The position numbers were made by a program, and so were the translations under genes. Shown piece after piece: positions 1 through 64,000 of a DNA stretch of 64,000 bases; positions within the stretch are counted from its first letter, which is position 1; every line of letters starts with the position of its first letter. The stretch is from Annona cherimola (taxonomy: Eukaryota > Streptophyta > Magnoliopsida > Magnoliales > Annonaceae). Location: positions 7,839,579-7,903,578 of the forward strand of contig CM059975.1 in the NCBI GenBank assembly GCA_030490835.1. Reading direction: 5' to 3'. The notes beneath the pieces are model-generated. The model was not told the DNA's origin. It saw only the letters and a program-made list of their open reading frames with translations, and did no database searches.

Positions 1-74
1 TAATGATATAGCCTATCTAGTTACAGGATTTTGATACATGGACTTAGTACACATATATGTTTGATCCACATTAA

Positions 75-307
75 GAGCCCGGATCTTTTTAGACCGACCG
101 GTAAAAAATGATTTAAATATTTCTGTTTTTAAAAATTTAAAATAAATATTTACACATATCCAAAAATAATAAAATTTAGTTTATAGATTAAATACAACTA
201 GATAAACACGTTTATACAAAAAATTAAACAAAATAAAATAAAATATGTATTTGGACGAGTCCGAAATCCGATGATCTCAGATCAATCTGAAAGATCACCA
301 GGCCCTC
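75..307. mobile_element. Short MITE-like element
   Basis: A 233-bp non-coding AT-rich block starts GAGCCCGGATC and ends CCAGGCCCTC, giving imperfect terminal inverted repeats. ATTAA flanks it at 70-74 and 308-312. Size, ends and flanking repeat fit a MITE. The superfamily is uncertain; a TAA-type target would fit PIF/Harbinger. Present in both segment copies. Confidence 0.55.
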
Positions 308-312
308 ATTAA

Positions 313-990
313 TGGATTTAATTCTATTCGATAAGTTTAAGCAGGTTTGATCTGATATAATTGATCTCAGCTAAGTCAATGCATGATATAGACTTTTGCA
401 TCTTTCAAAAGGCCTCAGCCATTAGACCCGTCCATGCCTTTTGATCAAATGATCGGTAAAGACTAAAGAGTTTCTTTATCAAATTTTTTTTAATCATCAT
501 TGTACTCAACAGATGATTATTTTAGACCAGTATGAAATCTAGTGATTTCAGACCGGGCCAAAAATATTTATATTTATTTTTATTTTTTAAAATTTTTTTA
601 TAAACATGTTAATCTAATTATATTTAATCTATAAATCAAGTTTTACCATTTTTTACCATATTTGATTTGAATATCTATAGCTCTTTTGAAAAAAAATTTC
701 ATCCAATAATGATGCTTAAGTGCATTTACCTCCCCATCTTATAAATTTTATTGCATTAATTGGCTAACTTTGAATTTAATTTGCGAGCCTCATTCAGATA
801 ATCCTTATAATGTTAATCTAAGATTATGCCTCGCCCAATACTTTTATTAATGACTTGCATGTCATATGATAAGAATGGACGAAAAATTGAAGATTTGGCA
901 AATAAATTTAAGAACACATTTCTTTTAGATCTTCAATTTTCAAGATCCATGTATATACATCATTCGATCCACAGTTCATTTAAACCTAGG
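313..990. other. Intergenic, no gene seen
   Basis: AT-rich sequence without a credible gene. About 520-670 resembles the inverse complement of about 90-215 (shared tracts around a TTTATAGATTAAATA core), so it is probably another relic of the same repeat family. A 60-codon open frame at 826 has no recognisable product. Confidence 0.6.
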
Positions 991-1262
991 GGGTGTTTGT
1001 TAACATAAAAAAAATTTCAAATTAAAATTTTTTAATATAAAATTTTCACTCTCTATAATTATTTTATTTTTAATTATTTTTTTACTTTTTTCTACACAAC
1101 TATCATACCTTATATTATTTGTATACAACTATTAATATATCTAACTTATCTATTTTAACTTTATTCTTTTTACTCTTTACTATTATCCCTATCATATTAC
1201 GTCATTTTCTCTCGGTTAAAAAACTTTTACACCAAAAACTTTGTATCACTTTCGAAACATGA
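991..1262 (-). mobile_element. MITE of the GGGTGTGTTTGG family, reversed and degraded
   Basis: Begins GGGTGTTTGTT and carries, in reverse, the internal modules seen at 9930 and 23264 (ctacacaactatc, taacttatctattttaac). The far end has decayed. Tourist/PIF-Harbinger-like ends are inferred from the terminal motif. Confidence 0.65.
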
Positions 1263-1670
1263 AGCCTCATCAGGTGCACCTAAGTACAAATATCCATTTT
1301 TTCTGAAAATGTTTTTACACAATTGTTAATTTTAGTGTATTTAACATACATATCAATTTTTATCTTTTTAAATATTTTTAGGTTTTTTTATTTTTAAAAA
1401 TCAGTGGTTTTTTTTATAATTTTACCATCTAAGAGTACTACTACATGGCTGATAATCATGTTTTGCCACAACTGATAAAAACTAATCGTTCAAAAAGGAG
1501 TTGTATTGCGGACAAAATTCATACTTCATAGGAGCAATATTAACCATGGTTGATCAGTAAAAATTGTAAACTTGTAAAAGACTGAGAGATTACGGTGAAT
1601 AGCCCTTCTATGCATTTGAAAGCTAACGCCAGTATATATTGTCTTGCAATGTTTTTTTTTTTTTTTTCCG

Positions 1671-1887
1671 GTGTTCGTGAATGGCTTCATTTGCAAGGAT
1701 CCCAAAATGGTCACAGCCGATGATTTCTACTTCATGGGGCTGCAGCGATCTGGGCAGCCAGAATCCTAGCATCATCACCATGGCTAATGTTGTCCTCGGT
1801 TCCAACCCCAAAATCTATGATGATATTCTCGCAAAGGCATTCCACGTTGACAAAAAATTGAATGACTTGATCCAAGCTCAGTTCTAA
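1671..1887 (+). pseudogene. Germin-like protein relic A (internal deletion)
   Basis: The first part reads as the start of GLP exon 2 ([18 protein letters not shown]), closest to genes C and G. It then jumps, with a frame change at about 1750, to the GLP C-terminus ([13 protein letters not shown] ... LIQAQF, stop at 1885-1887). Roughly 100 codons are missing, including both cupin boxes with all metal ligands. No exon 1 was found upstream, and a T tract (1652-1667) ending CCG replaces the usual CAG acceptor. This cannot encode a functional cupin. The same deletion is in copy 2 (52170-52386), so it predates the segment duplication. Confidence 0.9.
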
Positions 1888-2140
1888 GTAGTACATCAAT
1901 GCTTGATGATCCATATATCATGTATTGGGAACATATTCATTTGTTAGTTTAAAATAAGCAGAGTTCACTTTGCATTTCCTACTACCAATGACCGAATAAC
2001 CTGTAGTCTATATTGTAGTGTTCTGAAAGCTTGTATTTAGTTCATGCGGGTTTGAGATTGTTGTTATCGGCGGCGTCGTTATTATAATTAAATAATTGCC
2101 GCGTCCATGGGCAAACTTTCTTCTTCATCGCAGCCATTAA

Positions 2141-2174
<34 letters not shown>

Positions 2175-2272
2175 ACAGGCCTGAAGATCACAGAAACAAT
2201 ACCCTTACTGAGTCCCCATGCCCGATCCGTACTTGGAACTCTTTTTGATCCAATTGTTTGATGTAGATTGCC
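1888..2272. other. 3' flank of GLP relic A, no gene seen
   Basis: Holds the TC microsatellite and otherwise unrecognised sequence. The homology with copy 2 stops at 1937, where copy 2 carries a 2.25-kb deletion. Confidence 0.6.
2141..2174. repeat. (TC)n microsatellite
   Basis: A nearly pure TC run of about 34 bp, present only in copy 1 because the region is deleted from copy 2. Confidence 0.9.
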
Positions 2273-2728
2273 TTGATCGAACGTTTTGTTCGGTCCATGC
2301 ATTTTCTGGGATACATGACCAATGGTGACCCAATCATGACATTCTTCTATGAAGTAATCACTTTATTGTCTTGGTCATCTAGCTTCTTGCCATGGATAGC
2401 GATGAGGGCCAATGAGCTTTGTGGCATAGCTATCATCACCCACTATCGGATTTTGTCCCCCCTGCCTCTTGGAACTTGCCTTCTTGCTTTGCAGATCAAT
2501 GGTCCTCAACTCCTAATGATGCTGAGATTTGGATCGCAGTTCCAAGAAAATTCATCGTGGAATATGAAGAAAGATGAACTGACGACCCCATATGTAATAC
2601 ATATAATAGACGCATTCATCATCCCAATTACGATCCACTTTCCATTACTTCAACAAAACAAGGGAAGGAACATTGCACCTATAAAGAGGTCCATGTTGCT
2701 CACATATCTCAAGAACTCTGTCGGAAAT
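2273..2728 (+). other. Unrecognised open frame cut by an LTR insertion
   Basis: An open frame starts at 2273 and runs into the LTR element that begins at 2729, stopping at 2791 inside it. The upstream part has hydrophobic runs. A second frame at about 2495-2570 (AEIWIAVPRKFIVEYEE) looks at least as protein-like, so this may be a decayed gene fragment with frameshifts. I do not recognise a family. The base composition is less AT-rich than its surroundings, which fits a captured or old exon. Confidence 0.3.
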
Positions 2729-5700
2729 TGTAGCGCCTCGACCTGTGGGCGCGTCACACCGCATGATACCTTACTCCACGGATCTTTTTAGGTGGTGAAA
2801 CTTATGAATGAAATAGAAAGTTTCATGCTTATATGAGCGGAAGCTTTTCCTAATTTGTCGGGAAATGAGCCTAAATTTTTTTTTCTTCTCTTTAGAACCA
2901 ACATTGGTTCCATTTTATTAACTAAAATCCGGCAGCATACATTCTATATTTAGAATGTTTGGGCAATACAAAACCTAATAGTCAATATAATTTCAATATT
3001 TTCTACTAATTCACTCACATTTACTTCAATTTAAACTAATACATTTCTTATATGATTATATTTCATATGAGAAGCTAACTACTGCATTTAAGAACTATAT
3101 AAAACATTCAAATATAATACATACCACAATTATAATAATTACAATCCAATGGCTCCAAATTCAACACAAATATTAAAAATCATACATTCACTGCTCGGCT
3201 AGCAGTGAAAGCTTTTCTATCAAATCTGCATCATCTGCACTCATTCATTAGTTGAAAACAATGAGTATAAAATACTCAGTAAGAAAGCATTTAAAAATAT
3301 GTACTGCTCAAAGCTTATGGCATTAACCAAAATAATAAAACTCTTAAAATCTCATTATGCATGTTTGATAATGAGATGAATGCACACACATGCATCATTC
3401 TATGACTTATTCTTCATTTGACGGATGACACTTATCAAGTGATCACTTGCTCATACATCGGACGCACCGACCAGACAACGTTAATGACGAACTACTTGTC
3501 CAATTACAACATTGACAAAGCCTCATGCATGAGTTCTATTCACATGTGCATTTTATGCATTTATGACATGAATTCAGTTTTGCCAACTTAACATGATAAC
3601 AAGATTTGTACATGAAAATCAAGTTGTAAAAATATTTCAAATACATATTTTTTTTGTAAAACATATGCACAGGGTAACGACCATCCCTAAGTACCTTTTC
3701 AATGCATGTCAATTTAAAGAAACATTTAAATAAAACAAACTCACTTGAAATAAAAAGGCAAGAATAGATTTTTCTTACTATTAAAATTTTTTTGAACAAC
3801 AAGAATCTTGAAGAGCTTGCTTACTTCTTCCTCTTAGCATTCCTCCAATTTTCTTTTATACTTTCCTTCATCTTTCCTTTACCTCTTCCTATTATAGCCA
3901 ACAAAGAATACATCTAAATATTTATTTAACCCATCACACATACTTATTTCATAATTAATTATGTATCTAATGACATATTTTTTCGAGACTTTTGGACGTG
4001 GAGTTCAAGTATTTATTAACTTGAAATCTCCTTATTCAAAGTTCCTAACTCCTTTTTAACTTAACCACACTTTCGAATTGGATGAACCATAACCTTACAA
4101 GTTAACTACCCTTGAAATACCCTTTACACCCAAACTTGAACTGAATCTGAAATTTCTTACTTTTCAAGCTATTTAAACCTTTATACCATCCCACATTTAG
4201 CTACATTTGAATAAGTTTATAAATTGCATTGGCTTTGTATTTAATACTTAACTAATAATTGCAATTTAAGTTTAACTTTATACATAACACATAATGAACA
4301 TATAAGCTTAGTATAGCTTTTACATTGTTTATACAACTTAAAAGTTAGTATATGCTATTTTTCTTTTGTCTCCATAAAAATTTATATTTTCAAATAGTAA
4401 ATTCATCTATTGCAACTTAGATCTCATTTACACATAATAGGGTTACCTACATTGACGCATTGATTGGGTTTCCTATTACTTATATTTATTTCTTTAAAAT
4501 CTCAATCATTTAATTCAATTTAACTATCTAATAACAATTAAGATCATTTAACATATTAACTAATAACCTTATTTTACCCAAACATATATCTTATTTCCTT
4601 CCATTTTATTTAAAATCTTGGTTTAGTCCTTTCAATATTACTTACACATATAAAAAAATCATCGCACGCTTAGACAAATATCTTATCCTCATTTAAGACA
4701 TCAATACAGTGACATCATAAAAAGTAAGTTAATTAATCTATAGATCTTTCATACTTAGAATTTATAAATTTTAAACTGTATCATATCTAAAATTTTATGT
4801 ATTATAAGCTATTAAAGCCTCTTCATCCCTTTGTATTAAAAAATATACTTAGATAACTCATATATGCATAAACTTTGCATTTAATATAAAAATTAAGACA
4901 TATGGAATAATAGACTTTTCACTCGATATATAATTGACATTTTCATGTTGTAAGGCCATTTGAACTTAAGATAGCCTTTACAGCTTTTTTTTTTCAATTT
5001 CCCCTCAAAACATAACCATCAAATTTTACACTTGCTTAAAATGCATCATTTATTTCACTTCATTTAAATTTTATTTCCTTTCTACATAAACCATATGTTA
5101 ATCTAATAAATTTGTTTTCATACCCAAACAACCTATTAACTATGTTATTTGACTTAAATCTTCAACACTCATAGCTTAACATATAATGCCTCATCATCTA
5201 ATCATTAAAATAATCATAATTATATAAATACAATAATTAAATGTAGGGCCCGGTCCTTTTTTTAAAAAAATTAATATGCTGCTGCATGTGCACATTTTTG
5301 GTGCACATGCAGAGCACCAAACAATATAAGGGGTGTAAGAGAGTTCAAGCGGGCGCTCGAACAATCAGGGAGAAAAAAAATTAGGAGAGAAGAAGGAGAA
5401 GAAGAAAGAAAGAGGAGGAGAAGGAAGAAGAAGGAGAGGGAAGAGAGGAGAAGCTCATCGTCGCCCTGCCCACGACGCCGTCCACGCAGCCGTTGCCGGG
5501 TTGCCGGAGGTAAGGAAGAAATAGTTTTTTGGTTGGATTTTTCTAATTTTCACTTAAATCATGCAATAAACATATGAGTTTTGCTAAAATACCTTAGATA
5601 AACATGTATAGAAGTAAATTACACCAATTTGGGTATTAGATTTGGTTATTTAAGGATCTAAGAGTTGAAATGGATAGAATTTTGATTTTTATCTCCAAAA

Positions 5701-7004
5701 ATATCTGAAAAATCATGGGGCTTTCGATAAATTCATGAATAAGAGGATATTTGGAACCCAAATCATGAAAATGGAAGGCTAAAATCAAGCCAAGTGTGAA
5801 ATAAAAAATTCAAGAGTGGTGTATCCAAATTTATTGTTCAAAATCATGGTATAATAGTTGCAAATGCTATTAGGATGTATTAGCTATAAATTAATATGCC
5901 CAATTTTAGGTAAAAAGGAGAAAAATTAGAATTTTTCATGACCCGTGGAAATTGTGCAGCCCCAAAAACATGGGTTAAACATGGGGCTTTTGGAGTATTT
6001 GATTTAAACATTATTTATGGATAAATTTTAAGATGTTTGGAGTGTTAAAATATAAATTTTTTTTATAGAGATGTTATGCTAAATTGTAGATAGGGTAAAG
6101 GTGTCGGAAATTTATATGAAATTAGTGGATAGTGAATTCACACCATATAAGAATGATTGATAGATTTTAATATGCCTAATATATGTATCTTAAGTAGGCA
6201 CTTAATGGATAAAAAAATATTATCTTTCAAATCAACGCATCCATAGCCATTAAAATTAGAATGCAATACATGGCAATTTAAGTCAATGCTTAGCCAAATT
6301 TTTTAATTTTGATAGGAAAAGGAAAAGAGAGTGCAAAACACAACCTGAGACTTTAAGGTAAGCAAACTTTTCAAATTCAATGATTTATTGTGATAACATG
6401 TCTGTTTTGTTACTTACTTTGAGAAAGGTTGTTGCAACAAATCTTCATGTTATGCCGTTATATGTTTCCTTAGAAATATGTGCAAATCAACTTAATTTCC
6501 TTAGGTATGCTAATTAAATTTTATACAAAATTAAGAAAATCTTTGGAAATGGTCATTACCCTATTTGTTTTATATATATATATATATATATTCATGTTGT
6601 TAAGGCAATGCTTTCGAACTTGACTTTTGGAAACGAACCTTTTCTTTACGATTAGCTGAATAAACTCCTTTTATGACATAAATGCACTTGATCATTGGTG
6701 TGAATATAATTCATGCAAGAAAATGAATGTAAAATTTCGCCGAGGTTGTAATTGGACAGGTTGTCCGTCCTTGACGTTGCCTAGTCGGTGCGTCCGACAT
6801 ATGAGCGTGGGTGATCACTTGATAAGTGTCACCTGCCACAAAGGAAACTATGTTATTGAATGATGCATGTTGTGGTTGTATTTCATCCTCACGCATATAT
6901 GATGATCTATGAAGGTTTTCATATTTTTTTCTATTAACAACGCTTGCTTACTGGGTTCTTTGAACTCACCGATTTTATTAAACAGTTGTAGAGTATTCTG
7001 ATTT

Positions 7005-9477
7005 TGTAACGGCCAGCACTTGAAGGGGAAGAGAGCCGTTTTAAAAAAATTAAATAAATAAACAGTGGAATTTATGACATTTAATCCCAGCCGTTTAGCA
7101 AATGCATCAGTATAAGAAGGGGGGCATAGGAGATGATTTCTTTGTTTGAAAAAAAAAAGAAAGGAAGAAACGAAACAGAGCGATGGACTGAAGAAGAAGA
7201 AGAAGAGGAAATTGAAGGTATGTCACATATAACCATTTTTCAGTTAATCTCGTTCATTTCACAATATATACAACTCATTTTGGTATATTTAAACCATTCA
7301 CAATGTTTCTAGCATGTCTAATTAGTCACCTGAGTATTATTGAAACGTTCGATGTTGAAATTTTACTTATTTCAATGAGAAGTAGCAAATAAAGGGTAGA
7401 AAATTCTATATAATGAAATAAACATACTTCTGGGCATTATCAGAGAATTTTGACTGTACAATAACAAGATAATCATATGTTTAGCTTGCCTGCAAATTTT
7501 CAACAAGATCAGACTTATAGATTTATAGATATAGTAATTTTTATGAAGATTTAGACCGGTGAATATGTATTTTAAGGATAAAAAATAAAAAAATAATTAC
7601 AGGAAAATACAGAAGCAAAAATAATAATCTGACCCATTACAAACATTATTTAAGATATTTTACAGTATATACAATGAATTAATTTTGTTAAAAATTAATT
7701 TACATAGCTATTTGAAGTGATATGTAATTTTAACCCTTTATTAAACCCTTTATGTCAAATTTGATGATAGAGATGTTATTTTGAGAAATGGACCGTCCAG
7801 ATTATAAAACATAATTTTATAAGCTTACTCCTAAATTTTCATATCAAACAGAAATTTATATTAAGAGATATAAGCTATTATATTCAGAGAATACGGATCG
7901 TTGAAATAAATAAATAAATAAATAAATTTCTGGAGGTGGGCTAAACCTATCTGGACAAGTCCAGTGAACCAGTAAGCCCAAAAGAAAGTCCATTAGTCCT
8001 AAGCTCACAAAAACTAAGCTCAAGTTATAGAAACCAAGCCTAGCCCACATAAGCAACCTGGCCCAACTTCCAAGCAAAGGACTCAGCCCACTTGTGACGG
8101 CCCAGCATAGGTCTGGCCTATCGGAACAGCCTATCGGCGGCCAATTGCCGGCGCCGGCGATCGGCCGGAGAAAAAAAATCAAAATAAATACAGAAAAATT
8201 AGAAAAAATTATAGAAAATTATGAAAAATACCCAAAAAATTAAAGTCAATATTTACAAGCTTAAATGAGTTTAAATTATAATTTTTATAAAAAATGAAAT
8301 TATTTAAAAGGTGTGATGTTATAAAAATAAATAAATAAATTATGAAAAATTACAAAAAATATGAAAATTTAAAGTAAGTATTTAAAGAAGTATGAGTCCA
8401 AATTTATTTTTATATATAAGAAATAAAGTTGTTTAAAAGTGGAATAATATGATAATAAATAGGAAAAAATAGAATTTTGACTGATTAAAATTATGAAAAT
8501 TTTTGGAAAAGTCATAAATGAAAATTTAAATAATATTTATGAAAACCAAAGTAAAATAATGAACATATTGCGATGAAAATTAGGAAAAGAGACTTGAGGC
8601 TACTATAAGAAATAAAAAAAAAAAGAGTTTTAAAGTCTACTTAAAGGTAAGTAAACTTTTACCAAATCATGACTTTGAAAATATTATTTGAATATTGTGA
8701 TTTGCTATGAAATGTGATTATTTATTTAAATGTAAATTTTCTTTTAAGTTGATTTATTTAAATATGAGCATTATTATTTCAAAATTATGTTAATTAGTGA
8801 ATTTCAGTGGTGCATTAATCACAATGCATGAGCATGATGCATAATTGCATATTGGGTTTGCCGCCAAGGAGTAAAGTAGTATGATAGTACCTTGGTAGCG
8901 ACCTCAGGACTACCAAAGAAGATGAATTTTCCCACGAATGTGTAGCACCCCTGCACGCGAGCATAAGTAGATGATAATACCTACAGTGTGAATGCATGAT
9001 TTAAAATTGACATACGTGTACACATGTAACAAGATGTTTTTATCAATTAGAGTTTGTTGTGTATAAAAGACAATATAGATGTTATGTTTGTTTTTTGAAA
9101 AATGAAATTAATTGCAAAATGAATTTTGTAAAAATATATTTTTACTTACTGAGCTTTCAGCTCACATAATTTTATTTTTAGTGAAAATACAGAGATACAA
9201 TGATAAATTAAAGCCTTCATCGATATGAGAAAAAGACGAAACTAGCATAGCAAAGGACAATAAAGTTAGATTTTATAGAAATTATCTTATAATGTTTACT
9301 GGTTTTGATTATAGACACTGAATATGTATAATGACTTCAAAATGAACAAACTTGAGATGTAATAGTTAAAAGTTTTATGATTTTGCATCTTGGTATCTAT
9401 TTCCATCTTGGGAGATTTATTCTCAGTCTTGGCATAGTAGACATTATTCATAACACCTCAAAAGGTGGGGTGTTACA
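7005..9477 (+). mobile_element. Third-level solo-LTR-like element L3
   Basis: Begins TGTAACGGCC and ends GGGGTGTTACA, flanked by GATTT at 7000-7004 and 9478-9482. At 2473 bp it is shorter than L1 and L2 but keeps the same order of parts: GA-rich block ending AAGGTATG near 7216, AAGGTAAGTAAAC near 8644, and a CTTAC-linked stem-loop TGAGCTttcAGCTCA at 9150-9164. No coding region beyond short chance frames. Confidence 0.85.
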
Positions 9478-9929
9478 GATTTTAAGAGCAATGGAGACTT
9501 CACTGGGTAGAAGGGCAGTAAGGTGAAGAGCCATATGAGGCTCTCGTGTATATTTGAGTGTGATTTGTAATAAGAAAAATTTTAGAAGTGCTAGATTTTC
9601 TATTGATTTTGAGACATGTGTAAAATATATATATAATTTGTGTGCATGGCGTGAAAGATATTTGTAACATTAATTCATTTATATTGTGTGAATTGTATGG
9701 ATGTTTGGATGATGTAAGATGAAGAATATTGGAGTATGGGTGTTTGGTGTGACTATAATGAATTTGTGAAGAAAAGGGGGTGTTTGTGGTTATGATGAAG
9801 TGATACAAGTTATTTCTTGATGTAAAGAATTATATAGTGAATGTTTGTATTTAGGAAACATCCTAGTTACAGACAGGATGCTGCAGAAATTTTTATAGAT
9901 ATGTATATAAAAAAAATTTAGATCACTTT

Positions 9930-10209
9930 GGGTGTGTTTGGTAATGAATAAAACTTTTGATGAAAAGTTTTGTAGAGTAAAAGTTGTCAAATAATGTGAT
10001 ATGATAGAGGTAATGATGAGTAATAAAGAGTATAAAGTTAAAATAAATAGGTTAGTTGTGTGGATAGTTGTGTAGAAATGATTGAAAAGTAGGGTAGTTG
10101 TATAGAAAAATGTGAAAAAATGATTAAAAAATATGATAGTTGTGGAGATTAAAAAATTTTAGATTGAAAAGTTTTAACATGACATTATTTTTCAATTGCC
10201 AAACACCCC
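9930..10209 (+). mobile_element. MITE of the GGGTGTGTTTGG family
   Basis: 280 bp with inverted ends GGGTGTGTTTGG and CCAAACACCCC, inserted in L2. Internal sequence matches the copies at 23264 and 38721. Non-coding. The short flanking target repeat is unclear here. Confidence 0.8.
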
Positions 10210-12333
10210 ATTTATTTTTGCTTAGCGTATAAATGTAAGTTAGATTATGGACTTCACCACTTTTCAAAAGATTCTTGACATGAAATCCTATGACAAACTT
10301 ATGTATAAATATTTCATAGGTCGGGGCGCTATATTAAATGCCTAAAAATTAATATCCAAGCTCATAGTCTCAATTTAATAGTTGGGTTTTCCCCAACTTC
10401 CCTTTACTTCCATTTATCTAACTTATAATTTATCATTCCATCATCATTCATATGTATTATATTTTTTTAATATAATAATTATAACCCATTTACTATAGCC
10501 AAATTCATCATATATGCTCTTGCCTAAATTTAACCTTCATTTAGGCTTATCTGAAATTCTTATATACATATATATTTTTAATAATTACCATTTTGCTTAA
10601 CCTTTATTTATTACAAATAAATTTTATATCATGCTTCTAAAATTAAAAATTATTCATTTAAGAGCCACCTATAAACCCAAATTCATTACCCATACACTCT
10701 CCAACTTTGGTAAGTTAGATGAGAGGGTTTTAAGGTTTAAAATTAAGGGATTTTACTCCCTTTCATTTTCACATGATTTTAGTTCGACAAGTTCAATATT
10801 TTAAGACAATTCAAATAACCCTCCAACCATTCATACACGTCATACAATTGCTACTCATCATTTTCTACCATATTTATTTGATACCAAAATTATATAAAAT
10901 TCCCATACATATTTAGTTAAAACAAAACTCATACCTCCATACAAATTTCCTAACTACCCAATTTCATTTATCATATATGTCTAGATTTTGGCTTTAAGAT
11001 TTGCACATTTTGATCTAAATCCATGTTCATATATTATTAAATTACTAAACTTAATATTTACAAGCAACAACACATACCCGCAACATATATATCCACCTGC
11101 TCCTATTTTTTTCACTCATTTCCACATCCGAACGGGTTCAAAATTATTTATAAATCACCCCATATATAAATAGTATAAAAGCCCTATGCCTAGGCCACGA
11201 TTTTAGGACTTCTCCACATTCAAGGTATGATGAAAATTTTGAATTTGCTTTCCTACTCAAGATTATACATGTAATTTTACAAATAATACATCCCAACATC
11301 ATTTAAATACATTATATAACAATTTAGGACAAAAATATTAAAGCTTTTCAATTCTTGAAATTTCGGATTGATGCATAGGATTTAATTTTCACATTCAACA
11401 TATATTATTCGGCTCCCAAAATGAAGATCTATATGAATCTACGAAAATCCCCATGATTCCTACCTATTTTAGGAAGGAATTTTAAAACCCTAAGTTACAA
11501 TAGCCACAAATCCGAATTTCTATCCCATTTTCTATAATTCCTCTCTTCATTCTTATAAATGTACCCATATTTAACAAAATCTCCATGATTTTCATAAGCT
11601 TGGAAAGAAAATTTTGAAAATTAACAAAACCCATCTTCCTTACCTTCTGCCGGTGATGGGTTGGACAGCGGCAGCGGCGGCAATGTGGGCGGTGGACGGC
11701 GGACGACAAGCAGCCTCCTCTCCCTTCCTCCTCTTCTCCCTTCTCCTTCTTCCTTCTTCCCTCTTCCTCCTTCTTCTTTTTTTTCTCCTCTCCTCCCGTT
11801 TTCTCTCCCGTTTCAGCCCTGGAAGGGGCTAATGCCCCCTTTCGGTTTTTTTTAATTCTATTTTGGTAGTCACACGCATACACAAGTGGCTGCCCCTTTT
11901 CTTTTGGTACTCCACACATGTATATATGTGGCTACACCTCTTTATTATTATTATATATATATCCATATATATTTACATATATGAATCATAAAATTCTAAA
12001 TTTTATAACTTAAATCCACAATATGCATTTTAAGCCATTAAATCATGGTTATTCATTAATTTAAACAATTTAAATCTATAATTACTTACATTAAACCATT
12101 TAACTAAAATTCATTACTTAATCTAAAATTAAATAATACATTTTATTATTATTCCATTCAACATTAACACTCTAACTCATCATTGTTTATTTATTAATTC
12201 TTCCTTTTCTTACTTTATAATTTTAAGCTATTAATAAAATTCTAATATTATTAATTTCATGGCCCAAAATTTTCATTTATATATGTCACGTACTTATGAG
12301 TTGCAATCTAAAAATTACGAGTACTACAGAAAT

Positions 12334-12601
12334 TTTCTAAAATTAAAATAAACTCATCATGTAGTTGGGAGCCAGGCAACGTCTAATTCTATCTTGTAGG
12401 GTCTCACCCTTTTAACGCAACTCATCATGGAACTTGGGACCAACAATACTCCAAAACTAGTTAGCTCCGCCTTCATTCAACCACACAACATTGCACTTCT
12501 ATCATCAAAATAAAAACTCATTGAGTTGAGATGCTGCTTATATTATTAGATATGTAAAATGGAGTATAAGCTAACAACATTAGAATGCATAGAGATGCTG
12601 C
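12334..12601. other. Intergenic between L1 and GLP relic B
   Basis: No gene seen. It contains two related short phrases (actcatcatgtagttggga and actcatcatggaacttggga) about 60 bp apart, a small direct repeat. Confidence 0.5.
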
Positions 12602-13386
12602 TTATTTAGAAAGAATATCTAAGAAAATATCCAAACCTACCTTGTAAAGCACTACTTCTCGCTGAGCCTGGATAAAATTAATGATCTTCTTATCCACTTG
12701 GAAATCCTCTACAAGAACATCGTTCGAGATGAGCGGATTGGATTCAAAGACAAAATTAGCAATGGTGATGGTGTTGAGGTTCTTATTGGTCAAGCTTGCA
12801 ATCGTAACTACCTTAGTCTTCCAAAGATTGAAGTGGAAGTGAATGAGATTCATGGAGAATACGAAGATGTCACCCTTGTTGAGAACCTTGGTTATGAGAT
12901 GATTTTCAGGGTTGGAGGTGATGAAACCTATGTAGAAGGTGCGCTCTAGCACTGTTACGATCTCTATTACACATCGGCGCATATGAGAAGCATTGATGCC
13001 AGAGGGAGCAAAGATGATGCGAACCAAGGAGATTCCCGAAGTGTTAAACCCCACTATCTGCGCCACATTCACTTGGGTGATGTTGGATCTAACTTTGTTG
13101 GCTATGTTCCGGGCTTGTTTAGCACTTTTAAGAAGAAATCATTGGCCTTCACTTTGCTGGGGATCCTTGCTCACATGCCTATCAACCAAAATTGAGCAGA
13201 AAAATGACAAAATAAGGAATGATTTGAGTTACTATATAAAAAAGGAATGCTTTGAGTTAGCCCAAATAGAAAAGTCTCACTATAAGAGAAGTTGCAATCA
13301 AGTTGAGAAACACTGATGGAGAAAACATAACAACGTACTTAGAGACTTGGGATCAGCGACGCGGAAGTCTTGAATAAGGGGTGCAA
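12602..13386 (-). pseudogene. Germin-like protein relic B (metal site lost, frameshifts)
   Basis: Exon 2 reads on the minus strand as a GLP cupin (NVAQIVGFNTSGISLVRIIF ... KGDIFVFSMNLIHFHF ... DKKIINFIQAQ). The first cupin box, normally PHTHPR..E, has become SHMRRCVIE, so the two first-box histidines are not in place, while the second-box His remains. The N-terminal part of exon 2 is frameshifted at about 13106, where one T is missing relative to copy 2, and again near the KDP motif at about 13165. An exon 1 remnant (PLIQDFRVADPKSL, Cys changed to Arg) lies at about 13339-13386. The frame runs past the usual QAQF end for about 20 codons. Non-functional as a metal cupin. Confidence 0.88.
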
Positions 13387-13877
13387 CACACGTCGCTTGT
13401 GCCGAGTTTCGGTGAACCCATATCCTAAGCCTATCGAATTTAGATGATCATAAATTCAAAAATTAAAAGTTGGGTTTGGGTCAGATTCAGACTGGGTTGA
13501 TATTGATTTCGATCTTGGTTTCTGTTCCGGCCTCGTTCGTGAGAAAAATCATATCATAATTCATACACTTGGTTAAAGATAAAATTGTTTCCCTGTGGCT
13601 TTGAGAATAAATGCTTAATTAATTTCCCAGCAAAATTTTAAAGCATCCAATTCTTTAACCGAGTCCGAAAAGTATATCACAGAAATATTTTGCATTGTGT
13701 TCTACATTCTGATTTTACATCTCTAACGAGAAAACCCTTGATTAAAAGAGCTGAATACAATGGTCCAAAAAAAAAAATGCTTAATAGTAATGAAGTGCGT
13801 AGAAGATCCTTCTACGTCTTTACAAGTGCACGAAAAATCGTGTCTAACAAAAATATAAAGATAAATGAGTACACTTC

Positions 13878-14044
13878 GCCCCGCGCCGTGACTCGAATGT
13901 GAGGTATATGACGCCACGCGCCATAACTTGAATATGAAGTACATGACGCCACGCGCCATGACTTAAATATGGGGTATATGACGCCACGCGCCATAATTTG
14001 AATATGAGGTACATGACGCCACGCGCCATGACATAAATATGAGT
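13878..14044. repeat. 35-bp tandem array
   Basis: Units start at 13909, 13944, 13979 and 14014, each beginning TGACGCCACGCGCCAT, with a degraded unit before them. Alternate units are more alike (ataacttg versus atgactta forms), hinting at a 70-bp higher period. Confidence 0.92.
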
Positions 14045-14309
14045 TTACGCTTAGCCCGTCGACCAGCGATGACTCGGTTTGGGAACTAGTGAGGGGCCCG
14101 TCGGCTACACTAGTGACCCTACACAGCAAACTAAGTGCGCTCTTAGCTTCTGGATTTACACAGCAGACCAGCGTGTCCCGCTTTCAGCTTCTGTACTTGT
14201 ACAAGAAACCAGCGTCTCCCGCTTTCAGCCTCTGGATTGAATAATTGGGTGGTTTTACCAAGAAATGGATTTAACCGGGTTTAAAAGTATTTTTAGGTCA
14301 ACTTTGACC

Positions 14310-14912
14310 ATTAAAAAGGGTTTGAGCCCAACTGGGCTTGTTGGGGGATTTTTGAGCCATCTTGGGCTTTTTGGAGATTTTTGAGCTATCTCAAGCTTTT
14401 TGGAGGGTTGGTAGCCATCTTGGGCTTTTTTGTAGAGTTTTGGGCCATCATGGGCTTTTTGAAGAGTTTTGAGCCAGCTTGGGCTTTTTTGAGGGTTTTT
14501 AGCCATCTTGGGCTTTTTGGAAAATTTTGAGCCAGCTTGGGCTTTTTGGAGAGTTTTTAGCCATCTTGGGCTTTTTGGAGATTTTTGGGCCAGCTTGGGC
14601 TTTTTGGAAAATTTTGAGCCAGCTTGGGCTTTTTTTGGAAAATTTTGAGCCAGCTTGGGCTTTTTGGAGAGTTTTTAGCCATCTTGGGCTTTTTGGAGAT
14701 TTTTGGGCCAGCTTGGGCTTTTTGGAAAATTTTGAGCCAGCTTGGGCTTTTTTGGAAAATTTTGAGCCAGCTTGGGCTTTTTGGAGAGTTTTTAGCCATC
14801 TTGGGCTTTTTGGAGATTTTTGGGCCAACTTGGGCTTTTTGGAAAATTTTGAGCCAGCTTGGGCTTTTTTGGAAAATTTTGAGCCAGCTTGGGCTTTTTA
14901 GAGATTTTTGGC
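14310..14912. repeat. About 29-bp tandem array with a 118-bp higher-order unit
   Basis: The basic unit is GAGCCAGCTTGGGCTTTTTGG plus a short AT spacer, in 20 or so copies. The variant GGAGAGTTTTTAGCCATC recurs at 14548, 14666 and 14783, giving a 117-118 bp four-unit period. Several frames on both strands stay open for over 100 codons only because the unit lacks stops; I do not call these genes. Confidence 0.92.
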
Positions 14913-15084
14913 TCGGATTGAGCGAAGAAGTCGTCATCATTTTTTTTTTGATATATATATATATGTATATATATATTTATATAATCTTAGAAGTCAAAAT
15001 CTTAATTTTTGGATGCCTTTGAATATATATGTATATTCTGATATATTTTTATAGAAAATACATATATATTTATTTTTATTTTCA

Positions 15085-15645
15085 TAAGAGGGAAAATATA
15101 CTTAACCCGTGTGTCAATTCAACCCGCCAGTCGGGGAGTATCCACGTTGGGAAAAGTAGTTTTTGAAAATAATATATATGTATATATATATTTATATATA
15201 AATAATATACATATATATATTTTTATAGGAGAAAATATACTTAACCCGTGTGTCAATTCAACCCGCCAGTCGGGGAGTATCCACGTTGGGAAAAGTAGTT
15301 TTTTTTTTTTTTGAAAATAATATATATGTATATATATATTTATATATAAATAATATACATATATATATTTTTATAGGAGAAAATATACTTAACCCGTGTG
15401 TCAATTCAACCCGCCAGTCGGGGAGTATCCACGTTGGGAATAGTAGTTTTTGAAAATAATATATATGTATATATATATTTATATATAAATAATATACATA
15501 TATATATTTTTATAGGAGAAAATATACTTAACCCGTGTGTCAATTCAACCCGCCAGTCGGGGAGTATCCACGTTGGGAAAAGTAGTTTTCGAAAATAATA
15601 TATATATGTATATATATATTTATATATAATATATATATATATATA
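15085..15645. repeat. 139-bp tandem array, four copies
   Basis: AACCCGTGTGTCAATTCAAC recurs at 15104, 15243, 15391 and 15530 (steps 139, 148, 139; the long step is an added T run). Each unit pairs a GC-rich half with a TA-rich palindromic half. The copies are nearly identical, so expansion was recent. Confidence 0.93.
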
Positions 15646-15762
15646 TTAAAGAAACTCAAAAATATATATCGGAGAACTCACGTTCTTCTTTGAGCACGGG
15701 AGAGCTGTCTTCGTTCTCGGCTCGAAGTTCTCTCTCCCTTTTTTTTGAGAAGCCGAGTGGGG

Positions 15763-15770
15763 TATTTATA
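15763..15770 (-). promoter_or_regulatory. Candidate TATA box facing the arrays
   Basis: TATAAATA followed by CCCCACTCGGC on the minus strand, with the CGCGGAAC cluster upstream of it and the tandem arrays downstream. The arrangement resembles the U3/R of an LTR read leftwards. No experimental support. Confidence 0.4.
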
Positions 15771-15796
15771 GGCTCTGCCGGGTTGGTGCGAGACCC

Positions 15797-16148
15797 CGCG
15801 GAACCGGAAGCTCCCGCGGAACCGTCTTCCCCGCGGAACTGTTTTTACCCGGAACCTCCTCTCCGTGGAACCGCTTTCCCGCAGAACCGGATTCACGCGG
15901 AACCTCTTCTCCGCGGAACTCAATTGGTCTTCATGCGCCTGCCGCGGAACTGCGTCCACGCGGAACCACGCTCCCGCGGAACTCTTTTCTGCGACATGCA
16001 TTTCCGCGGAACTAGCACATTCCATCACGCGGAACCAGCACATTCTATCTCGCGGAACCTCGAGCTGGTGCCTGTTGGGACCGTCTTCACGCGGAACTCA
16101 TGCATCCGCGGAACCTCGAGCTGGTGCAGTCATTCGCTTCCGCGGAAC
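15797..16148. repeat. Cluster of about 17 CGCGGAAC motifs
   Basis: CGCGGAAC or a one-base variant occurs about 17 times in 350 bp, mostly as CCGCGGAAC, at irregular 15-40 bp spacing. Longer phrases also repeat (CGGAACCTCGAGCTGGTGC at 16055 and 16110). This looks like an amplified short motif in a U3-like region, not coding sequence. Confidence 0.85.
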
Positions 16149-16687
16149 GATCGTTCAGTGACGGAATCCGACCGTTGATGCCCTGACATATCTTTTGCAT
16201 GGAAACACGCTATCTCCTGCAACTCCAGAGCTGGTAGCCTGTAGTTGCCGATCGGTGGCAGCGTGATCAGCGGCCCGGCGCATGCGTGCTGTAGCTCTAG
16301 ATTGATAGTCCTGCTATCTCCGTTTCCGCGAGAGCAATGCTGAAAACGGGCGAAAATCTTTAGGGACAGCGGAGGACGCCCGCTTCGCCTCAGCAGGCTT
16401 CCGTCCCAGAGTTGGTGGCGACCAAAAAGAACCAGCGACGAGGAAAAATCAGATTCGCAACAAATCAGTTTCTCATCCGATTCCCTTGGCTCTTCCTCCA
16501 TCTCTCCCTGCGCACTACACTCTTTCTGCGGGAAGAAAGAAAGAGGGAGAGGAAAGAAAGAGAAAGAAAGAAAAAGGAGATGCCTCTGCTTTTGAGGCTT
16601 TTCTCCTTCCTCTCCTTCAGCCCCATCTCTTCTATTGTTTCTTTCATATCATGAACAGAACCCATCTTGTTGTCTTCTCCGAAGAAG
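16149..16687. other. GC-rich stretch, possibly captured 5' flank
   Basis: Unlike the AT-rich neighbours. The end (about 16540-16680) is GA-rich, then pyrimidine-rich, and leads directly to the cyclin start codon, as a plant 5' UTR would. The first part is not recognised. Confidence 0.4.
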
Positions 16688-17155
16688 ATGACCCGGCAGC
16701 ACCAACCTTCTCCTTTCTTCCTTCTCGATGCTCTCTACTCGAACCAGACCTTTTTTCTGGCTTCTGCTCGGAGGGAGGCCGTGGAATGGATGCTCAAGGT
16801 CAATGCCTACTATGGATTCACGCCGCTGACGGAAGTACTCTCCATTGATCATTTCCATAGGTTCCTCTCCAGCGTCCATTACCAGAAGGACAAGTCGTGG
16901 ATGATACAGCTTGCTGCTGTCGCTTGCATTTCTCTAGCGGCCAAGATTGAGGAGACCCAAGTGCCCCTTCTCTTGGGTTTGCAGGTAGAGGATTCCAGGT
17001 TCGTGTTCGAAGCAAAGATGATTTAGAGAATGGAACTGCTGGTGCTCTCGACGCTGAAATGGAAGATGTATCCCGTGACGCCGCTTTCGTTCATCGATCA
17101 CATCGTTCGACGGCTGGGATTAAAGAACCACCTGCATTGGGAGCTTCTCCAGAGG
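16688..17155 (+). pseudogene. D-type cyclin fragment
   Basis: From ATG at 16688 one frame reads like a plant cyclin D N-terminus (SPFFLLDALY) and cyclin box: REAVEWMLKVNAYYGF, then SWMIQLAAVACISLAAKIEE, TQVPLLL and VEDSRFVFEAK, then after a stop RMELLVLSTLKWKMYPVTPL and a final part ending HWELLQR. D cyclins partner CDKs at G1/S. Compared with the family, roughly 50 residues of the acidic N-terminal region are missing between LDALY and REAVEW. CAG has become TAG at 17024-17026. Homology ends at about 17155, before the second cyclin fold is complete. No introns interrupt it. CYCD3-like by motif memory; the subgroup is uncertain. Confidence 0.88.
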
Positions 17156-17250
17156 TGGTGCGGCGGAAGTGATCAGAGCCTGTGGTTCCGACGGTGCCAC
17201 GGCCCTCCACTGTGCTGCCGCCGACCGCTTTTCCCGGTGCGAAATCCTCC
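17156..17250 (+). pseudogene. Ankyrin/CCCH-protein-like fragment
   Basis: Immediately after the cyclin homology a different frame reads AAEVIRACGSDGATALHCAA. This matches the ankyrin segment (cGSDGaTALHCAa) typical of plant tandem-CCCH zinc-finger proteins. It covers about 20 codons and then degenerates; no zinc-finger part is present. The family assignment rests on one short motif. Confidence 0.5.
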
Positions 17251-17468
17251 TGCGCTCCGGCTTCTTTCTTTTGCATTTTTTTTTTCTCCGTAGGCAGAGA
17301 ATCTCTCTCTGTGGCTTGCATGCACCACTGGATCCGTTTTTCTCTGCCTCGGAATCTCATCTCTTCCCGATCTGAAACACCACAGCAAAGCTTGGAGATT
17401 CTCCGCCAATTCTCCCACGTGGGAGACTTAATCTGTCAAGGGACCTCGAAGGGGAAACGAGAAGCGGG

Positions 17469-17562
17469 ATGGGATCGGAGCTAATGTTCAAAGGCCACGA
17501 CTCGCTGCCGGTTGCCGACGCATTCTCTTCGTCCAGTACTGCTTCAACCCAGCAACAGATCG
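17469..17562 (+). other. Unrecognised coding-like fragment
   Basis: ATG at 17469 follows a leader-like stretch and opens MGSELMFKGHDSLPVADAF with a Ser-rich continuation. It may be the N-terminus of another captured gene. No family recognised; it merges into the ubiquitin-fold fragment in another frame. Confidence 0.3.
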
Positions 17563-17718
17563 ATGGCGGACATCTACCAGATATTCGTGAAACATCTGGA
17601 TGGAAAGACGCGATGTCTCCGCCTTCCCACCACGACGATCTCTTGCTCAGACCTCAAGCAAGCTCTTCTTCGTTTAACGCAATGGTTTGAAAGCAACGAA
17701 AGAAGAATGTGGAGCTGA
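17563..17718 (+). pseudogene. Ubiquitin-fold fragment, SDE2-like N-terminus
   Basis: ATG at 17563 starts MADIYQIFVKHLDGKTRCLR, a beta-grasp ubiquitin-like pattern (QIFVK.L.GKT), followed by ISCSDLKQALLRLT. The bases before the ATG are open in the same frame, but the homology starts here. The closest family by memory is the plant SDE2-type ubiquitin-like proteins. After about 40 residues the sequence leaves the fold and stops at 17716-17718, so only about half a domain is present, without the C-terminal Gly-Gly. Confidence 0.55.
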
Positions 17719-17721
17719 GAA

Positions 17722-18125
17722 AGGAACTGAGGGTTGCCCAATGCGCCGGCGCTAAGTATCACCTCGCCGTTCAGTCGGAACTTGGCGCGACTTCCCATTG
17801 CGGTCTCTGTTCATGATGCCAAAATCCGACTACTTTCCGTCGAGACTTCTGCGGAAAAGAACCCTCTCTATACTGGTATGGAGAGCAATTTTGGCGTCGC
17901 GCACGTAGCGCAGGAGATCAGCGGCGGTGCGCCGCCGGTCGTTGAACTCGAAGGTGGTGGCCCCGATCTTGGTGCCCACGGCATGCTTGATGGTGAATCC
18001 GTCTCCAACAGCGCATCGAGAACGGCCGACTGCCAGCTCCGGACATCGGGCTGAAAGGCGATGGCGCGCTCGACCCATTCGTAAGACGTGTTGACGAGCG
18101 CCATGTCACAGTCGACGGAAATGGT
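17722..18125 (-). pseudogene. HOTHEAD-like GMC oxidoreductase fragment, antisense
   Basis: On the minus strand three frames carry consecutive pieces of a HOTHEAD/mandelonitrile-lyase-like FAD oxidoreductase. These are SYEWVERAIAFQPDVRSWQ and AVLDALLE; then GFTIKHAVGTKIGATTFEF and RRTAADLLRYVRD through IERVLFR; then GEVILSAGALGNPQFL, the GMC signature region. At least two frameshifts separate them, some sequence between the last two pieces is lost, and the FAD-binding N-terminus and catalytic C-terminus are absent. The fragment is GC-rich and lies opposite in orientation to the cyclin fragment. Confidence 0.85.
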
Positions 18126-18142
18126 CTCTCTTGCATTCTCCA

Positions 18143-18531
18143 TTTCTTCTACTGCTACAGCAGTCTACAGCTCGGCTCCAGCAGAGAAGAAGAAGAAGAG
18201 TGAGGCTCCCCCCCCTCTCCCTAGTTTCAGGGATTCCATTTCAGCTGTTCGTCTCACCATTCGACGGTCCGGTGACACCATGCAGTCTGGCCTGATGAAG
18301 GAAGGAAGTCACTATTCCCTTCGGCACGCAGACTAGCACTGCTGAGGGATTCACCAAGTCGTTGCCCGAGGAGGCGAGGGCTCGACACGAGAAAACGATG
18401 AATATGAGGAAGAGATGGAGAAGCAGATGACTGCTCTCTCTCTTTTTTTTCTTTTTTTTCTTTTTTTTTTTTTTTCTAGATGAGAAATCATCTACTTGTA
18501 GTAGTTTCATAGTTAAAAATTTACCTCATCA
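18143..18531. other. Right end of the 5.0-kb block
   Basis: Up to about 18440 it is still GC-richer and may hold another unrecognised fragment. On the minus strand a hydrophobic run ([17 protein letters not shown]) resembles a signal peptide. A T-rich run (about 18439-18476) and a small hairpin (GATGAGAAATCATC) precede the CA end. Confidence 0.35.
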
Positions 18532-18536
18532 GTTTC

Positions 18537-19488
18537 AAGTTGAAATTCAGGTTACTCTTAAACTAATAGAAGTTGAAATTACCGATAGATATAATAAATT
18601 TGTCAAACATTATTGCATTCACTCGTGAATAATTTACACTTAAATATATTTATATGACCTATGATATCTTTAGTTTTGATGAAAGTTGGTCTTTTAATTA
18701 AAAGATAATTCTAAATACAATGAACAAAATAAATTTATACATAACAATCAAGATAAAAAAATAAATGAGATTACATGAGATCACTATATAAAGTTTAATA
18801 AAAGTGAGACTTATATATCTCGTAGTTAATTAGTATATGCAAGAATTTTAAAGAGTTGATATATTTATAGTTATTTGTAAATAAAGTTATGTAGATGTAA
18901 TATATTCAACTTTTATGGACAATGTATATAACATTTAGACTATAAAATAAACATTTTATAATTTAACTAGGTTATGATTATATGAAATAACTTTATCACA
19001 TTATAATTGAAATATGTAATACATAAATAAATATAATTATTTTAACAAATTAGGAAGAATATTGGGTTTGGACAGAGTCAGGTTTTGGTATAGGATTGAT
19101 GCAAATGGTATTGATTTCGGGTTTTCTTGTATCAAGTTAAAACTAGTCTAATTTAAAAAAGTTTAAAAAATACAAATTTAATTTTAAAACAAGGTCAAGT
19201 TAGGTGGGTTCAGATCTACCTAGCACCAAGTTACACCCCTTAGTCTTAAAAGGGACTAAGAAAAACAACACAGGTCAGATACATAAAGGAGAATGAGCAC
19301 GATTGTAAAATATTGAAAATAATAATAATAATTTAAGTTGACTAGTCAAAATCCACGTGGGGTGTCCTACGTGGCAAAGGTAGACTTTTTGACTAACTGG
19401 GTTAAATGAGTAATAATGGGCCTTGACCAATTATTATTTAAATATGCCGTGGGTTATATTTATATTTATATTTTTGAATGTTATTACA
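18537..19488. other. AT-rich intergenic, duplicated at 61789
   Basis: No gene seen. It is nearly identical to the start of the matching block in copy 2. Confidence 0.6.
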
Positions 19489-19622
19489 GCAACCCGTGCA
19501 GCTCAGTTGGCATACAGGTGGTCCAAGTGGTTTTAGAGGTCTACGGTTCGAATGGGAGGTTTAGCAGAAAAACAAATAATTTTTGCACTTTTGCCTCTCC
19601 CGGCGTGTGGGTCGCACAGGAT
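19489..19622 (+). mobile_element. tRNA-like, probable SINE relic
   Basis: Contains an A-box-like GCAGCTCAGTTGGCATACAGG and a B-box GGTTCGAATGGGAGG about 50 bp later, as in tRNA-derived SINEs. No cloverleaf tRNA could be drawn, and no flanking target repeat was found. Repeated in copy 2. Confidence 0.45.
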
Positions 19623-21046
19623 AAGTTAGAATGAGATAAGATTTAGTTTAATCAAAATTTGAGTTTAAAAGAGTTATCTCTTATTCCCTACCTTAGCTAC
19701 AGTAGCTTTTATAAAAAGATTTGGGGAGTTGACGAATTTTGGGAAAAAGCACTCCGTAAGGGAAGAGTTTACATAAGAGTTGGGAGCCAGAGTTACGGGA
19801 AAGAAAAGAAAACTCCAGGAGGAATTCGTAGGCAAGTGGGATTTGGTTTGAAGATTGAATTTTTTTTTGTTCAATAATTATGTATTTCATGATATAATAA
19901 TTAGGTTATTTTAATTATTTGTATAAAGCACATATGTAATACTTTTTTTATGAAAGGCATAATTTATAAGAATATAAAATTATACGGATAAAATATGCCT
20001 CAAATTTATGCTTAGTACATATGGTAATTTATTTATGCATTTTATTTTATAAAAGCATTAGTATAAGTTTAAATATATTAATTGTGGATATTGAAAAATA
20101 TATACAATTGGCATAGCAATAAATTAAATTAATAAGACGTACATTCACAATTGGAATTTTTGTTAAAACCAAATTCGTTAACAGAAATTCTTTTGTTAAA
20201 GTCAAACACGTCAGATGGGTAGTTTTATTTGGATTTGAATTTCAAATCAGCAACCAAGAATTGGTTGCTATTTGTTTGGTGGCATGAGCAAACGGAAAAA
20301 TGTCCAGATATGTACCGGCGGAAGAGATGTGCCTTTCTTGTGTTTATGCAACCAGTTTTTTTGTTTGCATTTGATGCATTTGATGACTTTGATTACTTTA
20401 ATGCTTATAATGTTCAGATATTCTGGATTAAAAATTGATGTGTAGTCATAATAGTGGTACAGACTAAGAGAGAGAGGCCTGTGTGGGTCCCATCTGCAGG
20501 AAAAGTATTAATGACGTGGTTTAATGTGAACCGTTCATTTAGTTTTGCTCTAATTTGTCTATTTTAACCCCGATTTAAATGATCAAATAGTCTATCTCTA
20601 TGTTTTTGATGCTTCTAGACTCAATGAAAGGGTTTGATTTTATATTTGAGGTCTAATTTTTAAGATATTAAATTAAATAATTATTTTATAATTTAATTAA
20701 GTTTTATTTGGGTCATTATCCATTTTCAAATAATTTTCTACTTGCTAGTCATGTTGAGACTAACCCATTATTTTTATAGGTGTACCAAATCAAGTGGGAC
20801 ACTAACATTTTAGATTTATGTGGAGATTTTCAAGAATAATTATTTATATTTATTTATTTTGAAGGCATGTATTAAGAATGATAGACTTGTAAAATTTCTT
20901 TTTCTTTATGCCTTGATGTAATAATGGGAACATGACTAGTGGGAATGAAATTTTGAAATTTTTATGCGCCATAAATGTGTGATTGATCTTGAAAAATTGC
21001 ATTAAATACACGGTCGAGATCGCTTTTCTGGACCGGTATCTTATAG
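19623..21046. other. AT-rich intergenic; duplicated to 20748
   Basis: No gene recognised. Open frames of 60-70 codons (for example 20229-20438) are present in both copies but show no family features. The known homology with copy 2 ends at the window edge (20748 matches 64000). Confidence 0.5.
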
Positions 21047-21643
21047 ATGGTATCAACGCGGTCACACATATAAAATATGACTTATTAATTATTATATAAA
21101 TTTTTTTCAAAAAAAGAATTTTGAAATGGATTTGCAAATCTAACCCTATATTTTCTTTTTGAGTCCAGAAAATGGTCAGTTTGGGTGCATCGGTATACTC
21201 TAATCCTAAAACCCAAGGAAAGACTGTCTCTGCTACCTGTGAAAGGTTAAGTACCCTAGAAAAGTAGGTTTTAACCTGGATAAAAGAATCCTATCTACAG
21301 TACTAAACCCTAAATAAAAAACTAGATAGGATACTAGAGGCTATGGATGCTGCCACCCCACCTAACTGAGTAAGCCTTGGGCTAGAAATTTAAGTAGGGA
21401 AAAGAGTAAGAAACCAGTAACCCAAGTAATGACTGACCCAAAAATTGATCTAGATAATGAAACCCTAGCTGATAAAAGTAAAAGACTGCATACTCAAAAA
21501 CCTATAGAGGATGAGAAGCCTGAGAAAAGAAAAGCTGAAACTCAGGCTGTACCTACATCTAAGAAGATTCTACCCATACCTTGGATGGCTGAAACCCTAA
21601 AACAGGATGGTCAAATACGGCAAACAATGACTATCAGCTCATG
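21047..21643 (+). other. Decayed retroelement-like coding remnant, unresolved
   Basis: A TGGTATCAACGCGG string at about 21050 resembles the tRNA-Met primer site. From about 21170 a frame broken by several stops continues into an open stretch at 21429-21644 (MTDPKIDLDNETLADK ...), rich in Lys, Glu and Leu and suggestive of a coiled coil. This could be a gag-like or pararetroviral accessory remnant. No reverse transcriptase, protease or zinc knuckle was found nearby, so I leave it unnamed. Confidence 0.3.
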
Positions 21644-21750
21644 ATTGTGGACGTTCAATGACACCTAAAATCTTTGTTGTTATGACGTTTAGTAGGAGCC
21701 GTTGAAATATGGCATTGAAAGTCTTTTTTTCCTAAGTCATTCAATTATTG

Positions 21751-22210
21751 TTGGGTTAATTTCAAATATATCCACTATATTTGTCTTTAATTACAAATAT
21801 ACCTACAAAGTTTGAAAATTTTCACATATGCCCACTAAGTATGTTTGAAATTTCAAATATACCAATTCCGTCAAGTACGATTAAAAATCACCGTAATCCA
21901 TCATATGAAATGTCCAAAATGTCATTTATTATTTAATAATAATAGTCATTCAACTATGGCAGAAGTTGAATAATATAATGATAACACATCTAATATGAGA
22001 GAAAAGCCAAACAGAATGAGTTTTAACGGTGTAGATATTGCACAAATTATAATAAATGTTGGGATTTTAAAATGATTAAACATTTATAACTATCATAATG
22101 GATATATTTGAAATTTCACTCATACTTAGTGGGTAAATATGAAAGTTCTCAAACTTAGTGGGTATGTTTGTAATTAAAGACAAATGTAGTTGGTATATTT
22201 GAAATTAAAC
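21751..22210. mobile_element. Long-inverted-repeat MITE/foldback element
   Basis: The first and last roughly 120 bp are inverted copies (GTTAATTTCAAATATATCCA near the start, complement at the end; both arms contain TTTGTCTTTAATTACAAA). ATTATTG flanks it at 21744-21750 and 22211-22217. Non-coding. Long arms suggest a Mutator-like or foldback MITE; the class is inferred. Confidence 0.75.
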
Positions 22211-22217
22211 ATTATTG

Positions 22218-23263
22218 CTAGATCAGCCCCACTTGCATATAATGAATGTTGTGATTATGAGTTATGCGATTACCTTGACGCGAAGCTTAAAATTCATATA
22301 TTTTTTTGAGAGTTTAGAACATTCTAAAGTAGAAACATCTTACTCTCAACATCAGTAGTTTTTCGATATATTATTGAAAATTTTAGGCTTCAAAAATGGA
22401 TTAAAGTTAGCGATGTAGTGGAACCATCTACGTGAAACATTAGACAAGTGAGTATGACATCTGATGACTTTGTAACACAGTCAAGAGACTTGTGAATCTG
22501 AAGAATTTAGATCACCTAAATTGATGTAGTTAGCTGATTGCAAGAAATATAACCTGTTGGAATGATTTTCAGAGGTTATGTGGGCTTCTAAGAGGCAATA
22601 AAAAATATATGGAACCCGCTTCGCTGGTCGAATGTGGGGCCCACCTAGTCCCTATGAAATATGGCCTTAAATCATGTCAAAATGATGCCTTTCGACGTCG
22701 GATTATGAGCCTCACAGTAATCTCGAAAGTGGTTGATAAATGACTATGTTGGTTCGTATGTATGATGTGTGGGGGAGAGGGTCGAACCGTCGAGTACTGG
22801 AAGCACCAGATCTTCATTACTTAATGGTGCTTAGCTGGGTTAAGACAACCAAAACCCGACACCGGCCCCAGTTTAGTTGATCTAACTTCCCAATTTTCCT
22901 TTGGAAATGAATCACTGATTCTCTTTATTTATTTCTTAATTTAATTGATGGAGTAAGCAGACCTGATTATCTTAATTAACTAACTAATATAAAGGAAAAA
23001 CAAATCGGTAGCTATAAGAATAGTACTGATGTCATATAATCTAAATTAGGTGGAACCTTAGCATATGGCCTTATAACCTTTAAAAGACAGTCATTCATTA
23101 GGGAAGTCCTTAATTAGGGGGTGATTGGTCCTCAATTAAATAATTATATTACATTGATTCTACACCTTTTTAGATGGGACTCGTGCACTATATAAAGTTG
23201 AAAATCTGTACCCTAGTTAAATCAATGCTAGTAAATGCAATATTTATAATAGATTTTGATTTC
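22218..23263. other. Intergenic, GLP-flank-like
   Basis: No gene seen. About 22855-22980 resembles about 27325-27410 (cccagtttagttgatctaac, then similar phrases), a diverged duplicate probably carried with GLP gene flanks. Confidence 0.4.
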
Positions 23264-23554
23264 GGGTGTGTTTGGTTAGAGGTAAAACTTTTGATGAAAA
23301 GTTTTGGAGGTAGAAGTTGTCAAATTGATATAAAATGATGTGATATTATAGAGATAATGATGAGGAGTAAAGAGAATAAAGTTGAAATAGATAGGTTAGT
23401 TGTATGGGAAGTTGTGTAGAAATGATTGAAAAATAGAGTAGTTTGTATAGAAAAATGTGAAAAAATAATTAAAAAATAGAGTAGTTATGGAGAGTGAAAA
23501 GTTTTGGGTTGAAAAATTTTAATTGACGTATTTTGGCCCCAAACAAACACACCC
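23264..23554 (+). mobile_element. Complete MITE, GGGTGTGTTTGG family
   Basis: 291 bp starting GGGTGTGTTTGGTTAG and ending AAACAAACACACCC, flanked by TTC at 23261-23263 and 23555-23557. Inverted ends and a 3-bp target repeat fit a Tourist/PIF-Harbinger-like MITE. It is the best-preserved member of the family in the window and serves to interpret those at 991, 9930 and 38721. Confidence 0.85.
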
Positions 23555-23557
23555 TTC

Positions 23558-24261
23558 ATGTTCAAGATAAGTCTCATCTAATCATGATGTAACTTAACCT
23601 AGTACATCCCATGTAACATAAATAACGTAGAAAATTCTGTCATCAGTGCAAATGCAGCTGTAAATTTGGAAGATCAATCAGTTTTTTATTATTTGTTTGT
23701 ATCATCATAATGTGGACTTTTGCTAAGGCCTTTAGACTTATTATCACCTACAGCTTGCAATATTATTTTTGGACATTCAATTTTCCCATGCTTGTTATCG
23801 GTGCAGCAGCCCTTGGCTCTGCAATTCCAGTGGCACCGTCAGAGCCGCTGGCCAGGCTTATAATTGCTACTTTGAATTTAAAGCGTCTGCTAGCTTTATC
23901 TAATTTCAAAATAACACGCCTGATCGCCTGATCCATTATATTTCAAAATGACGTTGTGTTCTCCTCAAGTTTATGCCATTTGCTGCTGATGGAATACGCA
24001 TGGTGACATGGTCTAGTCTTTTTATGTAAAATGGAAAGTCTTAAAGATTCCAATAAAAATTAAACAGAGATTTTATTACAACATAATCATACAATTACAT
24101 AAAAGAAAGAACCAGCCAACCCGGTGCTGGTCCTTGAGCAGGAACTGAAAATTGAAATGCAGAAGTAATGATCTCTGCTTATATGAAACCAACAATTATA
24201 AGTTCTAGTGCATGATGAATATTGATTTATTTAATTTGCAACGATGCTATTGGTAATTTAA
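23558..24261. other. 3' flank of GLP gene C
   Basis: Contains a 73-codon open frame (23710-23931) with no recognisable family, and a slightly GC-richer patch around 23790-23870. Nothing else seen. Confidence 0.4.
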
Positions 24262-25123
24262 TTAAAACTGTTTCTGGATCAAGTCAATAATTTTCTTGTC
24301 CACTTGAAACGCCTTGGCAAGAATATCATCCTTGATGGGGGGATTGGAGCCAAAGACGGCGTCAGCAATGGTGATGACTCCAGGGTTCTGGCTGCTCAAG
24401 CCGGCGATGGCGACAGCGTTGGTCTTGCCGATGTTAAGCTGGAAGTGGATGAGGCCGATAGGGAAGACGAAGACGTCGCCCTTGTTTAGGATCTTGGTGA
24501 AGAGGCGGTTGTCAGGGTTGGAAGTGACAAAGCCAACGTAGAGAGTTCCCTCGAGGACGGTAAGGATTTCAGTTCCCCTTGGGTGGGTGTGAGGGGGGTT
24601 CAAACCACCGTATGCGAAGTCGATGCGGACAAGGGAAATTCCGAGGGTGTTCAGTCCCGGTATCTGATTCACGTTCACTGCTGTCACATTCGACCGGACT
24701 TTGTTTGCAGTGTTACCGGGTTTGTCTAGCCCAGTGAAGAAGAAGTCATTTGCCGTTACCGTTTTTGGATCCTTGCAAATGAACCCGTTCACGAATACTG
24801 ATCAAAAACAGAAGTTAGAATTCAAGAAGATCAAGTAATTAGATCACGCAATGTGTTCGATCATTATTAATCAATCATGAAACAAATAATATTAGATGAT
24901 CAATGCTAATAGAAATATTATTTACGTAAAATGAAGTATTATATGCTTTGTAATCTATGTAGTGGGCTACGTATTAAACGATGGGTGAGCTAAGTAAATG
25001 GGGGAGAGTTATACCTGGTGGTTTGAGTATTGCGACGCAGAAGTCCTGAAGGGGACTTGGGTCATAGGCATGTGTAAAGGAAGCAAAGGCCAGGAGGGCA
25101 ATTGCAAGGATGTGAGCAGCCAT
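24262..25123 (-). CDS. Germin-like protein C (two exons)
   Basis: Exon 1 is 25015-25123 and exon 2 is 24262-24797, joined across a 217-bp GT/AG intron to give 214 residues, a normal GLP length. Residues 1-19 form a signal peptide ([19 protein letters not shown]), so the protein should enter the secretory path and the apoplast. Cys29 (QDFCVA) and Cys44 (ICKDP) are the usual disulfide pair, and N73-V-T is a glycosylation site. Cupin box 1 ([13 protein letters not shown]) supplies H106, H108 and E113; box 2 ([12 protein letters not shown]) supplies H154, the expected Mn ligands. ATG at 25123 is chosen because the upstream in-frame ATG at 25228 lies beside the TATA box. Enzyme activity cannot be read from sequence. 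Closest relative in the window is gene G. Confidence 0.95.
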
Positions 25124-25231
25124 CGTTGTTGTCGTACGCCTAAAAATGGAGGAGAATGAGAAAGAAAAGGAATGAAGCGATGCGATTTTCGAGCGCTTAC
25201 GAGGATGAGAAACAAGGACAGACAGCATCGG

Positions 25232-25239
25232 TATTTATA
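25232..25239 (-). promoter_or_regulatory. TATA box of GLP C
   Basis: TATAAATA about 110 bp upstream of the chosen ATG. The same octamer lies 70-110 bp upstream of all five GLP loci that keep exon 1 and the start codon (C, D, E, F, G). Confidence 0.75.
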
Positions 25240-26819
25240 GATAGAGAATATACCAAATCACGTTGATGCAATAGTATAGATTCTTGTTAGACTGTAAAAT
25301 GTAACGCTTGAAATTGTCAAATATATTAAAAGAGATTGCCACAAAAGTCAGGCTTCTAAGTCTTCTAACCACCTCTCCCAGCTAGCGAGGCTCCCAATGT
25401 CAATACCGGCTACTCTTACAAGATCAATACTAATTAAGCTCTCAGTAAAATATAAGCCTTTTTTATTTTTATTTTTGGTTGAAGCATGCATCTGGAAAAA
25501 CTGTTAATAGGGCGATATTTGAAACTAAGACATAAATACGCTCGTTCCAGTGCAATTTCTACCTTAGTGGAATTAATTTGACCCATCCGTAAGCCATTTC
25601 TTTGGTTGAATTTGAATATACTAATTAGATACTACTACTACTAATTATTATTATTAGTTTTCAAGTTCTTAACACGTTCATGAATTGTTCCAGTTCGATG
25701 ATATCGTCTCCTGACATGGTCTTTGCTTTTGCTTATAGTCTAGTCTTAAGACTCTTAACACGCTGCTGAGCAATCGAGAAGGTGGCTTCGCCAATAATCA
25801 AACCGCAGGATTAATTAATTAAGGAATAAGAAAATTGAAGATTTCAACCCAGCCCTTCTAACTAAACTTCGCCTAATGGATGAGTATCCATATCCAGAAT
25901 CCTCGTGGCAGATGGGGAAGCATCTCGAATAATAATTTTTAATTTGAGACCCCGATGCTTCTCTCCGACAAGGATAACAACTTTTTTTTTTTTTTTCCTT
26001 AATATGGACTCTGAATTATCATCTCATACAACTGGTTATGTACAGTTTACATTCAAACCACAGCTTTTTTTATATTTTATAAATCTAGACCATTCAATAT
26101 ATAAATTAGAATATGTTTAGTTATTGTTCTAAAAATCACACATTTTGAAAGCTTTTGCATGTAATCTATGGATTTTCAAAATTTTAACGGTTTCATATTG
26201 ACTTTAATTGTATTAAATATTTAGAAGATATATGTTTCCTAAATTTTTTCAATCATAATTATGCATAATAATTTATATTTAAGTGGTTCAAATTTTAATA
26301 AATTATTTTTGAAATATAAGAAGTAACACCGATTGTAGTTTTCATAAAATTACAACCGCTTGTATATGGTCAAGCCCCTTTTAACAAACCTTACATCAAA
26401 AAAAAAAGAAGAAGAAGAAGAAAAAGACAGGTTCTGTTAGATAAAATTTTGGTTCTCATTATATGTTAAAATATTATTATAAATTCATTAGAATTAAATA
26501 TTTTATGTCAAATACCTTTTAAAATTAGAAAAAATATATTTTTTATGGGAATGGAAAATATATTTTTGTCAACACTGGAATAGAGAAATTTACTTGCGGG
26601 GTTTCGGTTGCACCAAACCCAATTTATAGCTGACCAATTTGAAATTTTATTACTTTCAGTTTTTTATTGTGTATTCAGGTTTTAATGTTATTCTTCAAAG
26701 CGTGTTGGGCCCATCCATGCGAGTTAGGCTAGCTTATTTCCATTGTTGTACAAATAAATTCACGTGGAGTTAGTGCTCATGCGAAACACTGGATAGCGGA
26801 AAATTAAATTATTTCAAAA
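25240..26819. other. Intergenic upstream of GLP C
   Basis: No gene seen. AT-rich, with a GAA-type microsatellite near 26405-26425 and a T run near 25982-25996. Confidence 0.5.
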
Positions 26820-27040
26820 TTTTTGATTTTTGAAAATTAAATTTTTTTTACAAAAGTTTAATATTTGGTTAGAAAAACTTAATTGCTAATAATTTGTGGC
26901 ATATTCCACATATCAACTATTAAGAAGAAATTTAGTTATCAATAATTCATAGTTTTATGTTTAGATACCGTATTTTTATTTAGTTGTTAAAACATTATTA
27001 CAAAAGAAAACAATTTCCTTACTTACGAAGCATCATCAGA
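26820..27040. repeat. Dispersed repeat family R, copy 1
   Basis: Shares a diverged order of phrases with 29668-29960 and 37785-37990: AACTTAATTG..AATA, AAGAAATTTAGTTATCAATA, TTTAGTTG(C)AAAACATTA. Non-coding; the class is unknown. Confidence 0.6.
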
Positions 27041-27089
27041 AGTAAGGAAAATTTTCCTCACCCGTAAAATAATTACCATAAGCACGAAC

Positions 27090-27300
27090 ATTTTTTTTCG
27101 CGCCACCCATTATATTGCGTCCCTGGGAATTGGTCGTTGGCGTCAGTTCGCCACCTTGACTGCTCCCTGCCCGATGACACATCAGCAAAGGTCCCCCTCC
27201 GGAAAACATGCACTGCTGATGTCTCAACAGGCGGGCCAGAGGTGAACTGCCCCGCTGGAGCAGTTCCAACCATCCTGCTCTAATCCGCTTCCACCGTTGA
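27090..27300. other. GC-rich patch, unrecognised
   Basis: About 200 bp markedly GC-richer than its surroundings, with open minus-strand frames of 66-77 codons that show no family features. It could be a gene-fragment remnant or the GC-rich part of an element. Confidence 0.35.
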
Positions 27301-27556
27301 CTTAATCTGGACCAAAACGTGGGTCCCAGTTTAGTTTATCTAACTTGATCAAACTCTTAAAATAAATCATGCTTTCTGTTTGGGTATTTCTCAATTATAT
27401 GAGCTAGCAGACATGCACTTAACAAAAATATATACAGGACATAAAATTTAGCACAAAATCTTATTATCATGGATTCTAATTGGTGTGGAGTACTTATCCG
27501 TATGTGTATATATACATAGTAATGATCCCGTTAGCCTGGGTTAAGTAAATGCCCCC

Positions 27557-27870
27557 GCTTAGCCTACATCAAAAAACCTATTTACAATAATATTTTTAAT
27601 TTTTTTCTTTATATACTTATTTATCTAAATGTATCTAACATATAAACTAAGTTTTCCTATTTTTGGATGTGTGTATATATTTTTTTGAGAATTTTAAAAA
27701 AAAATATATATATGTATTTAAATTACCCCTAGTTTTAAAAATCTAAAAAATATATACGCACATCAAAAAATGGTAAAACCTAGTTATATGTTAAATACAC
27801 TTAGATAAATAAGTGTATAAAGAAAAAAGTAAAAAAATTGTTATAAATTAGTTTTTTGAGGTAGACTAAG
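27557..27870. mobile_element. Foldback element, long near-perfect palindrome
   Basis: Arms of about 150 bp are inverted copies (CTTAGCCTACATCAAAAAAC at the left; complement of GTTTTTTGAGGTAGACTAAG at the right), leaving a loop of only a few tens of bases. Phrases such as tatctaa.tgtat.taacatataa occur in both arms. Related AT-rich phrases occur at 75-307. Non-coding. Confidence 0.8.
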
Positions 27871-29667
27871 TGAGACATTTGTTTAGTACGAACTAACATG
27901 ATTACTCCTCATATAATATATATGAGAAATATTTAGGTGCAGTGCAACTGCACCATAATAGCGATGCAGCTGTGACAAAATGGGTCTCACATGATCATAA
28001 AATTATAATATACTTTACCCATTATATTTAAAATAATGTGTTCTATTATCACATCAATTTTTATCGCAATTGGATATGTGTATGGACCCCATCTGAAAAT
28101 AGTACAAATTCAATGTAATAAAATAGTTTGATGTAAATAACAATTTTAAAGTCATTTTTTAATATGCAAATAATTTGCTATAAAATTTATATATGGATAA
28201 ATAATCGTATAAAGTTTTATTGCATCTAAGATGTGTGGGCCCAAAAATGGGCAAATGTACCGCTGTGGTGTTGCACCCGGATAGCTCTATATATTTGCAT
28301 AGAAAATCATTGTAGATGAGTTGGCAAGATGGAATGGGTAGTGGAAAGAAAAGTTCATTTTTCAAAATTTGATTTGACAATATATATGTATAATCTTCTA
28401 TATTAATTATTTTTTCCATTTTTTATCACTACAAAAACATTATTCTGTTTAAAAATTATTGTTAATAGTTATATATCTAGCAAAAAATCTTTTGCAACAA
28501 AAAGTTGCATGCAAGTTGGTTTTGAAAAACTTCTTATAATAAAGAAAAAAATAGTGAACCATCGTTTTGCTTAGTTGGGTGAGATCATATGTCAGCTTAG
28601 GTGGACCAAAGCATGTCAATAGATAACCATCAAAATTTGTCCAATGAATGGTATATCATGGGAGGCTGCCGCCGTAAAAATCTGTCCAATATTGTTTTCA
28701 AGGGGAATATTGCTCGCTTGAGCTTCACGGAACTTTCATTCAGAGTAAAATGCAATCACTTCTTCTCTCTCCTGTACTGGTAAGTGGAGTTTCAATGTGT
28801 CTATATTTTGAGCAGAACTACTGTACAAATTGTATTGTCAAATTCAGTCATACTCTGTCTTTGGATTTTCAGAAACTCACATCTATTTCAGAAGTTTTTC
28901 TTCAGTTGCTTCTTAAAGATTTTTTTTATTTAAATAAAGATTCTAACTTTTATAGCTTTTAAGCTTGGTTACATGGAAGCGATTTTGCGTAACTTCTTAA
29001 ATTTAAGTTAATCCATTTATCGTATTTAACATCATTTGTCTATCTAAGAGATCAAGTTTGATGCAAATCAAGTATGTGTGTGAGTCACATTTACTTGAAA
29101 ATATTTAGATCCATTCGCACATCGATTATAATGTAATAATATTTTATAGAATTGAATTATTTTGTTATATTGATTTTTCTCATTTATAGATGGGAGCAAT
29201 ATATAGTAAAATTAAAAAATAAAAGAATTTTCAAAATACTATATTTATAATGCTAAATATAATAGATGGAGTGAATTTTTCTCCAATGATTAAGATTTTT
29301 AAAATGAAGGAAGTTATATAAAAAAAGGATTTCATAGAAGCGGTGACCGTTTAAGCTTTAGTTTTCTTTTACTATAAATAAACTCATCCGGTTGTAAGTA
29401 AATATATTCCGTCTTTATCCAGATCAGAAAATTACAGTCCGAAAATTTTGAAACCATGCCTTTGACGCATTCACCCAACCTTGAAATCTGGAACGGATAG
29501 AGAAGACCGTTTCTTTTGACAAATTCACCAGCTGATCCTTAAGTAACAGAGAGAAAAGACCAAGTTGAAATTAATCTCTAAGAAGAAGTCACTGAATTAA
29601 ACGTAATTACGTTAATTAAACTACATGACACAATTACATGCGTCTGTTACTCCTTGGTACTCCCACT
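27871..29667. other. Intergenic, possible MITE relics
   Basis: No gene seen. About 27940-28285 has weak inverted ends around GGTGCAGTGCAAC and GTTGCACCCGG and may be a degraded MITE. A CACTACAAAAAC string near 28427 resembles a CACTA-type end, without a partner. A 60-codon frame at 28601 is not recognised. Confidence 0.4.
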
Positions 29668-29960
29668 GCAAAAATTTTGATTTTTGGCAAAGAAAATTTT
29701 CTTGCGAAAGGTTAAAATCTAGCTATTAAAGAATAACTTTGCCAATAAATTGTGGCATATTGTATGTAGCAATTATTTAAAAAGAAATTTAGTTATCAGT
29801 AGTTCATGCTTTTTGTATTTAAGTAATAAAATTTTAATTTAGTTGCCAAAACATTATTATAAACAAAACAATGTTGCATATAAAAGCATTACTATACGCA
29901 TGAAAATTTTTCCTTATCTATAACAACATCATTATATAAATTTTGCTCCTCAGTTAACGA
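29668..29960. repeat. Dispersed repeat family R, copy 2
   Basis: Diverged copy of 26820-27040, sharing AAAGAAATTTAGTTATCAGTA and TTTAGTTGCCAAAACATTAT. Non-coding. Confidence 0.6.
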
Positions 29961-30193
29961 ATATTTTCAGATGGAATAGGTGCATGGAATTTTGATTTAA
30001 CTATCAAAGTAAGTCAAACTAAACAACAATATGCTAAAGTCTTCAATACAATCCGTAAAAGTATTTCTCTGCAAAAGATTATCCTCACTGTGACGGTCTA
30101 CTTGTCAATTGATCGGATATCACGATAATTAATTATTCAATTTTATATATTTACAAAAGGGGCTATATATGTTCACTTACATTTGTTTCCCAT

Positions 30194-30400
30194 AGCCAGC
30201 TGGGGTTGTCTCAGTTGGTGGCAGCATAATGTTTTATTGCTGTCTAATCAGGGTTTGAACCTCACTCCTGGTAGTTGGGTGAGATTTTATATCTCTTTGT
30301 ATATATTTCCCTGGTGGTAGGGGTATTTATAAAATGTCCTTCCATGATGAGGATTGTGAATGAATTTGATTTGTAATATAACACCAATAAAAAAATCCAT
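30194..30400 (+). mobile_element. SINE, family 1
   Basis: A-box-like GTTGTCTCAGTTGGTGGC and B-box GGGTTTGAACCTC, with a tail TAACACCAATAAAAAAA. TTTCCCAT flanks it at 30186-30193 and 30401-30408. Same tail and promoter boxes as the element at 50180. Confidence 0.8.
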
Positions 30401-30738
30401 TTTCCCATGTAGTAGTGGTTTTGTTCACCTCCATGCTTTTTTAAGGATTCAATCCATCCATTATATTTCTTTTTGAGATAAAAAAATTTATCCTAGTTAG
30501 ATATATGATGATTTTTCATATCTTAACTGAAAAAGTTAATAACATGGTTGATGGAGTGGATTATGAAAGAGTATTGTGGTGTATGAAAATCAACTAGTTA
30601 CACATGTACATGTTATTGCAAAAATCAACATGTTGTAGTTAGTTTTCATTTATTGGAAGATACATTAACAATATGGTGCAGGCTTTTGCGCAGTGTAATT
30701 CGACGACAATATTATCACTAATGGTGAGCTTGGTATTT

Positions 30739-31005
30739 TTTTATATCATCTCAACTAGTATTACAATTAAGCTTTTTGAGACATTCTTACAATCATCTAT
30801 AATCAATTGACTAGTATCTTATTTTTTCTAATTGTGTTTCTAACAACATTCTACTGGTGAACACTTCCACCAAATTTCTAGGAAGACAATTCCACCAATA
30901 ATACTCCACAACGCTGCTGGCAAGGTTACTGCTAGCAAACCTTGAACCGAGGACGCCCAACCAATGAGGTAGTCTGTCGGACAACTGAGACAAAGACTCA
31001 GTGGC
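30739..31005 (-). mobile_element. SINE, family 2, with 18-bp target repeat
   Basis: ATGGTGAGCTTGGTATTT occurs at 30721-30738 and 31006-31023. On the minus strand the element has a tRNA-type A-box (TTTGTCTCAGTTGTCCGA), a B-box (CGGTTCAAGGTT) and ends TTGAGATGATATAAAAA. Lengths, boxes and perfect target repeat fit a tRNA-derived SINE. Confidence 0.88.
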
Positions 31006-31023
31006 ATGGTGAGCTTGGTATTT

Positions 31024-31846
31024 AATAGAACTTTTAAAAATTTTTTAATGAAAATGTTTTTGGAATAGAGCTTTTTGAAAGGCGCAAAATATAACGTCAT
31101 ACTCAGAAAAATGAAAAATGATCCTGGGCCTATCAGTTATGAGTCTTATAGAATGATATTTTTCGCTCTGGCCAGATCCTACTCAACTCAACTCAACTTT
31201 GGGCTTTGTTTGGATACCATTTGTAATAGTCATATTCAGAAAAACTATCTTGAGACCGTGAGTTAAGGTCTTACAGTGTAACATTGTCCATTCTAACTTG
31301 GCGGTTTAGTTATATGGTTTTAAAACTCGTGACATTATATTTCAAGCTTGGACCCACTTATAAGTCGACAATTGATTTTATACATCTAGAAGCACTAAGC
31401 TTCGGTGCATATGAGTGCAATTTTTTTTTTTTTTTGTATAACTATTGATCTTAGTGTTTTTAACATGTGTATTAAGTTTTTACCAATTTTGGAGATTTGT
31501 AGATTTTTTTTGGATTTTTAAAAATTAGCAGCTTTTCATAATCCTGGGTGTACAAAATAATAACCCTTATAAGTCTTTAGAAACTCTATGAGATTTAATT
31601 TTTCGCTGTTACAACAAACCTGGTTCCATGTTTAATTTCATACTCCTAGTTCACCCTCATTGCTGCATTCAGCATTGCACCAATGCCAGAGCTCTTATGC
31701 ACAAGCAATTATCATTGTCATCCCAAAATCCAGTAACTAATTTATTACACAATACGCACACAGCTGAATTACTGTACGTAACAAACGAATTCCAATAAAA
31801 AAGAACATCAACCACACAACAAATCAAAGCATATTCTAAAGTTAGT
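31024..31846. other. 3' flank of GLP D
   Basis: No gene recognised. A 63-codon open frame at 31075 has no family features. AT-rich with T runs near 31420. Confidence 0.45.
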
Positions 31847-32677
31847 CTAGAACTGGGACTGGAGATAGTCAACTAGATTCTTGTCCGCTTGGAACGCCTT
31901 GGTAAGAACATCGTCGGGGATGGATGGCTCCGAGCCAAAGACTTCATTGGCGATGCTGACGACACCAGGGTTCTGGCTACTCAGAGCAGCAATGGCCACT
32001 GCATTTCCATGTGCCATGTTGTGTTGGTAGTGAATGAGGCCCTGTGGGAAGACGAACACATCGCCCTTCCGGAGAACCTTGAAAATGTGGCGGTTGTCCG
32101 GGTTGGAGGTGACGAAGCCGACTTGGAGGGTGCCCTCCAGAAGAAGCAGGACCTCAGTGGCCCGTGGGTGGGTGTGGGGTGTGTTGAGGCCCCATGGTGC
32201 AAAGTCGATACGGACCAATGAGATGCCGAGAGTGTTTAGCCCTGGTACTTGGGCCACATTGACTGCAGTCACGTTTGAGCCAAACCTGTTTGATGTGTTC
32301 CTCGGTTTGTCCAGTCCCGAGAAGAAGAAATCTCCTGCCTCGGCAAGCTTGGGGTCTCTGCAAACTCTTCCATTCACTAGCACTGCCAGGAGAAGTTATC
32401 GTTATGATCATGCAACATTGCAAGTCAGAGTGCGAAAAGATCAAAATAACGTGGAGCAGATCATGCATTTTATTCCACTGAGACCATTACAAAATGCGAC
32501 AGCCTTCACATTAATGCTGTTAATGCTGAAGCTGAAATGGTGGTGAGACAAAAATGTAAGAATACCTTGGCTATTAGGATGTGCTACGCAAAAGTCTTGC
32601 AGAGGGCTGTGATCAGCTGCAAAGGCAAGGGTACAGGCGAGAGCCAAGACCAGCAGGAGGAGAGAAATGTTGGCCAT
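31847..32677 (-). CDS. Germin-like protein D (two exons)
   Basis: Exon 1 is 32566-32677 and exon 2 is 31847-32382, separated by a 183-bp GT/AG intron; the product is 215 residues. The signal peptide is about residues 1-21 ([20 protein letters not shown]). Conserved cysteines are C30 (QDFCVA) and C45 (VCRDP); N74-V-T is a glycosylation site. Cupin box 1 reads [13 protein letters not shown] with ligands H107, H109 and E114, box 2 [12 protein letters not shown] with H155. NTP replaces the usual NPP before the first His, a mild change seen next to an intact site. It is secreted and probably oligomeric like other germins, by family knowledge. Closest relative is pseudogene E, from which it diverges head to head across 1.8 kb. 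Confidence 0.95.
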
Positions 32678-32762
32678 CTTCTCCGTATATTATGCAACCT
32701 CTCTTTTGAATATTGCGACTGCTTTCTTCTGTGGATGGTTTTGTCTGAGTCGTCTGAGAAGC

Positions 32763-32770
32763 TATTTATA
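32763..32770 (-). promoter_or_regulatory. TATA box of GLP D
   Basis: TATAAATAGC on the minus strand, about 86 bp upstream of the ATG. Confidence 0.75.
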
Positions 32771-33613
32771 GTTGAGATTTTTGATAAGATGGATCTAGCC
32801 ATATTCAGAAATAAAATGTTCGTAGACGTTGTGGGACTCTTTCTCATACCATGCTTGGCCTGCAGTGGATGTTGTGATAGATTTTTGCCACGAACTAAAA
32901 AAAACAGAGAGAAAATGCAGCTATACATTACTGAGGATGTGTGAAGACTTTAAAAATTGAGCCTGTCACTTGGCCGTCTCCCCACCATTATATATGGTGG
33001 ATGGGTCTAAATTGGGTTGGGATTAACCCAAACCAATGAACTCAATCCATTAGAGAGAAACTACATTGAACTCAATCACCGCAGTCAACCGGACTTCGAA
33101 TAATTCATCTTGGGCATTCCAATGCTTACTCATTCCTTGTAAGGAATTCCAATTACTCTTGTATTTGAGGACCGGAGACAAATTTTCTGTAGTTTTATGC
33201 GGCAATTATCATAAAGTGTTCACTTAAAATAAGAAAAAATTAAAAATTATTTTTACCATAGATGAAATTGCAAACCTGGTTTTTTAGTTCCCATGATCAA
33301 CTCTAATTAATCCAGACCACTCATTTCTTAAAGATTGAATTAGGATGGGATTGAGCTTTTCGATAAAAGTTCAGGTTGGGTTCAAGTTAAGATATTTGCG
33401 ATAATGGTAGGCTTGGGTTGATCCAAAACAGAGTCAAACCCAGCTACCATTGAAAGATCCTCCCTTCGCGGTACGTATACCATCTGTCACTTTCCCAACC
33501 ACTGTCCTATACTCTTGTTGGCTGGATCTCCCTGTTTCTTTCCCATGACCTCACAAATTCCTTCAACCAGGCTGGAATTTTTCGAGAAAATCTTACGCAT
33601 CTTATCATCCCAT
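32771..33613. other. Upstream region of GLP D
   Basis: Part of the 1.8-kb divergent spacer between D and E. No gene seen; open frames here overlap the D leader or are antisense. Confidence 0.45.
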
Positions 33614-33895
33614 TTTTTATAGGTATTTTACAATCATCTCAACCGATATTTTCCAAGTAAGCTCTTGAGACATTGTTATAAATTTCTTACAATATTCTAA
33701 GGTACAATTAATAATTACTAACAATATTCCTAAATTTATCTCTATAATGGACACTCCCACACACCAAGGAGAGACCAATGCCACAATTATACTCTTTTTG
33801 TTTTTATAATATGCGGCTGTGGAGGATCAAACTTGGCACCCAACTCATTTAGGGTAAGCCAAGTTACCACAACAACACTGCCGTCGTGGCCTTAC
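33614..33895 (-). mobile_element. SINE, family 2, diverged copy
   Basis: Aligns with the element at 30739 along its length (shared TTGAGATGAT end, ACAATATT and CACCAAG-type phrases). B-box-like CCAAGTTTGATCC on the minus strand. CATCCCAT flanks it at 33606-33613 and 33896-33903. An extra T-rich insert is present near 33795. Confidence 0.65.
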
Positions 33896-33903
33896 CATCC
33901 CAT

Positions 33904-34365
33904 CTTTAATTCAACATAAAAGTTATAAAATAACTGAACCGTATTCAGTACAAGATATTTAAATGCATTAAATACGAAACAAAAATTAAATACAGGGAGG
34001 TCCAAATCGTATAAACAAATTATCGGATTGAGATATTTTATGGAAATTTGTTACAAATCTAGTTCTCAATGGTTAGGCCTTATTCAAAATGGTTATTTAT
34101 ATGTGGAGAAACCGTTTATAGCGCACTGTAACGGTCTTGACAAGAGAAGCTTCTTCAAAATTATGAATAACTATCTGCTGTCCGCATACAACGGTGGAGA
34201 GACGGCTAAGTAACAGACTCAAAATTTGCAAGCTTCACACATCCTCAGCAGTGGAAAAAAACCCATTACAACATGAACTGCAGGCTAAGCATTGGATGAG
34301 AAAGAGTCCCAACAAGTTAGAATACCATTTCATTTCTGAAGCTCCATATCATCACAAATCTCCAT
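33904..34365. other. Upstream region of GLP relic E
   Basis: No gene seen; a 61-codon frame at 34028 is not recognised. Likely the former promoter of E. Confidence 0.45.
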
Positions 34366-34373
34366 TATAAATA
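34366..34373 (+). promoter_or_regulatory. TATA box of GLP relic E
   Basis: TATAAATA about 90 bp upstream of the relic ATG at 34463, in the same position as in the intact paralogues. Confidence 0.65.
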
Positions 34374-34528
34374 TACAGCTTCTCAGACCACTCCCACAAA
34401 ACCATCTATAGCAGAAAGCGGTCGCAATATTCAAAAGAGAGATTGCAGAATATACAGAGAAGATGGCCAGCAATTCTCTACTCCTCACCATTGCCCTTGC
34501 TGTCGATCACAACACTTGGCAAGATTTT

Positions 34529-35496
34529 TGTTGGGATTTTCAAAATTATTATAAGTACAATATAATTAAATAAATTAACGACAAAAGCAAAGTAGCTAAG
34601 TCGGTAGGAGACATAAATCTATAAATACAGGTTAAAGAAACATAAATTCTCTGAATGCTTAACAGGAATTAGTTTTTGTAAATAAACAAATTCCAATTTA
34701 CATCCAATCTTTAGTGAAATAAAATCACACCAATTCTATATTAAAATTAAATAGGAGGATTTCATCAAAAAAAAAAAAAAAAAATCAAATAGGAGGAACG
34801 AAATCTATGAACAAAAAAATTTGAAGGGGCTAAAAGAAGCTTTTAGGGGATCGAATCAATAAAAAAAAGAGCATGAGTACTTCAACTCGAATTGCAAGAT
34901 ATATTGAGAGAGATCAAGAATAAGAATTCTCACTATCTCTTTGATTCAGGGACAAAATTTGATTAAGTGGGACCCTTCACTTGCATTTTTTTCCATCACG
35001 AAAGTTTTCTGAAACTCTTTGACCTTTGAATTTGGCGGATCCTACTTTCGTACAATTCGCAGAGTTCAACAAGCAATCGACATTTTACGATCAAAGGTAT
35101 AGTACTGCTTGTAATAACAGTCCTAATATATACATCTTGCCTCATTTAAGACATTGTATTGTCTTCATTCAAACATCCCATAACTTGTCTTGATTCAAAC
35201 ATTGTTGTCTTAATCAATTTTTTATAGTTTTACCATATCATTTTGAACTTCTCTCAATTCAACAAAAAATCCTGTTTCAAGTGTTCGTGTGCCTAGAAAA
35301 AGTGTTGTTTCTTGTTTTAGTTCAAGTTTCACTTTTCGTATCCTGGGGAAACTGCAAAATTACCCTAAGCAACAAATAAGGTAGCAAAATTGTCTTAAGG
35401 AAAGTGACATTGTAACACGCCTGAAGTAAAACTTGATTTTATTTTCACTTTTACCATTTTCCTTATTTTTTCTCTTTTTTATATTTTACCTCAACA
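34529..35496 (+). repeat. 5' LTR of the Copia element in E
   Basis: 968 bp. Compared with the 3' LTR it lacks about 230 bp after TAGCTAAGT and carries about 500 bp of extra sequence (about 34640-35135), so the two LTRs differ structurally as well as by substitutions. Confidence 0.85.
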
Positions 35497-35771
35497 ATCT
35501 TAAGGCAATTTCTTCAGATCTTGTCCCATTTCTTTTATTTATAAATGGCCCCCCAATCATCCATTCTACTCACAAAGCCTGATGTCTGAAGATTGGACTG
35601 ATGTATCGGTACTAATTTCAAGAGATGAAAACAACAACTCCATCTTTTCTTAACTTGAAATGAAGTTGTGTAAGTTCTCACCATGCTGAGACCTGGAGAA
35701 AAAAAGATGAAATGTTGGAAGATCAACGCTGACGAGCAAAGTGGGACATTAACAACTATATTTGCGAAAGA

Positions 35772-35970
35772 CACATTATTGGAGCGCTGTCTGACTCATT
35801 GTTTGAAGTGTACCAAGATGCAAATACTATTAAAAAAATCTGAGATTTGCTTATACACAAATACAGTACTAATGATGCAAGCATCAAACGATTTCTAGTA
35901 AGCGATTTTCTTAATTATACTATGTCTGATGATAAATCAATACTTGATCAAGTTAATGAGATTTCTTTGG
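35772..35970 (+). pseudogene. Copia gag remnant
   Basis: The frame from 35772 matches the gag (UBN2-type) region of plant Copia elements: ALSDSLFEVYQDANTIKKI, then DLLIHKYSTNDASIKRFLV and NYTMSDD. A TGA at 35841-35843 stands where the family usually has Trp. Start and C-terminal zinc-knuckle parts are missing. Confidence 0.75.
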
Positions 35971-36009
35971 TTGAATGAAGTTGATTTAAATTTTGAAAAT
36001 GGCTGGGAA

Positions 36010-36727
36010 TGTTAGGATTTTCAAAATTATTATAACTATAATATAATTTAATAAATTAACAACAAAAGCAAAGTAGCTAAGTTGGCAAGGGACGTTGGCA
36101 AATCTACCATTTGACTATTTTTTTTGAATTTTTAATTTGCACTAAGGGATGCAATGGTTGAAGTTTGAATTTCAAACTTTAAATTGGCAATGCAAAAAAG
36201 TGAAAGGGTATAGCTAATATGGCAAAATTCTAGGGATGCATTCAATTCAATTTGGGATGTGTCCATTAATTGAATATTTGTGAAATACAGCTATTGAAAA
36301 TCTATAAATATAGGTTAAAGAAACAATTGGATCATTCCTACTCAAATGCATTCCTTCATAACATCTTGTCTTCTTCAAGACATTGTGTTGTCTCCATTCA
36401 GACATCTTATATCTTGTCTTGATTCAGATATTGTTGTCTTAATCAAGTTTTTGCAATTTTACCATATCGTTTTAAAATTCTCTCTATTCAATCAAAAATC
36501 CTATTTCAAATGTTCGTGTGCTTAGAAAAGGTGCTGCTTTCTGTTCTAGCTCAGATTTCTCTTTTTGTGTCTTGGGGGCAACCTTAAAATTATCCAAAGT
36601 AGCAAATAAAGGTAGTAAAATTGCTTTAAGGAAAGTAACGTCGTAACACGCCTGAAGTGAAACTTGAGTTTATTTTCACTTTTACCACTTTCCTTAACAT
36701 TCTCTCATTTTATATTTTGCCCCAACA
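36010..36727 (+). repeat. 3' LTR of the Copia element in E
   Basis: 718 bp, TG...CA, followed directly by the ATTTT target repeat and the rest of GLP exon 1. Confidence 0.88.
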
Positions 36728-37374
36728 ATTTTCGTGTGGCACATCCCAATAGCCAAGGTGTTCTTTCATTTTTAGTCTTTCTATCATTTACTTATATTTT
36801 AGTTTAAAGCACTTACACATGCTAACTTCTCATGGCAGTGCTAGTGAATAGCCGAGTTTGCAAGGACCCAAAGCTTGCCCAGGCAGAGGATTTCTTCTTC
36901 TCAGGATTGGACAAACCAGGAACGACATCAAACAGGTTTGGCTTGAATGTGACTGCAGTAAATGTGGCCCAAATACCATCCCTGAACACCTTCGGCATCT
37001 CGTTGGTCCATATAGACTATGCACCATGGGGCCTCAACATGCCCCACACCCACTTGCGGGCCACCGAGATCATGCTTCTTCTCAAGGGAACCCTCTAAGT
37101 TGGCTTCGTCACCTCCAACCCAAACAACTGCCACATTGCCAAGGTTCTCGAGAAGGGCAATGCCTTCGTCTTCCAACAGGGCTTCATTCACTACCAACAC
37201 AACATGGGAAATGGAAATGCAGTGGTTGTTGCTGCTCTAAGTAGCCAGAATCCCAGTTTCATCAACATCACCAATGCGGTCTTCAGAGCGGAGTCATCCA
37301 TCCCTGACGATGTTCTTACCAAGGCATTCCAAATGAACAATAACCTGGTTGACTATCTCTAATCCCAGTTCTAG

Positions 37375-38720
37375 CTAGATTATTGCCTTGACTGTCTGCT
37401 TTAATTTGTCATGGGATGGATGTTCTCCTTTTAATTGTTTGCAAACTTAATTACCAAAGCTTTGTTGTTTGATTAATTCAATTGTGTGCATGATTCTTGT
37501 GTAATGAATTTGTAATCGAATTGTGGAATGAAATTGATAATTGTTAATATATGCATAATTTACCAGCTTAATGAGTAGGTATTCCAAAGCCAAAGATAAT
37601 TGAAGAATATTTGAAATTGGGTTGACCGGTTTGACCTTGATGGTTTTTTTGGCAAAATAAACCCCATAATGTTACTGAATTGCTAAATTAAGCGCTGCAC
37701 TTTGGAGATTTGCAAAACATAAATTTTAAATTTCAAAAGGTAGTAACGTAAAGTTAATATTCGAAATCCCATTTTAACTGTTTTTTTATTTTTGACAACT
37801 AAATTTTTTTGCTAAAAGTTAACCTTCTATTGCTAAAGAAAAACTTAATTGACAATAGTTTGCACAATCATTGAGAAGAAATTTTGTTATTAATAGTTCA
37901 TGGTTTTGTGTCTAAGCAACTAAATTTTGATTTAGTTGCCAAAACATCATCATAGGTAAGAAATTTTTTCTTTACACACGCATTTTTATTAATAAAGATT
38001 TTTTAGTTACTCACAACGGTTGCTTAAATGTATTTTATGCAGTAAAAATATTAAAAAACATATTTTACTTATTTTGTATTAAAAAATTTCTCGTAAATGT
38101 TAAATTTGAAATTTATTTTGCAATAAATTCAAACTTGGATGTTTTTTCTCCAAATACAAAAACTATGGGGCGTAAGATTTATTTCGGAAAACCCAAATCA
38201 ATCCTGTTTACAAATTGGTTGAATGTAATTTCGCCTACCCATCTTCCCATGTCTGATGGGTAAAATTCATTAGGCTGAGGTCGGGCTCAATCGATTTATT
38301 AAAAGGTGATGGAATCTGGTTTTATCCAGTTTAAGGAATCTGGTTTTATCCATTTTACTCTATCGAAGCCTGAAGGTGGTTAATGTTGCATAGCTAGCTA
38401 GGTGCGAATAGGCAATTAAAGCAAGTAAGATAAATATCTAGATGTTTAGTGAAAGATTTTTCTTTTCTTTGATTGTGATCATACTGGATATACCGATAAG
38501 ATCAATGTGGCATGCATACATTGCTTAATTTATTGGTGCATAGCTTGGAGTGCGTGGAACAAAAATGGTATTAGTGTTCACTATAAGAACGTTAACATTT
38601 GAATGATGAAGTAATTGAGACGAGTGTGTATATGGGTGTGCAAGAGATTTGAGGGGGATCAAATCCGCAATAGGGTTGAGACAAAAAATTGTCATTGCAT
38701 TTGTATTATGTTTGGATAAA
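37375..38720. other. 3' flank of GLP relic E
   Basis: No gene seen. Includes dispersed repeat R copy 3 at 37785-37990 and otherwise unrecognised AT-rich sequence. Confidence 0.5.
37785..37990. repeat. Dispersed repeat family R, copy 3
   Basis: Shares AACTTAATTGACAATAG and GATTTAGTTGCCAAAACATC with copies at 26820 and 29668. Non-coding. Confidence 0.6.
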
Positions 38721-38862
38721 GGGTGTGTTTGATTTGAAATAAAACTTTTTGATAAAAAGTTCTCAGTATAAAAATTGTCCAAGTTGATAGAAAATGATGT
38801 GATATGATAGAGGTAATGACGATGGTTAAAGAGAATAATGTTAAAATAGATAGGTTAGTTAT

Positions 38863-41800
38863 TGTAATACCCGCAATTTTTATATTGCAACCCATAAGTA
38901 CGTGGCATATATAAATGAAAATTTTGGGCCATGAAATTAATAAAATTAGAATTTTATTAATGGCCTAAAATTATAAAGTAAGAAAAGGAAGAATTAATAA
39001 ATAAAAAAAATGATGAGTTAAGAGTGTAAATGTTGAATGGAATAATAATAAAATGTATTATTTAATTTTACATTAATTAATGAATTTCAATCAAATGGTT
39101 TAATTTAAGTGATTAATGGATTTAAATTGCTTAAATTAGTAAATGACCATGATTTAATGATTTTAAATAAGTATTATGAATTCAAATCACAAGATTTTAA
39201 ATAACATGATTTATGACATATATTAATAGGATATTTAAAAAAAAAATAAAAAAAAATATAGTATGAAGGGTAGCCGCACGTGTGTACGTGCGGACTACCT
39301 TAAGAGGGGCCACCAAAAGGCAGCCCCTTTTCTCCCACGCGCAAACAGAGGGAGAAAACGAGAGAGGGGAGAGGAGAGAGAAGAAAGAAAGAGGAGGAGA
39401 AGAGAAGGAGAAGAAGGAGAGGAGAAGAGAAGGGAAGGAGAGGAGGGAGAGAAGAGGAGGAGCCGGCCGCCGCTGCCACCGTCGTCGCCGTCCAACCGTC
39501 GCCGGTGACCGGAGGTAAGAGAGAAAGATGGGTTTTTATTTATTTTCGAAATTTCTTTCCAATCATGAAAAAAATCATGGGGCTTTTGTTTAATATGGGT
39601 AGATCTATAAGAATGAATGGAGAAATTATAAGAAAGGAGGAGGAAATTCGAATCCATAGCTACGGTGCCTTGGGGTTTTGAAATTTCTACCTAAAATGGG
39701 TAGGAATCATGGGGGTTTTCGTAGATTCATGTATATCTTCATTTTGGGAGCCAAATAATGTATATGGAATGTGAAAATTGAATCCCGTGCATGAATCCGA
39801 AATTTCAAGAGTTGAAAAGCTTTAATATTGTTGCTCCAAATTGTTATATAATGTATTTAAATGATGATGAGATGTATTATTTGTAAAATTACATGTATAA
39901 TATTGGACAGGAAAGGAAATTCAAAATTTCCATCATACCTTGAACGTGGGGATGCCCTAAAAACGTGGGCTAAGCATAGGGCTTTTATATTATTTATGTA
40001 TGGGATGATTTATAAATAATTTTGAACCCGTTCGGATGTGTAAATGGGTGGAAAAAAAAATGAGATAGGTGGGTATATATGTTACGGGTTTGTCTTGTTG
40101 CTTGTAAATAATAAGTTTAGTAATTTAATAATATATGGACATGGATTTAGATCAAAATGTGTATATTAAAGCCAAAATGTAGACATATATGCTAAATGAA
40201 ATTGGGTAGTTAGGAAATTTACATGGAGGTATGAGTTTTGTTTTAAGTAAATATGTACGGGGTGAATTTTATATCACTTTGGTGTCAAATAGATGTAAAA
40301 AAAAAAATAATAATAATAAAAATTAATGATTGGGTAACAGTCATATGACATGTACATGAATGGTTGGAGGGTTAAAAAAATGTTAAACTTGTTGTATGTA
40401 AATCATGTGAAAATGAAAGGGAGTAAAATCCCTTAATTTTAAAGCTTAAAACCCTCTCATCTAATTTGCCAAAGTTGGGCAATGTATGGGTGATGAATTT
40501 GGGTTTAAAAGTGGCTCCTAAAGTATTAATTTTAATTTTAGGAGCATGATATATAATTTATTTATGATAAATGGGTTGTTTGGCCATGAAACGAAATTTA
40601 TTAGATTAACTCATATGCTTTATGTGGAAAGGAAATAAAATTAAAACGAAGTGAAATAAATGATGCATTTTAAGCAAGTAAGAGAGTTAAATAAGAGTAA
40701 AATGAAATGAATTATGAAATTGAGGAGCATGTTGGGTAATTTAAAATGTCAAGTTAGTTAAGTTATTTTTCAATGGGTGTTTAAGATTTAATGGTTATGT
40801 TTTGAAGGGAAGTGGAAAAAAAAAAAAAGGCTGTAAAGACTATCTTAAGTTCAAATGGCCTCATGTTGTCATCTATGTATCGAGTGAAAGGTCTTTTATT
40901 CCATGTGTTTTAAGTTATATAGTAAATGTAAGTTTATAGGATGAAAAGGCTTTAATAGCCTATAATACATGAAATTTCAGATATCATATAGTTTAAAATT
41001 TATAAATTCTAAGTATGAAAGATCTATAAGATTAAGATTAACTTAACTTTTATGACGTCATTGTGTTGAATTTCATTGATTGATGTTTTAAATGAGGATA
41101 AGATGTTTGCCCAAGTGTGGGATGATTCTTTGATGTGTGTAAGTCATATTGAAAGGACTAAATCAAGATGTTAAATAAAATGGAAGGAAATAAGATATAT
41201 TTTTGGGTAAAATAAGGTTATTAGTTAATATGTCAAATGATCTTAATTGTTATTAAATAGTTAAACTGAATTATATGATTGAGGTTTTAAAGAAAGAAAT
41301 GTAAGTAATAGGGAACCCATTGAATGTGTCAATGTGGGTAACCCTATTATGTGCAAATGAGATTTAAGTTGCAGTAGATGAAATTACTGTTTGATGATAT
41401 GAGTTTTATGGAAATAAAATGAAAATGGAATATACTGACTTTTAAGTTGTATAAATAGTGGTAGAAGCTATACTGAGCTTATATATTATGTTATGTATAA
41501 AGTGAAAATTTGAATTACAATTATTAGTTAAGTATTAAATGCAAAGCTAATGCAATTTATAAGCTTATTCAAATGCGTGTTAAATTTGGGATGGTATGAA
41601 GGTTTAAATAGCTTGGAAAGTAAGAAATTTCAGATTCGGTTCAAGTTTAGGTGTAAAGGGTATTTCAAGGGTAGTTAACTTGTAAGGTTATGGGTCATCC
41701 AATTTGAAAGTGTGGTTAAAGTAAAAAGGAGTTAGGAACTTTGGATAAGGAGATTTCAAGTTCATGAATACTTGAATTCCATGTCCAAAAGTCTTGAAAA

Positions 41801-43326
41801 AAAAATATAGTTAGATGCATAATTAATCATGGAATAAGTATTTGTGATGGGTGAAATAATGCTTAGATGTATTCTTTGTTGGCTATAATAGGAAGGGGTA
41901 AAGAAAAGATGAAGGAAAGTAGAAAGGAAAAATGGAGGAATGCTAAAGGGAAGAGGTAAGCAAGCTCTTCAAGATTCTTTTTGTTCAAAAGAATTTTATG
42001 GTAAGAAAAATCTATTCTTGCCTTTTATTTCAAGAAAGGTTATTTGCTAATGAGTTTGTTTTATTTAAATGTTTCTTGAAATTGACATGCATTGAAAAGG
42101 GTACTTAGGGATGGCCATTACCCTGTGCATAGGTTTTACAAAAAGAATGTGTATTTGAATTATGTTTTATAACTTGATTTCCATATAGAAACCCTGTTAT
42201 CATGTTGAGTTGGCGAAACTCAATTCATGCCATAAATGCATATAATGCACGTGTGAATGAAACTCATGCATGAGGCTTTGTCAAGGTTGTAATTGGACAG
42301 GTAGTCCGTCCTTGGCGTTGCCTGGTCGGTGCGTCCGACGTATGGGGCGGGTGATCACTTGATAAGTGTCATCTGCCAAACGATGGATAAGTCATGAAAG
42401 GATGCATGTGTGTGCATTCATCTCATCGTCACACATGCATAATGAGATTTTAAGAGTTTTATGATTTTGGTTAATGCCACAGGTTTTGAACAGTACGTAT
42501 TTTTAAATGCTTGCTTACTGAGTATTTTTATACTCATTGTTTTTAACTAATCAGTGAGTGCAGATGATGCAAATTTGATGGAAGGGCCTTTACTGCTAGC
42601 TAAGCAGTGAAGGTATGATTTTTAATATTTTTGATGAGTTTGGATTCATGAGATTGTAATTATTATAAATGTGAGCGTATTATATTTGAATTGTTTTATG
42701 TGGATGTTAAATGTAATAATTAGCTTCCTATGTGAAGGTATGATTTTTAATATTTTTGATGAGTTTGGATTCATGAGATTGTAATTATTATAAATGTGAG
42801 CGTATTATATTTGAATTGTTTTATGTGGATGTTAAATGTAATAATTAGCTTCCTATGTGAAGGTATGATTTTTAATATTTTTGATGAGTTTGGATTCATG
42901 AGATTGTAATTATTATAAATGTGAGCGTATTATATTTGAATTGTTTTATGTGGATGTTAAATGTAATAATTAGCTTCCTATGTGAAGTATGATTTTATAA
43001 GAGTGAGATTAGATGAATTTAAGTAGTTGTGAATGAATGTAATAGAGAATGCTAGATTATGTAATGTCTATCAGGTTTTGTAATCGCCCAAATGTCTTAA
43101 CCATAGACGGCATGCTGCCGGATTTTAGTTAAGAAAATAGAATCAATGTAGGTTCAGAAGAAAAGAAAAAAAAATTCAAGCTAATTTCTCGACAAATTAG
43201 GAAAAGCTTCCGCTCATGTAAGCAATGAAACTTCGGTTTCATTCACGAGTTTCACCACTTGAAAAGATCCTGGAGTAAGGTTCCGCGACTAAGCGGGTAG
43301 CGCGCCCACGGGTCGGGGGCGCTGCA
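38863..43326 (+). mobile_element. 4.46-kb solo LTR, same family as L1
   Basis: Starts TGTAATACCCGC and ends GGTCGGGGGCGCTGCA, with GTTAT at 38858-38862 and 43327-43331. Similar along its length to the L1 element at 2729-12328. Parts in order: stem CCGCACGT-GTGT-ACGTGCGG (39274-39293); GA-rich block; GC-rich block ending GACCGGAGGTAAG (39513); second AGAGGTAAGCAAGC (41952); paired short inverted repeats around GGACAGGTAGTCC (42296); CTTAC stem-loop (42519-42536); and a 125-bp triplicate. No protein domains. The absence of any second LTR or interior makes a solo LTR the best reading. Confidence 0.88.
42610..42984. repeat. 125-bp tandem triplicate inside the solo LTR
   Basis: AAGGTATGATTTTTAATATT recurs at 42610, 42735 and 42860, with essentially identical 125-bp units and a partial fourth. 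L1 has only one unit at the matching place, so the amplification is private to this element. Confidence 0.93.
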
Positions 43327-43460
43327 GTTATACAGGTAGTTGTGTGGAAATGATTGAAAAGTGGATTGTTTATATAAAAAATGTAAAAAAAAAATTTGAA
43401 AAATAGAATAGTTTATGAGAGTAAAAAGTTTTATATTAAAAAATTCTAACTAATATATTT

Positions 43461-44033
43461 TTTTTGTCCTCGCTGTCACGGGTACAGCTCGCATTAGGCA
43501 AGGATTAAGTACGCCGGTTGCCCGTGCATGTGATGATGATTACATCGTAAAAGCTAGAACGTACGCAGTTCCTGCCATTTGTCACCTCCCTTTGTATTTT
43601 GCTGCAAGTCCATGAACTACGGACACCTAGTTCTAAAGAATGGGCAAGTCAACTGTGGATCTACATCGTCCACATTCTATGCCAATGCTTGATCATGATG
43701 CCATGCTTCTAGAAATATCGTAGATATGTACTTCTTGTGCTTTTATATATGGCAATACCATGGCAATGTATTGCTAGGCTGTCCTGGTAAAGAAGGACAA
43801 GGAAAGCAAAAATGCAAGCGCACACTTCTTCCGTTTCCCGAAAAAAGGGAGAAAAGGGATGCAGATGGAATTAATTCCTCAAAAATTGCATGCATTATCT
43901 GAAATATATGAAGGCCGGCGTCTTCCAACACATCCAGTGAGATGCCGACCAAGATGTGTGGGACCAAAGACGGGGTCCAGAGGAATTAAAAATAAACGGA
44001 TCAAGAACATTTCAACGTCTGAGAAATGGCTTG
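43461..44033. other. Upstream region of GLP F
   Basis: No gene seen; a 74-codon antisense frame has no family features. Probable promoter region of F. Confidence 0.5.
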
Positions 44034-44041
44034 TATAAATA
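44034..44041 (+). promoter_or_regulatory. TATA box of GLP F
   Basis: TATAAATAGC about 72 bp upstream of the ATG at 44114. Confidence 0.75.
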
Positions 44042-44113
44042 GCTAGAACTCACCCTCCAAACCCACAACCACTTCTTCCCTACAAATTACATTCGAAGCA
44101 TTTTCCTGCACAA

Positions 44114-45009
44114 ATGGCCAGCTCCTGTCTCATCCTAGCACTCCTTTCCGTCACTTTCACCCTTGCATTTGCTTCTGATTTTAATGCCTTGCAAGATTTC
44201 TGTATTGCAGCACCCAAACCCGAAGGTGAGCACTACTGGAAATTAACTACTGATCTTGTGCCTTTTTATAGCGCGCGCGCTTATAGATATTTATCAGAAG
44301 CAATTTGCTGGTACTATTTCGATTGTGTGTTTACAACAGTATAATTTCAATGTCTGCTCATTGTCTTCGAGTTACGAGCAATGTGAAAATCTGAGTCCAT
44401 CTAGCATATCTAGCACAGCTCATATGGATCTGTTTCCCTTTATGAACTGGATTTGCAGTTCAAGTAAATCCAATTTTCGTGAACGGGCTCTTTTGCAAAG
44501 ACCCAAAGATGGCACAAGCCGATGATTTCTCCTTCTCAGGACTGCACAAACCAGGGAACGCATCAAACAGGTTCGGCGCGAACGTCACTGCAGTCAACGT
44601 AGCCCAAATTGCAGGATTGAACTCGCTCGGCCTCTCCATGGTCCGCATCGACCTTGCACCAGGAGGTGTCAACCCTCCCCACACCCACCCAAGGGCCAGC
44701 GAAATCCTCGTGGTTCTGAAAGGCACCGTGCTTGCAGCCTTCGTCACTTCCAACCCAGAAAACCGTCATATCTTCAAGGTCCTCAAGAAGGGTGATGTGT
44801 TCGTCTTCCCAGAAGGCCTTATTCACTACCAGAAGAATGTCGGACATGGAAATGCTGTGGCTATTGCCAGCCTCAACAGCCAAAATCCCGGAGTCATCAG
44901 CATAGCCGGTGCTGTCTTTGGATCAGAGCCTTCCATACCCGCTGACGTGCTTACCAAATCCTATCAGATCGACAAGAACGTAGTTGATTTTCTCCAGTCC
45001 CAATTTTAA
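44114..45009 (+). CDS. Germin-like protein F (two exons)
   Basis: Exon 1 is 44114-44225 and exon 2 is 44459-45009, with a 233-bp GT/AG intron; the product is 220 residues. The signal peptide is about residues 1-20 ([20 protein letters not shown]). C30 (QDFCIA) and C50 (LFCKDP) form the expected disulfide. Glycosylation sites are N71-A-S and N79-V-T. Box 1 [13 protein letters not shown] gives H112, H114 and E119; box 2 [12 protein letters not shown] gives H160. Five extra residues (QVNPI) at the splice junction make exon 2 longer than in C, D and G. It is convergent with G, 365 bp apart stop to stop. It is a secreted cupin; the activity is not deducible. Confidence 0.95.
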
Positions 45010-45374
45010 ATGAACCGCAGTAATTGATGGAAGCTAGCCTGTTTCAACATTGTTCTTCATTTAGTTGCATTTGTTTCGAGTGATTCACCGGCTTAACTAA
45101 TTAATTGTGTGTGTGATTGTGTTATAAGGTTGTGATATTGGATTTGGGGATGAAAATTTATTAGTTATTGTTTGTCTTGAATGTTGGGGTTGTGTATATG
45201 GTTGTCTTTTGATTCACATCTTTATTTAATATTATAGGGTAATTTGTGTTTTACCTTCAAACCAGACACACGATCGAGCAGTAGCTCTTATACATTAATA
45301 GTAACAACACAAAGCTAGCACATACATATGAAGAGTGAGATCAATCTTCTTATTTTAATGGATGGACGTGCTGT
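45010..45374. other. Shared 3' region between F and G
   Basis: AT-rich convergent spacer holding both 3' untranslated regions. No terminator or poly(A) signal could be fixed with confidence. Confidence 0.5.
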
Positions 45375-46209
45375 CTAGAACTGAGCTTGGATCAAGTCAA
45401 TCACTTTTTTGTCAACTTGGAATGCCTTGGCAAGAATCTCATCAGTGATTTTGGGCATTGAACCGAAGACCGCATTAGCAACGGTGATCACACCAGGATT
45501 CTGGCTACCAAACCCAGCGAGGGCAACCGCATTGGTCTTTGCCAGGTTGAGCTGGAAGTGGATGAGGCCGATTGGGAAGGTGAAGACATCACCCGGGTAT
45601 AAGATCTTTGTAATGAGCCTGTTGTTGGGGTTGGAGGTGACAAACCCAACAAAGAGAGTCCCTTCCAAGACCGTCAGTATTTCACTTGCCCTTGGATGAG
45701 TGTGAGGAGGATTCAGGCCAGCGGGTGCGAAGTCGATGCGGGCAAGCGAAACACCCAGAGTGTTGAGTCCCGCTATCTGATTTACGTTCACTGCTGTGAC
45801 ATTCGACCCGACTTTGTTTGCAGTGCTACCTGGTTTGTTCAGCCCGGTGAAGAAGAAATCATTGGCTGTGACCATTTTTGGATCCTTGCAAATAAACCCA
45901 TTCACGAAAACTGCAAAATATAATCGTATGGCATTCGTTAGCTGGCATCGATAAGTAAGAAAATAAAGGAGATCACTAGCTACATCATGCATGCTGTGCC
46001 GGTTTTCTTGTAGTGATCGGTGGGCCTTGCATGCTAGGATGTTTTGCTTATGATATATAATCATTGGCACCTCAAGGAGTTCAATATCAGAGACAACCTG
46101 GCGGCTTAAGTATGGCGACGCAGAAGTCTTGCAGTGGACTTGGGTCATAGGCATGGGTTAGAGCAGAGAAGGCGAGAAGAGCAAGTGCGAGGATGTGAGC
46201 AGCCATCAT
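45375..46209 (-). CDS. Germin-like protein G (two exons)
   Basis: Exon 1 is 46098-46209 and exon 2 is 45375-45910, with a 187-bp GT/AG intron; the product is 215 residues if the first of two adjacent ATGs is used, 214 from the second. The signal peptide ends near THA before [13 protein letters not shown]30 and C45 are the disulfide pair; N74-V-T is a glycosylation site. Box 1 [13 protein letters not shown] gives H107, H109 and E114; box 2 [12 protein letters not shown] gives H155. The intron is free of stops for a long way in the exon 2 frame, so intron retention would also read, but conserved splice sites match C. The intron contains TTTTCTTGTAGTG, a CACTA-like end, at 46003-46015. Close paralogue of C. 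Confidence 0.95.
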
Positions 46210-46304
46210 TACTCTCGCAAGCCGAAAAAGAATCAGAACGAAGAGGAGCAAGCAATAAAATTTTCGAGTGCGGTCGGATGAGAAAAAAGAAAGGAAGTCT
46301 GGCC

Positions 46305-46312
46305 TATTTATA
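46305..46312 (-). promoter_or_regulatory. TATA box of GLP G
   Basis: TATAAATAGG on the minus strand, about 96 bp upstream of the ATG. Confidence 0.75.
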
Positions 46313-46379
46313 AGGCAGATGTGGAGATAACTACGTCGAAATGGCAATTCGTACACGGGCTATGACTCAATGCACTTGG

Positions 46380-46924
46380 TCTGCATGGAGTTTAAACGGT
46401 TCTCTTCTTTTTTTATTTTGAAATATTTTTTAAATCTAAACCATTTATTATGCTTATTCATGTGAATTTTTTTGTTTACAAAAAAATATATTGAAAAATT
46501 TTATATAATGTATATATATTCTATATTTTTGAAAAAGTTAAATAACTATAAATTTACCTTCAAATTTATTTTGCTATTTTTTAGTAACATATAAGTTCTA
46601 ATGATGTGATTTTGTTGTCAATATAATAAAAGAAATAGTGTTAAACGAAATAAATAATTTAGATTTAAAAAATAAAGGTTGTATTCAATCAGTACCCATG
46701 GAATATGTGGGCATGTGATATATAGCCTTTGAAATGATAAAAATATACAAGGAAGATAAAATAATTAAATTACCTTGAAATTAGTCTTAATATAGATTTA
46801 TGCTCCTTTGATAGTCTACCAAGTTAACATAACGGACTTCCATGTATGTGCCGAATGTTATGACGGCCCTGATCAAGTCAGCTAACAATAGCTTCCTTCC
46901 CCAGTTCTAAGAAACCATTCAACA
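46380..46924. other. Upstream intergenic of GLP G
   Basis: AT-rich; nothing recognised. Confidence 0.5.
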
Positions 46925-47610
46925 CCTTGCGTCCCTTTCGCTGTCTCTCTTCAAATTTAGCTTAATTAATAGTAGTTTCATTGGATCGATCATGGAAATT
47001 TTTTTTTTCCTGATGAAGGATCATGGAGAAAAATTTTTGATTGGCTGAAAATGGGTGGAATCGATCCATGGCAATCATATGTCCTCGAACACGGAACTAG
47101 TCAGATTATCGTTAAATTGAAGTCATTCAACCCTATCTTGTAAATAATATATTGCATGTTCTCACAACAGTCGACAGTAACTTCCTACCATAATTCCCCC
47201 TAACCCAATTGAAACCTGATAAGTGTCTCTTCCATGCCATTCTTTATATTTCTGATATGATCAGTGGATATATGTATTCCGATCCTTAATTAGTAAACGA
47301 GTGGCAGTTTCTTTGTTCCGACTAAACGTCTCTTTCCCGTCATTCTCCAAATTCAACTTATTAATAGGTAGTTTCATTGGATAGATAGAAAACATAATTA
47401 TTTGATCGGCTGAAAATGAAAATCCGCCACGGCGATCATGTCCTCGGACACAGGATTAGTCAGATTAGTTAGATAAATTGAAGTCATTCAACCGTCTTGT
47501 AAATAACATATAGCAACGGCATGTTCTCACGGTAGTTGGTCGTAACTTCCTTGCCTCGTTCCGCCTAACCCATATGAAACCTCGATTCGTGTCTCTTTAT
47601 TGTGAACTGA
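46925..47610. repeat. Diverged tandem duplication of about 400 bp
   Basis: About 46935-47210 and 47330-47560 share an ordered set of phrases: gtagtttcattggat, gctgaaaatg, catatgtcctcg/catgtcctcgg, ggactagtcagatta-type, attgaagtcattcaacc, cttgtaaataa, gcatgttctcac. Non-coding. Confidence 0.75.
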
Positions 47611-50179
47611 CTGTGCAGATCAAGACAGATTCAACCACGGAAATCTTGAATTTTTGATATCCTCCTTGGGATTCAGCAAGGTCCCACTCGAGGAGGTAAC
47701 ATCTCGTTGAATTACAGACCAAAAACAACAAGGAATATACTCTCTACACACTTCATGTTCTTCTCCCTTTTATATGAAAATACTCAACTTCCATGCTTAC
47801 ACCCGATCCCACTTGCCTACCCGATCCATCTGACGGGCAGCTATCCAACCCTCCTAGCTCAGCAGCCACTGATCCTCCTCACTATCACTCTTCCATCTCA
47901 TGCCATTTTTCATATCTCTGGTCAGATTAGTAGATATATATACAGGCCCTACTTCTATGTTACCAAATTACATAGAAGCAGTCCCATGTAACTCTTTCAA
48001 ATTTCAAAATATTGATCATGGATGGAAAATCCAATTCATTCATGGTATATATATATATATATATATATATATTCGGATCCTTGAATGGTAGAAAAATTAT
48101 AGTTTCCTTGGTCCGAATAAACATGTCTTAAAGGATGTACAACAATGATTTAGGGGGGACACATACAGACTCCATATTCATTTTAATTTTATACTAGCTA
48201 TTAAAAAGAATATTGATCTTTCACGACCGGTCGTTTAGTACCTCTATTTTCAACCGCTTGTGATGGCTTTTGGACCCGGCAAAATTTATGATAGTCGTTG
48301 GATGCTATTTTGCAAATGTAGCACTGATAGGACACTTAATGCTGTGGAAATTTCGCAAACACCTTTCTCTCCTGCTGCACCTTCTGGCCATCTACCTCAC
48401 TTATCTTTCACTATCTTTCCTCTCTTTCTACTTGCCCTTCCTTTTTCTCTCTCACGGGTAGGGGTGCAATTCGAGTAATGTACCCATGGGTCGACCTGTT
48501 ACGTACCCTAAAACAGGTAGGGTAGATTCTAAGTTAAAAAAAAAAGCTGGTTCAATTAGGGTAGAGTAGGTTCTAAGGTCCGGGTCCTCAGAATTGAACT
48601 GAATTATTAATATATGTTTAATATAAATGTTATAAAATATCTTTTATAATCGAAGATATAAATATATTCTTTAAATGTATAGAAATTTATTTAACTTATC
48701 AAGTATTTAGTAAATTTAAAGAATCCTAACTCAGCAGCCCCTGATCCTCCTCACTATCACCCTTCCATGCCATTCTTCGTATCTGGTGAGATTAGTAGAT
48801 ATACGTATTCTCTACTTTCAATAAGTTTAGGTTGGAGAATTCTGTTATGAGTTTGTCTTGTCTTTACCTTTTCTTTTTCGTTATTCTTCATTATTCTTCA
48901 TTTTCCTTTCATTTTTCCATTAGCACAAGATATTGTATGGTTGGATGAGGCTTTGTTTGCTTCCAAAATTGTAAATCTTGCTGCTATTCTCATCTGAATG
49001 TCAATCAGAAATATTTTAGCTCAATTAATTCCTATTAGAGATCACTTATATTTTGATAGTGGCGACGACTTTCAGCTTCAGAGGGACCTATTGACATGAA
49101 GGGACACGATTATACCGTTTTAAAATACAACTACGATGAAACTATTCTTCAAACATTTTAAGGTGGATATTTCAAAATTTTTGAAAATATTTGCATCCAT
49201 ACCTATATAAGTCGAGCAAAATTGCAAACATGTCATAAGTTCTCAAAAAAAAATTTCATCTTTATCTACATAATTTGCCAAAAAATGGAAACGTATCACT
49301 TACGTTAGGGGTCATTGAGGGCGATTAACTTTCTAAAAAAGATGAAAAATGCCCCGGTGAGCATGGGATGATTGATCCATGTAGATGAACTCCAGTGACC
49401 TAACTTGTGGACTAATGGCAGCGGCTCGATTTTGCAGTTGGATGATGATGGAGATGGATTGCTAATGTTGGCAACTATGCCGGAGAATCCATGGATGCGG
49501 AGAATCCATGGATGCATCTGTCCATTCAAGAGGAAAAATCCATTGCTAGTCGGTGCTTCTTCTCCATTATCTATGAGAAAAAAAAATTCATTTCTTCTTC
49601 AATATGGGGATCCTGGAGCTGCGTTGATTGATGGCACTGTTCTTGGTTGATGGATTTTCATGGTTGAAAAAGATGTTAAATTTATAGAGATGGTGGTTCT
49701 CGGTGCGAGTGGATTGTCGAATCTATTGCGAATGGTGGTTACTTGGCCAAAGGTGATAAGATGATGAAGGATTTCGCAGATTTGTTTCCAATACTAACCA
49801 ATAATCTGTCCACCATATATGCCTTGCCCACGACTAAGCATTGCACAAGATCTTCTTGCATTTTTTCATGGCAAGCGCAATGAATTTTGTAAACATAGTG
49901 GCACATTGAATTTCACACGGGTATTTTCATTTTGTAAAAATTGTAAGTACCGTTCATGAACTGTTAACGAAAGTATAACGCCTCTAAAATTAAGCAAATT
50001 ATGTAAGTATAGACATAAGTTCTTGAAAATTTGTGACACGCTCGTAATTTCGCCCAAATTATATGGGTGCAGAAACCTCAAATTTAAAATCCCTCTAACC
50101 TCTCCACTCCACATAGCTCGGTCTATGATTTTTGAGATCTAAGTTGTTTCTACATTTTCGCTACTCTTTGATGCTTTGT
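47611..50179. other. Intergenic, short repeats, no gene seen
   Basis: The phrase CTCAGCAGCC.CTGATCCTC with following bases occurs at about 47857 and 48731, and its continuation CTTCCATGCCATTCTT also near 47231, so a short repeat is scattered here. A TA microsatellite lies at 48046-48072. GAGAATCCATGGATGC is directly duplicated near 49485-49515. Open frames of 60-94 codons show no family features. Confidence 0.5.
48046..48072. repeat. (TA)n microsatellite
   Basis: Pure TA run of about 27 bp. Confidence 0.9.
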
Positions 50180-50421
50180 ATTTTTTTTTTTTATTGGTAC
50201 AATATTACATCTCATGAAATCATATTACGTTTTGGCATAAGGGAGATAACAAGTTCTCGCATTCCTATATAAAAGACAACAAGCTTCTACCTATTTGTGG
50301 GAGACCTTAGGCTCTCACTAATATATATGAGAGACAAACCTTCTACTCCCACTAAGGAAAAATTCGAATACAAGACCACTTGGCGGCTACGCCAAAGTCT
50401 CAACCAACACCTAGATGGTTC
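50180..50421 (-). mobile_element. SINE, family 1, with 10-bp target repeat
   Basis: GATGCTTTGT flanks it at 50170-50179 and 50422-50431. On the minus strand it opens GAACCATCTAGGTGTTGG, has TTGGTTGAGACTTTGG and a B-box-like GTATTCGAATTT, and ends in TACCAATAAAAA plus an A run. Same family as 30194. Confidence 0.88.
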
Positions 50422-50540
50422 GATGCTTTGTGTTATGTTATAAATTTGACTGAACTTATCTGGTTCTAATGATATAGCCTATCTAGTTACAGGATTTTGA
50501 TACATGGACTTAGTGCACATATATGTTTGATCCACATTAA

Positions 50541-50773
50541 GAGCCCGGATCTTTTTAGACCGACCGGTAAAAAATGATTTAAATATTTCTGTTTTTAAAA
50601 ATTTAAAATAAATATTTACACATATTCAAAAATAGTAAAATTTAGTTTATAGATTAAATACAACTAGATAAACACGTTTATACAAAAAATTAAACAAAAT
50701 AAAATAAAATATGTATTTGGACGAGTCTGAAATCCGGTGATCTCAGATCAATCTGAAAGATCACCAGGCCCTC
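50541..50773. mobile_element. Short MITE-like element, copy 2
   Basis: Counterpart of 75-307, with ATTAA at 50536-50540 and 50774-50778. Confidence 0.55.
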
Positions 50774-51456
50774 ATTAATGGATTTAATTCTATTCGATAA
50801 GTTTAAGCAGGTTTGATCTGATATAATTGATCTCAGCTAAGTCAATGCATGATATAGACTTTTGCATCTTTCAAAAGGCCTCAGCCATTAGACCCGTCCA
50901 TGCCTTTTGATCAAATGATCGATAAAGACTAAAGAGTTTCTTTATCAAATTTTTTTTAATCATCATTGTACTCAACAGATGATTATTTTAGACCAGTATG
51001 AAATCTAGTGATTTCAGACCGGGCCAAAAATATTTATATTTATTTTTATTTTTTAAAACTTTTTTATAAACATGTTAATCTAGTTATATTTAATCTATAA
51101 ATCAAGTTTTACCATTTTTTACCATATTTGATTTGAATATCTATAGCTCCTTTGAAAAAAAATTTCATCTAATAATGATGCTTAAGTGCATTTACCTCCC
51201 CATCTTATAAATTTTATCGCATTAATTGGCTAACTTTGAATTTAATTTGCGAGCCTCATTCAGATAATCCTTATAATGTTAATCTAAGATTATGCCTCGC
51301 CCAATACTTTTATTAATGACTTGCATGTCATATGATAAGAATGGACGAAAAATTGAAGATCTGGCAAATAAATTTAAGGACACATTTCTCTTAGATCTTC
51401 AATTTTCAAGATCCATGTATATACATCATTCGATCCACAGTTCATTTAAACCTAGG

Positions 51457-51727
51457 GGGTGTTTGTTAACATAAAAAAATTTTCAAATTAAAATTTTTTA
51501 ATATAAAATTTTCACTCTCTATAATTATTTTATTTTTAATTATTTTTTTAGTTTTTTCTACACAACTATCATACCTTATATTATTTGTATACAACTATTA
51601 ATATATCTAACTTATCTATTTTAACTTTATTCTTTTTACTCTCTACTATTATCTATATCATATTACGTCATTTTCTCTCGGTTAAGAAACTTTTACACCA
51701 AAAACTTTTTATCACTTTCCAAACATG
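51457..51727 (-). mobile_element. GGGTGTGTTTGG-family MITE, degraded, copy 2
   Basis: Counterpart of 991-1262. Confidence 0.65.
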
Positions 51728-52114
51728 AAGCCTCATCAGGTGCACCTAAGTACAAATATCCATTTTTCTGAAAATGTTTTTACACAATTGTTAATTTTAG
51801 TGTATTTAACATACATATCAATTTTTATCTTTTTAAATATTTTTAGGTTTTTTTATTTTTAAATATCAGTGGGTTTTTTATAATTTTACCATCTAAGAGT
51901 ACTACTACATGGCTGATAATCATGTTTTGCCACAACTGATAAAAACTAATCGTTCAAAAAGGAGTTGTATTGCGGACAAAATTCATACTTCATAGGAGCA
52001 ATATTAACCATGGTTGATCAGTAAAAATTGTAAACTTGTAAATGACTGAGAGATAACGGTGAATAGCCCTTCTATGCATTTGAAAGCTAACGCCAGTATA
52101 TATTGTCTTGCAAT

Positions 52115-52115
<1 letters not shown>

Positions 52116-52166
<51 letters not shown>
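52116..52166. repeat. Expanded poly(T) tract
   Basis: 51 consecutive T, against 16 at the matching place in copy 1 (1652-1667). It sits just before GLP relic A'. Confidence 0.9.
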
Positions 52167-52169
52167 CCG

Positions 52170-52386
52170 GTGTTCGTGAATGGCTTCATTTGCAAGGATC
52201 CCAAAATGGTCACAGCCGATGATTTCTACTTCATGGGGCTGCAGCGATCTGGGCAGCCAGAATCCTAGCATCATCACCATGGCTAATGTTGTCCTCGGTT
52301 CCAACCCCAAAATCTATGATGATATTCTCGCAAAGGCATTCCACGTTGACAAAAAATTGAATGACTTGATCCAAGCTCAGTTCTAA
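52170..52386 (+). pseudogene. Germin-like protein relic A'
   Basis: Counterpart of 1671-1887 with the same internal deletion and frame change, hence no cupin boxes. Followed 50 bp later by the copy-2 deletion junction. Confidence 0.9.
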
Positions 52387-55268
52387 GTAGTACATCAATG
52401 CTTGATGATCCATATATCATGTATTGGGAACATATTGAGTCCCCATTTAAGCTACATTTGAATAAGCTTATAAATTGCATTGGCTTTGTATTTAATACTC
52501 AACTAATAATTGCAATTTAAGTTTTAACTTTATACATAACGCATAATGAACATATAAGCTTAGTATAGCTTTTACATTGTTTATACAACTTAAAAGTTAG
52601 TATATGCTATTTTTATTTTGTCTCCATAAAAATTTATATTTTCAAATAGTAAATTCATCTATTGCAACTTAGATCTCATTTACACATAATAGGGTTACCT
52701 ACATTGACGCATTCATTGGGTTTCCTATTACTTACATTTATTTCTTTAAAATCTCAATCATTTAATTCAATTTAACTATCTAATAACAACTAAGATAATT
52801 TAACATATTAACTAATAACCTTATTTTACCCAAAAATATATCTTATTTCCTCCATTTTATTTAAAATCTTGGTTTAGTCCTTTCGATATTACTTACACAC
52901 ATAAAAAAATCATCGCACGCTTAGACAAATATCTTATCCTCATTTAAGACATCAATACATGAAATTCAATACAGTGACATCATAAAAAGTAAGTTAATCT
53001 TAATCTATAAATCTTTCATACTTAGAATTTATAAATTTTAAACTATATCATATCTGAAATTTTATGTATTATAAGCTATTAAAGCCTCTTCATCCCTTTG
53101 TATTAAAAAATATACTTAGATAACTCATATATGCATAAACTTTGCATTTAATATAAAAATTAAGACATATGGAATAATAGACTTTTCACTCGATATATAA
53201 TTGACATTTTCATGTTGTAAGGCCATTTGAACTTAAGATAGCCTTTACAGCTTTTTTTTTTCAATTTCCCCTCAAAACATAACCATCAAATCTTACACTT
53301 GCTTAAAATGCATCATTTATTTCACTTCATTTAAATTTTATTTCCTTTCTACATAAACCATATGTTAATCTAATAAATTTGTTTTCATACCCAAACAACC
53401 TATTAACTATGTTATTTGACTTAAATCTTCAACACTCATAGCTTAACATATAATGCCTCATCATCTAATCATTAAAATAATCATAATTATATAAATACAA
53501 TAATTAAATGTAGGGCCCGGTCCTTTTTTAAAAAAAATTAATATGCTGCTGCATGTGCACATTTTTGGTGCACATGCAGAGCACCAAACAATATAAGTGG
53601 TGTAAGAGAGTTCAAGCGGGCGCTCGAACAATCAGGGAGAAAAAAAATTAGGAGAGAAGAAGGAGAAGAAGAAAGAAAGAGGAGGAGAAGGAAGAAGAAG
53701 GAGAGGGAAGAGAGGAGAAGCTCATCGTCGCCCTGCCCACGACGCCGTCCACGCAGCGGTTGCCGGGTTGCTGGAGGTAAGGAAGAAATAGTTTTTTGGT
53801 TGGATTTTTCTAATTTTCACCTAAATCATGCAATAAACATATGAGTTTTGCTAAAATACCTTAGATAAACATGTATAGAAGTAAATTACACCAATTTGGG
53901 TATTAGATTTGGTTATTTAAGGATCTAAGAGTTGAAATGGATAGAATTTTGATTTTTATCTCCAAAAATATCTGAAAAATCATGGGGCTTTCGATAAATT
54001 CATGAATAAGAGGATATTTGGAACCCAAATCATGAAAATGGAAGGCTAAAATCAAGCCAAGTGTGAAATAAAAAATTCAAGAGTGGTGTATCCAAATTTA
54101 TTGTTCAAAATCATGGTATAATAGTTGCAAATGCTATTAGGATGTATTAGCTATAAATTAATATGCCCAATTTTAGGTAAAAAGGAGAAAAATTAGAATT
54201 TTTCATGACCCGTGGAAATTGTGCAGCCCCAAAAACATGGGTTAAACATGGGGCTTTTGGAGTATTTGATTTAAACATTATTTATGGATAAATTTTAAGA
54301 TGTTTGGAGTGTTAAAATATAAATTTTTTTTATAGAGATGTTATGCTAAATTGTAGGTAGGGTAAGGGTGTCGGAAATTTATATGAAATTAGTGGATAGT
54401 GAATTCACACCGTATAAGAATGATTGATAGATTTTAATATGCCTAATATATGTATCTTAAGTAGGCACTTAATGGATAAAAAAATATTAGCTTTCAAATC
54501 AATGCATCCATAGCCATTAAAATTAGAATGCAATACATGGCAATTTAAGTCAATGCTTAGCCAAAATTTTTAATTTTGATATGAAAAGGGAAAGAGAGTG
54601 CAAAACACAACATGAGACTTTAAGGTAAGCAAGCTTTTCAAATTTAATGATTTATTGTGATAAAATTTCTGTTTTGTTACTTACTTTGAGAAAGGTTGTT
54701 GCAACAAATCTTCATGTTATGTCGTTATATGTTTCCTTAGAAATATGTGCAAATCAACTTAATTTTCTTAGGTATGCTAATTAAATTTTATACAAACATT
54801 AAGAAAATCTTTGGAAATGGTCATTACCCTATTTGGTTTATTTATATATATATATTCATGTTGTTAAGGCAATGCTTTCGAACTTGACTTTTGGAAACGA
54901 ACCTTTTCTTTACGATTAGCTGAATAAACTCTTTTTACGACATAAATGCACTTGATCATTGGTGTGAATATAATTCATGCATGAAAATGAATGTAAAATT
55001 TCGCTAAGGTTGTAATTGGACAGGTTGTCCGTCCTTGACGTTGCCATGTCGGTGCGTCCGACATATGAGAGTGGGTGATCACTTGATAAGTGTCACCTGC
55101 CACAAAGGAAACTATGTTATTGAATGATGCATGTTGTGGTTGCATTTCATCCTCACGCATATATGATGATCTATGAAGGTTTTCATACTTTTTCCTATTA
55201 ACAACACTTGCTTACTGGGTTCTTTGAACTCACCGATTTTATTAAACAGTTGCAGAGTATTCTGATTT

Positions 55269-57744
55269 TGTAACGGCCAGCACTTGAAGGGGAAGAGAGC
55301 CGTTTTAAAAAAATTAAATAAATAAACAGTGGAATTTATGGCATTTAATCCCAGCCGTTTAGCAAATGCATCAGTATAAGAAGGGGGGTATAGGAGATGA
55401 TTTCTTTGTTTGAAAAAAAAAGAAAGGAAGAAACGAAACAGAGCGACGGACTGAAGAAGAAGAAGAGGAAATTGAAGGTATGTCACATATAACCATTTTT
55501 CAGTTAATCTCGTTCATTTCACAATATATGCAACTCATTTTGGTATATTTAAACCATTCACGATGTTTCTAGCATGTCTAATTAGTCACCTGAGTATTAT
55601 TGAAATGTTTGATGTTGAAATTTTACTTATTTCAATGAGAAGTAGCAAATAAAGGGTAGAAAATTCTATATAATGAAATAAACATACTTCTGGGCATAAT
55701 CAGAGAATTTTGACTGTACAATAACAAGATAATCATATGTTTAGCTTGCCTGCAAATTTTCAACAAGATCAGACTTATAGATTTATAGATATAGTAATTT
55801 TTATGAAGATTTAAAGCGGTGAATATGTATTTTAAGGATAAAAAACAAAAAAATAATTATAAGAAAATACAGAAGCAAAAATAATAATCTGACCCATTAC
55901 AAACATTATTTAAGATATTTTACAGTATATATAATGAATTAATTTTGTTAAAAATTAATTTACATAGCTATTTGAAGTGATATGTAATTTTAACCCTTTA
56001 TTAAACCCTTTATGTCAAATTTGATGATAGAGATGTTATTTTGAGAAATGGACCGTCCAGATTATAAAACATAATTTTATAAGCTTACTCCTAAATTTTC
56101 ATATCAAACAGAAATTTATATTAAGAGATATAAGCTATTATATTCAGAGAATACGAATCGTTGAAATAAATAAATAAATAAATAAATAAATTTCTGGACT
56201 GGTGGGCTAAACCTATCTGGACAAGTCCCGTGAACCAGTAAGCCCAAAAGCAAGTCCACTAGTCCTAAGCCCACAGAAACTAAGCCCAAGTTATAGAAAC
56301 TAAGCCTAGCCCAAATAAACAACCTGGCCCAACTTCCAAGCAAAGGACCCAGCCCACTTGTGACGGCCCAGCAGAGGTCTGGCCTATCGGAATAGCCTAT
56401 CGGCGGCCAATTGCCGGCGCCGGCGACCGCCCGGAGAAAAAAAATCAAAATAAATACAGAAAAATTAGAAAAAATTATAGAAAATTATGAAAAATACCCA
56501 TAAAATTAAAGTCAATATTTACAAGCTTAAATGAGTTTAACTTATAATTTTTATAAAAAGTGAAATTATTTAAAAGGTGTGATGTTATAAAAATAAATAA
56601 ATAAATTATGAAAAATTACAAAAAATATGAAAAATTTAAAGTAAGTATTTAAAGAAGTATGAGTCCAAATTTATTTTTATATATAAGAAATAAAGTTGTT
56701 TAAAAGTGGAATAATATGAGAATAAATAGGAAAAAATAGAATTTTGACTGATTAAAATTATGAAATTTTTTTGGAAAAGTCGTAAATGAAAATTTAAATA
56801 ATATTTATGAAAACCAAAGTAAAATAATGAACATATTGGGATGAAAATTAGGAAAAGAGACTTGAGGCTACTATAAGAAATTGAAAAAAAAAGAGTTTTA
56901 AAGTTTACTTAAAGGTAAGTAAACTTTTACCAAATCATGACTTTGAAAATATTATTTGAATATTATGATTTGCTATGAAATGTGATTATTTATTTAAATG
57001 TAAATTTTCTTTCAAGTTGATTTATTTAAATATGAGCATTATTATTTCAAAATTATGTTAATTAATAAATTTAAGTGGTGCATTAATCACAATGCATGAG
57101 CATGATGCATAATTGCATATTGGGTTTGCCACCAAGGAGTAAAGTAGTATGATAGTACCTTGGTAGCGACCTCATGACTACCAAAGAAGATGAATTTGCC
57201 CACGAATGTGTAGCACCGCTGCACGCGAGCATAAGTAGATGATAATACCTACAGTGTGAATGCATGATTTAAAATTGACATACGTGTACACATGTAACAA
57301 GATGTTTTTATTAATTAGAGTTTGTTGTGTATAATAGACAATATAGATGTTATGTTTGTTTTTGAAAAATCAAATTAATTGCAAAATGAATTCTGTAAAA
57401 ATATATTTTTACTTACTGAGCTTTCAGCTCACATAATTTTATTTTTAGTGAAAATACAGAGATACGATGATAAATTAAAGCCTTCATCGATATGAGAAAA
57501 AGACGAAACTAGCATAGCAAAGGACAATAAAGTTAGATTTTATAGAAATTATCTTATAATGTTTACTGGTTTTGATTATAGACACTGAATATGTATAATG
57601 ACTTCAAAATGAACAAACTTGAGATGTAATAGTTAAAAGTTTTATGATTTTGGATCTTGGTATCTATTTCCATCTTGGGAGATTTATTCTTAGTCTTGGC
57701 ATAGTAGACATTATTCATAACACCTCAAAAGGTGGGGTGTTACA
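55269..57744 (+). mobile_element. L3 copy 2
   Basis: Counterpart of 7005-9477, with GATTT at 55264-55268 and 57745-57749. Confidence 0.85.
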
Positions 57745-58194
57745 GATTTTAAGAGCAATGGAGACTTCACTGAGTAGAAGGGCAGTAAGGTGAAGAGCCA
57801 TATGAGGCTCTCGTGTATATTTGAGTGTGATTTGTAATAAGAAAAATTTTAGAAGTGCTAGATTTTCTATTGATTTTGAGACGTGTGTAAAATATATATA
57901 ATTTGTGTGCATGGCATGAAAGATATTTGTAGCATTAATTCATTTATATTGTGTGAATTGTATGGATGTTTGGATGATGTAAGATGAAGAATATTGGAGT
58001 ATGGGTGTTTGGTGTGACTATAATGAATTTGTGAAGAAAAGAGGGTGTTTGTGGTTATGATGAAGTGTTACAAGTTATTTCTTGATGTAAAGAATTATAT
58101 GGTGAATGTTTGTATTTAGGAAACATCCTAGTTATAGACAGGATGCTGCCGAAATTTTTATAAATATGTATATAAAAAAATTTTAGATCACTTT

Positions 58195-58474
58195 GGGTGT
58201 GTTTGGTAATGAATAAAACTTTTGATGAAAAGTTTTGTAGAGTAAAAGTTGTCAAATGATGTGATGTGATAGAGGTAATGATGAGTAGTAAAGAGTATAA
58301 AGTTAAAAGAAATAGGTTAGTTGTGTGGATAGTTGTGTAGAAATGATTGAAAAGTAGGGTAGTTGTATAGGAAAGTGTGAAAAAATGATTAAAAAATATG
58401 ATAGTTGTGGAGATTGAAAAGTTTTAGATTGAAAAGTTTTAACATGACATTATTTTTCAATTGCCAAACACCCC
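58195..58474 (+). mobile_element. GGGTGTGTTTGG-family MITE in L2 copy 2
   Basis: Counterpart of 9930-10209. Confidence 0.8.
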
Positions 58475-60866
58475 ATTTATTTTTTCTTAGCGTATAAATG
58501 TAAGTTAGATTATGGACTTCACCACTTTTCAAAAGATTCCTGGCATGAACTCCTATGACAAACTTATGTATAAATATTTCATAGGTCGGGGCGCTATATT
58601 AAATGCCTAAAAATTAATATCCAAGCTCATAGTCTCAATTTAATAGTTGGGTTTTCCCCAACTTCCCTTTACTTCCATTTATCTAACTTATAGTTTATCA
58701 TTCCATCATCATTCATATGTATTATATTTTTTTTAATATAATAATTATAACCCATTTACTATAGCCAAATTCATCATATATGCTCTTGCCTAAATTTAAC
58801 CTTCATTTAGGCTTATCTGAAATTCTTATATACATATTTATTTTTAATAATTACGATTTTGCTTAACCCCTATTTATTACAAATAAATTTTATATCATGC
58901 TTCTAAAATTAAAATTATTCATTTAAGAGCCACCTATAAACCCAAATTCATTACCCATACACTCTCCAACTTTGTCAAGTTAGATGAGAGGGTTTTAAGC
59001 TTTAAAATTAAGGGATTTTACTCCCTTTCATTTTCACATGATTTTAGTTCGACAAGTTCAATATTTTAAGACAATTCAAATAACTCTCCAACCATTCATA
59101 CACGTCATACAATTGCTACTCATCATTTTCTACCATATTTATTTGATACCAAAATTATATAAAATTTCCGTACATATTTAGTTAAAACAAAACTCATACC
59201 TCCATACAAATTTCCTAACTACCCAATTTCATTTATCATATATGTCTAGATTTTGGCTTTAAGATTTGCACATTTTGATCTAAATCCATGTTCATATATT
59301 ATTAAATTACTAAACGTAATATTTACAAGCAACAACACATACCCGCAACATATATATCCACCTGCTCCTATTTTTTTCACTCATTTCCACATCCGAACGG
59401 GTTCAAAATTATTTATAAATCACCCCATATATAAATAATATAAAACCCCTATGCCTAGGCCACGATTTTAGGACTTCCCCACATTCAAGGTATGATGAAA
59501 ATTTTGAATTTCCTTTCCTACCAAAGATTATACATGTAATTTTACAAATAATACATCCCAACATCATTTAAATACATTATATAACAATTTAGGGCAAAAA
59601 TATTAAAGCTTTTCAATTCTTGAAATTTCGGATTGATGCATAGGATTCAATTTTCACATTCAACATATATTATTTGGCTCCCAAAATGAAGATCTATATG
59701 AATCTACGAAAATCCCCATGATTCCTACCTATTTTAGGAAGAAATTTTAAAACCCTAAGTTACAATAGCCACAAATCCGAATTTCTATCCCATTTTCTAT
59801 AATTCCTCTCTTCATTCTTATAAATCTACCCATATTTAACAAAATCTCCATGATTTTCATAAGCTTGGAAAGAAAATTTTGAAAATTAACAAAAACCCAT
59901 CTTCCTTACCTTCTACCGGTGATGGGTTGGACCGCGGCAGCGGTGGTAATGTGGGCAGTGGACGGCGGACGACAAGCAACCTCCTCTCCCTTCCTCCTCT
60001 TCTCCCTTCTCCTTCTTCCCTCTTCCTCCTTCTTCTTCTTTTTTTTTCTCCTCTCCTCCCGTTTTCTCTCCCGTTTCAGCACTGGAAGGGGCTAATGCCC
60101 CCTTTCGTTTTTGTTTTAATTCTATTTTGGTAGTCACACGCATACACAAGTGGCTGCCCCTTTTCTTTTGGTACTCCACACATGTATATATGTGGCTACA
60201 CCTCATTATTATTATATATATATATATCCATATATATTTACATATATGAATCATAAAATTCTAAATTTTATAACTTAAATCCACAATATGCATTTTAAGC
60301 CATTAAATCATGGTTATTCATTAATTTAAACAATTTAAATTTATAATTACTTACATTAAACCATTTAACTAAAATTAATTAATTAATCTAAAATTAAATA
60401 ATACATTTTATTATTATTCCATTCAACATTAACACTCTAACTCATCATTGTTTATTTATTAATTCTCCCTTTTCTTACTTTATAATTTTAAGCCATTAAT
60501 AAAATTATAATATTATTAATTTCATGGCCCAAAATTTTCATTTATATATGTCACGTACTTATGAGTTGCAATCTAAAAATTACGAGTACTACAGAAATTT
60601 TCTAAAATTAAAATAAACTCATCATGTAGTTGGGAGCCAGGCAACGTCTAATTCTATCTTGTAGGGTCTCACCCTTTTAACGCAACTCATCATGGAACTT
60701 GGGACCAACAATACTCCAAAACTAGTTAGCTCCGCCTTCATTCAACCACACAACATTACACTTCTATCATCAAAATAAAAACTCATTGAGTTGAGATGCT
60801 GCTTATATTATTAGATATGTAAAATGGAGTATAAGCTAACAACATTAGAATGCATAGAGATGCTGC

Positions 60867-61652
60867 TTATTTAGAAAGAATATCTAAGAAAATATCCAAA
60901 CCTACCTTGTAAAGCACTACTTCTCGCTGAGCCTGGATAAAATTAATGATCTTCTTATCCACTTGGAAATCCTCTACAAGAACATTGTTCGAGATGAGCG
61001 GATTGGATTCAAAGACAAAATTAGCAATGGTGATGGTGTTGAGGTTCTGATTGGTCAAGCTTGCAATCGTAACTACCTTAGTCTTCCAAAGATTGAAGTG
61101 GAAGTGAATGAGATTCATGGAGAATACGAAGATGTCACCCTTGTTGAGAACCTTGGTTATGAGATGATTTTCAGGGTTGGAGGTGATGAAACCTATGTAG
61201 AAGGTGCGCTCCAGCACTGTTACGATCTCTATTACACATCGGCGCATATGAGAAGCATTGATGCCAGAGGGAGCAAAGATGATGCGAACCAAGGAGATTC
61301 CCGAAGTGTTAAACCCCACTATCTGCGCCACATTCACTTGGGTGATGTTGGATCTAACTTTGTTGGCTATGTTTCCGGGCTTGTTTAGCACTTTTAAGAA
61401 GAAATCATTGGCCTTCACTTTGCTGGGGATCCTTGCTCACATGCCTATCAACCAAAATTGAGCAGAAAAATGACAAAATAAGGAATGATTTGAGTTACTA
61501 TATAAAAAAGGAATGCTTTGAGTTAGCCCAAATAGAAAAGTCTCACTATAAGAGAAGTTGCAATCAAGTTGAGAAACACTGATGGAGAAAACATAACAAC
61601 GTACTTAGAGACTTGGGATCAGCGACGTGGAAGTCTTGAATAAGGGGTGCAA
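60867..61652 (-). pseudogene. Germin-like protein relic B'
   Basis: Counterpart of 12602-13386. One frame stays open over 183 codons (60867-61418) because the T missing at about 13106 is present here, restoring KANDFFLKVLNKPGNIANKV. The first cupin box is still SHMRRCVIE, so first-box metal ligands are absent. A frameshift remains before KANDFF, and exon 1 (about 61605-61652) again reads PLIQDFRVADPKSL without its Cys. Decay of the active site therefore came before the duplication. Confidence 0.88.
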
Positions 61653-62740
61653 CACACGTCGCTTGTGCCGAGTTTCGGTGAACCCATATCCTAAGCCTAT
61701 CGAATTTAGATGATCATAAATTCAAAAATTAAAAGTTGGGTTTGGGTCAGATTCAGACTGGGTTGATATTGATTTCGATCTTGGTTTCAAGTTGAAATTC
61801 AGGTTACTCTTAAACTAATAGAAGTTGAAATTACCGATAGATATAATAAATTTGTCAAACATTATTGCATTCACTCGTGAATAATTTACACTTAAATATA
61901 TTTATATGACCTATGATATCTTTAGTGTTGATGAAAGTTGGTCTTTTAATTAAAAGATAATTCTAAATACAATGAACAAAATAAATTTATACATAACAAT
62001 CAAGATAAAAAAATAAATGAGATTACATGAGATCACTATATAAAGTTTAATAAAAGTGAGACTTATATATCTCGTAGTTAATTAGTATATACAATAATTT
62101 TAAAGAGTTGATATATTTATAGTTATTTGTAAATAAAGTTATGTAGATGTAATATATTCAACTTTTATGGACAATGTATATAACATTTAGACTATAAAAT
62201 AAACATTTTATAATTTAACTAGGTTATGGTTATATGAAATAACTTTATCACATTATAATTGAAATATGTAATACATAAATAAATATAATTATTTTAACAA
62301 ATTAGGAAGAATATTGGGTTTGGACAGAGTCAGGTTTTGGTATAGGATTGATGCAAATGGTATTGATTTCGGGTTTTCTTGTATCAAGTTAAAACTGGTC
62401 TAATTTAAAAAAGTTTAAAAAATACAAATTTAATTTTAAAACAAGGTCAAGTTAGGTGGGTTCAGATCTACCTAGCACCAAGTTACACCCCTTAGTCTTA
62501 AAAGGGACTAAGAACAACAACACAGGTCAGATACATAAAGGAGAATGAGCACGATTGTAAAATATTGAAAATAATAATAATAATTTAAGTTGACTAGTCA
62601 AAATCCACGTGGGGTGTCCTACGTGGCAAAGGTAGACTTTTTGACTAACTGAGTTAAATGAGTAATAATGGGCCTTGACCAATTATTATTTAAATATGCC
62701 ATGGGTTATATTTATATTTATATTTTTGAATGTTATTACA

Positions 62741-62874
62741 GCAACCCGTGCAGCTCTGTTGGCATACAGGTGGTCCAAGTGGTTTTAGAGGTCTACGGTT
62801 CGAATGGGAGGTTTAGCAGAAAAATAAATAATTTTTGCACTTTTGCCTCTCCCGGCGTGTGGGTCGCACAGGAT
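62741..62874 (+). mobile_element. tRNA-like SINE relic, copy 2
   Basis: Counterpart of 19489-19622; the A-box here has CTCTGTTGG where copy 1 has CTCAGTTGG. Confidence 0.45.
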
Positions 62875-64000
62875 AAGTTAGAATGAGATAAGATTTAGTT
62901 TAATCAAAATTTGAGTTTAAAAGAGTTATCTCTTATTCCCTACCTTAGCTACAGTAGCTTTTATAAAAAGATTTGGGGAGTTGACGAATTTTGGAAAAAA
63001 GCACTCCGTAAGGGAAAAGTTTACATAAGAGTTGGGAGCCAGAGTTACGGGAAAGAAAAGAAAACTCCAGGAGGAATTCGTAGGCAAGTGGGATTTGGTT
63101 TGAAGATTGAATTTTTTTTGGTTCGATAATTATGTATTTCATGATATAATAATTAGGTTATTTTAATTATTTGTATAAAGCACATATGTAATACTTTTTT
63201 TATGAAAGGCATAATTTATAAGAATATAAAATTATACGGATAAAATATGCCTCAAATTTATGCTTAGTACATATGGTAATTTATTTATGCATTTTATTTT
63301 ATAAAAGCATTAGTATAAGTTTAAATATATTAATTGTGGATATTGAAAAATATATACAATTGGCATAGCAATAAATTAAATTAATAAGACGTACATTCAC
63401 AATTGGAATTTTTGTTAAAACCAAATTCGTTAACAGAAATTCTTTTGTTAAAGTCAAACACGTCAGATGGGTAGTTTTATTTGGATTTGAATTTCAAATC
63501 AGCAACCAAGAATTGGTTGCTATTTGTTTGGTGGCATGAGCAAACGGAAAAATGTCCAGAGATGGACCGGCGGAAGAGATGTGCCTTTCTTGTGTTTATG
63601 CAACCAGTTTTTTTGTTTGCATTTGATGCATTTGATGACTTTGATTACTTTAATGCTTATAATGTTCAGATATTCTGGATTAAAAATTGATGTGTAGTCA
63701 TCATAGTGGTACAGACTAAGAGAGAGAGGCCTGGGTGGGTCCCATCTGCAGGAAAAGTATTAATGACGTGGTTTAATGTGAACCGTTCATTTAGTTTTGC
63801 TCTAATTTGTCTATTTTAACCCCGATTTAAATGATCAAATAGTCTATCTCTATGTTTTTGATGCTTCTAGACTCAATGAAAGGGTTTGATTTTATATTTG
63901 AGGTCTAATTTTTAAGATATTAAATTAAATAATTATTTTATAATTTAATTAAGTTTTATTTGGGTCATTATCCATTTTCAAATAATTTTCTACTTGCTAG
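62875..64000. other. AT-rich intergenic, copy 2
   Basis: Counterpart of 19623-20748. No gene recognised; the segment continues past the window. Confidence 0.6.

Follow-up and report, generated by a model that had tools for sequence, protein, structure and literature searches.

Pieces of host genes inside the LTR of a Ty3/gypsy-type retrotransposon family in Annona cherimola and their probable origin from processed mRNAs

In a 64,000-nucleotide stretch of the Annona cherimola genome (contig CM059975.1 of assembly GCA_030490835.1; hereafter the window), one of two local duplicates carries a 5.0-kb block that is a solo LTR of a Ty3/gypsy-type family, lying on the minus strand. We consider it highly probable (about 85%) that the element inserted later than the local duplication, and that the mosaic in its U3 consists of host gene pieces from processed mRNAs. 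A preliminary description of the window had proposed an LTR-type insertion with multi-gene capture. The first part is borne out by the target site duplication (TSD), the empty site and LTR ends common to other places, the second by the cargo in the window and by the different cargo of other LTR groups.

The insertion and its family

The block occupies exactly positions 13523-18531 and has TG...CA ends between two copies of GTTTC, a 5-bp TSD located by flank comparison and direct reading at 13518..13522 (left) and 18532..18536 (right). Copy 2 of the duplication holds a perfect empty site, which reads CTTGGTTTCAAGTTG, and the flanks of the two copies align with 97.6% identity in 9,365 columns to the left of the block and with 99.0% in 1,469 columns to its right. 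This flank alignment upholds the earlier account of a block present in one copy only, with its ends, its direct repeat and the empty copy 2. In the element sense the LTR starts with TGATGAGG at 18531 and ends with GGAACA at 13523, and its solo state presumably arose by LTR-LTR recombination.

Counting the window, at least 40 places have the U5-side end of the block (of 2,063 candidates, 40 were scored), and 29 of these places form 13 pairs and one triple with members 16-19 kb apart. The copies fetched were those most similar to the window, so that the sample leans to young copies. All nine insertions that were read have TG...CA ends and a 5-bp target duplication, namely GTTTC (window), GCGTG (L022/L039), CCCAC (L040), GTTAG, CCATG, GCAAT, CTTGG, CTTAT and ATTCC. 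The test proposed earlier, a search for further copies that differ in cargo and in their 5-bp repeats, found both. Paired, near-identical LTRs (99.73-99.97% identity in eight comparisons at seven loci) surround an internal region. The statement that no LTR pairs are recognisable therefore holds for the window copy, since the block is itself a single LTR, but not for the family, and the reading of an element without LTRs has to be abandoned: the block is one of the element's LTRs, with the cargo within its U3. A sequence resembling a primer binding site was found at 11 of 20 fetched LTRs; it follows the LTR, reads TGGTGAACCCGACGTGAA and is a putative match to the 3' end of tRNA-Trp. The polypurine tract GAGGGGGCATT, immediately followed by TGATG, was present in 9 of the 22 loci scanned; most of the others are other-side LTRs or solo copies. 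In L041, the one relative examined for coding domains, gag is accompanied by pol in the order RT-RNaseH-integrase, with a second, plant-type RNase H (RVT_3, 1864-1982) between RT_RNaseH and Integrase_H2C2. Such an interposed second RNase H is a mark of the Tat lineage, and in this respect the family resembles Retand and other Tat elements.

Layout of the LTR and its cargo

The conserved R-U5 part, delimited by LTR comparison, extends over 13523..15770 (minus strand), where the R boundary is placed by the TATA box. It contains tandem repeats of ~29-bp units (at about 14299-14997) and ~139-bp units (at about 15066-15728), and six-frame translation of the control stretch 13523-16150 gave no Pfam domain at E<1e-3 and one match at 0.0099. 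The TATA box (15763..15770, minus strand, element sense) lies in CCTATAAATACC and was identified by its motif as a putative promoter. The CTATAAATAC of this region is also present in L020, L023, L025 and L040 and as a variant in L009; the motif was not found in L011, and L018 gave an AT-repeat match only. Reading and genome matches revealed repeats of the GC-rich CGCGGAACC type, together with a conserved subfamily stretch, upstream of the TATA box (15800..16506, minus strand), and 16150-16506 recurs at 99-100% identity in at least 16 other places among the matches listed. The opposite end is formed by the U3 5' terminus (18476..18531, minus strand), which starts with TGATG and adjoins the polypurine tract in full elements. 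An A-rich tract in the element sense (18440..18475, minus strand) links it to the cargo. Comparison of U3 ends among the LTR groups found this tract also in L009, L014, L017 and L018, with L011 being A/T-rich there, and absent from L023 and L025; an A-run follows the U3 terminus in five of the eight groups compared, plus L042. The gene pieces occupy the U3, bounded by its terminus and the TATA box.

The first piece (16507..17157, plus strand, left edge approximate) comprises the 5' UTR and N-terminal part of a cyclin D gene (Cyclin_N, E 2.8e-22) with its donor at C7:37427528-37428499(-); one 98-bp intron is cleanly absent and 192 bp of coding sequence are skipped. The 192-bp gap had been considered as cyclin intron 1, a reading rejected because the gap lacks GT-AG borders and consists of skipped coding sequence, which leaves the 98-bp gap as the only true intron. 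Join comparison delimits a short, putatively ankyrin/CCCH-like piece at 17158..17203 (plus strand), for which no donor was located. It is followed at 17204..17531 (plus strand) by the 5' UTR and N-terminus of what we take to be a UXS-like gene, matching its donor C2:101353548-101353869(+) at 91% identity; a Pfam search of one frame of this donor gave no match. The 5' UTR and N-terminus of SDE2, a splicing regulator and the ubiquitin-fold piece of the earlier account, lie at 17522..17672 (plus strand; donor C1:90139777-90139927(-), 94% identity), and the donor alignment leaves 54 bp at 17673..17726 without assignment between this piece and the next. A GMC oxidoreductase (HOTHEAD-like) piece at 17727..18118 (minus strand), defined by donor-family alignment, has its nearest loci in a tandem array at C7:68.15-68.74 Mb (82-85% identity) and lacks one ~100-bp GT-AG intron. 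The last piece (18123..18435, plus strand) is presumably NADPH-cytochrome P450 reductase-like, by match to a donor with Flavodoxin_1 (C7:64252700-64253542(+)). The 111-bp first intron of this donor is absent, and 240 bp are skipped at the 9-bp direct repeat CTGATGAAG; a further gap of 151 donor bases was rejected as a clean intron, as it removes, by reading of the alignment, intron plus coding sequence. Relative to the element, the GMC piece has sense orientation, and those of cyclin D, the UXS-like gene, SDE2 and the reductase run antisense. The D-cyclin, ankyrin/CCCH-like, ubiquitin-fold and antisense HOTHEAD-like pieces of the preliminary description were thus all recovered, incomplete as it had said, together with the UXS-like 5' end and the reductase-like piece. 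Its statement that they lack introns stands for three donor introns, cleanly absent from the three testable pieces, but not for one unclean reductase gap and two gaps of skipped coding sequence.

The window cargo was found at 12 LTRs, window included, among them both LTRs of one full element (TSD GCGTG) and another solo LTR (TSD CCCAC). Other LTR groups carry different host genes in both orientations. Across the family, host domains at E<1e-3 were detected in the U3 of six of the seven groups scanned (a set that leaves L011, L013, L018/L021 and L028 outside), L009 giving weak domains only. Cargo was in element sense in 13 and antisense in 7 of 20 domain matches at E<1e-3, counted with overlapping related-family matches merged. 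The cyclin piece has either orientation, depending on the LTR group. An independent capture in L042/L044 was rejected, for ~23 bp past the cyclin end are common with the window copy; there was one capture, later inverted or re-used. Donor searches were carried through for the LTR groups of the window and of L023. For an aquaporin piece no donor was found, the candidate C3:15369444 being discarded as another copy of the chimera; its A-rich end could therefore be genomic, and its reading as a poly(A) tail was withdrawn.

Origin of the mosaic

Clean intron losses, piece starts after donor TATA boxes and varied cargo across the LTR groups all lead us to regard mRNA capture by template switching as very likely, a process known from Bs1 but here located within the LTR and recurrent in a single family. 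Alignment of the cargo to its donor genes shows six gaps of more than 90 bp. Three of them are introns with clean GT-AG borders, one each in cyclin D, GMC oxidoreductase and P450 reductase; at the other three, sequence was skipped. Five donor-matched pieces (cyclin D, UXS-like, SDE2, reductase, LBD) retain the 5' UTR and stop within the gene. In three of these five donors the piece starts shortly after a TATA[AT]A (UXS-like ~32 bp after TATAAA, reductase-like 39 bp, LBD 36 bp), with a chance probability of 0.0002-0.001 that has to be read with starts placed by eye, an interval chosen after data inspection, and the GMC piece and the PHT1-like piece of L023 left out. These three starts are probably the mRNA 5' ends of the donors; upstream of the start the cyclin D donor has only ATAAAA and SDE2 nothing, and for the GMC piece the start is not at an mRNA end. 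Neighbouring pieces abut or almost abut, and possible short matches occur at the ankyrin/UXS join and at the U3 end of L023, one of whose donors was not located.

During reverse transcription in the virus-like particle, the enzyme would quit the element template in or near U3, copy cellular mRNAs, frequently up to their 5' ends, pass on to a further RNA where short stretches match, and rejoin the element near the U3 terminus. Because both LTRs receive a copy of U3, the mosaic would be present in the two and be inherited, and it would be tolerated because it is positioned between the short U3 end required for integration and the TATA promoter. Both orientations are seen, whereas simple minus-strand switching yields sense only, and this counts against the scheme, as does the clean-intron nature of only half of the gaps. 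We further entertain, as a tentative and rather doubtful extension, that the family recurrently rebuilds its U3 from host mRNAs, each success giving rise to a group whose upstream promoter region is new. Element RNAs with poly(A) shortly past the U3 start, to which the A-runs behind the U3 terminus would point, would be without the 3' R for normal strand transfer, and such RNAs would therefore be reached only via chains of cellular mRNAs; a promoter region without homology to older copies may in turn escape homology-based silencing.

Among other origins, that of free cDNA pieces used as end-joining filler at U3 breaks, without template switching, appears unlikely. It would accommodate the mixed orientation and the small stretches without assignment, such as 17673-17726, but the skip within a gene at a 9-bp direct repeat and the starts near mRNA 5' ends fit template switching better, and the cargo is in both LTRs. 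We hold it to be more improbable still that LINE-made processed pseudogenes inserted successively into the LTR and were then carried along. Intron loss, A-rich tracts and a cyclin piece whose orientation varies between LTR groups would agree with this; however, the five donor-matched pieces keep the 5' UTR and end within the gene, the reverse of LINE truncation, the pieces abut or nearly so with no target duplications noticed between neighbours in an unsystematic inspection by eye, and insertion would have had to recur in the U3 of several groups.

The two readings that dispense with an LTR element have next to no probability. Capture of several genes is typical of Pack-MULE and Pack-CACTA elements. 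It is likewise typical of Helitrons (PMC12477314), which would suit a DNA transposon with captured genomic gene pieces. Three donor introns have been removed cleanly, though, and the TG/CA ends, 5-bp TSD, LTR pairs and gag-pol in a relative point elsewhere; a Helitron, Pack-MULE or Pack-CACTA identity was rejected, as neither the termini nor intron-bearing genomic cargo were found. The deletion alternative of the preliminary description, an ancestral block of which copy 2 lost 5 kb through 5-bp microhomology, would be served equally well by GTTTC at either side, but is refuted by the TSD, by block ends that match LTR ends exactly and by the occurrence of the same TG...CA unit elsewhere, flanked by different 5-bp duplications.

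Comparison with known systems and meaning

The Bs1 element of maize reportedly carries its cargo internally and in sense orientation, unlike the cherimoya cargo, which lies inside the LTR, in several groups and in both orientations. Bs1 is likewise an LTR retroelement with several incomplete host gene pieces, taken from three cellular genes (PMC13317346, PMC5408686). In LTR-mediated retroposition (Tan et al. 2016, as described in PMC5408686), template switching at microsimilarities links an mRNA with an LTR element. This resembles the joining proposed here, but it is described as involving a limited part of a parental mRNA, in contrast to a many-gene mosaic within U3 and in both LTRs. BARE-2 and long Veju reportedly acquired foreign sequence by abnormal template switching, in BARE-2 into the LTR as proposed here, yet the acquired sequence was of retrotransposon or unknown origin, whereas here it is from host mRNAs in several groups. 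Retand is described as having antisense ORFs between pol and the 3' LTR, with no non-TE counterpart, unlike host genes inside the LTR. Genome-wide capture of host genes by LTR retrotransposons has been described in rice and sorghum (PMC3726574), as here; the excerpts of that study describe neither in-LTR cargo nor several-gene mosaics, and a legend draws captured genes apart from the LTR boxes. In the sections consulted, reviews present the capture of genes by LTR elements as an occasional event, with cargo usually in element sense and in one or few copies. A keyword search of open-licence PMC literature, as far as its texts were accessible, returned no description of host-gene mosaics in the LTRs of a family.

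The different multi-gene U3 mosaics in several groups offer a set of joins from which rules of template switching (5' run-off, microhomology, strand) may be read, and make the family a natural record of gene pick-up by such elements. The cargo sets host exons, 5' UTRs and antisense pieces beside the putative LTR promoter, and possible outcomes are chimeric transcripts, small RNAs against the donor genes and false gene models.

Insertion of a solo LTR after a local duplication

The block at 13523-18531 lies in copy 1 of a local duplicate (spacing ~48 kb) and is flanked exactly on both sides by GTTTC, with a single GTTTC in copy 2; the insertion is therefore younger than the duplication. The two copies are 97.6% identical across 4191-13522 and 99.0% from 18532 onward, and this alignment bears out the preliminary description of a block present in one duplicate only, with a GTTTC direct repeat and an empty site in copy 2. 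A further ~2.25 kb of copy 1 (1938-4190) are missing from copy 2, where 1-1937 runs on at 4191; they were probably lost there, since an inverted third unit near 41-43 kb has matches to parts of them. The window also contains a germin-like (cupin) ORF at 45375-46154, with highest identities to Magnolia and Asimina (80-81%) and top E-value matches from other plants, germin-related repeat copies at 12657, 24263, 31848, and 60922 (68-77% or reference) plus further inverted ones, and three tandem copies at 42607-42987, repeated every 125 bp and identical over 131 nt.

A search of the 791.8-Mb assembly, in which the window is C5:7839579-7903578, with 13523-16150 (40 scored of 2,063 first-look candidates) returned at least 40 distinct places among the matches listed, window included, with identities down to 83%; 29 of these places form 13 pairs and one triple, with members 15.8-18.8 kb apart. 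In 20 loci of 8 kb taken from these matches, the LTR starts with TGTTCCGGCC in 19 and with TGTTTCGGCC in one, preceded by TTCACGTCGGGTTCACCATT in 11. At the other LTR end, left-hand pair members continue into AATGCCCCCTCAGGAATT, which was seen in 9 of the 22 loci examined there. On the complementary strand the two boundaries read GAGGGGGCATT followed by TGATG, a polypurine tract ahead of the LTR, and GGAACA followed by AATGGTGAACCCGACGTGAA, which resembles a primer site for tRNA-Trp; LTR and element are therefore in minus orientation relative to the window. The internal sequence of one relative, L041, encodes gag, RT, RNase H, a second RNase H (RVT_3), and integrase, presumably the Tat arrangement.

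As a single LTR with a target-site duplication (TSD), the window block is a solo LTR insertion. Other copies of the block end, which the preliminary description had proposed as the mark of an element, were found, some of them with other cargo of host-gene pieces, and these insertions have their own 5-bp TSDs: GTTAG (L009/L010), CCATG (L011/L012), GCAAT (L014/L015), CTTGG (L018/L019), CTTAT (L023/L024), and GCGTG (L022/L039) around LTR pairs, and CCCAC around the solo LTR L040. At C6:78.47-78.52 Mb the near-identical LTRs L025, L026, and L027 follow one another at 17.5-kb spacing and form an LTR-internal-LTR-internal-LTR array with the TSD ATTCC at its outer ends. LTR pairs are 99.73-99.97% identical (eight comparisons), or roughly 0.03-0.2 million years at a substitution rate of 6.5e-9; the dated copies came from among those most similar to the window, which leaves older members under-sampled.

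Architecture and cargo of the LTRs

In element sense the LTR runs from the U3 terminus, which starts TGATG, through an A-run (some groups), cargo, GC-rich repeats, and a TATA box to a conserved R-U5 of about 2.2 kb with tandem repeats. The A-run is found in five of the eight groups compared (those of the window, L009, L014, L017, and L018) and is absent from L023 and L025; in L011 this stretch is A/T-rich. The TATA box CTATAAATAC, at 15770-15763 in the window (minus strand), recurs in L020, L023, L025, and L040 and as a variant in L009; the search found none in L011 and only an AT-repeat match in L018. In L023 nothing except TGATGAGG parts the purine tract from apparent coding sequence (coding status by reading). 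An all-against-all comparison of 14 U3 sequences (11 groups, grouped by hand) showed that they have in common a few hundred promoter-side bases and mostly the last ~90. In between, similarity is confined to scattered pieces, the first of which is inverted: L014-L017 (352 columns, 89%), L017-L022 (202, 95%), L017-window (117, 90%), and L020-L025 (217, 92%).

Counting that of the window, 12 LTRs carry this cargo; they include the two LTRs of a full element on C4 (L022, L039) and the C1 solo LTR L040, whose aligned columns are 98.1% identical to the window copy. Six such LTRs lie in both orientations inside 100 kb at C4:60.99-61.09 Mb, as a cluster or as nested insertions. About 1.23 kb present in the other 11 LTRs are missing from the window copy, probably through a deletion there, because 18 bp overlap at the break; the missing sequence contains an LBD piece (LOB, E 5.2e-9) and, by reading, an aquaporin 3' end, with a matching MIP domain in L017. 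Pieces are 82-94% identical to their donor loci: cyclin D (C7:37427528-37428499), UXS-like (C2:101353548-101353869), SDE2 (C1:90139777), P450 reductase-like (C7:64252700), LBD (C3:94663347), and GMC oxidoreductase. The last matches a gene array at C7:68.15-68.74 Mb, and its true donor may be another paralogue; many array members are ~27 kb apart (domain from one member).

Host domains (E<1e-3) occur in the U3 of six of the seven groups scanned, including L014 (MutS_III, HSP70, L7Ae), L025 (tubulin, Myb, PORR, GH17, PPR), L017 (aquaporin at 7e-44, DUF1685, L7Ae, two kinase stretches, HOP), L023 (eIF3d, sugar transporter/MFS, GH17), and L020 (HSP70). L009 gave weaker matches only, and the control stretch 13523-16150 gave none at this threshold and one at 0.0099. 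Of 20 domain matches (related overlaps merged), 13 are in element sense and 7 antisense.

Origin of the cargo

The pieces had been described as lacking introns, and this stands for three clean losses: a 98-bp GT-AG intron exactly absent from the cyclin D piece relative to its donor, a GT-AG intron of ~100 bp from the GMC piece, and the first intron (111 bp) from the reductase piece. The other three of the six gaps >90 bp are not clean introns, namely 192 bp of skipped cyclin D coding sequence, 240 bp skipped in the reductase piece at the direct repeat CTGATGAAG, and a third, unclean reductase gap of 151 bp. The LBD piece begins 36 bp past a donor TATATA, and the UXS-like and reductase pieces begin 32 and 39 bp past a donor TATAAA. 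The cyclin D donor offers just an ATAAAA, 49 bp ahead of where the window copy starts (the L040 cyclin starts about 20 bp farther upstream), and no TATA motif was found upstream of the SDE2 start. TATA[AT]A at -42 to -28 in three of five donors (the GMC piece, which starts inside its gene, left out) has a chance of 0.0002-0.001, with starts set by eye and the interval post hoc; 0.8-5.1% of positions in donor loci and 4.9% in the window have this motif. Such starts are what reverse transcriptase running to the mRNA cap would leave.

Old cargo has also been reshuffled, since the intronless cyclin pieces of two further LTRs, L042 and L044, have ~23 bp past the cyclin end in common with the window copy; in L042 the piece is oriented with the element, the reverse of its orientation in the window. 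The UXS-like gene start is present in both L017/L043 and the window with differing left neighbours; the two may have been captured independently, each stopping at the 5' end of this mRNA. In L023 a piece presumably PHT1-like (95 and 91% to C2:120345573-120346378) has 65 donor bases replaced by ~270 bases of different sequence (weak ABC_membrane match, 0.0021) and then resumes, the pattern that a jump out and back would leave. Other parts of the L023 cargo turn up elsewhere in different combinations.

Open-licence PMC literature, as far as covered by keyword search, yielded no LTR-internal, family-wide host-gene mosaic; one review names Bs1, BARE-2, and Veju (PMC13317346), and another describes mRNA capture via microsimilarity (PMC5408686). 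Here, the LTRs of a family that includes young members hold host-gene cargo, introns are cleanly lost at three joins, and other groups carry other cargo. The pieces probably arose by template switching in the particle, with run-off at mRNA 5' ends; element-sense pieces would fit switching during minus-strand synthesis, and for antisense pieces the enzyme would have to switch while making the plus strand or else copy cDNA. Cargo may be tolerated because it is placed between the integration end and the promoter.
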